Source: Labia minor
Lineage: Eukaryota; Arthropoda; Insecta; Dermaptera; Spongiphoridae
Reading direction: 5' to 3'
Assembly (NCBI GenBank): GCA_963082975.1
Contig: OY720348.1
Location: forward strand, 53,332,421-53,396,420
DNA: 64,000 nucleotides
Shown here in pieces: positions 1-64,000 of this stretch (position 1 is the stretch's first letter; the number at the start of each line of letters is the position of its first letter). The notes under the pieces were generated by a model. It made no database searches. It was not told where the DNA came from and was given only the letters and a program-made list of their open reading frames with translations. The translations under genes were made by a program, and so were the position numbers.

Positions 1-520
1 ATATATATATGTAATGTTATAATTAGATGGCTTCAGTTTTATATTTTTCAAAGATGCAATAACTTATAGACTGTTTTGACCAAGGATTACTTCTGATAAT
101 AATATAAATTCTAAAATTATATTGTGTGACACCTGCACTTGTCTATATTTTAATTAAGAAAGAAGGTTATATTTTTTTCTTTTTATTAATAATAATCAAA
201 TATCAACTATATTATTTATAATTTAATCTAAAAAACATTTTAATTAATATAATGTAATTAATTTAATATTATTAGATCAAATTTATTCAACAATTTATTT
301 GAAATTCTTTCCTTTACAATTATATGTTGCTAACTTCATTATTTTTTTTTTGTGTGTTATAGAATGATAAATATATTTCGTAATTTTATTCTAAAATATT
401 CTTAAAATAAATATATATTTTTAATTTTATTAAGAAATTAAATAAATAATTTTTTAAAATATTTTAATACAATATCAATTAAAAAATAATGCCGGGAGGC
501 AAATCTCAATATGGATGACG
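1..520 (+). repeat. Dispersed AT-rich repeat 'I', copy 1
   Basis: This stretch matches a second copy at about 7945-8370 in the same orientation. Shared blocks include 'gcacttgtctatattttaat', 'attagatcaaatttatt' and 'tatatgttgctaacttcat', and both copies end near a GC-richer 'gcgggtggcaaat'-like segment. The first 85 bases also occur inverted at about 22560-22645. No coding potential is seen. The class is unknown; it could be a MITE or a piece of a larger element. Confidence 0.6.
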
Positions 521-1284
521 TAATTTGTGACGTCATTTAAATTTACTGTTTCAAATTAAGAAAATACTAATAAAGTTGATTATTCTCTTCTATGTTAAAT
601 GAATCTCAATTTATCTTTTCAATCAATTTATTGACAAATGATATAGTCAAAACTTATTCATAGTTTTACTAATACATTAAAGTGATGTTTTTATGAATAT
701 AGTCAATTTATTTTCATATCTCTTCTTCAATTTTGTTAATTTAGTAACTTTTAAGATGTCTTAAGAAAAACAAAAGTTAAGTTGGCGCATTGTGTATTCA
801 CTAATGAAAAGTAAAGATTTAAATCATATATATATACTAAAATCAGGAGGAGGGGGGAGTGAGGAAAAATTATATAAAATCGAATCATCTAAAAAGGCTT
901 GTTTTTTTTAATAAATTGTTTTTTAATTAAATGATTATTAAGATTCGTTGATAATCATTTTTCTAAACCATGGCAGTGGATTTTTATAAAAAAAAAAAAA
1001 ATTCAATATAGTCAAAACGTTTTTGATGTCTTTTTACTTTCTCTTGCCTATGTAAATATATGCACATAGTAAGTGGTTGTCAACCGCCTTAGTACACCAA
1101 AAGCTGTTAGATTTTCAAAAATTCTCTTGTGCTGTTGATTACGAACCCTTTCAATTCCAATAAGAATTGAAGGTATGAAAAGATTTCACTATACTCTTTT
1201 CTATATTATATTTTTCAATTCCAAACAATCTATTCAATTAACTAATGAACTAAAAAAAATACAAGCATTATTCATATTAATAGA

Positions 1285-1818
1285 GTTATATATTTTACCT
1301 TACCCACGGGTTTAATGGGTAATTAAACGGTAAAGAAATAAAAGGCAATTTTATTTAAGAAAGAGTAAGAAATTTATTATGAGTTTGAAGATACAAATTC
1401 AATCATACATAGGGACAACTCCCGTCTAGTCTAAAATATCTCTCGTCACTTTACATCTAGTCATACATCTCTAGTTGCTAGTCATGCTTTTTTTCTTTTA
1501 TATCACCGAAATAAGGGAAGGAGAAAGGTAGGGGTGAGGGATGAAATGAAGAGTGGTCTTTCCCAGGCATATGTTGAAATTTCTCCTCAAAAGGGTCACT
1601 GCAACTGCAAACAATAAACCACACTGCCCTCTCCTACAAAGAATATTTCATTTAACAAGTGCACCCTTGCAATTTTCAATTGAATGAGCCTTGCCATGTG
1701 TTTTACCTGCTAAATGCTAAGAACCTTAATTAATGTTCACATGTGGAAGTATGAACGTGACTAACATAACTTACTTATTCTTAATTGTAATGGACACATG
1801 TGGGAACTTGACATTATA
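1285..1818 (-). repeat. LTR, left copy (3' LTR of the minus-strand element)
   Basis: Direct repeat of 4648-5181. It is bounded internally by a pyrimidine-rich tract on the plus strand (polypurine on the element strand), which marks it as the 3' LTR. It contains a G-rich 'agggtaggggtgaggg'-type segment on the plus strand. The exact outer edge is uncertain by one to two bases. Confidence 0.88.
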
Positions 1819-1830
1819 TCTCCACCCCCT
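1819..1830 (-). other. Polypurine tract of the LTR element
   Basis: On the element strand this reads AGGGGGTGGAGA and directly abuts the start of the left LTR, where plus-strand priming is expected in LTR elements. Confidence 0.7.
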
Positions 1831-2283
1831 AAAGGAAATTTGTGTAACAAATTGTCTAGTGGGTGAAGTTAATGTGTCCATTTGCAGGGAGAATTATACA
1901 TTCCTTTTTAAAGAATTTAATTTTTCATTGTTTTTCACTTAATCACTATTTTGTTTTTTTTTTTATATATATAATTATTAAACACAATGTTTTCACTTAA
2001 GTATCTTGCACAAAAATTATTATTTAATATCACTGCACTGAACACAACACATTTTTCACATAACAAAAATAACAAAAACATCAATTAAAAAAAAAATTTT
2101 TTATTTCTTATAAATTTAAGCAAATTGTTTTTATTTTTATTTTTTTTTTATTAATTACTAAATCAAATTTATTCGGACTACCATTGTGGTCGGTGGATAA
2201 GGAAAAGTAATTTATAACAATTAATATAATTTCGTACTCTTTCTAATTATTATGGTACCTCCTAAAACTAATAGGAAAAAAAC

Positions 2284-3948
2284 TTATATAATAATATTCG
2301 AAAAAAAAATGTATACAATTTTAAATTTAAATTTTGTCCACACCCGTTTTAAATGATATTTCCATTTCATTGATATCTTTCTCCTTATCTTATTAATGTG
2401 TGGAGAAAGTGACGGGGCTATTTGCCATGATCTAATATAATTTACTAACACAATATGATATTTAATTTTACAAACAACTACTAATTGATTTCTATAAAAA
2501 AGCTTGGGACGGGTGCCTTCCTTTGAATGTCTCGAACTAATATTATTCACATTATTTATACTTTGATCAATATTATCAATTTTAATTTCATTTTGAATTA
2601 ATGTTGGGAAATTAGAAACTGTATTAGGGGATGACGGAAAATTATGTTTATTAATTTCGTTATACGTAGATTCATGAGATCGCTTTTTATTTTCTATAAA
2701 TCTTAGATTAATTTCTTCTGGTTTTGAAATTGTTTGGTCAAGATTGATCTTATTTATTTCTATATATTCACGTTCATTTGGAGTTAATAGAGGGGGTGTT
2801 GGAGATGGAGTGTTCTTTGGAGGATAATGATCGAATTCAGGAGTCTTTTTTCTTATAAGTTCTGGACAAGGTAACGTATCACTAGAATTATCTTCACAAG
2901 GAGATAACACAGGTGTATCCGCATCATATGATTGAGCAATTTTCTCAAGAGCATTGAATTGAATAGGTGGGGAGGGTGGAGGTGAAGAATAGAGTGAGAT
3001 TTGAGATTTTTCTGAGAGAGAATTATCCATATTATTGTGTAAGGAATTTTCTTCCAATTCCTTTTTAATTAATTTCTTGGTTTCTGTAATTTGAGGTGGA
3101 TCTTCTAAATTGATTAATTCTGCATGAGGTTTTATACTTTGTTCTTTAGAACATTTATATAAAAATTCTTTATTTGAATTCATTGTTTCATCATTGTTAA
3201 TATTTTTATCATTAATATGTTTAGAGGGCAAAATATTTTCTGATATTCTATTTTTTGGTAATAAATTAGAAGAATGTAATGATTTTAAAATTGATTTTTC
3301 TTGTATTAATTTATTCATTGGTAAAGTTATATCAATTGAAGATAATTTATGATTGTTTATTGTATTTTTTTCATTAATATCACTTGGTTCTTTTTTAACT
3401 TCAATATTATATTCAAAATTTAATTTGTTCTGGTCAAGGAATTGTCCATTATCAATTTTATTTTTCTTATAATTGTTTGAATTTAATATTGTTGATTTAT
3501 TTTCAAAAGAGGCAAATTTTTTAATCATATCTGGTTCATTTAGCCAATCATTAGTTTTTTGTTTTTTATAATCCGCCGAATTGTGGTAGCGGGGAGGGGG
3601 GTGGTAATTTTGATAGTTATTAGAATGAGAGTGATTTCTGGGAATGAATTGTCTATTGTAATTTGAATCGTAGAGATTACTCTCGCTTTTTGTTTCGCGA
3701 AATATGTCCCTAAGATCCCTTCTCAAATTCTCCCAGGTGGTTAGACTTACGTGGGTCAGCATTTCATTGGCACTGCCCTGAATTTTGTCTCTAACGTACC
3801 TGAGGAAAAATTCGTGCTGGTCATAAGGAAATGTACTATATATTTTATCAACCGTATTAATAAATCTTTGGAGTACGTTTGACTCGCCCTTAAAGATAGG
3901 AATACATTGTAACAAATGATCTGTATTCATTTTCATCATTAATTTCAT
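2284..3948 (-). CDS. Gag-like protein of the LTR element, 554 residues
   Basis: The frame is open for 554 codons. Residues about 10-90 have the look of a Ty3/Gypsy Gag core: 'IPIFKGESNVLQRFI', then 'RDKIQGSANEML' and 'TTWENLRRDLRDIF'. This is the usual pattern of a target-chain helix bundle ending in a Trp-Glu-x-Leu motif. The remaining 450 residues are polar and Asn/Lys/Ser-rich, with proline clusters such as SPPPSPP and PSPTPPLLTP and acidic spacers. No zinc knuckle, protease, reverse transcriptase or integrase motif is recognised. It would act as the structural protein of an intracellular particle if expressed. The Ser/Pro-rich tail is unusual for Gag and could come from another source; that is a guess. 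The frame itself looks intact, and the element as a whole is non-autonomous. Confidence 0.75.
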   Translation of the reverse strand: MKLMMKMNTDHLLQCIPIFKGESNVLQRFINTVDKIYSTFPYDQHEFFLRYVRDKIQGSANEMLTHVSLTTWENLRRDLRDIFRETKSESNLYDSNYNRQFIPRNHSHSNNYQNYHPPPRYHNSADYKKQKTNDWLNEPDMIKKFASFENKSTILNSNNYKKNKIDNGQFLDQNKLNFEYNIEVKKEPSDINEKNTINNHKLSSIDITLPMNKLIQEKSILKSLHSSNLLPKNRISENILPSKHINDKNINNDETMNSNKEFLYKCSKEQSIKPHAELINLEDPPQITETKKLIKKELEENSLHNNMDNSLSEKSQISLYSSPPPSPPIQFNALEKIAQSYDADTPVLSPCEDNSSDTLPCPELIRKKTPEFDHYPPKNTPSPTPPLLTPNEREYIEINKINLDQTISKPEEINLRFIENKKRSHESTYNEINKHNFPSSPNTVSNFPTLIQNEIKIDNIDQSINNVNNISSRHSKEGTRPKLFYRNQLVVVCKIKYHIVLVNYIRSWQIAPSLSPHINKIRRKISMKWKYHLKRVWTKFKFKIVYIFFSNIII

Positions 3949-4629
3949 TTTTCAATTACTTTATTTATTGTATTATTTAATTTTATTATTATTATTTTAC
4001 GTTGATTATTATTATTTTATTTCGATTATTTTTTTTATTTTGATTATTATTTTATTTTAATTATTATTATTTTATTATTATTAATTTTAATTCATTTTAT
4101 TATTTTATTTTTTTATTTTAATTAATTTATTTATTTATTTTTCATAAAATTTTATTTATTTTAATTTATGTTAGAAATTTTGTTTAATTGTTAAAATATT
4201 TATTTTAATATTGATTTATATATTTTTTTTTTTATGTTAGAAAATTTATTTAATTGTTAAGGTATTTTATTTTAAAATTTATTTATTATATTTTTATGTT
4301 AAATTTATGGTATGACTGTTTGTATAGCTCACGATTTTTCTTTCTTCTTTCTTGTTGACTGCGCCCTTCGGATAAGTATTATCCTAGTATTTGTAGATGA
4401 CCCGGGATGATTTGCTCGTACCGTTCCTCGTTAAGGCAATGGACGTCGCTTTCCTCGATGTCGTGTAGTCGTGGTAGCTCGTAGGTTTGTAGTGGCTGCT
4501 GCTTCTTGGTTGCTGAAGACGATGTTCAGACTCCGTCGATTGCTCAGGAGATGAAGCAGGAATTTAATCACCGTTCGCGATAAAAACTTTAAAAAGTTGC
4601 CGTTTGTATTGTATAAACGTTCGCGAAAT

Positions 4630-4647
4630 CCTACCGACTGTGCGCCA
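4630..4647 (-). other. Primer-binding site, tRNA-Ser-like
   Basis: Immediately inside the right LTR the element strand reads TGGCGCACAGTCGGTAGG, close to the complement of animal tRNA-Ser 3' ends (CCGACT..GCGCCA) with a small insertion. This fixes the right LTR as the 5' LTR. Confidence 0.65.
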
Positions 4648-5181
4648 ATTATATATTTTACCTTACCCACGGGTTTAATGGGTAATTAAACGGTAAAGAA
4701 ATAAAAGGCAATTTTATTTAAGAAAGAGTAAGAAATTTATTATGAGTTTGAAGATACAAATTCAATCATACATAGGGACAACTCCCGTCTAGTCTAAAAT
4801 ATCTCTCGTCACTTTACATCTAGTCATACATCTCTAGTTGCTAGTCATGCTTTTTTTCTTTTATATCACCGAAATAAGGGAAGGAGAAAGGTAGGGGTGA
4901 GGGATGAAATGAAGAGTGGTCTTTCCCAGGCATATGTTGAAATTTCTCCTCAAAAGGGTCACTGCAACTGCAAACAATAAACCACACTGCCCTCTCCTAC
5001 AAAGAATATTTCATTTAACAAGTGCACCCTTGCAATTTTCAATTGAATGAGCCTTGCCATGTGTTTTACCTGCTAAATGCTAAGAACCTTAATTAATGTT
5101 CACATGTGGAAGTATGAACGTGACTAACATAACTTACTTATTCTTAATTGTAATGGACACATGTGGGAACTTGACATTATA
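4648..5181 (-). repeat. LTR, right copy (5' LTR of the minus-strand element)
   Basis: Direct repeat of 1285-1818, identical as far as I can read. It adjoins the tRNA-Ser-like primer site on its inner side and the AATAG flank on its outer side. Confidence 0.88.
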
Positions 5182-5185
5182 ATAG

Positions 5186-6150
5186 TTATAAAATGAATTT
5201 GAAAAAAAAGATTGAATTTTAATCTTATGCAAACTTTTGCTAATTATTTTTACAAAAGCTTAATTTAATCAAATGAGGATCTCTAATAGCAATATTATTT
5301 CAAAAAGAGTGAATAATTTCTTATTCAAAGAATATACAATTTTAATATTAGGATGAACGCCTTCTTTATTTGAAAAGAAAATTGATTTTGATATTGAAGA
5401 TAATTATTTTCTGTAATGTCATATTAGTATAACAAAACTAGTAACTGGCCTCCGCTAGGTCATAAAAAAAAATTATTCCTTATTATCGGATTTGGCTAGT
5501 AATATTAATATCTGGTTCACCGAGCCGCCGCTCAATAATTTAAATTTAAAAGAACATAAATTGGGCTAGGGTTTAAGTCTCAAGACTGGCAATTGAATTT
5601 CTCTCTAAATGGGGTCTATGAAAACGAACCAACTTGATTAAAATCAGCAATCAGTTGAAATAAAAAGTAGCAGTAAACTATCAAGAATCCGTTATACTGA
5701 TCATACAATACCTCTATCGCGCTTAGGTGGTAACAGGCTTGTCACGGATTACTTTTTATGGAAATCATATAGGCAGTTGTACTAGTTAAAATACTTTTGA
5801 TAGTGTCAGTAGCAGTACCACTGCAGGAATTAACATATATAACACATATATAATATATAGTATTTACCTGGTTCATCGAGCCGCCGCTCGGTACTTTAAA
5901 AAAATTATTCCTTATGAACTATGTATATTTAAAATATAAAAACAAAAAAATATATTAAATAATTTCAAATAATTTAAATGTACATAAATTAAAAAAAATT
6001 GTCATAAAAAAAACAGCCCTTAAACGTACCTATTAATGCACTGAAAGACAAATTACCTGAAGAGATAACATAATATATATTTCGTAATGTTATTACAAAA
6101 TATTATTAAAATAAATATTTTTAATTTTATTTCATTTATATAATATTTTG
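5186..6150. other. Non-coding stretch with SINE and hairpin-end fragments
   Basis: No gene is seen. A degraded tRNA-SINE copy lies at about 5565-5765. Two short segments with 'gagccgccgctcg' (near 5522 and 5877) look like ends of the family C repeats, because the inverse 'acggcggctcgg' recurs near 43343. Confidence 0.5.
5565..5765 (+). mobile_element. tRNA-derived SINE 'H', degraded copy
   Basis: It shares 'gggtttaagtctcaag.ctggcaa', 'tctct..atggggtctatg' and the 3' block 'actgatcatacaatacctcta' with the better copy at 13136-13385. The tRNA-like head is largely missing. Confidence 0.5.
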
Positions 6151-6420
6151 TATTTAAGGAAGCGCTGTCTGACGTAGTTGCTGACGTCAATTAAATTTAC
6201 TATTTTAAATTAATAACAAACTAACAAAGTTGATTTTTCCCGAGGCTGAAACCAATAAAGGTCGATTTTTCTTTATAAATATTATCTAGGTGTGAATTTC
6301 AAAAAAATCGTTCGAGCGGTTTAATATATTTTAAAAATACAAATATATATATATATATATATATAATTTTTATTTAGCCTGTATAATAAGATAAAATTTA
6401 CAAATATATATATATATATT
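6150..6420 (-). repeat. Family C repeat fragment
   Basis: On the minus strand it contains the shared family C blocks: 'aaagaaaaatcgacc', 'ggtttcagcctcggg', 'tgacgtca' and 'ttaaatacaaaatatta'. Other copies lie near 17565, 18415, 41508, 49105 and 51845. A TA microsatellite sits at its left part on that strand. Confidence 0.55.
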
Positions 6421-6429
6421 TGAAAGCTT

Positions 6430-6700
6430 CTATAATTATGAGAAGTTATTTTCACGTTTTATAGTGAGATTAAATCTAGACGTTTCAGTGTCCAATTTTC
6501 AAGAGTGTGTTTTAGGAGAGAATTTTTAGGATTCTAGATCTTACTCAGTGTGACCAGGAATAAATTCTGGGATTTTAGGTTAAATGCGTGGGTAATCTTT
6601 TGTGTTCTGAAGCTCTGAAGTATTCTCGGCAATAGCCGTAACACTAAAACACGTCTGGTTTGTACAACAGCAGGAGGACATCAAGCTCAGCCACATATAT
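6430..6700 (+). repeat. Family G repeat, copy 1
   Basis: It matches 13800-14107: 'caattttcaagag', 'aggattctagatcttactc..tgtgaccagg', 'gggattttaggtt' and 'acgtctg..tgtacaacagc'. The class is not recognised. A 'tttcgac..cattttcaagag' motif is common near Penelope-like and other retroelement ends in arthropods, but that is only a suggestion. Confidence 0.5.
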
Positions 6701-7222
6701 GATATATATTTAATTTTATATGCTTTTGGGTTCTATTTAACTAGTCTTGCCATTTCTTGGAAACTAATTATTAATTCTTAAATTTAAATAAAGTTGACAT
6801 GGTAGGTTCATTTAATCTCCAAATTACTAATCGAACCATTAATTTCCTATATATATATAATTTATTTGGATTAAAATAAATATATATGTTTCTCTACAAC
6901 AAAGATTAATTTTATCATAATCATAATTATAATTTTATTTTATGATTTTTAGAAATAGAATTGAATCACTAAATCAGTGATAAAAGTAAAAAGCAAAAAT
7001 TAAATAATAATGGCCAGAAACAGAACAGCCGACGATTTGAAATAAATTAATTTCCAAACAACTATATATATATATATATATGAAGATCAAAATTTTTTTT
7101 TTAAAACTTGAATTAAAATGACCTAATCATATTATCTTAGTTTTTATTTTTAGTTTAATTAATCAATCATTTATATTTTAAGTGAAATATTTTCCGACAA
7201 TGAATATAAAATTAATTTGTAA

Positions 7223-7383
7223 ACTACCACTTCCGGTTTCCTAATATAGTTGAGTCGTTCAAGCTATACACGTTTATACAGATAGACATCATGCTAAAAA
7301 TACTTTTTCCTGTTTTTAAAATGCATAATTCGTGCAGATATGTAGAAATCTCCACATGTGAAATTTTGTGTGAAAAAAATTGA
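7223..7383 (-). repeat. Family B repeat, short decayed copy
   Basis: 'ctaccacttccggtttc', 'gacatcatgctaaaaatact' and 'atctccacatgtgaaatttt' match the interior and 5' part of family B (compare 39243-39875). Most of the element is missing. Confidence 0.6.
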
Positions 7384-7944
7384 ACATTACAATGCATAGT
7401 AAACTTCAAGGGTCGAAGGATAAGTATAAAAAGGCTTAACGGACCTCAGAGGTCAAAGTAGTGAAGCCCACCAATGGCTGTAAGAAATGATTTTGGCTTT
7501 GATGATTTTGAAAGAAAATTATAAGAGGCTTTCTCTTCCTTCCTTTTCCCTTTCTCTACCCCACTTCCCAATTCTTCCTATCTATTTCTAACTTCTTTAT
7601 CCCATATAAACAAATCATTGAATTCTTCTTTATAAATTGAAAAGAAAAACATTAAAATTTGGAGATCTATTGGAAAAGGTGGAGACGGGATGCATGGAAT
7701 AAGCTACAATTTCATCGATATTATCTCTAACGGACGTTATTTGGAGGTATACATGCTGGACAGAGCCATTTGTTCTCAAATAAAGATTACTTGATCAATC
7801 ATATTAAAGTCAATTGACATTAGAATTTGACTAAGAAACCATAATTCAATTAATACAAGGATATTTTTTTTCAATTTCCATACTAATATATAATATTCCT
7901 TCTCTTTTAAATAAATAAATTAAATTGTATTTAAAAAAAATATA
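7384..7944. other. Non-coding stretch, nothing recognised
   Basis: AT-rich with a pyrimidine-rich run near 7530-7600. Neither strand shows a convincing exon or repeat terminus. Confidence 0.4.
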
Positions 7945-8370
7945 AAAAGTGTTACTTCTAAAAATAATATAAATTCTGAAATTATATTGACACTTGTACT
8001 TGTCTATATTTTAATTAAGAATGGAGGTTATATTTTTATCTTTTTATTATTTCTTTATATCATTTATATATTATTTACAATTTAATCTAAAAAAATATTT
8101 TAATTAATATAATATAATTTATCTAATATTATTAGATCAAATTTATTTAAAAATTAATTTGGAATTTGTTCCTTTATATGTTGCTAACTTCATGAATATT
8201 TATTTTTTTGTATGGGGAAATGATAAATATGTATATTTCGTAATTATATTCTAAAATATTATTAAAATAAATATTTTTAAATTAATTCGAAATTATATAA
8301 AAAATTTTAAAATATTTAATATATAAAAAATATTAATACAATATCAATTAAAAATGAATGGCGGGTGGCA
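7945..8370 (+). repeat. Dispersed AT-rich repeat 'I', copy 2
   Basis: Same orientation as 1-520, with many scattered differences and small indels, so this is an older divergence. Confidence 0.6.
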
Positions 8371-8460
8371 AATTTTAATATAAAGATATATACAAATATA
8401 TATACAATCTCACAAAAATACATGATTATATCCTTGATAAATCTGATATATATATATATA

Positions 8461-8729
8461 TAGTGATGTATATTGGTAAAATAAGAAGTAAGGGAACGCA
8501 TAGTGGCAGCAAAAAAAAGTCCTATTTTCAGTAAACTATTTTTTCCATATAAGTTTTTATTTTTTCTTATTCTTACTATAAAAAGTATTAACGAACACAA
8601 AAAAAGAAATTCTAACAGTAGATTTAAGTGGGAGTTGTCGGGACATGAAAAAGTTCTGGAACGCGTTCCTGTTCTCTAAAAAGGTAAGGGAACGTCGTTC
8701 ACCCGCGTTCCCCTCCCAATACACCGCTG
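8461..8729. mobile_element. Possible hAT MITE in a TA microsatellite
   Basis: The left end TAGTGATGTATATTGG and the inverse of the right end, CAGCGGTGTATTGGGAGG, form an imperfect terminal inverted repeat. Both are followed inward by 'GGGAACGC'. The CAGNGGTGTATTGG start is hAT-like. The element is flanked by TA repeats, so an 8-bp TATATATA duplication is possible but not provable. It has no transposase. Confidence 0.5.
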
Positions 8730-10915
8730 TATATATATATATACAATTTTTGCACGTATAATAAGATATATATATGCATAATTAGCGCTTAATTTATGAA
8801 CATTGAAAATGAAAATAGTAAGGAATGATTTCATTTTTGTTATGTCTTGTTTGTCCGATTTACATAAAATTAATATTTTTTTTCTTTTCATTAAATTCCC
8901 CTTTTATTTCGATTCTGGTCACTAACGCAAGTGAATATAAAATAAAACAAATTAAATATAGGAACATGTGCTAAGAGTTATTTTCTAATTCGTAACCCGA
9001 GATATTCGAAGGGAAATTTATCCCTTCTCTCTCGCTCTCGTCAGTTCGATAGCGGGTTTTATACATAAATAAAATAATATTTCTCTATTCCATTATCTAA
9101 TGAATTCATAAATATGTCGATATTCAATCAAAATCTTGTTTTTAATAATTCTCTTTGTTTCTCTCTGTTTTTGTTTTTCAATTCATGATATTTTGTTACC
9201 TGTCATTTGCATTGATCATACACTTTCCTCTAAATTTCTCTACCCCATTTCAATTTATATATATATTTATTAGAAAGGTTACAATTATTTTTCGATTAAA
9301 AATATAAATTGTAATTATTTCTAAAAAAAAAAGTAAGCATATGTATAAAACATAGTTGGGGGTTAAATTTGTTTAATAGGAGTTTATTGCAAAAAAAAAA
9401 CTATTCGTCCTCTTTCTTTCCCCCTTCATTATAGTGAAAGTATGGATTTAAGAAAAAAAAAAGGAGATTGATTCCCACTTGAGTGTAGAAAAATCGGCTC
9501 AGTTGCCAACACTTCTTCCTTCTTTTAAGTGCAGGGCGGAGTCGCTCTAGTTAAGGGCTGAAGAGAAGGGGGGTAACTTGGACCTCGCGGTCCCTGATCA
9601 TCATCCCTTCTGGTTTATTATATCCACCAGAGATAATCACCACGATATATAATTTCATATTATTTTATTATAACCCCACCAAAAAACTTGAATAATTGAT
9701 TATAAATGATTTTATAACATCCGTTAAATAATTATTAAACTTTAGTAATCTTTAATATATTAAAATAATATAGGATTAAAATAAAATTTATCAATTATAA
9801 ATTAAACAGTGAATTTAAAAAAAAAATAAATCGTTTTTATCGCTCCATTTGTCATAGTTTTTAAAAAAGATGGAAAAATTAAAAAAAAGTATATTAGTTA
9901 AATTTTTATATATATGTGCAACTGACTCCAAAACTCATTTCCTATAATTCATTTTAAAAATATTTAAACGAATGAGAAATTTAAAATAATCTCTTAGAAA
10001 TTTTGAAATATGTACTATTTGGAATGTTTAGAACAACCACGAGGATGTGAGTTATCGCAATTAACCCCAACCTCTAAGACGCCCTTATTACATAGTATAA
10101 TTAAATATATAAAATTATATCAGGATTTTATTCATAAGTTTGTGTGTGTATATTCATAATTACTTACAAAAATCTCACATATACTTTTAAAAGGTTCCCA
10201 TCGGTATGTACCACCGGTGGCTCATGCCGCCACATAAAATCAATAGATAAATTATGGAGTCGGCGGGAACGTGTTAATTATATATAGTTTTAATTATTTT
10301 TCTTTTTAATTGACTTATTGTGAGTGTATATCCCCATTTATTCCAGCATTTGTATTGATATTTGATTTTTGTGAACTTGTGAAGTTTGAACATAAGCCCT
10401 CAAGTTTGATAACTCAAACCTAAACCTATGCTTCATTTTTTTAATAAATCATATTTTATGATATAATTATTTATATCAATAAATATTTATAGAAATATGG
10501 GTATACAATTAGTCGAATTTATAAATATTTATTTTACTATTTGTTTTTATTATTAAAAACTACAATCAAAGATAAAATAAATATTATTTTCGTTTTTTCT
10601 TTTTTGTTTTTTTTTTAATTTTTTTTTTTTTTTCGAAAATTGAATTCGAGAGTTTATTTTATTCTCAATTAAAGAAGCAAAACAAAAACGGGGAAAAAAA
10701 AATCAGAACTAAACACTTAATTCGACAGACCTTTCGAAAGTTTCTCCTCCCTCGAACTATTTGAATTCCTACAGTTTCTAAAGAAGTTTTTTTAAGGACG
10801 ATTCTCAAAACAAAATATTTCGAAAAGTAATTTTTGTGCCAACGAGTTTACTAAAATGAAAATACTTTCGAAAGTATTTAAACTCATTCATTTTTTTTAA
10901 AATTTTAAATTATTA

Positions 10916-10957
<42 letters not shown>

Positions 10958-10964
10958 TAGTATA

Positions 10965-11008
<44 letters not shown>

Positions 11009-11928
11009 TAGTATGCACATTCCTTGGATCAATACAAAAAGTATTTTTTTTTTAATTTATATTTATTAAATATTTGGACAGTTCTACTGTCATCAATTTT
11101 CAAAAAAAATCTAATTTACAATAACCATATTAATTCTTGAAGATTGAATATTTGAACCATTTAAATACATCAATACATCAAGTTTTATATTTTTTTAGCG
11201 GTTTATTTTAAAATTCTAATGAATCTAGGAATCGCCTATGCATATGTAATTTTATGCTTACATAAAAACATCAAACTGAATAAAACCTATCACCAGTCAT
11301 TTATACAAGTTGTTTTTTTTTCAATTTCCTTTTTTAGTGGTTTATATTAAATTTTTAATCCTAAAATGTGTTTCCAAACATTTAAACAGATATTTTACTT
11401 TTGTCTCAGCCTTTTAAAATATTATTTAAAAATCATAAAATAATCAGTTAGCAGTTTTAAATTCAGCTTGTTTTTATTTTTTTTTTCTTGTTTTTTTTTT
11501 TGGGGGGGGGAAGAGGAGGTTATTTTAAAATTCTAAAAGATTTAATAAGTCTGAAATATGTATTTCCAAATAATATAAAAACATTAAAACAGAATATTTT
11601 ACTTTTTAACGAATTTTTTTAAAATAATATTTAAATATTAAATAATCTTGATTTTTTTTAAAAGTATTAAATTCGCGTTCTTATTTTATTTTTTTCATTT
11701 ATATTAATTTAAATAATAGTAATGGATGTAGTACTTTTGGACTTTATTGCTCTATTTACAAATAACCCGTTTCACTTATAATTTTTTTTATGTTGTTTCT
11801 TAACTGCATAGTGCTGCCACATGAGATGTGATGCTTATAACTGCTTTGTGTGTGGCCGTAGGCTTTCAGAGCGAAAATATTTTTCGCTGTAATTTGAAGG
11901 CTCGTGCGGAATATAAATTTAAGATATA

Positions 11929-11970
<42 letters not shown>

Positions 11971-12402
11971 GTTTCTGATCTAATTTGGATGAAAAATATA
12001 AAAAAGCAATGAAATATAGCTATATATATATACCATGTTAACAGTTTGAAAAATAAAAAAACAAGGAACCATTTCCTTTTTCTATATTTGAGTCCGAGAG
12101 CAGAAAATAATTCGCTTTCAGATATAAATCAATTCGAGATTTTTGTTTTCCGGTCCTTATATTAATCCGATTTCTATTCTTACAAACTCGGAAATTCCAT
12201 TTTTATTTTTGTTTTTTTTATTTCGACGAAATGCTATGTATTTTCCCTTTTGTTCTTATTTTTTTCTATTTATTTTATTTTATTTTTTTTTAATTTTCAT
12301 TCTATTAAAATTCTCATTGAGATAAGTAAATAATAATAAGAATAATATAAATAATAAATAAATAAATAAATAGATATTTAGGTTATCAACAATATAATAG
12401 AT
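8730..12402. other. 3.7 kb AT-rich region without recognised genes
   Basis: Contains long TA arrays at about 10920-10954, 10966-11004 and 11935-11967, poly-T runs, and a GC-richer patch at 9480-9640. No exon, transposase or repeat copy is recognised on either strand. Confidence 0.5.
10920..11004. repeat. (TA)n microsatellite, duplicated
   Basis: Two TA runs are separated by a short 'ttaaatagtatag' spacer; the same 'attaaatagtat' follows the second run, so run plus spacer has been duplicated. Confidence 0.9.
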
Positions 12403-12867
12403 CAGAGGTTCTTAAACTGTGGTCCGTGGACCCCTGGGGGTCCGCGAAGCCTTTACTGGGGGTCCGCAAAGCCATCGTACAGGTGCACGAGAAAATGATG
12501 AGTCAGTTAAAACTTTAATTAATATAAAAGAAGCGATGGCATGGCTTTGTGAGGAAACAGAGATCAAATACCCAAATTCAATGAAATGTGCAAGAAAACT
12601 ATTGCTACCGTTTCCATCTTCATATTTAGCTGAATTTTCTTTCTTCAATATTATAATTTCTAATAAAATGTGTTCTACTATATGCAAAAAAATCGTTATT
12701 CACCAATCACTGTTAGAAATATCCATCATATATCCTTGTTCTTATGAGATCGTAAGCCAGAAATTAACTAATAAAATTACGTAAAGTACCTAAAGTTGGG
12801 ATGGGGTCCGTCAAAAATTTTTTTTTCAAGTGGGGGTCCGCGGAGTACAAAGGTTTAAGAACCTCTG
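12403..12867 (+). mobile_element. hAT element relic with perfect 8-bp target duplication
   Basis: The element begins CAGAGGTTCTTAAACTG and ends, on the other strand, CAGAGGTTCTTAAACCT, so the inverted ends match almost perfectly. Flanks are TAATAGAT at 12395-12402 and again at 12868-12875, the 8-bp duplication typical of hAT transposition. Inside, about codons 40-75 of a plus-strand frame (around 12536-12660) read 'KLLLPFPSSYLAEFSFFN', the hATC dimerisation motif of the ZBED/Buster type. The rest of the transposase is gone, so this is a deletion derivative. Confidence 0.88.
12419..12784 (+). pseudogene. hAT transposase C-terminal remnant
   Basis: A 121-codon frame lies inside the hAT element. 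Its middle ('EETEIKYPNS...KLLLPFPSSYLAEFSFF') resembles the conserved hAT C-terminal dimerisation region, in which 'LL.LP.S...E..FS' is standard. No RNase-H-like catalytic core is present. The start of the frame is non-coding terminal sequence of the element, so no real start codon can be assigned. Confidence 0.6.
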
Positions 12868-13135
12868 TAATAGATTATTATGGAGAGTTCAATATGTATA
12901 TCAGTTGAGTTTTAATTTAATTAATTAGTATAAGGATAATCTGATAGGTCATACTTTAATGTTTATACTTAATTGATAATATATTATCATAAAAAATAAA
13001 CATTTTTCACATAAAAGAGAGACATTTAATGTCTCAATTAGCTTTAAACGAAAAATAATTAATTTAAAAAAAATAAAAAATAAAAAATTAGCTAATCAAT
13101 GATTAGAATTTTGGTATTTTAAAAAAAAGTTAATT

Positions 13136-13385
13136 CAGTACGCCACGTAGTCTGGAGGTCAACATGCTTGTCTTCAATCTCATGGTCTCAGGTTCAAGTC
13201 TCAGGCCTGGCAAGGGAGGGAATTTCTTTAGCTGGGGTCCATGGCATAGAGCCCACCCAGCCCCCGTGATAAAAAGTAACAACTCTAATCAAGATAAAGG
13301 TTAAAAATGATCCTTTCTACTGATCATAGAACACCTTTACCTTGCCTAGATGACTGTCGACTGGATAGACACTGTCATTTTGTAA
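13136..13385 (+). mobile_element. tRNA-derived SINE 'H', best copy
   Basis: The head contains a box-A-like 'cgtagtctggagg' and a box B 'GGTTCAAGTCT' (13191-13201) at tRNA-like spacing, so it fits an RNA polymerase III promoter. The body, 'ctggcaagggagggaattt', 'ggggtccatggcatagagcc' and 'actgatcatagaacaccttt', recurs in copies at 5565, 38533, 40356 and 45925. It is not a functional tRNA gene: the cloverleaf is incomplete and a long non-tRNA body follows. Confidence 0.7.
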
Positions 13386-13445
13386 AATTCATAAAAGTCA
13401 GAGGTTTTTTAAAATATGTAATGTCACTACGAGTTTTCAAATTTT

Positions 13446-14355
13446 ACTATCTCACCAGAGATAGTATTGCGATCACGAAAATTATCGATGCCGAGATTTT
13501 GATGTTTTTATACGTTTTAAAGGTACCTGGGTCATTTTCACTAAGGTTGAGAAAAATGTATGTGTGTATGTAGACAAGATTAGCCAAAAACGGTTTGAGC
13601 TAGAATAAAGAAATTTGGTACACGGGTATTATTCACAATTCGTAGTTTTCTATCAACTTTTGAGAAATGTGGCTTATTCGGAAGAGGGTCATTACCTACC
13701 ACGTTTTCATTTTTTTTCCTTCCTAAAAATTAAGATATATGTTTGATAGTTTTTCACATGATTAAAAATTGTATAAAACTATATACTATTGTATATATAT
13801 ATATATGTTGGTTTAGGTTTCTGTGAATGTTATTGTTATTATTATTATCAGATTTATCAGGGATATAATCACGTATTTTTGTGAGATTGTTTTCTCGACG
13901 TTCCGGCACCCATTTTGGCGCCATTTTCAAGAGATTAATTTAGGTGGGAGTATTTTTGGGATTCTGGGTCTTACTCTGTATGACCAAGGGTTAATATCGG
14001 GATTTTGGGTTGATAGGTTGGGTGGTTTTCTACTCACTGCGTTACTATAGAGCTCCGAAGATTCCTGGGCAATCCTGAGACCGGCACACGTCCGCACTGG
14101 ACAACAGCCCGAAATTCAACTTGATTGAATCGCTGAAAGTACCGGAGTTAATTTTTTAATACGTTGAATGCAAATCACGCGCCAGCACGTGACGTGTGCC
14201 ATCAACAAAGAACCAAACACGCGCTGGTTTAATAAATAGTATTTATTAATCTTAATTTATAATTTATATATATAATTAATTAAATTTAATTTAAATATAA
14301 TATATGTTAATTAAAACAATTCAAATTGCCAGATAGTCGAGTGAAGACACTCCTG
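13446..14355 (+). mobile_element. Family A repeat, copy 1, split by a family G insertion
   Basis: It starts ACTATCTC and ends with the family A 3' end 'agatagtcgagtgaagacac' plus TCCTG. The body is the standard family A text ('aacggtttgagctagaataa', 'gaaatttggtacacggg', 'atcacgcgccagcacgtg'). The interior at about 13800-14107 is a family G unit absent from the other copies. Confidence 0.75.
13800..14107 (+). repeat. Family G repeat, copy 2, nested in family A
   Basis: It interrupts family A between 'ataaaactata' and 'aattcaacttgattgaatcg'. It shares 'ttttcaagagattaatttag', 'gggattctgggtcttactc' and 'gcactggacaacagc' with 6430-6700. A short inverted piece of its start also lies near 8385-8440. 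Confidence 0.6.
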
Positions 14356-15167
14356 ATTTTTTCTTATAATATCTTTTAGGGTCGTAGAATGTTTTCAAGA
14401 ATATAATTTGATGATATATCTACATAAACATAAGTAAACTAATAATAAACACATCATTATGTTACTATCGATGAACTATAATGTAAATATAATATATATT
14501 GGTTATTATTATTGTTATTATTATTATTATATTCAATAAATATAATTTGATCCAATACCAAGTTTTTTGTTTATAGAAATATAGAGACAACAATATATAT
14601 ATATATATATATACTTTTGGAAAACATGAAACAAGATTCAATACTCCAAAGACAAAACAACAGGTAAAATCTAATTAGAAGGATACAGAATGAATACAGT
14701 AAAAAGGACTCCCTCGAGCGATTGAGGTCAATTTTCTTTTTCTTTTTTCCAAAAAAAAAAAAAAAAAAATAAAATAAAATCACTTCAACTGAGTTTAATT
14801 TTTTTTTTTTTAATTATTGGGTCATTCCTGATCTAAATTGAAGGCAAATGATGAAAGCTAAATTATAATTTATCATAGCGCAGATGTCGGGATATCTGAG
14901 TTTGTTTGTTTTTGATGTTCTGATGCCTTTGACCAGAGCTTTAATTTTTCTTTCAACTCTTTCCTAATTAAAAATCACTTTGGAAAAATAAGATATAATA
15001 AAAAAGGTTGTTTTTATTTAAATTATACATTTTATTTTTTTTCTTAGATTTAATAATATAAAAAAAGAAACTTGCAAGATTGGATCCTTTTAAGTCAAGT
15101 GAACATGCACACTAGCATTAATCAAGCTAAACATACATACATATAATATGAATCTTTAAAAAATAAG
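14356..15167. other. Non-coding stretch, nothing recognised
   Basis: AT-rich, with an ATT-repeat near 14500-14530, a TA run at 14593-14612 and A/T homopolymers. No exon or known repeat is seen. Confidence 0.45.
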
Positions 15168-15596
15168 CTGGAGTGTCTGCACTCGACCAGCTCGCAATTT
15201 GAATTGGATTAAATAACATATATTATATTTAAATTAAAATTAATAAATAATATTTATTAAACCAGCGCGTGTTTGGCTCTATGTTGATGACACCACGCCA
15301 CGTGCTGGCGCGTGATTTGCAGTGTTAAAAAATTAATTCCAGTACTTTCGGCGATTCAATCAAGCTGAAATTCTATATATAGCAGTTTTATACAATTTTT
15401 AATCATGTGACAAACTATCAAACATATATTTTTCTTTTTACGTTCACTCTAGAGGGAAAAATAATCAAAACGTTGTAGGTAATGACCTTCCGGTTGAGCT
15501 ACATTTCTCAAAAGTTGAAAGAAAACTACGAATTTTGAATAATGCCCGTATACCAAATTTCATGATTCTAGCGCAAACCGTTCTTACGTAATTTTG

Positions 15597-15638
<42 letters not shown>

Positions 15639-15899
15639 CATTTTTCTCAACCTTGGTGAAAATGATTCAGGAACCTTCAAAACGTATAAAAACATCAAAA
15701 TGCCCGTATACCAAATTTCATTATTCTAGCTCAAATATTTTTTGCGTAATCTTGTCTAAATAGACACACACATACATACACACAGACATTTTTCTCAACC
15801 TTACTGAAAATGATTCAGGAACCTTCAAAAAGTATAAAAACATCAAAATCTAGACATCGAAAATTTTCGTGATCGTATTACTATCTCTGGCGAGATAGT
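15168..15899 (-). mobile_element. Family A repeat, copy 2, with an internal duplication
   Basis: Minus-strand copy from ACTATCTCGCCAGAGATAG (right end) to CACTCCAG (left end). The block from 'gaggttg..' through the CA repeat and the 'catcaaaatgcccgtatacc' boundary occurs twice (about 15540-15698 and 15700-15846), so roughly 150 bp has been tandemly duplicated inside the element, including the CA microsatellite. Confidence 0.8.
15600..15636. repeat. (CA)n microsatellite inside family A
   Basis: An uninterrupted CA run of about 18 units sits at the place where every family A copy has a TG/CA tract. Confidence 0.9.
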
Positions 15900-16129
15900 A
15901 AATATACTTTGTATTTTAGTATTGATTTGAAAAAAAATATTATAGATATATTTTATAAATTGTGTGTGTGTGTGTATAATGAATAAAATTAAATAAAAAT
16001 GACAAATTCTCTCATGGATTGTAGACCCTAACAGAATGTAAAAAAAAAAAATTGCCTCAATACACTTTAATGGGATATCTATCATAACATGTCTCTGGTC
16101 AAACTAAGAAATTAAAATTTTTAAAAATT

Positions 16130-16480
16130 CCACTTTTTCCGTTAACATACGCTTCCATTCATACTTCCTTAAGAATTATATATTCATTCTAAAGTTCACG
16201 TAAGTTTTTGTAAAACGATTTGTCTTCATTCTCAAAATAAGGCTCGGGCTTGGCAATTCATTCTTCACATTTGAGCCAAATTTCATTCTCTGGAACATCT
16301 GTCTAATGTCTTCAAAAGATTACTAGTCGCTGAGGGCAAAATCTGGAAAGTATGGTGGGTGGAAATCAATACATAGCGTAATTCAATCATTGTTTCATTA
16401 AAATAACACTTTTTTGGCATGTGTAATGTCAAATTTTAAAAATATTGCCTTCTGATATAGTCAAGGTGTCAACTATCTCA
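16130..16480 (-). pseudogene. Decayed mariner transposase fragment
   Basis: The minus strand reads 'FHPPYFPDFALSD' followed by 'FGSNVKNELPSP', which parallels the mariner 'HPPYSPDLAPSD' block holding the third catalytic Asp, and then a degraded C-terminal region. Stops and frameshifts are frequent. It differs from the adjacent 16670-17131 element, so it is another lineage. Confidence 0.5.
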
Positions 16481-16669
16481 CGTAACTTCATTATACGGGC
16501 TTTAAAAATTATTTTGTCAGAAATGGTAATAAATACTAGTGAATTATAGAATGATTAGGTGAACCTATGACACTAATGACCTTAGCTACTGATGTGTATT
16601 TAACTTACTTAATAATATATATATATATAATAATAGAAAAATAAAAAATAACTACTATAGATATATATA

Positions 16670-17131
16670 CTAGGTCTTTCAATAAGTTCGCGGAACGGAA
16701 ATGAAGAAACCAATAATATTTATAAAAATGACTTCTATATACTGTAGTGGTTTTCCTGCAGCTCTGCAAAATATCCCTCCGCGGCAAGTATTGCCCCTTC
16801 GTTGGAAGAAAATCGTTTTCCACGGAGATATTGTTTGAGGTGTGGGAAGAGCCAGAAGTCTGAGGGAGATAAATCTGACGAATAGGCTGGATGTTGCAAC
16901 AATTCGTACTTCAATACTTTATTTTAGCAATGGTTTTTGCGGCACCCATTTTGCACATAGATTTTTGAAACTCAAATACACTCAAAATATTGCTCACTTT
17001 GTCCAATGAAATGCCTAAAGCCTCTGTTAAATCTTTTTCAGTCAATCGACGGTCTTCCAATACCATATCTTGTATTTTTCCGATGATATTGACGAATAGA
17101 TGGCGCTCCGCTAACTTATTGAACAATCTAG
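16670..17131 (-). mobile_element. Internally deleted mariner element with TIRs and TA flanks
   Basis: The left end CTAGGTCTTTCAATAAGTTC and the inverse of the right end CTAGATTGTTCAATAAGTTA form about 29 bp of inverted repeat, each preceded by TA. On the minus strand the N-terminal domain (from 'NKLAERHLFVN', with 'LEDRRLTEKDLTEALGIS', a helix-turn-helix) runs into a stop. After that the C-terminal block resumes with 'HPAYSSDLSPSDFWLFPHLK' and 'LRGKRFSSNEGAI'. The part that would carry the first two catalytic Asp residues is missing, so the copy cannot be autonomous. At 462 bp it is about a third of a normal mariner. Confidence 0.85.
16911..17126 (-). pseudogene. Mariner transposase N-terminal fragment
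   Basis: The 71-codon frame 'MFNKLAERHLFV..' holds the paired-like DNA-binding region typical of mariner transposases and ends at an internal deletion junction. Confidence 0.6.
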
Positions 17132-17204
17132 TATATTGTAAACCCTTCTTAAATAGAGATACTAAATAGACTTTAGTTATTAAATTATTATAAATATTAC
17201 TATA

Positions 17205-17240
<36 letters not shown>

Positions 17241-17564
17241 ATATTACATTTTTCACTGTTTTATGCTAAGAAGGTTAGTTATGTATAGTAGTATCTGTCA
17301 CGATCTGTAACGTTAATTAATCTTTTTCCATCGAGCAAATTGCGGCGGTTTTTTTGTCGTCCCCTTCTCTATTCCCCCCCCCTCTCTTTTTTTGAACATC
17401 AATGTCGCTTGGACGATGAGCAATTTCCTTACACTGACAGCTAAAACCATTTATTATAAAATTTTTGAGTTTGAAATTTTCTATGCACAATAAAACTCAA
17501 TGAAAAAAGATGAGGAGGGGTGAGAAAGATGAAATCTCGGGTCATGTCTCGTTATCAAGCTTCC

Positions 17565-17594
17565 TATAATATATCTTATCTTATTATGCTAGCT

Positions 17595-17630
<36 letters not shown>

Positions 17631-17945
17631 GGGTTCTCAAAAACCACTCTAACGATTTTTTTGAAATTCACACTAGAGATAGTATTTATAAAGAAAAATT
17701 GTGTTTTATTGATCACATCTCTGGAAAAAATCATCTTCATTAGTTTTTTTTTTAATTTAAATAGATATGATGTCACAGCCACCGCCTGTGAGATATATAT
17801 CTATTTTTAAAATAAAATTAAAAATATTTATATCATATTCATATTTGTTTTTTATTTCATTAATAGATACATTTAAATTATTTGAAATTGTTTCACAACG
17901 TTTAGAAGATTTATCTTTATTCGAAATATAGGAGAATTAAATGAC
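17565..17945 (+). repeat. Family C repeat, longest copy
   Basis: It runs from 'tatcttattatgctagctaa' through a TA tract, 'gggttctcaaaaacc.ctcta', 'aaagaaaaat', 'aaaaaatcatcttcattag' and 'tgatgtcacagcca', then 'tttgttttttatttcattaa' and 'ttatttgaaattgtttc'. Six related segments are in the window. No coding capacity. Confidence 0.6.
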
Positions 17946-17994
17946 GTCATCAATTTATTATACAGCGACTCCGTAAATACAAAATATTATACTA

Positions 17995-18200
17995 AACTAG
18001 CTGTTCAATCAGTATATTAGATAAAACATTTATTCGTTTTTGTGTTCTTACTTTTAATATATTTTAATTTAATCAGTAAATTAATTATATATTATTATTG
18101 TAAATGTTATATCTATCTATCTCTGTGCTCTACGGTAGTCTCTTGCCCGCAACATCCACATTTCTTGAAGTGTCTCTTCATACATTGTGAATCCACACAT
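17995..18200 (-). repeat. Truncated copy of the 31-36 kb LINE-tail unit
   Basis: 'ctagctg', then 'ttcaatcagtatatta', 'aaaacatttattcgtttttg' and 'tatatctatctatct' parallel 31121-31400. The hairpin segment between 'ctagctg' and 'ttcaatcag' is absent here. Confidence 0.6.
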
Positions 18201-18414
18201 AATAATATCTTACTTACTTGAAAATGAAAATCCAATTATGAGATTAATTATTTAAAATTATTTATTCATATAATCTTGAATGTTTTCAGTGTTTTATAAA
18301 TAATTTAAAAAGGTAAATATTCAAAAAATAAAATTTAAAATATAATAAAATATAAATATAAATATAACATAAAAAATAAAAATATAAACTTTCTTTGAAT
18401 GACAACATGTAGAT

Positions 18415-18640
18415 ATCAAATTTTAAATAAGTTGACATGAACCGACCGACGGTTTGACATAAATTAATTTCCAGCTACAGAAACAATTTCAAATAATTTA
18501 AATGTATCTGTTAACGTTTAAGGGGTGTATGTTTTATGAATATTTTTTTTTTAATTTATCTTATCTTATTATGCTAGATAAAATTGTATATATATATATA
18601 TAGCAATGGGTTCTCAAAAACCGCTCTAACAACTTTTAAT
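18415..18640 (+). repeat. Family B end fused to a family C fragment
   Basis: 'gaaccgaccgacggtttgac' with 'aattaatttccagctacag' is the family B 3' end in reverse orientation. It is followed by 'tatcttattatgctagataa' and 'gggttctcaaaaaccgctct' of family C. Confidence 0.5.
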
Positions 18641-18761
18641 AATTGTAATAAATAATTAAAGAATTGTACCTATATCAATATTTTTTAAAGGGTCGAGCGA
18701 GAGGTCGGTGTCCCAGGTATTAATATTATCAGCCAAACCCAATAATAATGAATCATTTTTT

Positions 18762-19352
18762 ACTATCTCGCCAGAGATAGTATTGCGATCACGAAAATTT
18801 TCGATGTTGAGATTTTGATGTTTTTATACGTTTTGAAGGTTCCTGAATTATTTTCACTAAGGTTCAGAAAAATGTCTGTGTGTGTGTGTGTGTGTGTATG
18901 TAGACAAGATTACGCAAAAACGGTTTGAGCTAGAATGATGAAATTTGGTACATGAGCATTATTCAAAATTCCTAGTTTTCTATCAACTTTTGAGAAATGT
19001 AGCTCAACCGGAAGAGGGTCATTACCTACAACGTTTTGATTTTTTTTCCTCTAAAGTGACCGTAAAAATAAAGATATATGTTTGATAATTTTTCACATGA
19101 TTAAAGATTGTATAAAACTGCTATATATAGAATTTCAGCTTGATTGATTCGCTGAAATTACCAGAATTAATTTTTTAACACTGCAATTCTCACGCGCCAA
19201 CATGTGACGTGGTGCCATCAACAAAGCCAAACATGCGCTGGTTTAATATTTATTATTTATAATTTATAATTAATTAAATTTAATTTAAATATAATATATT
19301 ATGTTATTTAATCCAATTCAAATTGCGAGATAGTCGAGTGGAGACACTCCAG
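18762..19352 (+). mobile_element. Family A repeat, copy 3, full length (591 bp)
   Basis: This is a reference copy for the family. It starts ACTATCTCGC and ends GCGAGATAGT plus the hairpin GAGTGGAGACACTC plus CAG, so the first ten bases are repeated inverted just before a terminal hairpin. Inside are a TG microsatellite, 'caaaaacggtttgagctaga', 'gaaatttggtac' and 'acatgtgacgtggtgcc'. The 5' flank ends in TTTT. No open frame. The structure suggests a Helentron-derived non-autonomous element; see findings. Confidence 0.8.
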
Positions 19353-19393
19353 CTAATTTTAACTTAATTCCCCAGCCGAGGCTCGGGGTCCCG

Positions 19394-19441
<48 letters not shown>

Positions 19442-19784
19442 TTTTAAAATAAAATATATATATAAATATAAATTATTTTTTACAGATCTAGTGATGGGAT
19501 GTGTCATAAAAAAGAAATACGATAATAAAATAGTTTAAAAAAAACAATGTAAATAAGATGTTACAAATGTTAATTATGTTCTACATTGAACAGGAGGTGA
19601 GGGAATACCGAGAGAGAGAAACCATAATAAAAATATATGAGCTAAGTTTAATGATTATTTATGAATTAACATCGACATAAAAAAAAAAGTTGTTTTGAAA
19701 TCAAACAAAATAAATGATTTTATAATTAATATTTTTTGTTTTTAATTTTCACTAAATAAATTTCATTTTCAATTAATATTTTAG
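19353..19784. other. Non-coding stretch before an exon
   Basis: Contains a TA array at about 19400-19438 and AT-rich sequence leading into a splice acceptor. It may be intron sequence of the gene whose exon follows. Confidence 0.4.
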
Positions 19785-20133
19785 TAAGTATTGGTTCTTT
19801 TACAGTTACATTTGATGGGGAAGAATATTACAAACTTCAGAATGGAGAATTAGAGCGAGATTATTGCTCTCATAGTTTGAGAATAGATGAAAGATTTAGT
19901 GTTAATGGTACTGATCTTTTAAATCATCATAATTGTTTCACATTTGACTCAGATAAAGTGCTTTTTTTGAAGCTAAATAATGATTTGCTATTGTTATCAG
20001 ATAGAGGAGCATTATCAATATCGGATTACTATTCTTCTGTTCATAAAAACTGGGATTTATCCATAGAGTTGAGCGACAAAATTATGGAACCAGAAGAATT
20101 TGGAGAAAGAGCTGATGAATTTAGTTCTTTCAG
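19785..20133 (+). CDS. Internal exon of an unrecognised protein-coding gene
   Basis: A 349-nt open segment lies between a good acceptor (pyrimidine-rich 'caattaatattttag') and a donor (CAG then GTATTT). It enters with two bases completing a codon and leaves with two bases (AG), which fits an internal exon. The translation begins 'SIGSFTVTFDGEEYYKLQNG' and includes 'FTFDSDKVLFLKLNNDLLLL' and 'SIELSDKIMEPEEFGERADE'. It is acidic and hydrophilic with alternating beta-like segments and has two Cys and no membrane span. No family is recognised. Its codon use and lower AT content stand out from the flanks. Other exons were not found in the window. It could instead belong to a captured gene fragment. 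Confidence 0.6.
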
Positions 20134-20423
20134 GTATTTGTTTTAGTACAATAAAATACGAGTCCAACATGAATATAAATAATCTCTTCAATTTTTTAAG
20201 ATTTTTGTAAATAATAATTCTTTAGCACAAGCATATGATGAAATAAATCGGTTAATCAGAAATGTTTTTTTTTTTTGTTTTAAAAGAAAAGAACGGTATT
20301 AGCAACCAAATCTTAAGAATCCGATCATTCAGCTCAATTGAATCAAAGAGTTGGTTCATTGAATTATTCGATTGTCTGGTCGGGAATTTGTACCATATAT
20401 GAATGGATATATATATATATATA

Positions 20424-21065
20424 TAGGGTGACCAAACGTCCCGTTTTTAGGTGCTCTGTCCCGGCGTCGCGAAAAGTCTTCGGGACAGCCTATTGGTCAA
20501 ACGTTTTCTGGACTAAGCTTTAATTTTAATTTTATTTTATTTATAATATATATGCAAGACCAGGCTGTGACGTCATGAATGGCTGGATGACGTCATATAA
20601 TTTTAAATCAAGAAAAAACTAATAAATATGATTTTTCTCGAGGATAAAACCAATACAAAGTGCATGATTCGTGGTGATATATAAAAAAAATCTCATTTGG
20701 TGTGAAAATAACCCTTTCCTTCCTATCGTCGATCGCTAATACTACCACTTCCGGTTTCCGGAATTGCACCAAAAGTTGATCAATTCATCCCACTGATGCA
20801 TTTAGTAAATATACCAAATTTCATCAAAATCGGTTGAGCCGTTCAGGCTGTACACATCTATACGGACGGACGGACAGACGGACGGACAGACATCATGCTA
20901 AAAATACTTTTTTCTGTTTAGAAAATGCATGATTCGTGGAGATATGTAAAAATCTCCACATGTGAAATTTGGTGTGAAAACAATACCTCCCTTACTATCG
21001 TCGGTCGGTAAAAAAAAGGTAAACCGTTTGTCCCGGTTTGGTGTTTTCGAAATATGGTCACCCTA
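20424..21065. mobile_element. hAT-like element carrying a nested family B repeat
   Basis: The left end TAGGGTGACCAAACGTCCCG and the inverse of the right end TAGGGTGACCATATTTCG form an inverted repeat, and both carry a 'tgtcccgg' motif further in. This resembles Tip100/Zaphod-type hAT ends. TATATATA lies on both sides, consistent with an 8-bp duplication but inside microsatellite. Apart from the ends, the content is a family B copy (20521-21009), so the host element is a short MITE broken open by the insertion. Confidence 0.65.
20521..21009 (-). mobile_element. Family B repeat, copy 3, nested
   Basis: It reads on the minus strand from ACCGACCGACGATAG (right end) to about 'ttataaataaaataaaatta'; its 3' inverted repeat and hairpin are missing. 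It contains the GTCC/GTCT simple repeat, 'tttggtgcaattccgg' and paired 'tgacgtca' sites. Confidence 0.75.
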
Positions 21066-21073
21066 TATATATA

Positions 21074-21360
21074 TATAATTATATGTATATCTATAGTGAG
21101 TGTTAATATGTATATATAATATATATATATTTGTAAATAATAATTCTTTACCACCAGCATCATGATATAATGAAAAGAATCGGTTAATCAGAAATGTCTT
21201 TTTTTTGTCTTAAAGCAAAGGAAAAGAACGGTATTAGCAAATCTTAAGAACCAAATCTTAAGAATCCAATCATTCAGCTCAATTGAATCATACCTCCCAG
21301 TTCAATGGAAAGAGTTGGTTCATTGAATCATTCGATATTCTGGTGCGGAGTACACGTATG

Positions 21361-21406
<46 letters not shown>

Positions 21407-21737
21407 TATATTTGTCTTGAACATATTTTCAATAGTCAATACAATAATATATGTTCATCCATTTAATTTCAAATATTTTTTTTTAACTAGTGAATGACAT
21501 TTGATCTTTATATAGTTTTATCAAATAATAATTCATTAATTAGATTTAATTAATTAATTTTATTTTTATATGGGGGAAATATTTTCTTAACGTAGATATA
21601 TTAGTAAAATATAAATTTGTATTATAATGACGGCTTGGCGTTTTCATTCCTTCAGATAGAATTTCTTTCAAGCATAAAGTATTTTTTTATGTAATTTTCA
21701 AATAATTTTTAATACTTTAAGTATTAGTAAGAGTACT
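21074..21737. other. Non-coding stretch with TA array
   Basis: Part of 21130-21350 repeats text seen at 20205-20345 ('aataattctttagcaca..', 'gaatcggttaatcagaaatgt', 'aagaatcc.atcattcagctc', 'gagttggttcattgaat'), so a block of about 150 bp is duplicated on the two sides of the hAT element. A TA array lies at 21363-21404. Confidence 0.55.
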
Positions 21738-22020
21738 GGTCAATAAGTCAGTGACTTTTTGAATGAAAAAACATGTTTTTGGATATAAGGTTATTTTATT
21801 TTTCAACGTAGTTACTTTGAGCTCTATACGCTTCGTCCAAGTTTTCCCCAAATTGTATATTCCTTTCAAAAAATAAGATTTGTCGAGGACATCAAAACAG
21901 GTATTTGTATGTGAGATACAAATCTCTTTCCGGCGAGCCTTTTCTTCATGTTTGGAAACAAGAAATAGTCACTCGGGGCTAAATCTGGAGAATAGTATTC
22001 ATGGAAATTCACATTTTTCC
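21738..22020 (-). pseudogene. Mariner transposase 3' fragment
   Basis: The minus strand reads 'YYSPDLAPSDYFLFPNMKKR' and 'LAGKRFVSHIQI', the mariner third-Asp block, then a frameshifted C-terminus ending near 'VTTLKNKI' (compare GDYVEK). The left end 'gtcaataagtcagtgac' may be a remnant of the terminal repeat. A family A copy abuts its upstream side at 22028. Confidence 0.75.
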
Positions 22021-22027
22021 ATTTATT

Positions 22028-22558
22028 ACCATCTCGCCAGTATTGCGATCACGGAAATTTTTCGATGTCAGGATTTTGATGTTTTTATACGTTTTGACGG
22101 TCCCTGAGTCATTTTCACTAAGGTTGAGAAAAATGTCTGTGTTTGTGTGTATGTAGACAAGATTAGGCAAAAACGGTTTGAACTAGAATCATGAAATTTA
22201 GTACATGGGTTTTATTTAAAATTTGTAGTTTTCTATCAACTTTTGAGAAATGTAGCTCAATCGGAAGTGGGTCATTACCTACCATGTTTTCATTATTTTT
22301 TCCTCTAAACTGACTGTAAAAATAAATATATAAGTTTGATAGTTTTTCACATGATTAAATATTGTATAAAACTGCTATATATAGAATTTCAGCTTGATTA
22401 AATCTCTGAAAGTACTGGAATTATTTTTTTAACACTTCAAATCTCGCGCCAGCACGTGTCGTGGTGCCATCAACAAATTTAATTAAATTTAATTTAAATA
22501 TAATATATGTTATTTAATCCAATGCAATTTGCGAGATAGTCGAGTGGAGACAGCCCAG
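22028..22558 (+). mobile_element. Family A repeat, copy 4
   Basis: It starts ACCATCTCGCC and ends GCGAGATAGTCGAGTGG plus AGACAGCCCAG. It lacks the CACGCGCTGGTTTAAT block and so is about 60 bp shorter than copy 3. Confidence 0.78.
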
Positions 22559-22559
22559 A

Positions 22560-22645
22560 TTTTATTATAGTAATCCTTGGTCGAAACAGTCTATAAGATA
22601 TACCTTGAAAAATATAAAACTGAAGCCATCTAATTATAACAACAT
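22560..22645 (-). repeat. Repeat 'I' end fragment
   Basis: Inverse of positions 1-85: 'gaagccatctaattataac' and 'gtaatccttggtcgaaacag' match 'gttataattagatggcttc' and 'ctgttttgaccaaggattac'. Confidence 0.65.
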
Positions 22646-23109
22646 ATATATATATATAATATAAGATCAAATATTTAATCAAGTCAATTTGAATCTATTT
22701 TTCATCTTGAAATGAAAATCAAGTTATTTTAATTAATTTGTACCATTTTGGGAAACAAATTTTTGATTTTAGAAAACCCATTTAACAATTGAAATAAATA
22801 ATTGGAAAAATTATAAAATTTTTAAAGTTTAATAGATAAATAATAATAAATTATATAAATTTGTCAAAGGGTCGAGCGAGAGCTCGGTGTTCCAGATAAT
22901 AGATATATATTATCAATAACATTATTCCCTGTAAGTTTAAAGAATTGAAAATATAAATCAAATTTTTTATTATATACAAGCAATTAATTACAATAAGTAT
23001 ATTCAAATTGCATTCTCGTGTAAAAATTTATTCTTATTGATTAGTAAATTGAAAGCAGCTTTTGGCGAATTTTAGATTTGAATAAATAGATAACAAATAA
23101 ACGAACATT

Positions 23110-23215
23110 TTGTGTGAGTGTGTGTGTGTGTGTGTCTCTCTCTCTCCCTCTTAGTGGGTGTGTGGGTGTGTGTGTCTCTCTCTCTCTCTCTTAGTGGGTG
23201 TGTGTGGGTGGATGG
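23110..23215. repeat. Compound (TG)n(TC)n microsatellite, duplicated
   Basis: A TG run, a TC run and 'ttagtgggtgtgt' occur twice in direct order, so the compound unit of about 45 bp is itself duplicated. Confidence 0.85.
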
Positions 23216-23469
23216 GTGAATAATAAACAAGATTTTTAAATGTATTTAGATAATAATGTTTTTATTAATAGCCAAAATACAATCATTAATATTAATATCA
23301 TTTAAATATATAATATTTTTATTGAATTGAACATAAAATTATAAAGTAAATAACATTAATCAAAAAAAGAAACAAAAATAATCTTTAGTCAGCATTAATA
23401 CGCCTTTTATTCAAACAGTATGTATTAATATAAAGGTTTAAAAATTTTCTTTTTATAATAAAATTTCAT

Positions 23470-23560
23470 TACAAAAATTTTTTACCTGTATGAATTACTA
23501 AATGAAAATTTAAATATGATTAAATTAATTTCAAAATGCTTGTCTCGTGTAAGAATTAAA
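23470..23560 (-). pseudogene. Decayed zinc-finger remnant downstream of the array
   Basis: On the minus strand 'aatttaatca' then 'catttagtaattcatacagg' (H-L-V-I-H-T-G) match the finger repeat unit of the adjacent gene, with a deletion between the two pieces and no continuing frame. This suggests the array once extended further 3' or that a finger was copied out. Confidence 0.5.
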
Positions 23561-23781
23561 ATAAGGATTTTTATTAAGTTTCGATTTTATTAACAATTAT
23601 AGATTAATAAAATGAAAGAATCATTGGACATATTTTAAAATTGTATGAATAAATAATAAATTAACTAACATATAAATAATAATGATTGGACTCTTAAATG
23701 TAATAGATAATTAGTTATAATGTATTTTTTAATAGCCGAAATGAAATACTTAATATAATATAAGTTAAATAAATCAAGATT

Positions 23782-23787
23782 TTTATT
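23782..23787 (-). promoter_or_regulatory. Candidate polyadenylation signal AATAAA
   Basis: AATAAA on the minus strand about 95 nt after the stop codon of the zinc-finger gene. In DNA this AT-rich the motif is common, so this is only a candidate. Confidence 0.3.
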
Positions 23788-23881
23788 GATTTAAACTACA
23801 ATTTATGCTATAGTGTATATAAGCTATTTTCAAAGAAAATCTTCTTTTCATTATTAAGTCTATTTTTTAAACATTATGTAT

Positions 23882-26800
23882 TTATAAATGTGTTTTAAAA
23901 TTTGATTTCTGATTAAATTTCTTTTCACAATCATTACATTCAAAAGGTTTTTTTCCTCTATGAATTAGTAAATGTTTATCTAAATTTGATTTTTGATTAA
24001 ATTTCTTTTCACAATAATTACATTCAAAAGGTTTTTCTCCTTTATGTATTAGTAAATGTTTATCTAAATTTGATTTTTGATTAAATTTCTTTTCACAATA
24101 ATTACATTCAAAAGGTTTTTCTCCTGTATGAATTAATAAATGTTTTACTAAATTTGATTTCTGATTAAATTTCTTTTCACAATCATTACATTCAAAACGT
24201 TTTTCTTCTGTATGAATTAATAAATGTTTATCTAAATTTGATTTCTGATTAAATTTCTTTTCACAATCATTAAATTCAAAACGTTTTTCTCCTGAATGAA
24301 TTAATAAGTGTTTATCTAAATTTGATTTCACATTAAATTTCTTTTCACAATAATTGCATTCAAAAGGTTTTTTTCCTGAATGAATTAATAAATGTTTATC
24401 TAAACTTGATTTCTGATTAAATTTCTTTTCACAATAATTGCATTCAAAAGGTTTTTCTCCTGAATGAATTAATAAATGTTTATCTAAACTTGATTTCTGA
24501 TTAAATTTCTTTTCACAATCATTACATTCAAAACGTTTTTCTCCTGAATGAATTAACAAGTGTTTATCTAAATTTGATTTCACATTAAATTTCTTTTCAC
24601 AATAATTGCATTCAAAAGGTTTTTCTCCTGAATGAATTAATAAATGTCTAGCTAAATCAGATTTCTGATTAAATTTCTTTTCACAATAATTACATTCAAA
24701 AGGTTTTTCTCCTGTATGAATTAATAAATGTTTTACTAAATTTGATTTCTGATTAAATTTCTTTTCACAATCATTACATTCAAAACGTTTTTCTTCTGTA
24801 TGAATTAATAAATGTTTATCTAAATTTGATTTCTGATTAAATTTCTTTTCACAATCATTACATTCAAAACGTTTTTCTCCTGAATGAATTAATAAGTGTT
24901 TATCTAAATTTGATTTCACATTAAATTTCTTTTCACAATAATTGCATTCAAAAGGTTTTTCTCCTGAATGAATTAATAAATGTTTATCTAAACTTGATTT
25001 CTGATTAAATTTCTTTTCACAATAATTACATTCAAAAGGTTTTTCTCCTGTATGAATTAATAAATGTTTTACTAAATTTGATTTCTGATTAAATTTCTTT
25101 TCACAATCATTACATTCAAAACGTTTTTCTTCTGTATGAATTAATAAATGTTTATCTAAATTTGATTTCTGATTAAATTTCTTTTCACAATCATTAAATT
25201 CAAAACGTTTTTCTCCTGAATGAATTAATAAGTGTTTATCTAAATTTGATTTCACATTAAATTTCTTTTCACAATAATTGCATTCAAAAGGTTTTTTTCC
25301 TGAATGAATTAATAAATGTTTATCTAAACTTGATTTCTGATTAAATTTCTTTTCACAATAATTGCATTCAAAAGGTTTTTCTCCTGAATGAATTAATAAA
25401 TGTTTATCTAAACTTGATTTCTGATTAAATTTCTTTTCACAATCATTACATTCAAAACGTTTTTCTCCTGAATGAATTAATAAGTGTTTATCTAAATTTG
25501 ATTTCACATTAAATTTCTTTTCACAATAATTGCATTCAAAAGGTTTTTCTCCTGAATGAATTAATAAATGTCTAGCTAAATCAGATTTCTGATTAAATTT
25601 CTTTTCACAATAATTACATTCAAAAGGTTTTTCTCCTGTATGAATTAATAAATGTTTTACTAAATTTGATTTCTGATTAAATTTCTTTTCACAATCATTA
25701 CATTCAAAACGTTTTTCTTCTGTATGAATTAATAAATGTTTATCTAAATTTGATTTCTGATTAAATTTCTTTTCACAATCATTACATTCAAAACGTTTTT
25801 CTCCTGAATGAATTAATAAGTGTTTATCTAAATTTGATTTCACATTAAATTTCTTTTCACAATAATTGCATTCAAAAGGTTTTTCTCCTGAATGAATTAA
25901 TAAATGTTTATCTAAACTTGATTTCTGATTAAATTTCTTTTCACAATAATTGCATTCAAAAGGTTTTTCTCCTGTATGAATTAATAAATGTTTTACTAAA
26001 TTTGATTTCTGATTAAATTTCTTTTCACAATCATTACATTCAAAACGTTTTTCTCCTGAATGAATTAATAAGTGTTTATCTAAATTTGATTTCACATTAA
26101 ATTTCTTTTCACAATAATTACATTCAAAAGGTTTTTCTCCTGAATGAATTAATAAATGTCTAGCTAAATCAGATTTCTTATTAAATTTCTTTTCACAATA
26201 ATTACATTCAAAAGGTTTTTCTCCTGAATGAATTAATAAATGTTTATCTAAACTTGATTTCTGATTAAATTTCTTTTGACAATAATTACATTCATAAGGT
26301 TTTTCTTCTGTATGAATTAATAAATGTTTATCTAAACTTGATTTCTGATTAAATTTCTTTTCACAATAATTACATTCAAAAGGTTTTTCTCCTGTATGAA
26401 TTAATAAATGTTTTACTAAATTTGATTTCTGATTAAATTTCTTTTCACAATCATTACATTCAAAACGTTTTTCTTCTGTATGAATTAATAAATGTTTATC
26501 TAAATTTGATTTCTGATTAAATTTCTTTTCACAATCATTAAATTCAAAACGTTTTTCTCCTGAATGAATTAATAAGTGTTTATCTAAATTTGATTTCACA
26601 TTAAATTTCTTTTCACAATAATTGCATTCAAAAGGTTTTTTTCCTGAATGAATTAATAAATGTTTATCTAAACTTGATTTCTGATTAAATTTCTTTTCAC
26701 AATAATTGCATTCAAAAGGTTTTTCTCCTGAATGAATTAATAAATGTCTAGCTAAATCAGATTTCTTATTAAATTTCTTTTCACAATCATTACATTCAAA

Positions 26801-28759
26801 ACGTTTTTCTCCTGAATGAATTAATAAGTGTTTATCTAAATTTGATTTCACATTAAATTTCTTTTCACAATAATTGCATTCAAAAGGTTTTTCTCCTGAA
26901 TGAATTAATAAATGTCTAGCTAAATCAGATTTCTGATTAAATTTCTTTTCACAATAATTACATTCAAAAGGTTTTTCTCCTGTATGAATTAATAAATGTT
27001 TTACTAAATTTGATTTCTGATTAAATTTCTTTTCACAATCATTACATTCAAAACGTTTTTCTTCTGTATGAATTAATAAATGTTTATCTAAATTTGATTT
27101 CTGATTAAATTTCTTTTCACAATCATTACATTCAAAACGTTTTTCTCCTGAATGAATTAATAAGTGTTTATCTAAATTTGATTTCACATTAAATTTCTTT
27201 TCACAATAATTGCATTCAAAAGGTTTTTCTCCTGAATGAATTAATAAATGTTTATCTAAACTTGATTTCTGATTAAATTTCTTTTCACAATAATTGCATT
27301 CAAAAGGTTTTTCTCCTGTATGAATTAATAAATGTTTTACTAAATTTGATTTCTGATTAAATTTCTTTTCACAATCATTACATTCAAAACGTTTTTCTCC
27401 TGAATGAATTAATAAGTGTTTATCTAAATTTGATTTCACATTAAATTTCTTTTCACAATAATTACATTCAAAAGGTTTTTCTCCTGAATGAATTAATAAA
27501 TGTCTAGCTAAATCAGATTTCTTATTAAATTTCTTTTCACAATAATTACATTCAAAAGGTTTTTCTCCTGAATGAATTAATAAATGTTTATCTAAACTTG
27601 ATTTCTGATTAAATTTCTTTTGACAATAATTACATTCATAAGGTTTTTCTTCTGTATGAATTAATAAATGTTTATCTAAATTTGATTTCTGATTAAATTT
27701 CTTTTCACAATAAGTACATTCAAAAGGTTTTTCTTCTGTATGAATTAATAAATGTGTTTTTAAATTTGATTTATCATTAAATTTCTTTTTACAATAATTA
27801 CATTCAAAAGGTTTTTCTCCTGAATGAATTAATAAATGTTTATTTAAAGTTGATTTCTGATTAAATTTCTTTTTACAATAATTACATTGAAAACGCCTGT
27901 CTTCAGTATGGTTTGAATCAGTTTCTTCTTTAAATTTTTCGTCTAAATATTTCTCTGTATCCTTTTTGAGTTTTAACTCATTTTTGAAAATAGAAAATAT
28001 TTTTTGATGAAAACATTTTTTTAGATGTTTACATAAAAATTCCTCACTTATAAAATTCGTATGGCAATATACACAAGAATATAGAGGACCTAAAAAAGAA
28101 TTGTTTTCGTTATTTTAATTTATTATAATTTTATATATTAAGTATATATAAAGTATTAAATAATTAAATTTAAGGAATAAGATTACTACAAATAATATTA
28201 AAAAAAATAATTTTAGTGACATTAACATTACTTTCGATGAAAAAATCAGAAATAAAAATTTAATTTTAGCTATAAAAAATATTTTCTTTTTATTCAAATA
28301 ATATTTAATCCCATATTAAATAATATTTAATTCTGTTTAAAATAATATTTTTTATATTTATAGAATATTTTTTATTTTTTATATTTATAAAATAATTTTT
28401 TTTTATTTATAAAATAAGTTTTTTTATTTTATATAATATTTAATTTAATTATTATTAAATAAATATTTAATTTTTTCACAAATTAATTTAAATTTTACCT
28501 ACTTCACAGATATATATGCAAATTTTAATAGTTTTTACTTCGTATTCTAGGAGTGTCCCGCAAAAATTTCATAAGAAAAGTTTATTAGAATAAAAAAAGG
28601 AATTCACTGGTAAAGTTTTATTCAAATCCATTTTGAAGTAACTTTTTTGTATAATTATCATTTTAGGGACAATTAATTACTTTTGATGAAAAAAAGATTG
28701 AAATAAAAATTACCTATATATATTGGATATTTTGTGTCTTCTTCTGAATAAAGATCCAT
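23882..28759 (-). CDS. C2H2 zinc-finger protein with 48 tandem fingers, two exons
   Basis: Exon 1 (28714-28759) encodes 'MDLYSEEDTKYPIYI' and the first base of a Gly codon. The intron of 624 nt (28090-28713) has GTAATT and TTCTTTTTTAG ends. Exon 2 (23882-28089) completes the Gly and runs open to a TAA, giving 1417 residues. The ATG lies in AAAATGG. Residues 17-80 hold a degenerate finger-like segment (CVYC, then H-x3-C) and a charged linker. From residue 81 come 48 C2H2 units spaced 28 residues apart, consensus C-x2-C-x3-F-x5-L-x2-H-x3-H with TGEKP/SGEKP/TEEKR linkers. The last unit stops after 'FKTHL', before its second His. Helix residues vary little: -1 is Q, V or K (D once); +3 is N, S, D or T; +6 is K or R (T once). 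This is a predicted nuclear DNA-binding protein. The target is unknown. Translating exon 2 from an internal codon alone would miss the first six fingers. Confidence 0.88.
24044..25891 (-). repeat. Two tandem 11-finger (924 bp) blocks in the array
   Basis: Fingers 25-35 (25891-24968) and 36-46 (24967-24044) have the same order of linker and helix types, including the SGKKP linker and the Cys-to-Phe finger, differing in finger 35 versus 46 (SSLDK versus SNLDK). This is a recent segmental duplication within the exon. Confidence 0.85.
24968..27655 (-). repeat. Two tandem 16-finger (1344 bp) blocks in the array
   Basis: Fingers 4-19 (27655-26312) and 20-35 (26311-24968) match finger for finger. 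The diagnostic TEEKPYECNYCQ finger begins both blocks. The one clear difference is finger 14 (KKSDLAR) versus finger 30 (QKSSLDK). Confidence 0.85.
28504..28650 (-). repeat. Foldback element arm inside the zinc-finger intron
   Basis: 'atatgcaaattttaatagtttttac', 'cataagaaaagttta' and 'actggtaaagtttt.ttcaaat' match the right arm of the foldback element at 54876-55430. Only one arm is present. Confidence 0.55.
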
Positions 28760-29387
28760 TTTAAATTGATTAACCTATTATCAATTATAAAATATATACT
28801 AGCTAATAAGTAATATAAACGTTTTTAACACAGGTTTTCACTTTTGATTTTGATTTGCAATGAAAATAACAACCAAATATTCGTCTTAAGATAGTAACGA
28901 TAGTCTGTGGCAACGATTCAATTTCAAAATAAAACTTTTGGTGCATTATTTAAACCACAAACCATATATCAGACTTGACACGACCATGTTAACTTTTGAA
29001 TCCTTATTTAGTGCCTTCTGGCTATATTAAGAATAACTAATTGACGAAAAAGCGGGTGGGGGGCTTTGTTTTTTTTTTTTTATAAATTTATTTTCATTTA
29101 GAAGGAATTATTGGAATGAAAATTTTTTTGGAATTTTAACTTAAGTGAAAAATGATTTATTTAGAGGTAAAACTGATATTTCACCAATAAATTTTTATTT
29201 TTTCATATTATTGCTGAAAGGTTGGTTTTATCTCCAAATAAATAATTTTTCATTTAACTGAAAATTCCACAATTTTTAAATTGAAGTTAGGAAATTTACA
29301 CATCTAGATAAAAAGAGTTATGTTCTTTGTAATATATTTATTTATAAAGTAGGATAAAAATTACAATAAATTATTAACAAATCTGTC
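28760..29387. other. Region upstream of the zinc-finger gene
   Basis: This should contain the promoter and 5' UTR. On the gene strand 'gactatcgttactatc' and AT-rich sequence precede the ATG, but no TATA box, initiator or upstream exon can be picked out with confidence. Confidence 0.35.
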
Positions 29388-29665
29388 ACTATCTCACATG
29401 ATTAAAAATTGTATAAAACTGCTATATATAGAATTTCAGCTTGATTGAATCTCTGAAAGTACAGGAATTAATTTTTTAACATGACTGCAAATCACGCGCC
29501 AACACGTGACGTGGTGCCTTCAACAAAGATTCAAACACGCGCTGTTTTAATAAATATTATTTCTTAATTTTTATTTATAATTTAATTAATTAAATTTAAT
29601 TTAAATATAATATATGTTATTTAATGCAATTCAAATTGTGAGATGGTCGAGTGGAGACATTCCAG
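29388..29665 (+). mobile_element. Family A repeat, copy 5, internally deleted
   Basis: It starts ACTATCTC and jumps directly to 'acatgattaaaaattgtata', losing about 320 bp including the TG tract, then runs to the normal 3' end (CATTCCAG). Both termini are retained, as expected of a MITE-like deletion derivative or of recombination at short homology. Confidence 0.75.
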
Positions 29666-29898
29666 CTTATTTTATTAAATAAAATAATTCAACTTAAAGT
29701 AAATAAAAGAATTGTAACATTTTTTTTCATTCTGTTATCTTTACCTAAAGAGATAAATATTTTTATTACAATCCTTGAATAAAGTGATATATATGCTTAC
29801 TGCTAGGTGAACCTCTTTTTTACCTCTCTATTAGAGTCTTTAAGTATTTAATTATAAATTTTCATCATAAAACTGTTTTATACTATACTTCATTTTTT

Positions 29899-30556
29899 AC
29901 CGACCGACGTTAGTAAGGGAGGTATTGTTTTCACACCAAATTTCACATGTGGAGATTTTTACATATCTCCACGAATCATGCATTTTCTTAACAGAAAAAA
30001 GTATTTTTAGCATGATGTCTGTCCGTCCGTCCGTCTGTCCTTCCGTCTGTCCTTCTGTCCGTCCGTATAAATGTGTACAGCCTGAACGACTAAACGGATT
30101 TTGATGAAATTTGGTATATTTACTTAATGCATCAGTGAGATGAATTGATCAACTTTTGGTGCAAATCCGGATACGGGAAGTGGTAGTATTAGCGATCGAC
30201 GATAGGAAGGGAAGGGTTATTTTCACACCAAATTTCACATGAGCAGATTTTTTACATATCACCACAAATCATTCACTTTGTATTGGTTTTATCCTCGAGA
30301 AAAATCATATTTATTAGTTTTTTCTTGATTTAAAATTATATGACGTCATCCAGCCATTCATGACGTCACAGCCTGGTCTTGCATATATATTATAAATAAA
30401 ATAAAATTAAAAATGTTTATATTTAGTATTTATGTATCCATATCTGTTTTTAATTACATTAATAGATATATTAAAATTATTTGAAATTGTTTTTGTAGCT
30501 GGAAATTAATTTACTTCAAAGCGCCGGTCGGTTCGGACCTGGCCACAGGTCAACTT
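29899..30556 (+). mobile_element. Family B repeat, copy 2, full length (658 bp)
   Basis: Begins ACCGACCGACGTTAG after a T run and ends GCCGGTCGGTTCGGACCTG then GCCACAGGTCAACTT. The first bases recur inverted just before the hairpin GACCTGGCCACAGGTC. The interior has a long GTCC/GTCT repeat, 'gattttgatgaaatttggta', 'tccgg.tacgggaagtggtag' and two 'tgacgtca' sites. No open frame. Same plan as family A. Confidence 0.8.
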
Positions 30557-31117
30557 CTTTTATTTTGACATCAAAAATCAAATATATATATTTATATATA
30601 TTCTGTTATTTTAGAATTATTATTATTATTATTATTATTAAGAGAAATAGCAGAAATGTTGATATATATAAGCATGATGTAGGAAATGAAGTGAATTTCC
30701 AGAAAGGTTTATCTATAAGAGGAAAAGAATTTCGGGTATTCATAACGGATGAAGTGAACTGCATGTCACCTAAACAGGTGCTCACCGACATGAGAATATG
30801 AACGTGTCCATGAAACGTCCTCTCCAAACAGTTGGTACGCACAACTTTCTGTCAAATTCAAGTCCCCTCTCCATTTGCGTAACATTTAGAAAATAAATTT
30901 TGAAAAAAAAATCTGAAAAGGGGGTAGGGAATCATCCAACTACCCTCTTCACTCTAATCCTTCCCCCACTCCTCCCACCTTTCTCTCTCCCATAGAAAAC
31001 ATTCTAACATATTAAAATGATAGTTATTATTATTATTTTTTTACCTTTATGACATCCAACAAAATATAAATTGTTAAAAAAAATTCTAAATTAATTTTTT
31101 CCTTATATATATATATA
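30557..31117. other. Short open frames, nothing recognised
   Basis: A 78-codon plus-strand frame (30565-30801) ends 'KEFRVFITDEVNCMSPKQVL'. It contains an ATT/ATA microsatellite and no known domain; an equally long antisense frame exists. A C-rich patch lies at 30930-31000. Coding status is undecided. Confidence 0.35.
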
Positions 31118-33681
31118 CTAGCTGCTCAGAGCGCCTTCGGCGCTCTTCACACCTAGACGGGGGCTCCGCCCCCTGTACCCCCGAGTTGTACATAGTATTT
31201 GGTGGTTGAAAGTATTAAAAGGTTTTCATCCATTTTGTTTCAATCAGTATATTACATAAAACATTCATTTCTTTTTGTGTTCTTTTTTAAAAAATATATT
31301 TTAATTTAATCACTATATTAATTATATATATTATTATTGTATATGTTATATCTATCTACCTATGTGGCTCAAAGATACTCGAAAGTTCTTAGCCGCAACA
31401 ACCACATTTCTCCAAGTGTCCCTATCCTGAGCCCTTATTCCATCTCTCTTACGTCCCTTCCTACGCGTCATTGGTTTTCCAAGCGGACGTTTTCCAATCG
31501 GTCTTCCCACCAATATCTTTTTCCTCTCCCATTCTTGCCACGTGCCCTGCCTAACGCAGCTTTTTCCCTTTTATAACCCTAACTATTTCTGAAGATGCAG
31601 AGAGGCCATGCAACTTCTTGTTATACAGTCTCCCTCATACCCGGTGACCTCATCTTCCTTTGGCCAATAAATGCAGGGAAGAATCCTATTCTCAAATACT
31701 CTGAATCTACTCTCATCTCCAAGGGTCATAGACCATGCCTCCCACCCATATAATGCAACAGGCAAAATAATCTTTTTATATATTCCCTTTGATAATAATT
31801 TTGAAGAGATAAGCCTCTTTATTGCAGATAACAGGCGTTTCCCGATTGCAACCCCGATTTAAATTCTTCTCAAATATTATTATCCTTCGTGATTACATTC
31901 AATTTTTCTACATATTCAAATTCTACATTTTGTATCTTAAGATTTTGTATGTTAATACTCTTCCTCTTTGTTACTAAATATTTTTTCTTATCACTATTAA
32001 TTTCAAACCTCCATTAAATTTTCCTCGCTATCTGTAATTGCAATTGCCGAATCTCCTATTATATTTAAGTCGTCTGAGTAACCTAATATTTTACAATTGA
32101 TTTCCGCATCTTATTCTTTCTTTACTACCTTCAAGAGAAATTTGAAGATTGAAAATTTGAAAAAGTTTATCCGGATCTATTGAGTTATGCGTATGTTTTA
32201 CTAAAGTCTACAAATAATTAGTGAACAGAAATATTGAATTCGCGGTTTTGTTCCTAATATCTGTCATAATGAAAATATCTTAATTAATGTTGGTCGATTT
32301 GGCCTGAACCCGCAATGATATCTCCTAATATTTCCTCCGCCTATAGTTTATAAGTATTGTATATGTTATAATAGAGTATAATATTTCTTGATCATTACAT
32401 TTTGGTATTTTATTTTCATTGCTAGATTATTATTGAATATTTTTAATTATAATGAAACTTGAGAAAATGCAAAAATAGAGACTTGAGACAATTTATAAAA
32501 ATTAACGGTATAAAACTATAGATAAATTACCAATATATACATTCATTAATAGTATTAATTTAAATTAATTGATTTATTTGTTTTTTTTATTATTAAGTTC
32601 ATTTATTAATTTTTTTAGATAATAGTTATTTTCCTTAAAAGAAACTTAAATTCTGTGGTGCTAGGGGATTTGAAAATTATTGGTCGCAATATGAAGATTT
32701 CGCTTACAGTTTCTGTCATGTCCGACCTCCATCCAACAGTTATTTTCTGTTAAGTTTTTTGCTTCTCTTAATCATGTGATCTATATATTTAATTTTTTTT
32801 GATTCATTATAATAAAATTTAAACAAATAAAAATTTTTACTTTGTTAATTTATATAAATTTCAATATAAACTGATTGTGAGTGATACGCTTAGCCAATAC
32901 TCTGAATATTTTGTGTACAAAAATATTGAATGTTCTTATCGAGATTTGATATAATGTTGTACGATTTGTCCTAAATCTGAATTAGAAGAAAATTATAAAT
33001 TGCCTCCTCTTCCAGCCCAATTCATTTACCCACCCATGTTGCATATGGCATCTAAATTTCTTAAAACTCCGTTTTTTTAATTTAAAATAGAAGGAGAGAA
33101 AGAGTTTTAAATTATATTCGAATAGTCTATATTTTCTATATATCAGTATTTTTTTCTGAATTTAATAGCAAGTTGATTTTAAAAATTTTCCATTCTTAAT
33201 GCATATGATTGATTACATGTGTTAAAATTTAAAAAAATTCAAATATTCTAATTTTTATATTTATATATACAATTTAATATTATTTTTTATTAATATCATA
33301 TCAAAAAAAGAGAATTTATTAAAAATTAAAAATAAAAAAAGAAGCCTATTAATAAAAAATTGAATGGTGATTTAAATATTTTATTAAATTAATTAAAATG
33401 AGACCTTTTAGAATAAATTATTTAATTGAAATGATATTTAAATATAAGAATTTAAAAAAATATTATATTCTTTGTTTGGCAATTGTTATTTAATTATGTG
33501 CAACATGATTCGACTTGCACAGAGCATCGTTATTTTTTATTAATATCACATAATAAAAATGAATCTTTTAAACATAATAAATAAAAAAGACATTTTAATA
33601 AATTTAAAAAATATACCCAATTTAAAAATGTCAAAAATTTAAAACAACTTTATATCATCATATTTTAATTTTTATATAATA
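31118..33681 (-). mobile_element. Tandem repeat unit D1 with LINE tail and hairpin-CTAG end
   Basis: First of two head-to-tail copies. On the minus strand it ends with the hairpin AGAGCGCCGAAGGCGCTCT, then GAGCAG and CTAGT, followed by TA repeats. A second short palindrome, GGGGGCGGAGCCCCC, lies just before it. A terminal hairpin followed by CTAG with T next is the classical 3' end of a Helitron; LINE 3' ends with a hairpin and microsatellite tail are the alternative. Minus-strand sequence at about 31350-32345 is decayed LINE ORF2. No Rep/helicase is present. Confidence 0.7.
31350..32345 (-). pseudogene. LINE reverse transcriptase C-terminal relic in D1
   Basis: In shifting minus-strand frames one reads 'CGFRPN'-like text, 'SIDPDKLFQIF', 'ILGYSDDLNIIGDSA' (the catalytic YxDD box), 'ALYGWEAWSMTLGDESRFRV', 'FENRILPCIYWPKEDEVTGY', and finally 'GRPIGKRPLGKPMTR' with 'AQDRDTWRNVVV'. 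These are the fingers/palm and the conserved tail of an arthropod-type non-LTR retrotransposon. Stops and frameshifts are numerous, so it is dead. Confidence 0.8.
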
Positions 33682-35853
33682 CTAGCTGCTCAGAGCGCCT
33701 TCGGCGCTCTTCACACCTAGACGGGGGCTCCGCCCCCTGTACCCCCGAGTTGTACATAGTATTTGGTGGTTGAAAGTATTAAAAGGTTTTCATCCATTTT
33801 GTTTCAATCAGTATATTACATAAAACATTCATTTCTTTTTGTGTTCTTATTTAAAAAATATATTTTAATTTAATCACTATATTAATTATATATATTATTA
33901 TTGTATATGTTATATCTATCTACCTATGTGGCTCAAAGATACTCTAAAGTTCTTAGCCGCAACAACCACATTTCTCCAAGTGTCCCTATCCTGAGCCCTT
34001 ATTCCATCTCTCTTACGTCCCTTCCTACGCGTCATTGGTTTTCCAAGCGGACGTTTTCCAATCGGTCTTCCCATCAATATCTTTTTCCTCTCCCATTCTT
34101 GCCACGTGCCCTGCCTATCGCAGCTTTTTCCCTTTTATAACCCTAACTATTTCTGAAGATGCAGAGAGGCCATGCAATTTCTTGTTATACAGTCTCCCTC
34201 ATACCCGGTGACCTCATCTTTCTTTGGCCAATAAATGCAGGGAAGAATCCTATTCTCAAATACTCTGAATCTACTCTCATCTCCAAGGGTCATAGACCAT
34301 GCCTCCCACCCATATAATGCAACAGGCAAAATAATCTTTTTATATATTCCCTTTGATAATAATTTTGAAGAGATAAGCCTCTTTATTGCAGATAACAGGC
34401 GTTTCCCGATTGCAACCCCGATTTAAATTCTTCTCAAATATTATTATCCTTCGTGATTACATTCAATTTTTCTACATATTCAAATTCTACATTTTGTATC
34501 TTAAGATTTTGTATGCTAATACTCTTCCTCTTTGTTACTAAATATTTTTTCTTATCACTATTAATTTCAAACCTCCATTAAATTTTCCTCGCTATCTGTA
34601 ATTGCAATTGCCGAATCTCCTATTATATTTAAGTCGTCTGAGTAACCTAATATTTTACAATTGATTTCCGCATCTTATTCTTTCTTTACTACCTTCAAGA
34701 GAAATTTGAAGATTGAAAATTTGAAAAAGTTTATCCGGATCTATTGAGTTATGCGTATGTTTTACTAAAGTCTACAAATAATTAGTGAACAGAAATATTG
34801 AATTCGCGGTTTTGTTCCTAATATCTGTCATAATGAAAATATCTTAATTAATGTTGATCGATTTGGCCTGAACCCGCAATGATATCTCCTAATATTTCCT
34901 CCGCCTATAGTTTATAAGTATTGTATATGTTATAATAGAGTATAATATTTCTTGATCATTACATTTTGGTATTTTATTTTCATTGCTAGATTATTATTGA
35001 ATATTTTTAATTATAATGAAACTTGAGAAAATGCAAAAATAGAGACTTGAGACAATTTATAAAAATTAACGGTATAAAACTATAGATAAATTATCAATAT
35101 ATACATTCATTAATAGTATTAATTTAAATTAATTGATTTATTTGTTTTTTTATTATTAAGTTCATTTATTAATTTTTTTAGATCATAGTTATTTTCCTTA
35201 AAAGAACTTAAATTCTGTGGTCCTAGGGGATTTGAAAATTATTCGTCGCAATATGAAGATTTCGCTTACAGTTTCTGTCATGTCCGACCTCCATCCAACA
35301 GTTATTTTCTGTCAAGTTTTTTGCTTCTCTTAATCATGTGATCTATATATTTAATTTTTTTTGATTCATTATAATAAAATTTAAACAAATAAAAATTTTT
35401 ACTTTGTTAATTTATATAAATTTCAATACAAACTGATTGTGAGTGATACGCTTAGCCAATACTCTGAATATTTTGTGTACAAAAATATTGAATGTTCTTA
35501 GCGAGATTTGATATAATGTTGTACGATTTGTCCTAAATCTGAATTAGAAGAAAATTATAAATTGCATTAAAATGAGACCTTTTAGAATAAATTATTTAAT
35601 TGAAATGATATTTAAATATAAGAATTTAAAAAAATATTATATTCTTTGTTTGGCAATTGTTATTTAATTATGTGCAACATGATTCGACTTGCACAGAGCA
35701 TCGTTATTTTTTATTAATATCACATAATAAAAATGAATCTTTTAAACATAATAAATAAAAAAGACATTTTAATAAATTTAAAAATATACCCAATTTAAAA
35801 ATGTCAAAAATTTAAAACAACTTTATATCATCATATTTTAATTTTTATATAAT
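33682..35853 (-). mobile_element. Tandem repeat unit D2
   Basis: It begins exactly where D1 ends and repeats it closely (offset 2564 bp over the first 1.9 kb). It lacks about 390 bp corresponding to 33003-33394 of D1, joined at 'aaattgc'/'attaaaatgag'. Both units end 'catcatattttaatttttat'. Confidence 0.8.
33914..34909 (-). pseudogene. LINE reverse transcriptase relic in D2
   Basis: Same content as 31350-32345 with a handful of substitutions (for example Lys for Glu in 'WPKKDEVTGY'). The shared lesions show that decay preceded the tandem duplication. Confidence 0.8.
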
Positions 35854-35880
35854 ATATATTATATATATATATATATATAG

Positions 35881-36426
35881 TTAATTAATAATAGAGTAAT
35901 TAAATTAAAATAAAAAACAAAGATAATATAATTCAGTCATTTTAATTCAGGTTAAATAATATTTTTTTTTATTATTCAATGATAAAATTTATATATTATT
36001 ATATATATATTATAGAAAAGAAGAAATATTCAATTAAATAAAAAATAATTTAAGATAAAAATATGATCTAATAAATATTTTAATTAAATTGAGAACTTTT
36101 AGAATAAATTATTTAATTGAATTGATATTTGTATATTAGAATTTAAAATAAAAAGGGAAATATTATAATAATTCTTTGATTGGGAATAGCTATGATAATT
36201 CATTGTTTGAAATGATTCCGCTAGGCCGGCAGTGAGCCGCGAGCTGCTCTTGAATGAACAACACGGAGAATTATATAAACTTTAAAAAATTAATTTCTGC
36301 GGTTATTGATAAGATATTAATAAAATGTATAGCCTATGTTACTCTAGAGGTATATAAGAATATTGTGATGTAATTTCAAAGAAATCGGTTCAGCCAATTC
36401 TGAGTCTATAAAATAGTAATTTTCCG

Positions 36427-36481
<55 letters not shown>

Positions 36482-36600
36482 GTGAAAAATTCTAAAGTCA
36501 CTTTTGGATTCTAGAGGTCATGAAACGCGAAGATATGCAAAAATTTTTAAATTCTGAGCAATGTGCAGACAAAAACCTTTTTTTATATATATAGATATAT
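35881..36600 (+). repeat. Tandem repeat unit E1 with GACA array
   Basis: The first 350 bp resemble the right part of the D units ('agaataaattatttaattga'). The last 400 bp have 'agcctatgttactctagagg', 'aaatcggttcagccaattct', a long (GACA)n tract (36424-36480) and 'tatgcaaaaatttttaaatt'. The 'agcctatgttactct..cggttcag' text recalls the 3' region of widespread insect retroposons. Confidence 0.65.
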
Positions 36601-36640
36601 ATATATATATAGTTAATTAATAATATAGATATATATTTAG

Positions 36641-37322
36641 TAATTAATAATAGAGTAATTAAATTAAAATAAAAAACAAAGATAATATAATTCAGTCATT
36701 TTAATTCAGGTTAAATAATATTTTTTTTTATTATTCAATGATAAAATTTATATATTATTATATATATATTATAGAAAAGAAGAAATATTCAATTAAATAA
36801 AAAATAATTTAAGATAAAAATATGATCTAATAAATATTTTAATTAAATTGAGAACTTTTAGAATAAATTATTTAATTGAATTGATATTTGTATATTAGAA
36901 TTTAAAATAAAAAGGGAAATATTATAATAATTCTTCGATTGGGAATCTCTATGATAATTCATTGTTTGAAATGATTCCGCTAGGCCGACAGTGAGCCGCG
37001 AGCTGCTCTTGAATGAACAACACGGAGAATTATATAAACTTTAAAAAATTAATTTCTGCGGTTATTGATAAGATATTAATAAAATTTATAGCCTATGTTA
37101 CTCTAGAGGTATATAAGAATATTGTGATGTAATTTCAAAGAAATCGGTTCAGCCAATTCTGAGTCTATAAAATAGTAATTTTCCGGACAGACAGACAGAC
37201 AGACAGACAGACGTGAAAAATTCTAAAGTCACTTTTGGATTCTAGAGGTCATGAAACGCGAAGATATGCAAAAATTTTTAAATTCTGATCAATGTGCAGA
37301 CAAAAACCTTTTTTTATATATA
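36641..37322 (+). repeat. Tandem repeat unit E2
   Basis: Near-identical second copy of E1 with a shorter GACA tract (about 37189-37213) and scattered substitutions. Confidence 0.75.
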
Positions 37323-37499
37323 TAGATATATATATATGTGAGTATTCTATAATTAATATAATCAAAAAAATATTTTTTTAAAGAATTAAATTGTAAATTT
37401 TTACAATATGGAATTAATCCTACAAAAACTAATATTTTCCTTTTTTTTAAAACTCGATTTTATTTCAAAATATTTTTTTTTTCTTTTGGTGGTAAGTTC

Positions 37500-37740
37500 A
37501 TCATTCTATTTATCTATATGGTTCTTGGCCACAGAAACCATTTTCCCCAATATTCCATCCAACTCCCATTCTCTCCTAACTCCCTCACTTACCTCCTTAC
37601 ATTGTCTAGCCATCGCGTGCTTGGTCTATCAACCGGTCGCTTCCCAATTAGTTTTCTCACAAACAAGTTTATCATTCTTTTCTATATCCCCTATATTCTA
37701 ATTACTAGATTACACTACTACTAGAATACTATAAAATTTA
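37500..37740 (-). pseudogene. LINE ORF2 3' tail fragment
   Basis: The minus strand reads 'KLIGKRPVDRPSTRWLDNVR', matching the G-K/R-P-x-G-R-P-x-x-R-W tail seen in D1 and at 54690, then 'VRELGENGSWMEYW'. It is related to, but clearly diverged from, the D-unit tail. Confidence 0.65.
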
Positions 37741-37822
37741 TTCCATTCTAAAATATATTATTTCAATGTTAAATAATGTGTGCATATGTCAATTTATTGA
37801 AATTTTTTTATTTATTTCTTTT

Positions 37823-38381
37823 ACTTTCTCGCCAGAGAGAAGAAAATTTTCGATGACAGAATTTTGATGTTTTTATACGTTTTGAAGGTCCCTGAGTCAT
37901 TTTCACTAACTGTAAGGTTGAGAAAAATTCCTGTGTCTGTGTATGTGTGTATGTAGACAAGATTAGGTAAAAACGGTTTGAGCTAGAATAATGAAATTTG
38001 GTACACGGGCATTATTCAAAATTTGTAGTTTTCTATCAACTTTTGAGAAATGTGGCTTATTCGGAAGATGGTCATTACCTACCACGTTTTCATTTTTTTT
38101 CCTTTAAACTGACCGTAAAAATTAAGATATATGTTTGATAGTTTATTATATGGTTAAAAATTGTATAAAACTATATATAGTTTCAACTTGATTGACTGCA
38201 AATCACGCGCCAGCACGTGACGTGTGCCATCAACAAAGAACCACACGCGCTGGTTTAATAAATAGTATTTATTAATCTTAATTTATAATTTATATATATA
38301 ATTAATTAAATTTAATTTAAATATAATATATGTTAATTAATCCAATTCAAATTGCCAGATAGTCGAGTGAAGACACTCCTG
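37823..38381 (+). mobile_element. Family A repeat, copy 6
   Basis: ACTTTCTCGCCAGAGAG start and GCCAGATAGTCGAGTG with AAGACACTCCTG end, like copy 1; these two copies share the CCTG 3' variant and 'gtgtgccatcaacaaagaa', so they form a subfamily. Confidence 0.78.
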
Positions 38382-39104
38382 ATTTTTTATTATTATTTTT
38401 CTTTTACCTATTTATTATAAAAAGAGGCTTAATAATTATTAATTTTTGTTTAGAAATTACAGCTATTCAATGAATTAATGATTTGAATTGAGAACAAACA
38501 AAAGGTATTAATATATATATTAATTTATCTTTTGAAAGGACAGCGTCTATTAAGCCGGTTGTATCCTAAGCGGGGTAAAGGTGTTATATGATCAGTAGAA
38601 CGGATTTTCTTAACCACAAGCTCGTTGGCCGCCAGAATGCCTCTCGGCTTATATATATATATATATTTAAAGCTCTATTTACATAAACTCTATTAAAAAT
38701 GATTATAAATCAAATTTTTTTTACTAAATATTTTATTCCTTTTATTTTCGTTCTTTTATGCACAAAGTAAGGCAGACACAAATATTATTCGTGCCTTTTC
38801 ATAGTTTACTAACTATAATTCATCTCCAGGCATACATTCCATTCGTTTTTCAACAATAATCCATCAACATTTATACAAGGAAAACCTTTTTACCAACGTA
38901 TCAATACAGATTCTAAGAAAAATAAATAAAATTAATGACTTACACTAAATTTCTCATTTCCAATCGAACATACTCTTTATCTACTAATTTAAACTTTAAT
39001 TTTATTCCTATTATTATATTATTATTATTATTTATTGTATTAGAATACAATCAAAAGTACATTCTTTGATGAAAATTAAAATAATTTTTAGAAGATACTA
39101 CTTA
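38382..39104. other. Non-coding stretch with a SINE fragment
   Basis: Holds the SINE 'H' fragment at 38533-38613 and otherwise AT-rich sequence with no recognised exon. Confidence 0.45.
38533..38613 (-). mobile_element. SINE 'H' 3' fragment
   Basis: On the minus strand 'gatcatataacacctttacc' and 'ctgtcctttcaaaag' match the 3' body of the SINE at 45925. Confidence 0.5.
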
Positions 39105-39210
39105 GCTGGTTTAATAAATTTTATTTATTAATTTTAATTTATATAAAAATTTAATTTAAATATAATATATGTTATTTAATGCAATTCAAATTGCGAGATA
39201 GTCCAGTGGC
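39105..39210 (+). repeat. Family A 3' fragment
   Basis: 'gctggtttaataaa' through 'ttgcgagatagtccagtgg'; only the last ~105 bp of the element remain. Confidence 0.6.
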
Positions 39211-39242
39211 TTATTCTTTTTGTTAATAAAAAAAAACAAAAT

Positions 39243-39875
39243 AAGTTGACCTGTGGCCAGGTCCGAACCGACCGACGGTTTGAAATAAATTAATTTCCAG
39301 CTACAGAAACAATTTCAAATAATTTTCATATATCTATTAATGTAATAAAAAACAGATATGGATACATAAATAATAAATATAAACGTTTTTAATTTTATTT
39401 TATTTATAATATATATGCAAGACCAGGCTGTGACGTCATGCATGGCTGGATGACGTCATATAATTTTAAATCAAGAAAAAACTAATAAATATGATTTTTT
39501 TCGAGGATAAAACCAATACAAAATGCATGATTCGTGGTGATATATAAAAAAATCTCCTTTGGTGTGAAAATAACCCTTTCCTTCCTATCGTCGATCGCTA
39601 ATACTACCACTTCCGGTTTCCGGAATTGCTCCAAAAGTTGATCAATTCATCCTACTGATATATTAAGTAAATATACCAAATTTCATCAAAATCCGTTGAG
39701 CCGTTCAGGCTGTACACATCTATACGGACGGACAGACGGACGGACAGACGGACAGACATCATGCTAAAAATACTTTTTTCTGTTTAGAAAATGCATGATT
39801 CGTGGAGATATGTAAAAATCTCCACATGTGAAATTTGGTGTGAAAACAATACCTCCCTTACTATCGTCGGTCGGT
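39243..39875 (-). mobile_element. Family B repeat, copy 1, full length (633 bp)
   Basis: On the minus strand it runs from ACCGACCGACGATAG to ACCGTCGGTCGGTTCGGACC plus TGGCCACAGGTCAACTT. It has both inverted copies of ACCGACCGACG, the terminal hairpin GACCTGGCCACAGGTC, the GTCC/GTCT tract and the 'gattttgatgaaatttggta' module. Flanked by T/A runs. Confidence 0.82.
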
Positions 39876-40626
39876 CAAAAAAAAGATGAAAATGTAATTA
39901 ATCAATTAAATAAAGTTTCATTTTTAAAAATTAACTTTTTATATAATATAAAAAAAAATATTTTTTTTATATTCATTAAAATATATTTTTATATTTTTAA
40001 AAATAAATGTATGTATTTATGTATGTATGTACCTTTGGGTGGTTATTTGGTATATCAATAAATTTGTTGAAAATTAATCAACTAAATTCAATTAAATTTA
40101 ATATTTATATATACATACAATGTGATTTTATATTTTAATTAAATTTGTTATTATAAACAAAAATGTTTTATTGAATAGTAAAACGTGTTATTTTGATAAA
40201 TAAATTAATAAAAATGATAGATTTAATATGTTCATTAATAGACATATGTAATTAATTTTAGAAGCATGAATAATTTAAAAGCATATCTAATAATTTAATC
40301 CATAAATATTGTTATATATATATATATATTTGACTTTTGACTTTTATACATTATATGAAAGGAAAACGCCAGGTGACGCCTAAGCTGCGTAGAGGCGATG
40401 TATGATCTCTACAACGGATCCTCTCAACCTTTATCTTCAATTTTTTGATTGGAGGTCACTACTTCTTATTTCAAGTTCTAAATTTTGATTAATTATCTTA
40501 GGTGGACCACATTTCTATAGATACCTTGTTCAGGACCGCGAGTATGGTATAGTTAAGCGTGCTTCTCACACATGATGACGTCATTATATTTATTTTGTTG
40601 GCCTTTTCCATTATATTTATAAAAAT
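39876..40626. other. AT-rich stretch with a degraded SINE
   Basis: No gene. A SINE 'H'-like segment (minus) occupies about 40356-40560, recognised by 'tgatctctacaacggatcct' and 'ggatgtatgatc'-type text; the rest is AT-rich. Confidence 0.4.
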
Positions 40627-40818
40627 CTGGAGTGTCCAATCGACTATCTCGCAAATTTGAATTAGATTAAATAACATATATTATATTTAAATTAAATTAT
40701 TATATAAATTAAAATTAATAAATAATATTTATTAAACCAGCGCTAGTTTGGATCTTTGTTGATGGTACCACGTCACGTGATGGCGCGTGATTAGCAGTCT
40801 TGTTAAAAAATTAATTCT
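40627..40818 (-). repeat. Family A 3' half, minus strand
   Basis: CACTCCAGATTT end, 'gcgagatagtcgattgg', and the 'cacgtgacgtggtaccatc' block; truncated in the middle of the element near 'aattaattttttaacaag'. Confidence 0.7.
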
Positions 40819-41507
40819 AATTTTAATAAAAGTTATGTAATACCTTTTGAATTTTGCTATACAAATCTTTGACTTATTGTTATATATATATATATATATA
40901 ACTAAGTACAAATATAATAATTTGTAAATTAATAAAAAGAAAAATTTGAATATGAATTATTATAATAAACGAGGTCAAAAATATACATTTTTTAAAATAC
41001 AAATTCTAATTTATTTTAATGGTTGGCTAACTTCATTTAATAAATCACATAAATCACTTAATAAATTTAAATCAAGAAATTCAATATTGAAAATTAAAAA
41101 AATTTATTATCATATCTAATACAATTAGCGAGATGAACCAGACGTCTATAATAAAAAAGAGGCAATGATCCAGAAGGGTGGCTAAACGCCATGTGTGAAC
41201 GAAATCCGACGAAAAATACGCTGAATGAGCGCTTCAATGGCTACTCTTCTTAAAATGCATTGAAAGCGTCAGGTCAATTTATTTCCACGGTCACCCAGTT
41301 TGAGGCTACTAGTCTTTAAACATTTTTGGCCTGGATTCAATAAATGTCATCGATCCAAAAGTTGTGTCCAATGGTTCCCTGTTTTTTCCATAAACTATTA
41401 ACCTATTGTCAAAATATTACTCCAAAGAGTTATTTATTTTAATAACTTCATTTAGAATATTGAATGGATTTTGAATAACAAATCTAAAATATAATAAAAT
41501 ATTTTTA
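40819..41507. other. Non-coding stretch, nothing recognised
   Basis: A GC-richer patch at 41150-41400 has no open frame over 60 codons and no known repeat text. Confidence 0.4.
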
Positions 41508-41542
41508 TTTTCATTTTCCTATATCTTATCTTATTATACTAG

Positions 41543-41595
<53 letters not shown>

Positions 41596-41798
41596 TATAT
41601 TTATACGTACTTTTAAAATATTTGAAATTGTTTCTGAACGTTTATTAGTTTTTTCTTAATTTTAAATAGGAAATTTAAATGACGTCAGCAACTACGTCAG
41701 ACCCAGCACTTCCTTAAATACAAAATATTATAAATATAAATAAAATCAAATTTCGAAATATATATTATGTTATATCCACAGGCCATACTTCTCTAACA
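41508..41798 (+). repeat. Family C repeat interrupted by piggyBac
   Basis: 'tatcttatcttattatacta', a TA tract (41548-41590), 'gacgtcagcaactacgtcag', 'cttccttaaatacaaaatat' and 'tatgttatatccac' are family C. Text after the piggyBac element ('gacgttcatttaaggg') resembles 18505-18530, so the insertion lies within repeat DNA. Confidence 0.55.
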
Positions 41799-41802
41799 TT
41801 AA

Positions 41803-43272
41803 CCGTTTGAGTGCTAAGCGGCGCAAAAGTGATTCGATAGTTTCAATTGAAAATTGCGCCGCAGCGCAAAACTGACGCGCGCAACAGTGTATTTTTGGCG
41901 CTTCATTGTTGTTGATATATTATAATCCCGCGCATAATTTGTTACGAGAGTTCATATTTATACATTTAAAAACAATTTTTTACAGTTTTTATATATTATT
42001 TAGCAAAAATGGCCATGTCACTTGCTATTACTTCGGACGATGATTCGATCTCTAATGATTATACGGACAGTGAAACAACGTATATAAGCAGTAATAATAG
42101 CAGTGTTATAATGCATCAAAAAAAAAAGATTGAGAATTGAAAGTGAGTCTTCTATTTCATCATCATCTTCAGAAATAGACGAAACACTAACTTTTGCCAA
42201 TATTCAAGAATATACAAGATTTAGTAGAAAAATATGGTCTTGGATTTGCAGTAGTGCAAAAATTGCTTTCACTTGGAAATTATCTGAACAAAGGCTATCA
42301 TGTGTTTACAGACAACTTTTACACAAGTTTACGCCTAGCCAAAGAACTTTTGAAACAGAATACATACCTAACTGGAACAATAAGACGCAATCGAAAAGGG
42401 ATTCCTCCAGAAGCTAAGAAAGCAACCGTAGGAGAAGCCAAATACCTAGCACATGAAGATGTTTTGATGTGTTCTTTCAAAGACAAGAAGTCCAAACCAA
42501 ATCCTGTCATATTGATTTCAACCAATGCAGATACTAAGAATGTGACAATCAAGAAAAAGAAAGGGAATTTTGAATACGAAAAGGTGAAACCAAGTATGAT
42601 TGATGACTATAACAAATACATGGGAGGTGTGGACAGTCAGAGAAAATGTTATACGTGTATTTGGACGAGCGAAGAACCCTAAAATATTGGAAGAAAGTAG
42701 TTTTCAATATATTTGGAAGAATGGTGTTGAACTCTTATATTTTGTATGAATCCAACACTACTCGAAAAAAAAAATTGCCCGGCTACAATTTACATCGAAA
42801 ATTATCGATGATATCGAAATGGAGTGGATGAACTATAAAAATGGCGAGTCGACACAACCATCTTCATCAACCAAAAAATTTGCTCTGGAAAAATTACCGG
42901 GACGTAACTTGCGCCAGTGCACAGTATGTAGCAAAAAAGGGAGTGTAAAACGATCTCGACTTATTTGCGCCCGGTGTAGGAAAGGCCTACATGCTGTTTG
43001 TGCGGCAAAGCATTCTTGTTGAGATATATTTTTTTATAATTTTCATCTCAAAACAGAAAAAAAAGTAAAAAGTACATAATATTTTATGTTTATTTTTTAT
43101 ATAAGTATCACAAAACATTTGTACATTATATTAAAAAAAGAATTATAGTAATTGATTTATATTTGTCTGAATTAGAGTGTTTTATTTGACACCATATTTT
43201 TCCTTTAAAATAATCAAAAAATGTATAGCAATTTTCATATAGATTCACAAAAATTGCTTAGCACTAAAACGG
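41803..43272 (+). mobile_element. piggyBac element, internally deleted, TTAA-flanked
   Basis: Starts CCGTTTGAGTGCTAAGC and ends, on the other strand, CCGTTTTAGTGCTAAGC; TTAA lies on both sides (41799-41802, 43273-43276), the piggyBac signature. The subterminal region (41818-41885) has repeated 'ggcgcaaaa'/'gcgcc' palindromes. At 1470 bp it is well under the usual 2.4 kb and carries a broken transposase. Confidence 0.92.
42009..43022 (+). pseudogene. piggyBac transposase pseudogene
   Basis: The N-terminus is an acidic 'MAMSLAITSDDDSISNDYTD' region that stops after about 43 codons. The body resumes in another frame (42194-42682) with 'YLNKGYHVFTDNFYTSLRLA', which contains the second catalytic Asp, and 'YNKYMGGVDSQRK', which contains the third. 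The region for the first Asp is missing. A frameshift leads to 'YLDERRTLKYWKKVVFNI', and the C-terminus (42819-43022) is a Cys-rich zinc-binding tail with 'CTVCSKKGS' and 'CARCRKG'. At least three disruptions are visible, so it cannot be active. Confidence 0.88.
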
Positions 43273-43475
43273 TTAAGACGTTCATTTAAGGGATGTATGT
43301 TTTGACATATTTTTTTTTAATTTATATTCTTTTAAATTATTTGAACGGCGGCTCGGGGAACCACATATTGTGTTAATATATTCGTTAAGTTTTACGTTGA
43401 AGTTTTTATTATTATGAAAAATTCTTTCCGGATTATTTTCACGTTTTACTGTAAGATTTGAGAATTGACGTTTCA

Positions 43476-43938
43476 TATGTATGTGTGTGTGTATATGTAG
43501 ACAAGATTACGCAAAAAACGGTTTGAGTAGAATAATGAAATTTGATATACGGGCATTATTCAAAATTCGTAGTTTTCTATCAACTTTTGAGAAATGTGGC
43601 TTATTCGGAAGATGGTCATTACCTACCACGTTTTCATTTTTTTTCTACTAAACTGACCGTAAAAATAAAGATGTATGTTTGATAGTTTTTCACATGATTA
43701 AAAATTGTATAAAATTACTATATATATTATTTTAGCTTGATTCAATCTCTGAAAATACCGGAATTAATTTTTAACACGTTGACTGTCAATCATGCGCCAT
43801 CACGTGACGTGATGCCATCAACAAAGAGCCAAACATCCGCTGGTTTAATAAAAATTATTTCTTAAATTTAATTTTTAAATATTATATGTTATTTAATTCA
43901 ATTCAAATATGCGAGATAGTCGAGTGGAGACCCTCCAG
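43476..43938 (+). mobile_element. Family A repeat, 5'-truncated copy
   Basis: Begins at the TG tract ('tgtgtgtgtatatgtagac') and continues to 'gcgagatagtcgagtggaga' with CCCTCCAG. The 5' ~120 bp are replaced by a 'ttttcacgttttactgtaag' segment that also occurs in family G (near 6453). Confidence 0.7.
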
Positions 43939-45924
43939 ATTTATTTTTTATTGTTAAATGAATTAAAAATTTTCGGATTTTTTACTTTTTATATTATTTA
44001 TTATAAAACAATAAATGAAGAAAAGTAGAACCAAGTCAGATTAATATATTTAATCTCTTTTTTGAAAGAAAGTCACAACAACATAAACGTCGGATTTTTT
44101 TTTTTTTTTTTGTTTTTTGTTAAGATTTAAAATATTGTCTCGGGAGTCTTTTAAGACGTCCGAGTTAAAAAAAAAAGGAAGAGAAGCAAAACTAAGACAA
44201 GAAATGTTTGTTGGCTTGATTCTTGTTTCTTTCTCTTTTGCGCTACGATAAATTAACAAATTTTATTACATGGTGAATATAAATGTCCCCCTGGTTTGGA
44301 AACCATTGTGAACAGAAACTGTTTAAAGGCCGACAAATCGGCTTTCCAATTGTTTATTCGATTTCAGTCGTTGGGGATTGATATCACTTGGAATTTCGCT
44401 TTCCCCTCCCTCCTCAACCTCCACACCCTCACCCCACCACCCACCTCCTACACTTTTACGTTGTTTAATCGAGAGCAGAATGATAAACTTGAGCGCAGTT
44501 CAAAATTCAGTTCGACTTTAATTTAATATACGAGAGAAAAAAAAGAAATAAATAAAGAAAAATAAATAAATAAAAAGAAAAACATTAAAAGAAGAAAATC
44601 TTTATTTAATGGATTTTTTTTATCTCATTTAACTAACAAGGGTAAAAAAAGATGTGATCGAATTTGTAGGCTGAAGGCGAAATTTAGATTAACATTTTCT
44701 ATATCTCGAATTCAATTAGCTTTTTGTTCTAAAATTGAGAACATTTATACTATTTCAGGATATAAACTGGGTGTGTGGTTGGGGAGGGGGGGGGGGGGCT
44801 TTAAATTAGGAAAGGAATGGGTCATTAACAATTGCCAAAATCGGAGGATTGTTAATTTCTTATAACTTTTTGTGAAAACAACTTTTTATTGTAATTATTA
44901 TTATTGTTTTTGGATTTTGATTACTTCACCTGTAAATCTACATATTTCTTTTTATGCCTTATACATATATAAATTTTAATTAATATATAGTAGTTTGGTA
45001 TGATCAACATTATTTTTTTCTATTCATGCGTGATCGACATTTTTTTAGTCAGTTTTAGCTGCGCGATCGACTCCAACAAAAGACTGGGATCGGCTTGCAA
45101 ATTACCATTTACCCTGCTTTAATATAGATAATGATAAGCAATTATAATTTTAGAGTATTTTTGTTTAAATGTCCAAATATATAATATATAGATATAACTA
45201 ATATAAATAACTTTAATAAATAAATAAATTAAGAACTTAAATAGGTTATTTCCAAGTGAGTTTTTTTAGGATGGAAATTTTTGGACTGTTGAATGAATCA
45301 AACCTAAACGAACATTCTATGCGATTCTGCACCAATTTTCTTCAAATCATAGTAGAAAACTAATCATGTCCGCAAATTATAGTTCGTAACCACAAAACTG
45401 TTTGAAGTTATAGAAAAATATACCGGTGTATGAAACTTAGGTTATTGTGTGTTGAGAAATTTGGTCAGCTGTTAGAGAGAGAAGATGGCGCTACAGAAGC
45501 GGTCTTATGGTCTTTAAACTGATAGCGATACCATCTGTAGGGAAATGCCGGTTTCATACTTCTACATTTATGTATATATTAATTATATATAATTCTAACA
45601 TATTAGAACTTTGGGGATCTAATCCCATTTCTACCCTACTATACATTTTTATTTAATTTATTTTTTCATTTATTATAAAAATTTTACTGAATTTGATGAG
45701 GTTTAAACCGTTCATTTAAAGTTTCTTAATTCAGAGCTATATCACTTGACTCAGCTGGGAATTTATATAGTTATATTATTTAATGTAGCATTTCTTATTA
45801 CTTTTACACCGTCAATAATTATTTTTGACACGGGATATTTCAAATTACCCCCTTGAGATATAATTTTACACAAATTATAGTTTAGACGGTTTATGGATTT
45901 TATTTACACAATCGCTGACATTCT
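43939..45924. other. 2 kb region without recognised genes
   Basis: Includes a less AT-rich segment at 44280-44530 with a C-rich run, a G run near 44785-44800, and 45430-45560 with 'agaagatggcgctacagaag'. A 76-codon frame at 44296-44526 has no recognisable domain. Low-copy non-coding DNA or UTR is possible. Confidence 0.4.
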
Positions 45925-46172
45925 ATGAAAGGACAGCACTTATTAAATTGGTTGCCGCACAAGCGAGGTAAAGGTGTTGTATGATCAATAAAACAGATCC
46001 TTTCAATATTGATCTTATTTTTATGATTTTTTTTTTGAAGTAGGTTCCCAATTTTGATCACGTAGGTTGGATAGTCCTCGTTCCCAGAAACCCCGCCTAG
46101 AGAGATATTCTATTGTAATTTTTGGGACTTGAACCTGAGACTAGCGTGTTGTCCCCCAGACTGCACGACGCA
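45925..46172 (-). mobile_element. tRNA-derived SINE 'H', minus-strand copy
   Basis: On the minus strand a head 'tcgtgcagtctggggg' (box-A-like), box B 'GGTTCAAGTCCC', then a body ending 'gatcatacaacacctttacc' and 'gtgctgtcctttcat'. It matches 13136-13385 at head and tail but differs in the middle. Confidence 0.65.
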
Positions 46173-46183
46173 TTTATTTAGAC

Positions 46184-46530
46184 CAGAGATTTCCAAAGTG
46201 GTCTATATCGATCCCGAGGGGTCTATGGCAACCTACAAGGGATCTAAGGCAGCGAATAAAAAATTTGGGGGTCCATGAAATGAAAATGGGGTTCTACGAT
46301 AGTGGATCTCAAGCCTATTTACTTACATTATACTATCTTACAATTCAATATGGCTCAAAAAAAAAGAAGGTAAATTGTTTTTCCGACATGGCTTTTAAAA
46401 CATTTTTGATTTTCAATAAGGCTCTAAAAAAGTGTAAAATTTTTTTTTACAAAAAATCAATTTAGTGGTCTACCCAAAACCCAAAAACATGGCAAGGGGT
46501 CTACGACACAAAAAAGTTTGGGAACCTATG
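46184..46530. mobile_element. hAT MITE, 347 bp, with perfect 8-bp target duplication
   Basis: CAGAGATTTCCAAAGTGG at the left and, inverted, CATAGGTTCCCAAAC at the right; flanks ATTTAGAC at 46176-46183 and 46531-46538. Each end holds 'ggtctac/ggtctat' repeats. The single 66-codon frame inside resembles no transposase. It sits right beside the SINE at 45925. Confidence 0.88.
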
Positions 46531-46538
46531 ATTTAGAC

Positions 46539-47170
46539 GAAAATAAAAATAAATTTATATTTTCTAAATAAGTATTATATATTTTTATTCGTTTTTTTTT
46601 TTGGAGGAAACCTTATCGATTGGTTTATTTTAATCTATAAAATATAATATTAATTAAAATAGAAGCTTGTTTTGGTAAATCAAATTTTAGTTGAGCTTAT
46701 TATTAATTAAATAGACACACAGGTATTGGTAATTATGCTTATCAGCAAATCCGCTTCTTAATCACAGGAGTGTGACGATTCTAATTTGGATTTAAGGCGC
46801 TCGCCCATCCCCCCATGAATGTTCTTGGCTTGGAAATATCCATCGGCAATTTGACTGTCTTCGAATAATCAATTTCACTAGGCCTGTCGGGTTAATTATA
46901 ATGAACGTTAAGGAGGGATCGTGGTTCAGTTTATATTGGAAAATTGTAAAACCAACATTGGCACGTCAATCTCAGGTAATACCATGTCTCTCAACAAAAG
47001 CGATCTTATATAATTAAATTATAAACGTTACACAATAATTAAAATCAATTTTTAATATTTATAAAAGAAAAATCTTTTCATTAAATATTCGATAATTTTT
47101 TAATATTTTTTGAAACTCAACTAATAACTTATAATGTTTGTGGACTTATATATAATAAATTTATCTTATA
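46539..47170. other. Non-coding stretch, nothing recognised
   Basis: A GC-richer patch at 46725-46985 shows no exon or repeat terminus that I recognise. Confidence 0.4.
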
Positions 47171-47615
47171 TAATTGAAAATTTGGTAATTGTTTAAAAAA
47201 TGAGAAACTTCAGGGATTTGGATGAAGCTTTGCTAATGGATTCCTTTTTTAATTCTAAAGAAACTTTTCTATTTCTCGTTCGCTTCTAGTTTATCGGATA
47301 AAATGGATATAAAAAAATTAAAAAAGTAATTAATTAAATAATTTCCCTATATTCAAACCGAACCGAAAAAACCGAAAATTAGTGAATAAGTGAATAATTA
47401 GTAAATTAATCAATAAAATATTACTTAATGGCCGTACATTTCGACGTTAATAACCAGCTAATCTGTTAAAATTAAAAAATCTTTATTTATCTCATAAAAA
47501 TAGAAATATTGCATAAGGAAAGTTTCTTTGGAATTAAAAAAGGAATCCACTAGTAAAGTTTCATCCAAATCCCTGAAGCTTCCCGTTTTTTAAACAATTA
47601 CCGAAAATTTTAATT
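47171..47615. mobile_element. Foldback (long inverted repeat) element F1
   Basis: The left arm 'ggtaattgtttaaaaaatga', 'cttcagggatttggatgaa' and 'ggattccttttttaattc' is inverted in the right arm near 47525-47615, giving arms of about 110 bp. The middle has 'agattagctggttattaac' inverted and is shared with F2. No coding sequence. Confidence 0.7.
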
Positions 47616-48190
47616 AATTCTGAGCAGCTTATAACTTATTTATAATTAATAATTCAGATATCAAAAGAAATAAGATAATAGTATCTTGTATTTAATAATT
47701 TTATGTTCACACAAATTTTCAGTAGTTATTAGTAAATGAAATTTTTTTTTTTTTATTTTTCATAATTTTTGATAATTATTAGTTAACACTCTCTCCTATC
47801 AATATATATATATAGGTATTCATATTTTTCTTATACAAATTTTCATTAGTTAATAAAATACTTTGTACTCATTTACTCACGTCCAAATTGATTTTTTTTA
47901 AAGATGGATTGAGTGACATTTGGTGTTAATACAGTTTTGTCCACATATTATTTATTAATTTATTTATTTATTTTAATTTCATGTGGCGCCTCTGGTGGCT
48001 CAGTTAAGAAGTTGACACTCAATATAAAATTAATAATTCTTCAAATTTCCATACAGAATATAAATTAATTAAATAGAATATTACTTCTAATTGATTAATA
48101 TTTTATAAAACAAAGTTAGTAATAATTTTTATAATTAAATTTATATTTTATATTCTTATATTTTATTATATTTATATATTATATTTTACA
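47616..48190. other. AT-rich stretch before a small exon
   Basis: No recognised feature except 'gtggcgcctctggtggctca' near 47982, which might be part of a mobile element head. Confidence 0.35.
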
Positions 48191-48191
48191 G

Positions 48192-48344
48192 ACATGACGG
48201 ACATCACGGACAGGATGGAGAACAAAAAAATTATTTTCGTATCAAATAGTATACGACTTTTATCACTGCTATTTTCAGTGATATCACTACAAGTGATATA
48301 TCACTTGGTGACCCACTACCAACGGCTCAGGATACCAATTTAGA
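48192..48344 (+). CDS. Possible small exon encoding a 49-residue membrane peptide
   Basis: Acceptor 'atattatattttacag' precedes 48192 and donor GTAAGT follows 48344. An ATG two bases into the segment opens 49 codons ending in TAG just before the donor. The peptide has a charged start (MTDITDRMENKK) and a hydrophobic stretch ('RLLSLLFSVISLQVIYHLV') long enough for one membrane span. No homologue is recognised. A hairpin-CTAGT terminus lies 80 bp downstream, so it may be cargo of a Helitron-like element or chance. Confidence 0.35.
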
Positions 48345-48420
48345 GTAAGTTGCGGTATCAATAACATCCAATTGAAATAATTTGACTGTTTTAATACACG
48401 TTTATTCATTACTATACCTT

Positions 48421-48450
48421 GTGCGAAATCCTCGCATTGGCCAGCTAGTA
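48421..48450 (+). other. Helitron-like 3' terminus (hairpin then CTAGT)
   Basis: TGCGAAATCCTCGCA is a 5-bp stem hairpin, followed by TTGGCCAG and CTAGT. This matches the canonical Helitron end (hairpin, short spacer, CTRR, insertion before T). The corresponding 5' TC end was not located. Confidence 0.45.
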
Positions 48451-49104
48451 TAACTACCTATTAGTTATGAATAACAGAATTAACTACTCATAAATAAAAC
48501 ATGTAACTAAAACCGCAGTTCTATAATAATATAGGTATATATCCGATGTTTCTCTCATTTTGATGTTTTATTATCAAATGTCGTAAATACATAATATATA
48601 TATTATATATATATATATATATTAATATATCGTAGTGTGAAATATGTATCAGATATTTTAACAGCCTAAAAAGATTCATTCGACTACATTTCCAAGCAAA
48701 AAATAAAATAAAAAAAAAAATTATCATAAAATGTTGAATGCCGAATTTAGTATATATTATATATACATAAAACGTTTAACCTATGATGATAAAAATACAA
48801 TTTCCTTGAGATGCGTGTGGAGAGTGAGGTGGTGGTAGTCCGGAGATTTTACTGATTGTATAAATATCCTAACAATGGATGAATGGATGGATGAATAGTC
48901 AAATAAATAAAATTACTATATTGACCGTATCTCGTAAAAATTTAATGTAAATTTCTAAGTTGTAAAAATTTATCATGGAATAGTAAAAAAATTTTATTCA
49001 TTTTTAATCTATATACATATACGTATTCTTTTAAGTTTATTTTATTTTTTTATTATTTTTGTAATTTTAAGATAAATCGAATAAGGTATAATATATATAC
49101 TATA
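48451..49104. other. Non-coding stretch, nothing recognised
   Basis: AT-rich with TA runs near 48596-48625; no exon or repeat recognised. Confidence 0.4.
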
Positions 49105-49500
49105 TATATTATCTTATACTAGCAAAAATTGTATATATGTATATGTATGTATATATATTTGAATTTTTTGAATATTAAACCGATCGACAGATTTTTTGAA
49201 ATTTAAACCATAGATAATTTTTATAAAGAAAAATCGATCTATATTGGTTTCAGCATCGGGAAAAAATCATCTTTATTAATTTTTTCTTAATTTAAATATC
49301 GTCAACAACTACGTTAGACAGCGCTTCCTTAAATACAAAATATTATTAATAAAATAAATTTAAAATATTTATGTTATATTCAGTGCATTAATACATACCT
49401 ATAAATTATTTGAAATTGTTACAGAACATTTATTAGTTTTTTCTTAATTTAAAATAGGAAATATAAATGACGTCAGCAAACACCAAATATTATAAATATA
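49105..49500 (+). repeat. Family C repeat copy, tandemly overlapping
   Basis: 'tatcttatactagcaaaaat', 'aaagaaaaatcgatctatat', 'ggtttcagcatcggg', then two successive 'cttaaatacaaaatatt/caccaaatattataaat' segments, each preceded by 'tttttcttaatttaaa', so the 3' half is present twice. Confidence 0.55.
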
Positions 49501-50121
49501 AATAAAATCCAGTTACGAAATAAATAAATATAAAAAAATGATCTTAATATTTATACAATTAATTAAAAAAATAAATTTAGTGTTTAATTACATTCATTAA
49601 AGTTATAATAAATTTAACTTGTAAAATTTTTTTTTTTTTTTTTGAAATATTTCTTTTCAAAGTATTATATATAAAGATTATTTTACTTTACTTAGATGGG
49701 AAAGAATGGCTCTGGCCTGATTACAAATTACATTGTTTAAAATCCACCTGTGCTCAAGTTTTCTAACATATTAATATCTGCAAGGGACCATAATCATTAT
49801 GTTTCATTAAAGAGATCAAGACCTAAGTAACCTCTTTGATCAAACAATACTCTTCATCATGGCAAGCGTGTGGGTTAATTAAAACTCTTTAATGTCATCC
49901 ATCTATCCCCCTGGGCGGGACAAGCATAGCTTCTAGTAATGGTTTAATTATGGATCATCCCCATCATAATAACATACACAAATATTTTAAAGGTATCGGG
50001 GGAAGAAAAAATTCTGCTCATCAAAAAAATAAAATTACTGATATGTGCCCCAAGCGGCTTCATTATATATATATATGTAGTTTAAAATTTCTATTGGTCA
50101 CCGACTAGGGATTTTCTTTTT
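49501..50121. other. Non-coding stretch, nothing recognised
   Basis: The segment 49700-49960 is less AT-rich but carries stops in all frames and no repeat text known from the window. Confidence 0.4.
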
Positions 50122-50155
50122 ACCGACCAACGATATAAAGGGAGGTATTGTTTCT
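50122..50155 (+). repeat. Family B 5' end fragment
   Basis: ACCGACCAACGATATAAAGG and 'gaggtattgttt' are the first ~34 bases of family B, abandoned next to a family A copy. Confidence 0.6.
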
Positions 50156-50187
50156 CTTAGATTTAAATGAAATTTATTTATAATAAG

Positions 50188-50769
50188 CTGGAGTGTCTCC
50201 ACTCGACTATCTCTCAATTTGAATTGGATTAATTAACATATATTATATTTAAATTAAATTTAATTAATTAAATTATAAATTAAAATTAAAAAATAATATT
50301 TATTAAAACAGCGTGTTTGACTCTTTGTTGATGCCACCACGTCACGTGCTGGCGCGTGATTTGCAGTCGTGTTAAAAAATTAATTCCGGTACTTTCAGCG
50401 ATTTAATCAAGCTGAAATTCTATATATAGTAGTTTTATACAATTTTTAATCATGTGAAAAATTATCAAACATCTATCTTTATTTTTACAGTTAGTTTAGA
50501 GGAAAAAAAATCAAAATGTGGTAGGTAATGACCCTCTTCCGGATGAGCTACATTTCTCAAAAGTTAATAGAAAACTACGAATTTTGAATAATGCCCGTGA
50601 ACCAAATTTCATTATTCTAGTTCAAACCGTTTTTGCGTAATCTTGTCTACATACACACATACACACATACATTTTTCTCAACCTTACAGTTAGTGAAAAT
50701 GACTCAGGGACCTTCAAAACGTATAAAAACATCAAAATCTTGAAATCGAAAATTTTTTGGTGAGATAGT
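50188..50769 (-). mobile_element. Family A repeat, minus-strand copy, near full length
   Basis: It runs from 'actatctcacc' (right) to 'gagagatagtcgagtggaga' and CACTCCAG (left). The 5' end has lost part of the 'agagatagtattgcgatcac' segment. The rest, including 'acgcgccagcacgtgacgtg', is intact. Confidence 0.78.
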
Positions 50770-51844
50770 AAAAATATTTACAGAAGATTCAATTATTATA
50801 ATATTATCATATAATTATAATGAAATATAATATAAATATAATAATTCTAAATATTAGTGTAACATCCATGAAGTTATATGAAAATTTGCCAATTGAATAA
50901 AACTAAAAAATATATTAATCTTCTAAAATTGATTTTATTTATTTATGCTAAGTAAATGTTATTTAAGGGGAAAACTTCACCTACTTCATCGACGCTAATT
51001 TCATGCTATAAAATATTCTTAATTAGTTTCAAAATGAAAATCTATCCTGAATTCAATATTTATGCTTCAGAATCCGTTAAAAAAAATTCATCGGAACAAT
51101 ACAAAAGGAGTTAGTTACTAAAACTAAATCGCTAATTATATTACAATTAATTAATTATAATTCAATTATATTTCTTCTATACCTTTTATAGATCGATTGA
51201 AATATCTATAAAAAATTTCAAAAATCTATCTCTATGAAAAATCGATTTCAATTTGTCAAAAGAGCGAACAGAGAGAGTGAGTGAAGTTAAGAAAAATGTT
51301 ATAATAAAAATAAACTTATTATAACAATTTTAATAATAATAAGATAATTGAAATATTTTTCTATTAAGTTAATAAATCCATCTATAATAATTAGTGATTT
51401 TCCAATTGATTATTATTGTTATTTTTATTTTATATTGTGAACCCTTGATTTCAGTAGGTAGATAATAAATTAATTATTATGTCATCCGTATCAACAGCAG
51501 CCTTTGTGGTCATATATCAATCATAGATGATTGTCATACAAGCCAGGGAATGAAGACGACGATACGATTTTCAATTTGCTGTTGCGCTTTTGCATTGAAA
51601 CAGAAGGGAATCATTCAAAGAGAAAAAACGGTTAATCAACCAAATGTGGATGATTAGATTCCACAACTTCACTTATCTTTTTATTTTATAAACACAATAG
51701 AGACTTTTTTACATGAAACAATATAAATATTGGTTATTTTAAAATGTATCATTCTTTTAACAACAAAATGATGTTATTCTATATATATATATATATATAT
51801 ATATGAATTTTAGAAGACTAACAATAATTTTACCTCGCCAACGT
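50770..51844. other. Non-coding stretch, nothing recognised
   Basis: AT-rich; 51480-51670 is less so and has no frame over 60 codons. TA run at 51780-51804. Confidence 0.4.
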
Positions 51845-52170
51845 TATATCTAATCTTATTATGCTAGCTAAAATTGTATATATATGTATATATATTTGTA
51901 AATGTGTTCTCAGAAATCGCTCTAACGACTTTTTTAAAATTCACACCATAAATAGTAGTTATAAAGAAAAATCGATCTGTATAGGTTTCATCCTCGGGGA
52001 AAATTATCTTCATTAGTTTTTTCTTAATTGAAAATGATATGACGTCATAAACACGTCTCCCAGCCCTTCATTACGTCACAGCCAACGCCTCCTTATATCT
52101 TATCTTATATTATCTATAAAACAAAATTGAAAATATTTATGTTATATCCATATTTGTTTTTTATAAGATT
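51845..52170 (+). repeat. Family C repeat copy
   Basis: 'cttattatgctagctaaaat', 'tgttctcagaaatcgctcta', 'aagaaaaatcgatctgtata', 'ggtttcatcctcgggg', 'atgacgtcataaacacgtct' and 'tatgttatatccatatttg'. Confidence 0.6.
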
Positions 52171-52310
52171 ATATTGTGATGTAATTTCATCGAAAATTTC
52201 CAGACAGACAGACAGACATGAAAAATTCTAAAGTCACTCTTGGATTCTAGAGGTCATGAAATGCGAAGATATGCAAAAAATTTTAAATGGAGACAAAAAC
52301 CTTTTTATAT
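52171..52310 (+). repeat. Fragment of repeat E 3' end
   Basis: 'attatattgtgatgtaattt', a short GACA tract and 'gtgaaatgcgaagatatgc'-type text match 36360-36560. Confidence 0.65.
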
Positions 52311-52870
52311 ATATATATACTCGTACATATAAATAAATCATACGTATAAATAAAATATAATAAATAAATACATATAAATAAATAAAAACAAACAAAAATA
52401 AAAAAAATGACTTCAACCATCATCAAAAATTAGAAATCATGTTTATGCAATGGACTTTTATAACTTAATTAAATTTTACTGTAAAGATTTATAGCCTTTC
52501 ATTTTTATTTAGAGAATTTTCGCTTCAATTTCGTTGGATAATATTTATGATTATTTTCATGTTCAAGTCACCACTCGTAAAACACCTCATTTGTTCATTA
52601 AACTATTCAACAACACTAATTATCAGTCTCATTGAAATTTTAATAAATAATCCTCCATCAAAACATGAAAAATAAAACAATTTATTTTATCTTTTGCTTT
52701 AAATTTTATATACATACAAGTTAGGTGAAATTTAACATTTTTAAGTTGAATTTTATTTATTACAATGAACATTTAAAGGATTAATCGTTGAGAAATTAAA
52801 TAAATATTTTTTGATATGTTCAAACATGAAGATGCTGAGTTTACTCTAAATAAAGAAAATGGTTTATAAG
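52311..52870. other. AT-rich stretch, nothing recognised
   Basis: No exon or repeat terminus seen. Confidence 0.4.
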
Positions 52871-53362
52871 TGGTACACACTCTTTCAAGAATATTATTCA
52901 GTTCAGGTCTCTTTAGTTTTAGGAATAGGAAAAAATTGAGGGAGCCAAATCTGATGAATACGGTGGTTGAGGCATGATTACGGTGTTGTTTTAGGCCAAA
53001 AAATTATGAACAAGCAATGATGTGTGAGCTTGTGCATTTTCCAGGATTTGTTTTTCCACAATTCCGATCGTTTGAGCCGTATTTCTTCACGCAAACGTTG
53101 CATAACTTTCTTGTAGTATTCCTTATTAACGGTACGACCTGTTGGCAAGAACTCATAATGCATCACGCCATTGTAATCGAAGAAGATAGTGAGCAAACCT
53201 TCACATTTGATAGAACTTGGCATTCTTTTAAAGCGCTTGTACCATAAATATTTTTTTTGAGACCAAGTAGACTCGCTGAATGTCACAGTCAACATTTTAA
53301 GTGCGTTGGAGCACTTTTTTCCATTTTTAACGCAAAATTTATTACGGATTCTTTGGTCCATT
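52871..53362 (-). pseudogene. Mariner transposase pseudogene
   Basis: On the minus strand the N-terminus 'MDQRIRNKFCVKNGKKCSNA' and 'FSESTWSQKKYLWYKRFKR' is the mariner DNA-binding domain. It jumps to 'LLTIFFDYNGVMHYEFLPTG' (first catalytic Asp, in FFDY) and 'EYYKKVMQRLREEIRLKRSE'. The second-Asp 'HHDNAPAH' block is degraded to 'MHKLTHHCLF'. Beyond a frameshift, 'VIMPQPPYSSDLAPS' keeps the third-Asp block. An internal segment of about 50-100 residues is missing. No terminal repeats were found; a family A scrap abuts at 53376. Confidence 0.85.
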
Positions 53363-53375
53363 TTTTTAAGTAAAA

Positions 53376-53429
53376 AAATCTCAACATCGAAAATTTTCGT
53401 GATCGCAATACTATCTCTTACTAGATAGT
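53376..53429 (-). repeat. Family A 5' end fragment
   Basis: Minus strand: 'actatctagtaagagatagt' then 'attgcgatcacgaaaatttt'; only the first ~54 bases are present, directly upstream of the mariner pseudogene. Confidence 0.65.
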
Positions 53430-54680
53430 AAAAATCGAAGAACACACAAAAACGTGACTAACTTCAGTTATCTAAAACAAACTACTAATCCAAAATGGCT
53501 GATAATGTCAACATATGAGAAACATATGTGTGCCAACATAAAAAAAAAAATTCAATAATCGAATGTATACACCCCGCGAAAATTCAAAATTCACCTTCTT
53601 ACCCGTTCCCCTGCGCCATAAGCAAACTTTCATAGTGATCTGTTAAATGGTTTCAAAATGTATTAATCTAGAAAATATACTATCAATTAATTTATTTATA
53701 TTAACATTTTTTTTGAAATTACAAATTTATTATAAAAAAAAAATTATTATAAATCTTATCATAGAAGAAAGAAAAATTCATATTATAATTCTTCTTCTGA
53801 AATTTTTACTTTCTTTTCTTTCTTTCTATATATACTTGTTTAGTTATCATGTTGTTTCTGCTTGTTGGATTCAATGGAAACGAGGGAACAACTCTTGATT
53901 CCATTGATAAAAGCCATTTGCGTCCAGAGCCCCCGGGTTAAAATTGCATTTCTTTTTCCAACTCAAGTGAATTTTCATACGAAGGGCTCATGTAGAGATG
54001 AGGGACTTAGGAGGGTGAATGCAGGAGGAGGAGATGGAGGGGTGGGGGGAAGTTGAAGAAAGAGTGCTTGTCTGCCCACCTGCCATTGCCATGGCATAGA
54101 CACCCGACCCTTTTGGCCCCGCTGTCTTCATTTTCATAGAGTCATGCACTCAGCGAAAAACGAACAAATCTCACTGAATATTTGCACAAACGCTTTTGAA
54201 AATATAAGCATCGCCCTATGGAAAAGGATAAAGGGCTTTTCACTTAAAACGAAAACGAACAAACAGCAACCTGTCCCTTGCTTGAGTTGTTTCCACGCTA
54301 AGAAAGATAATTATTCTTAAAATGATTCATATGAACCATTCTATCTATTCTCCATCTTTTTCACTGAGATAAATTATATATATATATATATATATTTAAA
54401 TCCCCTCTCCAAACAAACACACAAACACAGACTATAATTTAAATGATCCCATGTGGGTTGTAGAAAACAGAAAATATGAGACGAGAGTAGAAGAGGGAAG
54501 GAGATAAAACTCTTTTTAAAAAAACATTATATATATATATATAAATTGTAATGGTATTTTTATAATATGGGACCATAATTGGTACGCGCTCTTTTGGATA
54601 CAGAAAGTTAGTTCGAAGAGTGACATAAAAAGCAACATATTTTTCATTTTTTTCTTTGATATAATTTTAATTAAAATTAT
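53430..54680. other. Less AT-rich region without recognised genes
   Basis: 53860-54300 is among the GC-richest parts of the window, with 'gaggaggagatggaggggtg' and short overlapping frames (up to 83 codons) that have no domain. Nothing identifies it as an exon; a UTR or promoter region is possible. Confidence 0.4.
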
Positions 54681-54689
54681 AAGAGAGTG

Positions 54690-54872
54690 CAAAGGGCGTG
54701 GCTAGAATCAGAGAGAAAAGACTGGCTAGTAAATTGGTTAGTCGGGAAACCGGTTGGGAAGCGGCCGGTTGGTAGACCAAGATTGAGATGTGCAGAGAAT
54801 GTAGGGAGAGACGTGAGGGAGATAGGAGAGAGTGGGAGTAGGATGGAGGTGGCTCACGTTCAATAATTTTTG
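54690..54872 (+). pseudogene. LINE ORF2 3' tail fragment
   Basis: Plus-strand frame 'GKPVGKRPVGRPRLRCAENV', then 'RDVREIGESGSRMEVAHVQ' and a stop, is the conserved tail of arthropod LINE ORF2. The upstream part is frameshifted. It ends next to foldback element F2. Confidence 0.7.
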
Positions 54873-54875
54873 AAT

Positions 54876-55430
54876 TTGTAATTATTGAAGTAAACGCATT
54901 TTCGTTAATTTGGATAATACTTTACCAGTGGGTTCCTTTTGTAATTCCAAATAAACTTTTCTTATGCAAATTTTTGCGGGTCGCTTCTAGTTTACGAGAT
55001 AAATAAAGATTTTTTAAGTTTGACAGATTAGCTGGTTATTAACGTCGAAATGTGTGTGTGTGCGGCTATTAAGTAATGTTTTATTGACTAATTCACTAAT
55101 TATTCACTTATTCACTAATTTTTGGTTTTTATAAGTTCGGTATGGATATAGGAAAATTATTTAATTAATTTTTTAATTTTCATAAATCCAAATCGAACTT
55201 AAAAAAATCGAAAATTAGTGCGTCCTCTGGTAGTCAAACGGATAAAATATGTTAGCTAAATACAATATCAATGGATTTATATGCAAATTTTAATAGTTTT
55301 TATCTCGTAAACTAGAAGAGGCCCAAAAAAATTCCATAAGAAAAGTTTATTTGGAATTGCAAAAGGAACCAACGGGTAAAGTATTATCCAAATCGACGAA
55401 AAAAAATGTGTTTACTTTAAAAATTATCTT
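54876..55430. mobile_element. Foldback (long inverted repeat) element F2
   Basis: The left arm 'gaagtaaacgcatttt', 'atttggataatactttacc' and 'gttccttttgtaattccaaa' recurs inverted at 55300-55425 ('tttggaattgcaaaaggaac', 'ggtaaagtattatccaaat'). Arms are about 120 bp. The centre shares 'cagattagctggttattaac' and 'tcactaattattcacttatt' with F1. No coding sequence. Confidence 0.75.
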
Positions 55431-55668
55431 TGAATTTTGTAGAGCCACAGAAATAGATGAAAATATTTTTTAACAAAATTAAAGAAAAATTATTATCTGT
55501 TTTATTTTGTATAAACAAGAACTCTCTTGCTAGTTTCTTACTCAATAAATATCCCATCACTTGTGTAAGAACAAAAAATACATTATGTAACATTGTAACC
55601 AATCGATATTTACAGTTACGATAAGAGATAGCACAATTCATTTTTTTTAAAGGAAAAAGAGGAGCGCA

Positions 55669-56880
55669 GTGGCGGATTAAGATCGAGATCTGGGACCTCT
55701 AGGCACTTAATGTTTACCTCCCACCTCCTTGATATTATATATGTAATTATTTTTTATTTTATCCATTATCACCACTAAAGAATTAAAATTTTTAAAAATA
55801 AAATAAAATTTGCAAATTGTAATTTATTTTTAAATGAAACAAACTATAATGCGCTTGTGTCACTTTTACTCTTCCATTAAATCAATAAAAAAATAAACAA
55901 AACGTTATAATTTATAATCCAAACCAAATACCCTACAAATTGATACTTATTTAATATGGTCTACCATCACCAATGATATTAATTATAAATTAGATAAAAT
56001 AATTTTAACTAAAAAAGTATATAGTTTTAAATTGTTTCTTTTTAAATTATAATTCGCGATTTTATTTGTTTATTTTTCTAAAGTTACAATTTTTTTTTTA
56101 GTAATTTTTACTATTTCGCCAGAAATAGTATGGCGATCACGAAAATTTTCGATGTCAAGATTTTGATGTTTTTATACGTTTTGAAGGACCCTGAGTCATT
56201 TTCACTAAGGTTGAGAAAAATGTCTGTGTGTGTGTGTGTGTATGTATGTAGGTAGACAAGATTACGCAAAAACGGCTTGAACTAGAATAATTAAATTTCG
56301 TACACGGACATTATTCAAAATTCGTATTTTTCTATCAACTTTTGAGAAATGTAGTTCATTCGGAAGAGGACCATTACCTACCACGTATGGATTTATTTTC
56401 CTCTAAAGTGACCGTAAAAATAAAGATATGTGTTTGATAGTTTTTCACATGATTAAAAATTGCATAAAACTGTGATATAGAGAATTTCAGCTTGATTGAA
56501 TCGCAAATCACGCGCCAGCACGTGACGTGGTGACATCAACAAAGAGCCAAACACGCGCTGTATTAATAAATAGTATTTATTAATTTTAATTTATAATTAA
56601 TTAAATCTAATTTAAATATAATATATGTGTTAAGATATATGTGTATATTATTGATTAATTCAAATGAAATTTGCGAGATAGTCGAGTGGAGACACTCCAG
56701 ATTTTTGTATTTAAAATTACACATTCAAAAGAAAATTTTAAATTTTACTAATTTCTTGAGTGGTGGATAAATGCAAATCTTAGAAAATATTTTTTAAATA
56801 AAAATTTAATATTTTTAAATTTTTGGGCTCATTCTGTACCGGGGCATCTAGGCACGGATCTAGTTGATAATCCAATAGTA
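55669..56880. mobile_element. Possible hAT-like element interrupted by family A
   Basis: The left end CAGTGGCGGATTAAGATC with 'gggacctctaggcac' and the inverted right end 'ggattatcaactagatccg' with 'tgcctagatgcccc' are similar. CAGTGGCGGATT is a common hAT start in invertebrates. No matching 8-bp flank was found and the right boundary is uncertain. Confidence 0.4.
56110..56700 (+). mobile_element. Family A repeat, full length copy
   Basis: ACTATTTCGCCAGAAATAG start; GCGAGATAGTCGAGTGGAG with ACACTCCAG end. The complementary changes in ACTATTTC and GAAATAG keep the 5' palindrome. 591 bp, like copy 3. Confidence 0.8.
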
Positions 56881-57830
56881 AAGGTAGATGGAGGGGGAAT
56901 TCGGAGAGAGAGAAATGAAAAAAAAAAACAAATTATGTAATGTTGTTTTGAGAATCTGGTGTTGTATTTTTAGCTCAAATAGTGGTTAAATTTGGTGAGT
57001 AATTTAGTTTGTCTTTTTTCCCCCTCAGGACGCGATGGTAGATGTTTGTGTATATTATTGAGATTGTCGTTGAGTGTTCGTTGGAGCGTAGTGTCCTAGC
57101 AATTTAAGTGCAACTTCAAAGCTAATCTCAATGTTGGTGATGTTAAGGGATTTTCAACAAATCATGTAAATATATAAAATGTAGATATATATGTAAATAT
57201 AAAAATGATAAAGTAAACAGTAGTATAAAAATTACATATATATAATACATATATACAAATATGTAAATTTATATGTAATTATTCAACAATAGCAGTAAAA
57301 TAAATAATAGCTTAAATGGGTTTTAATTGTTAATTAATTTATTTATTTGTTTAGTAATAATTAAAAAATGTTTGACTTTATTTATTATAATTAATAATTG
57401 AAAGACAAGTTAAATTTATATAATATAATATAATACTCTTTAATAATAAGCTACCTGTATAATTGGATTGTAAGATAAATAATTAAAATTAAACATATAT
57501 ATATAACAATATAACTTATCCATATAGTACCATAGTCATAATGTTAAATAAAAAAACATTTTAATGCGATAAACGTAGATCAAATTAATGAAATTTAAAT
57601 TTTAAATAATAATTATTGTAAAATTTTAAAATAAAAAACAAAGGGAATTTCCAAGCTCAACATGAAGATGACAGCACTTATCTTAATATTCTTTGAAATT
57701 ATTTACAAAATTAAAAATAATATGTCATGGATTGAAAAGAAATTAAAATGCAACTAATTAGTATGAAGAAATGATAGTTAATTTTATTGTTTAAGTACTT
57801 CTTATGTTTTTAATTAGATATTTTACTTTT
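56881..57830. other. AT-rich stretch, nothing recognised
   Basis: 57000-57130 is less AT-rich; no exon, repeat terminus or domain is seen. Confidence 0.4.
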
Positions 57831-57890
57831 TAGATGGTAATGTTTTATAAAGAGCATTTTTTTTAATAAAATTAATATTAATATAAGAAT

Positions 57891-58013
57891 CATGTTGATT
57901 TTCCTAACAAATGATAGCATGCATTTAAATGATATTATCAAGGAAGTTGAATCTATTAATGATGTGAATGATAAGGAAATGAAAAAATCAAATAAATGGT
58001 CTAAAAATCAAGA
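57891..58013 (+). CDS. Possible exon, about 41 codons
   Basis: After an AT-rich tract the frame reads 'IFLTNDSMHLNDIIKEVESI' and 'NDVNDKEMKKSNKW', ending at GATGATG before GTATCT, a plausible donor. It is acidic/basic and may be helical. It lies just upstream of the decayed exon array and could be its best-preserved member. No family recognised. Confidence 0.3.
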
Positions 58014-58239
58014 TGATGGTATCTGATATTAATTATTATCCTATTGTGACATTATTTTCTCAAAAAGCACTTTTGATTTATTAATGAATTTTAAAAAGAA
58101 GAAAAACAAGTAGAAAGGAGATGAACTATAATAAAGGATTTATTTAAAAAAAATATTAGGTAATATTGAAAATTCAGCACAACGCATTATTTAAAGAATA
58201 TTTTATTTAAAGTACATAAACAATAACAAAGTAAATTAT

Positions 58240-60930
58240 AAATATGAGAATCAATATTGAAAAGATTCAAGAAAATTAATTTGAAGCAGAATATTAAGAG
58301 ATTACAAATGATTTAATTCAGTTAATTATATAATATTAGTTGTTTTTAATAAAAATAAAAATAAATTTTTTTCAGATCAATTTAAAAAATAATAATCATC
58401 TCATATTAAAGAAAACTCAATGAAGAGATCAAGAAATATATTTAAGGTATGTAAATAATGTTGATGAGATTATTTTAAATATAGTAAATGTATTTATATG
58501 TTTCTGAAAATTAATTAATGATTTTATGTCTCTTTCTTATTTTATGAATGATAGAAAAGGAATAACAATTGGTCATAACACCCGATGAAATGAAAATTAA
58601 ATTGCTAAAAGTAATTTTGAAAATGGCTAATTTATCATTGAAATGATAAACTTTAAAAAGAAAAATTTTAGATTGTAGAACTGAAAAAATAAAGCATGGA
58701 AGATTATCTCAGATTAATGGTAAAGAGATTTAATTAAGAAAATTATTTTTACTAATAAATAAGATTAATATTGAAAAGATTGAAGAGAATTAATTTGAAG
58801 GTTTATGTGCAAAATATTAGGAGGAAACGAATGATTTAATTAAATTAATTATATAATATTAGTTACTTTTAATAAAAATAATAAGAAATTTTTTTCAGAT
58901 GAACTTAAAAAAATATATTCAAGTCATATTAAATAAAACTCAATGAAGAGATAAATATAATATTAATAATATAGATCAGTGGTTCTCAAACTTTTTAGAA
59001 GGCAAAATAATATGTCCACGGCCCCCTAATTTTTTTAGTTTAGATTGCTTAAATTTATAATATTAAATTTTTATATGCAAATTTTTACTAGACACTACAT
59101 TCATTTACTAATGTTAACAATGACCTTATTTAATTATTATAATTTATGTGTTACATTTTTCGAAATTCCACGTTCCCCCTGCGGACAATAGACAGCCCCC
59201 TAGGGGGCCGCGGCCCAAAACTTTGAGAAGCCCTGATGTAGATTATTAATAAGATTGATTTTGTATTTATTTCATTCGACTTTTAGAGAGTTTTAGATAT
59301 ATTAACAAATAAAAAATCTAAAGAAATTGAAATTGCATGGAAATGGTACTAAAATTTAAAAAATAAGAAGAGGAAATATATTTAAGATATGTATATAATG
59401 TTGATGATATTATTTTAAATGTAGTAAATGTATTTATACATACCTAAAAATTAATTAATGGTTTTATGTCTCTTTCTTATTTTATGAATGATAGAAAAAG
59501 AATAATAATTGGTCATAACACCGAATGAAATGAAAATTAAATTGCTTAAAATAAATTTTGAAAATAACTAATTTTTCATTAAAATGATAAAATTTAAAAA
59601 AGAAAAATTTTAAATTGTAGAACTGAAAATATGACAAAATATTATCCCAGATTAATTATAAATAGATAAATAAAATGGTAAAAAGATTAAATTAAGAAAA
59701 TTATTTTTACTAAAAAATAAAATAAAAATATTTATAAAATGTTAAGAATTTAGGATAAATCAAATGTTAACTATTTGTTAACAATTTGACCCATTTATTT
59801 TCAGCTATATTTGAGAAAGTATTTTATGGAGTATAATAATAATAAAATTGATTCTTTAATAGAAAATGAAACAAAAATATAAAATAAACTCTTGGACAAA
59901 CAACAGGTAATGAAAATGAATTTATTAATGGATTTATTACCAATTGATAATAAAAGTAATTAAATTGTAACTTATATTAAATCGAGAGAGTTTTCCAAGA
60001 AATAATATGAAATTAAAAATTATAAAAACAAAAAAAGAAATTAATTCGAAGGTTTATTTCCAAAATATTAGGAGATAACGAATGATTTAATTCAATTAAT
60101 TATTTAATATTATTTATTTATAATAAAAATAATAATAAATATTTTTTAAGATCAATTTGAAAAATTATAATCAACTCATATTAAAGAAAATTCAATGAAG
60201 AGATAAAAATAATATTAATAATGTAGATTATCAATTTGAATTTATTTCATTCGATTATTAGATACTTTTGGAAATATTAACAAATAAAGAATCTAAAGAA
60301 ATAGAAATTGCATGGAAATGAAACTACAATTTAAAGAATAGAAGAGGAAATATATTTAAGGTATGTATATAATATTGATGAGATTATTTTAAATATAGTA
60401 AATGTATTTATATGTTTCTAAAAATGATTTTATGTCTCTTTCTTATTTTATGAATGATAGAAAAGGAATAATAATTGGACATAACACCGGATGAAATGAA
60501 AATTAAATTGCTAAAAGTAATTTTGAAAATGGCTAATTTATCATTAAAATGATAAACTTCAAAAAATAAAAATTTTAGATTGTAGAATTGAAAATATACT
60601 TCTATATGGTACAAAAGACTATCCCAGATTAATTATAAATAGATAAATTAAATGATAAAGAGAAAATTATTTTTACTAAAAAATAAAATAACTATATTTT
60701 TAAAATGTTAAGAATTTTTGATAAATCAAATGTTAACTATACCAATCAATTTCATCCATTTATTTTCATCTATATTTGAGAAAATATATTATGGAATTTT
60801 TCTAGTAATAAAAAATGGTTTCTTTAAAAGAAAATGAAACAAAAATATAAAATAAACTTTTGGGCAAAGAACAGGTAATGAAAATGAATTTATTAATGGA
60901 TTTATTAGCAACTCTTAATTGTTAATAGAG
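58240..60930 (+). pseudogene. Tandem array of decayed multi-exon gene fragments
   Basis: Three copies of the same exon-like blocks follow one another. Block X starts after 'tttttttcag' (58376, 58899) or 'tttttaag' (60151). Block Y, 'ILTNKESKEIEIAWK', lies at about 59287 and 60261 and ends AAG before GTATGT. Block Z, 'TPDEMKIKLLKVILKMANLS', is near 58578, 59521 and 60485. Block W, 'KQQVMKMNLLMDLL' or 'KEQVMKMNLLMDLL', is near 59898 and 60864. The full period is about 960 bp. Splice-site-like borders persist but every copy has stops, so this looks like a tandemly duplicated host gene that has died. The parent family is not recognised; the blocks look helical. Confidence 0.45.
58977..59235. mobile_element. 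hAT MITE, 259 bp, inside the decayed array
   Basis: CAGTGGTTCTCAAACTTTT at the left, inverted CAGGGCTTCTCAAAGTTTT at the right; flanks ATATAGAT (58969-58976) and ATGTAGAT (59236-59243) differ at one base, and the other array copies read 'aatgtagattat' uninterrupted, which confirms the insertion site. No coding content. Confidence 0.88.
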
Positions 60931-61450
60931 ATATATTTTTAGAAAGTTAAATCAAATGTTCGATTGATGAGAAAAATTGAGGATATTAAATAAAATAATA
61001 AAAATAAATAAATTGTAACTTATATTAAATCAAAAGAATTTCCCAAGAAATAATATGAAATTAAAAATGATGAAAACAAAAAAAAGAAATAAATATTCAT
61101 TAATAATATAAAGTTAAAAATTTAAATGGTAGTATTTGAATCAATGAATAAGTAAAAAATGTATATGAAACCATCTGAACGATTAAAAATTAAAGGAGAG
61201 AAATTATATTAAAAATAAATGTGAAAGAAACAGGATGATTTAACAAATGTATTAAAGAAAAGAGAAGCGAAACAAATAAAGCGGATAAACATATGTTTTC
61301 GTTGGTGATCAAGATACAAAATTTAGAACTTATGTTGATGAAAATAATTAAAGTCAAGAAATTGTAGTATTCATTCATGAATTTAAGAAAAGAGAGATAA
61401 ATAAAAGACAAAATACGAAAAAAAGAAATAATGATATTTATTTATTTTAA
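60931..61450 (+). pseudogene. Further decayed coding-like blocks
   Basis: Segments such as 'DDLTNVLKKREAKQIKR' (about 61230-61280) with many stops follow the array and may be downstream exons of the same dead gene. Weak evidence. Confidence 0.25.
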
Positions 61451-63645
61451 AATAAAACTATTGGTATTAAAAAAATATATAATAAAAATAAAAATAATTC
61501 CTACTTATTTTATATTAACAATTTTTACGGTGAAAAACTACAGCTACAAAATCTACTTTTTGTAAATTATTCCAATAGTAATTTAAATATAAATTTGAAA
61601 ATCCATTGAAAAGATCATTGTGATATTTAATAGGAATTAAAAAAAATTTAACATTTGAAGTTATATAATTCAATCATTTATTTTAGAAAAGGCAGATAAA
61701 TAAAAGTACAAAATAGTAAAAAACATTTGAAGAAAAATGAATTTGTCGGAAATCAAATAGAAAAAAGGTATATTATCTAATAAGGAATTTATATTAATAA
61801 TCTCTGTTTATTTCTTAGGGTTACAGGATTATTAGGAGATTTTTTTCTTAAATTAGATATTTCGATTTTCTGATGTTAATTTTGTATTGAGTAATGTCTT
61901 TCTAAATTTATATTAAAATTATAATCACGTTATTTATTTCTAACAAAAGATTATGATGTAATTTAACCAAAATTGAAACAATCTACTTTTCTTTTGTCAA
62001 ACATAAAAATATTATTTTTATCCGTGATAAAAGAAGTATATATATAGATACATACATATATATATATATATAGATACTTTTATAAGTTAATGATGCTGCT
62101 TTTATTACATGGGATCAGACGCCATTGAGAAGTTGGGTGTGAGTTAGAAAAAAACTTTGGGGATAAGTTTATCAACATTGCCTTTCAATTGTCAATTGAC
62201 TTGTTCTATTATTTATATATCTCTTTATATGTTTTGGATTTATGGCTAGAAATTCCTGTTATTTGCCATTTTTCTATTTTATTTATGGAGTAGGAATAAA
62301 GTTGAATTTAATTTCGGACACACCATATTTATTATATATCTATATATATATATATTATAAAATTTCACTATGAAGTTATATATATATATATATATGTAGG
62401 AACTTATTATAATATTATTATATTTTTAAAATCAAAAAAAAAACTATTTATTTTACTAGAATACCGCCTCAATAGGCTTTTTAAAATATATTTCGCCGCC
62501 ACATTATTTTTAGATATTATTATTTTCAATCGATATTCTTCATTATTTATAATTATTCTCTAATATTTATGATGTTTAAATATTTTAAAAAATTATACCA
62601 GTTTGCATCTAAACTATGATATAATATATTATATAATGATATTTTCATTAATATAATATCTTTTTAAATATCATTATCACTACTAATGATGGTGATCAAA
62701 TATTTAAACATCGCTTCACAATTTTATTTAGATTTTACAATTTTATTCGCTTTTAAATTAAGTTAATTTAATATTTTTTTATCAAATATTTGTTTTGTTT
62801 CAACAAAAAAAAAAGAAGGTAGTAGATTTTTACCTGACATTTTTAAACGAATTTACGTGTACGAATACCTGTGTCATCTAAAAAATATAAATATTGTTGA
62901 AATGTAAAGTTTGTGGTTTCTTCCCTGTTGATGCAATCACTTAATTTCTCGATGACCATGTGATGATGTTCCTGACTAAATCCTCAAATCAATTATTGTA
63001 TTTCCATTGATTCGTTCAAGTGTACAAAATTACAAGTTAATCCGATATTTGTGGTGTATGAAAATTGAACAACAAAATTTAATTATTTAAAGCATATTTT
63101 TTAAAAAAAGATAATTTTGTACTTAATTAGGAAGATGAAATGAACACTTATCTCTTTAAAAATCGATTTTATATTTCTATTAAATACCGAAAAAGTCGCG
63201 TTTCCTCATTTTATTCTACTAATATTTTTCATACTCCTGTTATATTCAGAGATCAGGGTTTTTCAATTTATTCCAAATAGATGATTCGAAAGAAGATGAC
63301 ATACGACGGATGGGAGAAAATTCTATTGCTTCAGTTGAAGTGAAAAAATCTCGCTTTTTTCGTAGAGATTTGTTCAGATCTGTTAAAAAGAAATTCATAA
63401 TCATACACTCGTTCAATCGTATTTCTAGATGAAGTTCAAATACTGGTATTTATTTAACAATTTTACTATTAATTTTCTATTTAATAATAATTTTCCTTTT
63501 TGCATTTATGTAGTAGTAATTAATTAATTCAAATTAATATAAAAATTAATAGCATCTAAATAATTATTAAATTATTATTATTATTATTATTAAATTATAT
63601 ATACTAGTATATACCAACTTTTTGATACTGAGCTAAAATTTACAA
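61451..63645. other. 2.2 kb AT-rich region, nothing recognised
   Basis: TA runs near 62035-62070 and 62336-62395, an ATT repeat near 63571-63595, and short frames only. No exon or repeat copy identified. Confidence 0.45.
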
Positions 63646-63689
63646 GGTTTTAAAGAATCACTATTTTTGTTTCACTAATCTCGTATTTG

Positions 63690-64000
63690 ATTAAGACTTG
63701 ATATATATATTTAATTTTTTGTTTAAAATATATAAACTGTTCTTTTTTGAGTATTTTTATCCTTTTTGCAGTATTTTTCAACTTAATCACCCCCCACAGT
63801 TTTGCACTTGTTCCATCTTTTTTGCAGCTTATTAATTCTCTTACCGAAGTATTCTTTCGATTTATTCCGAAGCCACTTTTGCACCGCTTTCTTAACTTCC
63901 TCATTGTTAACAAATCTCTATTCACTTAGGGCGTCTTTGAGTGGTTCAAACAGGTAAAAATCAGATGAGGCGAGGTCGGGGCTGTAAGGAGGATGAGGTA
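63690..64000 (-). pseudogene. Mariner transposase 3' fragment at the window edge
   Basis: On the minus strand, entering from the right edge, 'PHPPYSPDLASSDFYLFEPL' carries the third catalytic Asp of a D,D34D mariner. It is followed by a stop, then 'RFVNNEEVKKAVQKWLRNKS' and 'INKLQKRWNKCKTVGGD', the usual C-terminus. The upstream part lies outside the window. One in-frame stop marks it as inactive. Confidence 0.85.

What the first reader, a model, noticed from the sequence alone, without database searches (positions are those of the whole stretch)
23882..28759. 48-finger C2H2 gene built by nested duplications of 16 and 11 fingers
Classing each finger by linker and helix shows fingers 4-19 repeated as 20-35, and 25-35 repeated again as 36-46. 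A 28-residue unit is thus organised in a 1344-bp and a 924-bp higher-order repeat, like satellite DNA, while the reading frame stays open for 1.4 kb codons. Very few helix types are used, so the protein may read a long repetitive DNA, perhaps one of the repeats around it. Arrays of this length and homogeneity in one exon are unusual.
Basis: partly seen in the sequence, partly recalled or inferred. Interest (0 to 1): 0.78.

Follow-up and report, generated by a model that had tools for sequence, protein, structure and literature searches.

The report
Recombining 47-finger zinc-finger gene array
An arthropod gene for a DNA-binding protein has grown to 47 near-identical zinc fingers because its coding sequence recombines like a minisatellite, and it is the longest member found of a family with hundreds of copies in its genome.

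Summary
A two-exon gene (minus strand, 28759-23882) encodes 47 complete C2H2 fingers in a strict 84-bp step plus a 48th cut off by the stop. Fingers 4-19 recur as 20-35 (8 of 1344 nt differ). The second block is really 24-34 recurring as 35-45 (2 synonymous differences in 924). Junction fingers 19 and 35 are single-switch chimeras. Two unequal crossovers inside aligned fingers, acting on a 20-finger array, reproduce all 47 fingers with 7 mismatches in 3948 nt; six of the 7 are one gene-conversion patch in a recognition helix.

The gene belongs to a lineage-specific poly-zinc-finger family with a conserved short exon 1 and an N-terminal module without a Pfam match; a DNA pattern of that module has 680 genome matches. 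Two sister genes share 99.6-99.7% of 1118 bp next to the array but carry 19 and 22 fingers in other orders. Over 22 genes, variation concentrates at DNA-contact residues.

That it reads a neighbouring repeat is not supported: the predicted site fits window and genome no better than controls. Most likely it is a fast-turnover DNA-binding repressor, an extreme member of a known kind (compare hemipteran ZF271/APEZ, KRAB-ZFP, PRDM9 arrays).

The parts
28714..28759 (-). Exon 1 coding part, MDLYSEEDTKYPIYI + first base of Gly
   Evidence: Read from sequence; an MDLYS exon with GT donor seen by a simple motif in 13 of 20 fetched loci; 433 genome hits of its pattern, 0 of the reversed control
28090..28713 (-). 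Intron, GT...AG
   Evidence: Splice sites read; length varies among members (exon-1 ATG 195-975 bp upstream of the exon-2 stop-to-stop frame)
28760..28900 (-). Conserved upstream/5' leader region of about 140 bp
   Evidence: Identity to 13 other copies 0.62-0.87 per 20-nt bin within 140 bp of the ATG, 0.37-0.64 further out
23882..28089 (-). Exon 2: N-terminal module plus whole finger array and stop
27893..28089 (-). Family-specific N-terminal module with a degenerate CX2C...HX3C/HX5H finger; no Pfam match
   Evidence: 680 genome matches to a DNA pattern from it, control 0; pN/pS 0.41 over 22 genes
23945..27892 (-). 47 complete C2H2 fingers, 84-bp step
   Evidence: TRF period 84, 47.8 copies
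23882..23944 (-). 48th finger, truncated at the stop codon (lacks second His)
26297..27640 (-). 16-finger block, copy 1 (fingers 4-19)
24953..26296 (-). 16-finger block, copy 2 (fingers 20-35)
26381..27304 (-). 11-finger unit, copy 1 (fingers 8-18)
25037..25960 (-). 11-finger unit, copy 2 (fingers 24-34)
24113..25036 (-). 11-finger unit, copy 3 (fingers 35-45)
26969..27556 (-). Older 7-finger unit, copy 1 (fingers 5-11); copy 2 is 12-18 at 26381-26968
   Evidence: shift-7 row: 1,1,7,1,0,1,0 differences
26297..26380 (-). Finger 19, crossover chimera (5' like finger 35, 3' like finger 3)
   Evidence: 4 of 4 informative sites fit one switch between nt 44 and 70
24953..25036 (-). Finger 35, crossover chimera (5' like finger 46, 3' like finger 24)
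   Evidence: 7 of 7 informative sites, only 1 on the 5' side
26717..26800 (-). Finger 14: helix QKSSLDK replaced by KKSDLAR, read as gene conversion
   Evidence: 7 of 7 informative sites: 1 parental, 6 from finger 5/21; the other form is kept in fingers 30, 41 and in L010 finger 12
26465..26548 (-). Finger 17: first zinc-binding Cys is Phe; the defect recurs in fingers 33 (25121-25204) and 44 (24197-24280)

Best explanation
This is a functional-looking gene of a very large, lineage-specific poly-C2H2 zinc-finger family. A member has a short first exon, a conserved N-terminal module and one exon holding a tandem finger array. The 84-bp fingers are so alike that the array behaves as a coding minisatellite. 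After an older 7-finger duplication, unequal homologous crossing over between in-register fingers took a 20-finger array to 31 (+11) and then 47 (+16), and gene conversion swapped one recognition helix (read from sequence; the order of the two steps rests on one site). The finger framework and N-terminal module are kept while DNA-contact residues diversify (shown as a pattern, with caveats). The protein most likely binds DNA through a few fingers at a time and represses mobile elements, with the N-terminal module as effector part (inferred). The 47-finger length is probably a recent and perhaps unstable or polymorphic product of this process, not an adaptation to one long repetitive target (inferred).
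For: Intact frame, splice sites and 47 in-register fingers. Block identities of 99.4-99.8%. Chimeric junction fingers and a conversion patch. Two crossovers on a 20-finger array reproduce the 47 fingers with 7 mismatches in 3948 nt, 6 of them in finger 14. Sisters L009 and L010 match at 99.64% and 99.73% over the 1118 bp next to the array (module, intron, exon 1, leader) but have 19 and 22 complete fingers in other orders, many letter-identical to fingers here. 680 module and 433 exon-1 pattern matches, controls 0. Over 274 distinct fingers of 22 genes pN/pS is 1.74 at positions -1, 3 and 6, 3.85 at 5 and 0.42 in the core; the N-terminal module has 0.41.
Against: No expression, binding or population data. 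pN/pS on fingers that recombine is not a formal test; PMC3890296 (passages) says tree-based tests cannot be applied to such repeats. The linker also has pN/pS above 1 (1.23), so the excess is not confined to DNA contacts. Three of 47 fingers lost a zinc ligand and the last is truncated, which also fits relaxed constraint. No N-terminal effector domain is recognised and the unaligned fold was useless (pLDDT 33.5). The mobile-element target is inferred only from analogy and the repeat-rich surroundings.
Confidence: 0.72

Rival explanations
1. The long array was selected to read one long repetitive DNA (satellite or local repeat).
For: Helices are few and repeat in order; the recalled recognition code predicts a repetitive GAA/GTA/GCA/GAN-type site, and for three of six sub-arrays (35-45, 4-19, all 47) the best window score exceeded all 10 Markov shuffles.
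Against: Best window scores are matched or beaten when finger order is shuffled: 162 of 200 (fingers 35-45), 109 of 200 (4-19), 46 of 200 (all 47), 129 of 200 (1-6), so the excess is local G-richness. Genome-wide, 18 hits of the 33-bp site at up to 3 mismatches, all resembling trinucleotide runs, against 74 for the reversed control. Three of 47 fingers are broken.
Confidence: 0.08
2. The array length is an assembly artefact (allelic copies joined or a repeat mis-expanded).
For: Blocks are 99.4-99.8% identical, so short reads could not resolve them; no reads were available.
Against: 604 Mb in 71 contigs suggests long reads; a 4-kb array fits in one such read. Junction fingers are chimeras rather than butt joints, and copies differ at a few sites.
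Confidence: 0.1
3. A decaying or neutrally drifting copy: a recent duplicate whose array grew by recombination without function.
For: Three fingers lack a zinc ligand, the last finger is truncated, and a weak finger-like remnant lies downstream of the stop at 23478-23519.
Against: Frame open for 1410 codons; core pN/pS is 0.17 among its own 20 distinct fingers; splice sites, leader and N-terminal module are kept.
Confidence: 0.2
4. The family spreads as cargo of a transposable element rather than by gene duplication.
For: Copies lie on at least seven contigs; similarity upstream often stops about 140 bp before the ATG.
Against: Introns are kept; many copies form tandem clusters, e.g. C10:14.65-14.70 Mb and C2:17.0-17.4 Mb; similarity ends at different points in different copies. 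Target-site duplications were not sought.
Confidence: 0.1

Closest known systems
ZF271-like / APEZ zinc-finger subfamily of milkweed bug and pea aphid (PMC6444547, passages read)
   Same: Lineage-specific, recent expansion of tandem C2H2 proteins in arthropods; clusters; array shuffling; 3-45 repeats per protein reported for more than 115 Oncopeltus proteins
   Different: Those are reported to have no domain besides the fingers; here a conserved exon 1 and N-terminal module recur hundreds of times. 47 complete fingers slightly exceeds the reported 45. Orthology could not be tested.
KRAB zinc-finger proteins of tetrapods
   Same: Large clustered family with N-terminal module and one array exon (recalled); positive selection and array expansion in poly-ZF genes (Emerson and Thomas, PMC2604467, passages)
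   Different: No KRAB domain found; fingers within one array appear more alike than is usual there (recall)
PRDM9
   Same: 84-bp coding-minisatellite array evolving by repeat gain, loss and conversion, variation at -1, 3 and 6, first repeat lacking an essential Cys (PMC3890296, passages)
   Different: No PR/SET domain found here; hundreds of paralogues; 7-17 repeats genotyped in that mouse study (apart from one 2-repeat allele) against 47
ZAD zinc-finger proteins of insects (e.g. Kipferl, PMC9531945, search listing only)
   Same: Expanded arthropod C2H2 family with an N-terminal zinc-coordinating module (recalled)
   Different: N-terminal module here has no Pfam match, ZAD included

Membership tests
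Poly-C2H2 (Krueppel-type) zinc-finger proteins | CX2CX12HX3H fingers joined by a TGEKP-like 5-residue linker | tested here: met
   47 fingers by motif, of which 3 have the first Cys changed to Phe; linkers SGEKP 14, SGEKR 11, TGEKP 8, TEEKR 6, TEEKP 3, SGKKP 3, KGEKP 1, RGKKP 1; PF00096 48 stretches
KRAB zinc-finger proteins | N-terminal KRAB domain | tested here: not met
   0 Pfam families at E 0.1 for the 81-aa N-terminal part
ZAD zinc-finger proteins | N-terminal ZAD (zf-AD) domain | tested here: not met
   0 Pfam families at E 0.1 for the N-terminal part
PRDM9 | PR/SET methyltransferase domain | tested here: not met
   None among the 25 shown of 27 families for the exon-2 frame, nor in the N-terminal part
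ZF271-like / APEZ | Many tandem fingers with pentapeptide linker and no other domain | tested here: inconclusive
   Fingers and linker fit, but a conserved N-terminal module is present; no aphid or bug sequence was compared
ZF271-like / APEZ | Common descent with hemipteran members | not testable with these tools
   No eukaryote sequence collection is offered
The local family (exon 1 + N-terminal module + array) | Exon 1 MDLYS... and FLGPLY...CVYCH...KHLKKCFH module before the array | tested here: met

The most novel reading that the evidence does not exclude
The genome keeps a shared, recombining library of finger cassettes: hundreds of genes (680 module matches) with a new, KRAB-like N-terminal effector module trade letter-identical 84-bp fingers and single recognition helices, within genes and between genes more than a megabase apart, so that DNA-binding specificities are re-dealt faster than the flanks mutate, an immune-repertoire-like system aimed at mobile DNA. 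The 47-finger gene is a product of it caught two crossovers away from a 20-finger state.
Probability: 0.25. Interest if true: 0.75.

Novelty: new variant of a known kind. Interest (0 to 1): 0.45.

Why it matters
It gives a clear sequence record of how zinc-finger arrays grow: crossover points fall inside aligned fingers, two steps suffice to go from 20 to 47 fingers, and a conversion tract replaces a whole recognition helix at once. The family, with 680 matches to the DNA pattern of an N-terminal module of unknown fold, would be comparable in scale to the roughly 700 human poly-zinc-finger genes cited in PMC2604467 (abstract in listing), though how many copies are intact is not known. It would allow tests of whether arms races with mobile elements drive such expansions where KRAB/KAP1 is missing (PMC6444547, passages, reports that insects lack a direct KAP-1 orthologue).

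Tried and rejected
Target search: the predicted recognition site (recalled contact code, hand-set weights) was scanned in the window and genome and rejected as no better than controls. Against 10 Markov shuffles three of six sub-arrays looked positive (35-45: 19.8 against a maximum of 17.3; 4-19: 22.1 against 18.5; all 47: 11.9 against -18.4) and three did not (1-6, 5-11, 36-40); GNN runs were also longer than in shuffles (30 and 24 nt against at most 18). The finger-order and column shuffles (200 each, four sub-arrays) show this to be local G-richness.

Structure: one unaligned AlphaFold job on the first 158 residues of the exon-2 frame gave pLDDT 33.5; not used. Solved-structure search (60 shown of 175) listed known C2H2 proteins such as ZNF568, Aart, CTCF and PRDM9. 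Rfam: 0 matches in the window.

Organism: the TTAGG telomere pattern had 1 genome match, not informative. PF01395 search uninformative because its controls rang nowhere. COX1 on contig C14 has trnM, nd2, trnW, trnC, trnY, cox1, trnL(taa), cox2, trnK and trnD in that order (nd2 and cox2 named by eye from the translation); a trnL between cox1 and cox2 is, from recall, a pancrustacean mark. Searching papers by assembly size found none. An isopod is a guess from two opposite cox1 copies on C14 (recall), not a result.

The order 16 then 11 fits one mismatch worse than 11 then 16.

Print: the titles and abstracts listed (capped lists, open-licence library only) show none that describes this family; this is no proof of absence. 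The pea aphid paper PMC7475028 (passages) names zinc-finger duplicates only in passing.
Full report
What is there. On the minus strand a two-exon gene runs from ATG 28759 to the stop at 23882. Exon 1 (46 nt) encodes MDLYSEEDTKYPIYI and ends at a GT donor; exon 2 begins after an AG at 28091-28090. The exon-2 frame is open for 1410 codons, giving a predicted protein of 1417 residues. It starts with a module of about 66 residues and then has 47 complete C2H2 fingers in a constant 84-bp step; a 48th finger is cut by the stop. Tandem Repeats Finder sees the same array as period 84, 47.8 copies. An AATAAA lies about 95 bp past the stop.

How the array is built. Of 47 fingers, 20 are distinct at DNA level. 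The order of types is ABC DEFGHIJGKILMING O DEFGHIJGKIPMING Q IJGKRPMING ST. Fingers 4-19 and 20-35 differ at 8 of 1344 nt; the 14 fingers outside 14/30 and 19/35 are identical. Fingers 24-34 and 35-45 differ at 2 of 924 nt, both synonymous. An older 7-finger duplication, 5-11/12-18, shows as 1,1,7,1,0,1,0 differences. Finger 19 matches finger 35 at its 5' informative sites and finger 3 at its 3' ones (4 of 4 with one switch). Finger 35 matches finger 46 at one 5' site and finger 24 at six 3' sites; the 5' side of the second case rests on that single site. These are the marks of unequal homologous crossing over inside aligned fingers.

A test of this reading. I took fingers 1-3, one 15-finger block (20-34) and fingers 46-47 as a 20-finger earlier state. 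Crossing its finger 19 with its finger 8, and then the new finger 19 with finger 3, gives 47 fingers that differ from the observed ones at 7 of 3948 nt: six in finger 14 and one in finger 40. The reverse order leaves 8 mismatches, so the 11-finger step probably came first, on the strength of one site. A 20-finger start also lies within the 19-22 fingers of the two sisters. The block choice matters: with fingers 4-18 as the block the two orders leave 13 and 14 mismatches.

Gene conversion. Finger 14 differs from its copy, finger 30, at six sites that all match finger 5/21. Sister gene L010 has a finger letter-identical to 30 and 41, so finger 14 is the derived one, and a conversion changed QKSSLDK into KKSDLAR. 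A Cys-to-Phe loss in finger 17 recurs in 33 and 44.

The family. The N-terminal module precedes arrays in all 20 fetched loci, which were chosen from finger hits; an MDLYS exon 1 was seen upstream by a simple motif in 13 of these 20. A DNA pattern for the module has 680 genome matches (362 + 318) at up to 2 mismatches, with 0 for the reversed control. An exon-1 pattern has 433 (224 + 209) at up to 1 mismatch, again with 0 for the control. A protein search scored 150 of 1335 first-look candidates; all 150 matched, 122 of them on C10 by my hand count, a figure biased towards close relatives of the query. Their open frames have median 444 aa, and only two reach 800: this gene (1410) and L011 (969), about 55 kb away. 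A second module variant scored 150 of 1337 candidates; again only this gene passed 1000, next 778. Six of the 150 frames are 150 aa or shorter, so not all copies are intact genes.

Turnover. L009 and L010 (1.4 Mb away on C10) match this gene at 99.64% and 99.73% over 1118 bp next to the array, covering module, intron, exon 1 and leader; L010 also matches at 97.8% over 1659 bp beyond the array's end. Yet they carry 19 and 22 complete fingers by the motif (20 and 23 by that), in other orders, many letter-identical to fingers here. L011 also carries identical fingers. In 21 other genes the longest block duplication at 99% or more is 7 fingers (L024), otherwise 4 or fewer, none in three; here it is 17.

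Selection pattern. From the 20 loci plus the window, two cut frames and one duplicate were dropped, and array pieces without the module were not taken, leaving 22 genes with 404 fingers, 274 of them distinct. Residue variety is largest at helix positions -1, 3, 5 and 6; residues 5, 7, 24, 25 and 28 of the unit also vary. pN/pS is 1.74 for -1, 3, 6; 3.85 for 5; 0.69 for 2; 1.23 in the linker; 0.42 in the rest. For this gene alone the first and last values are 1.65 and 0.17. The N-terminal module has mean pS 0.155 and pN 0.064 over 231 pairs. Recombination among fingers breaks the assumptions of a formal test; PMC3890296 (passages) says the same of PRDM9.

Target. With a recalled contact code the array predicts mainly GAA, GTA, GCA and GAN triplets. 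In the window, some sub-arrays beat Markov shuffles, but shuffling finger order gave equal or better scores in 162, 109, 46 and 129 of 200 trials for four sub-arrays. In the genome, a 33-bp site had 18 hits, all resembling GAA/GTA trinucleotide runs, against 74 for its control. The simple code and hand-set weights are weak, and that tool says it may skip simple repeats, so this counts against the local-repeat idea but does not settle the target.

Host. The genome has 604 Mb in 71 contigs. Mitochondrial gene order on C14 fits a pancrustacean, by recall. This makes the ZF271/APEZ expansions of Hemiptera (PMC6444547, passages) the nearest reported parallel I found: more than 115 Oncopeltus proteins with 3-45 repeats and no other domain. 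A 47-finger array is thus at the edge of what is reported, not beyond it in kind.

Judgement. Shown: the array, its block structure, crossover and conversion marks, pattern counts for the family and the residue pattern. Inferred: DNA binding, repression, mobile-element targets, instability of the length. The N-terminal module has no Pfam match and its fold is unknown. I file the gene as an extreme member of a new poly-zinc-finger family, a variant of a known kind.

Noticed in passing
window 23478-23519 (-): A weak finger-like remnant (14 residues, E 0.071) downstream of the stop, suggesting the array or a neighbour once extended further.
   Followed up: partly
window 31108-33003 and 33673-35565: 1.9-kb direct duplication at 99% identity about 2.6 kb apart; parts match L022, L018 and L021, so it is a dispersed repeat.
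   Followed up: partly
window 1286-1818 and 4649-5181: 533-bp direct repeat, 100% identical.
   Followed up: no
window 42191-42679 (+) and 52981-53457 (-): Transposase fragments: PF13843 (DDE_Tnp_1_7, piggyBac-like by recall) and PF01359 (Transposase_1, mariner-like by recall).
   Followed up: partly
window 2287-3951 (-): 555-aa open frame with no Pfam match above cut-off; nature unknown.
   Followed up: partly
window 29394-29683, 50173-50756, 18757-19369, 22039-22477 and others: A dispersed repeat of a few hundred bp found many times in the window and in several fetched loci.
   Followed up: partly
G000:C14 17173-18513 (+) and 25478-26494 (-) (L032, L033): Two opposite cox1 copies on one contig; 29 further COX1-like fragments on other contigs look like nuclear mitochondrial insertions.
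   Followed up: partly
L009 6994-7023: Sister gene whose array ends in an unrelated tail (DIFITCPNSR), perhaps cut by an insertion.
   Followed up: no
upstream of family genes, about -140 from ATG: Similarity between many copies stops near this point; promoter edge or an insertion boundary, unresolved.
   Followed up: partly
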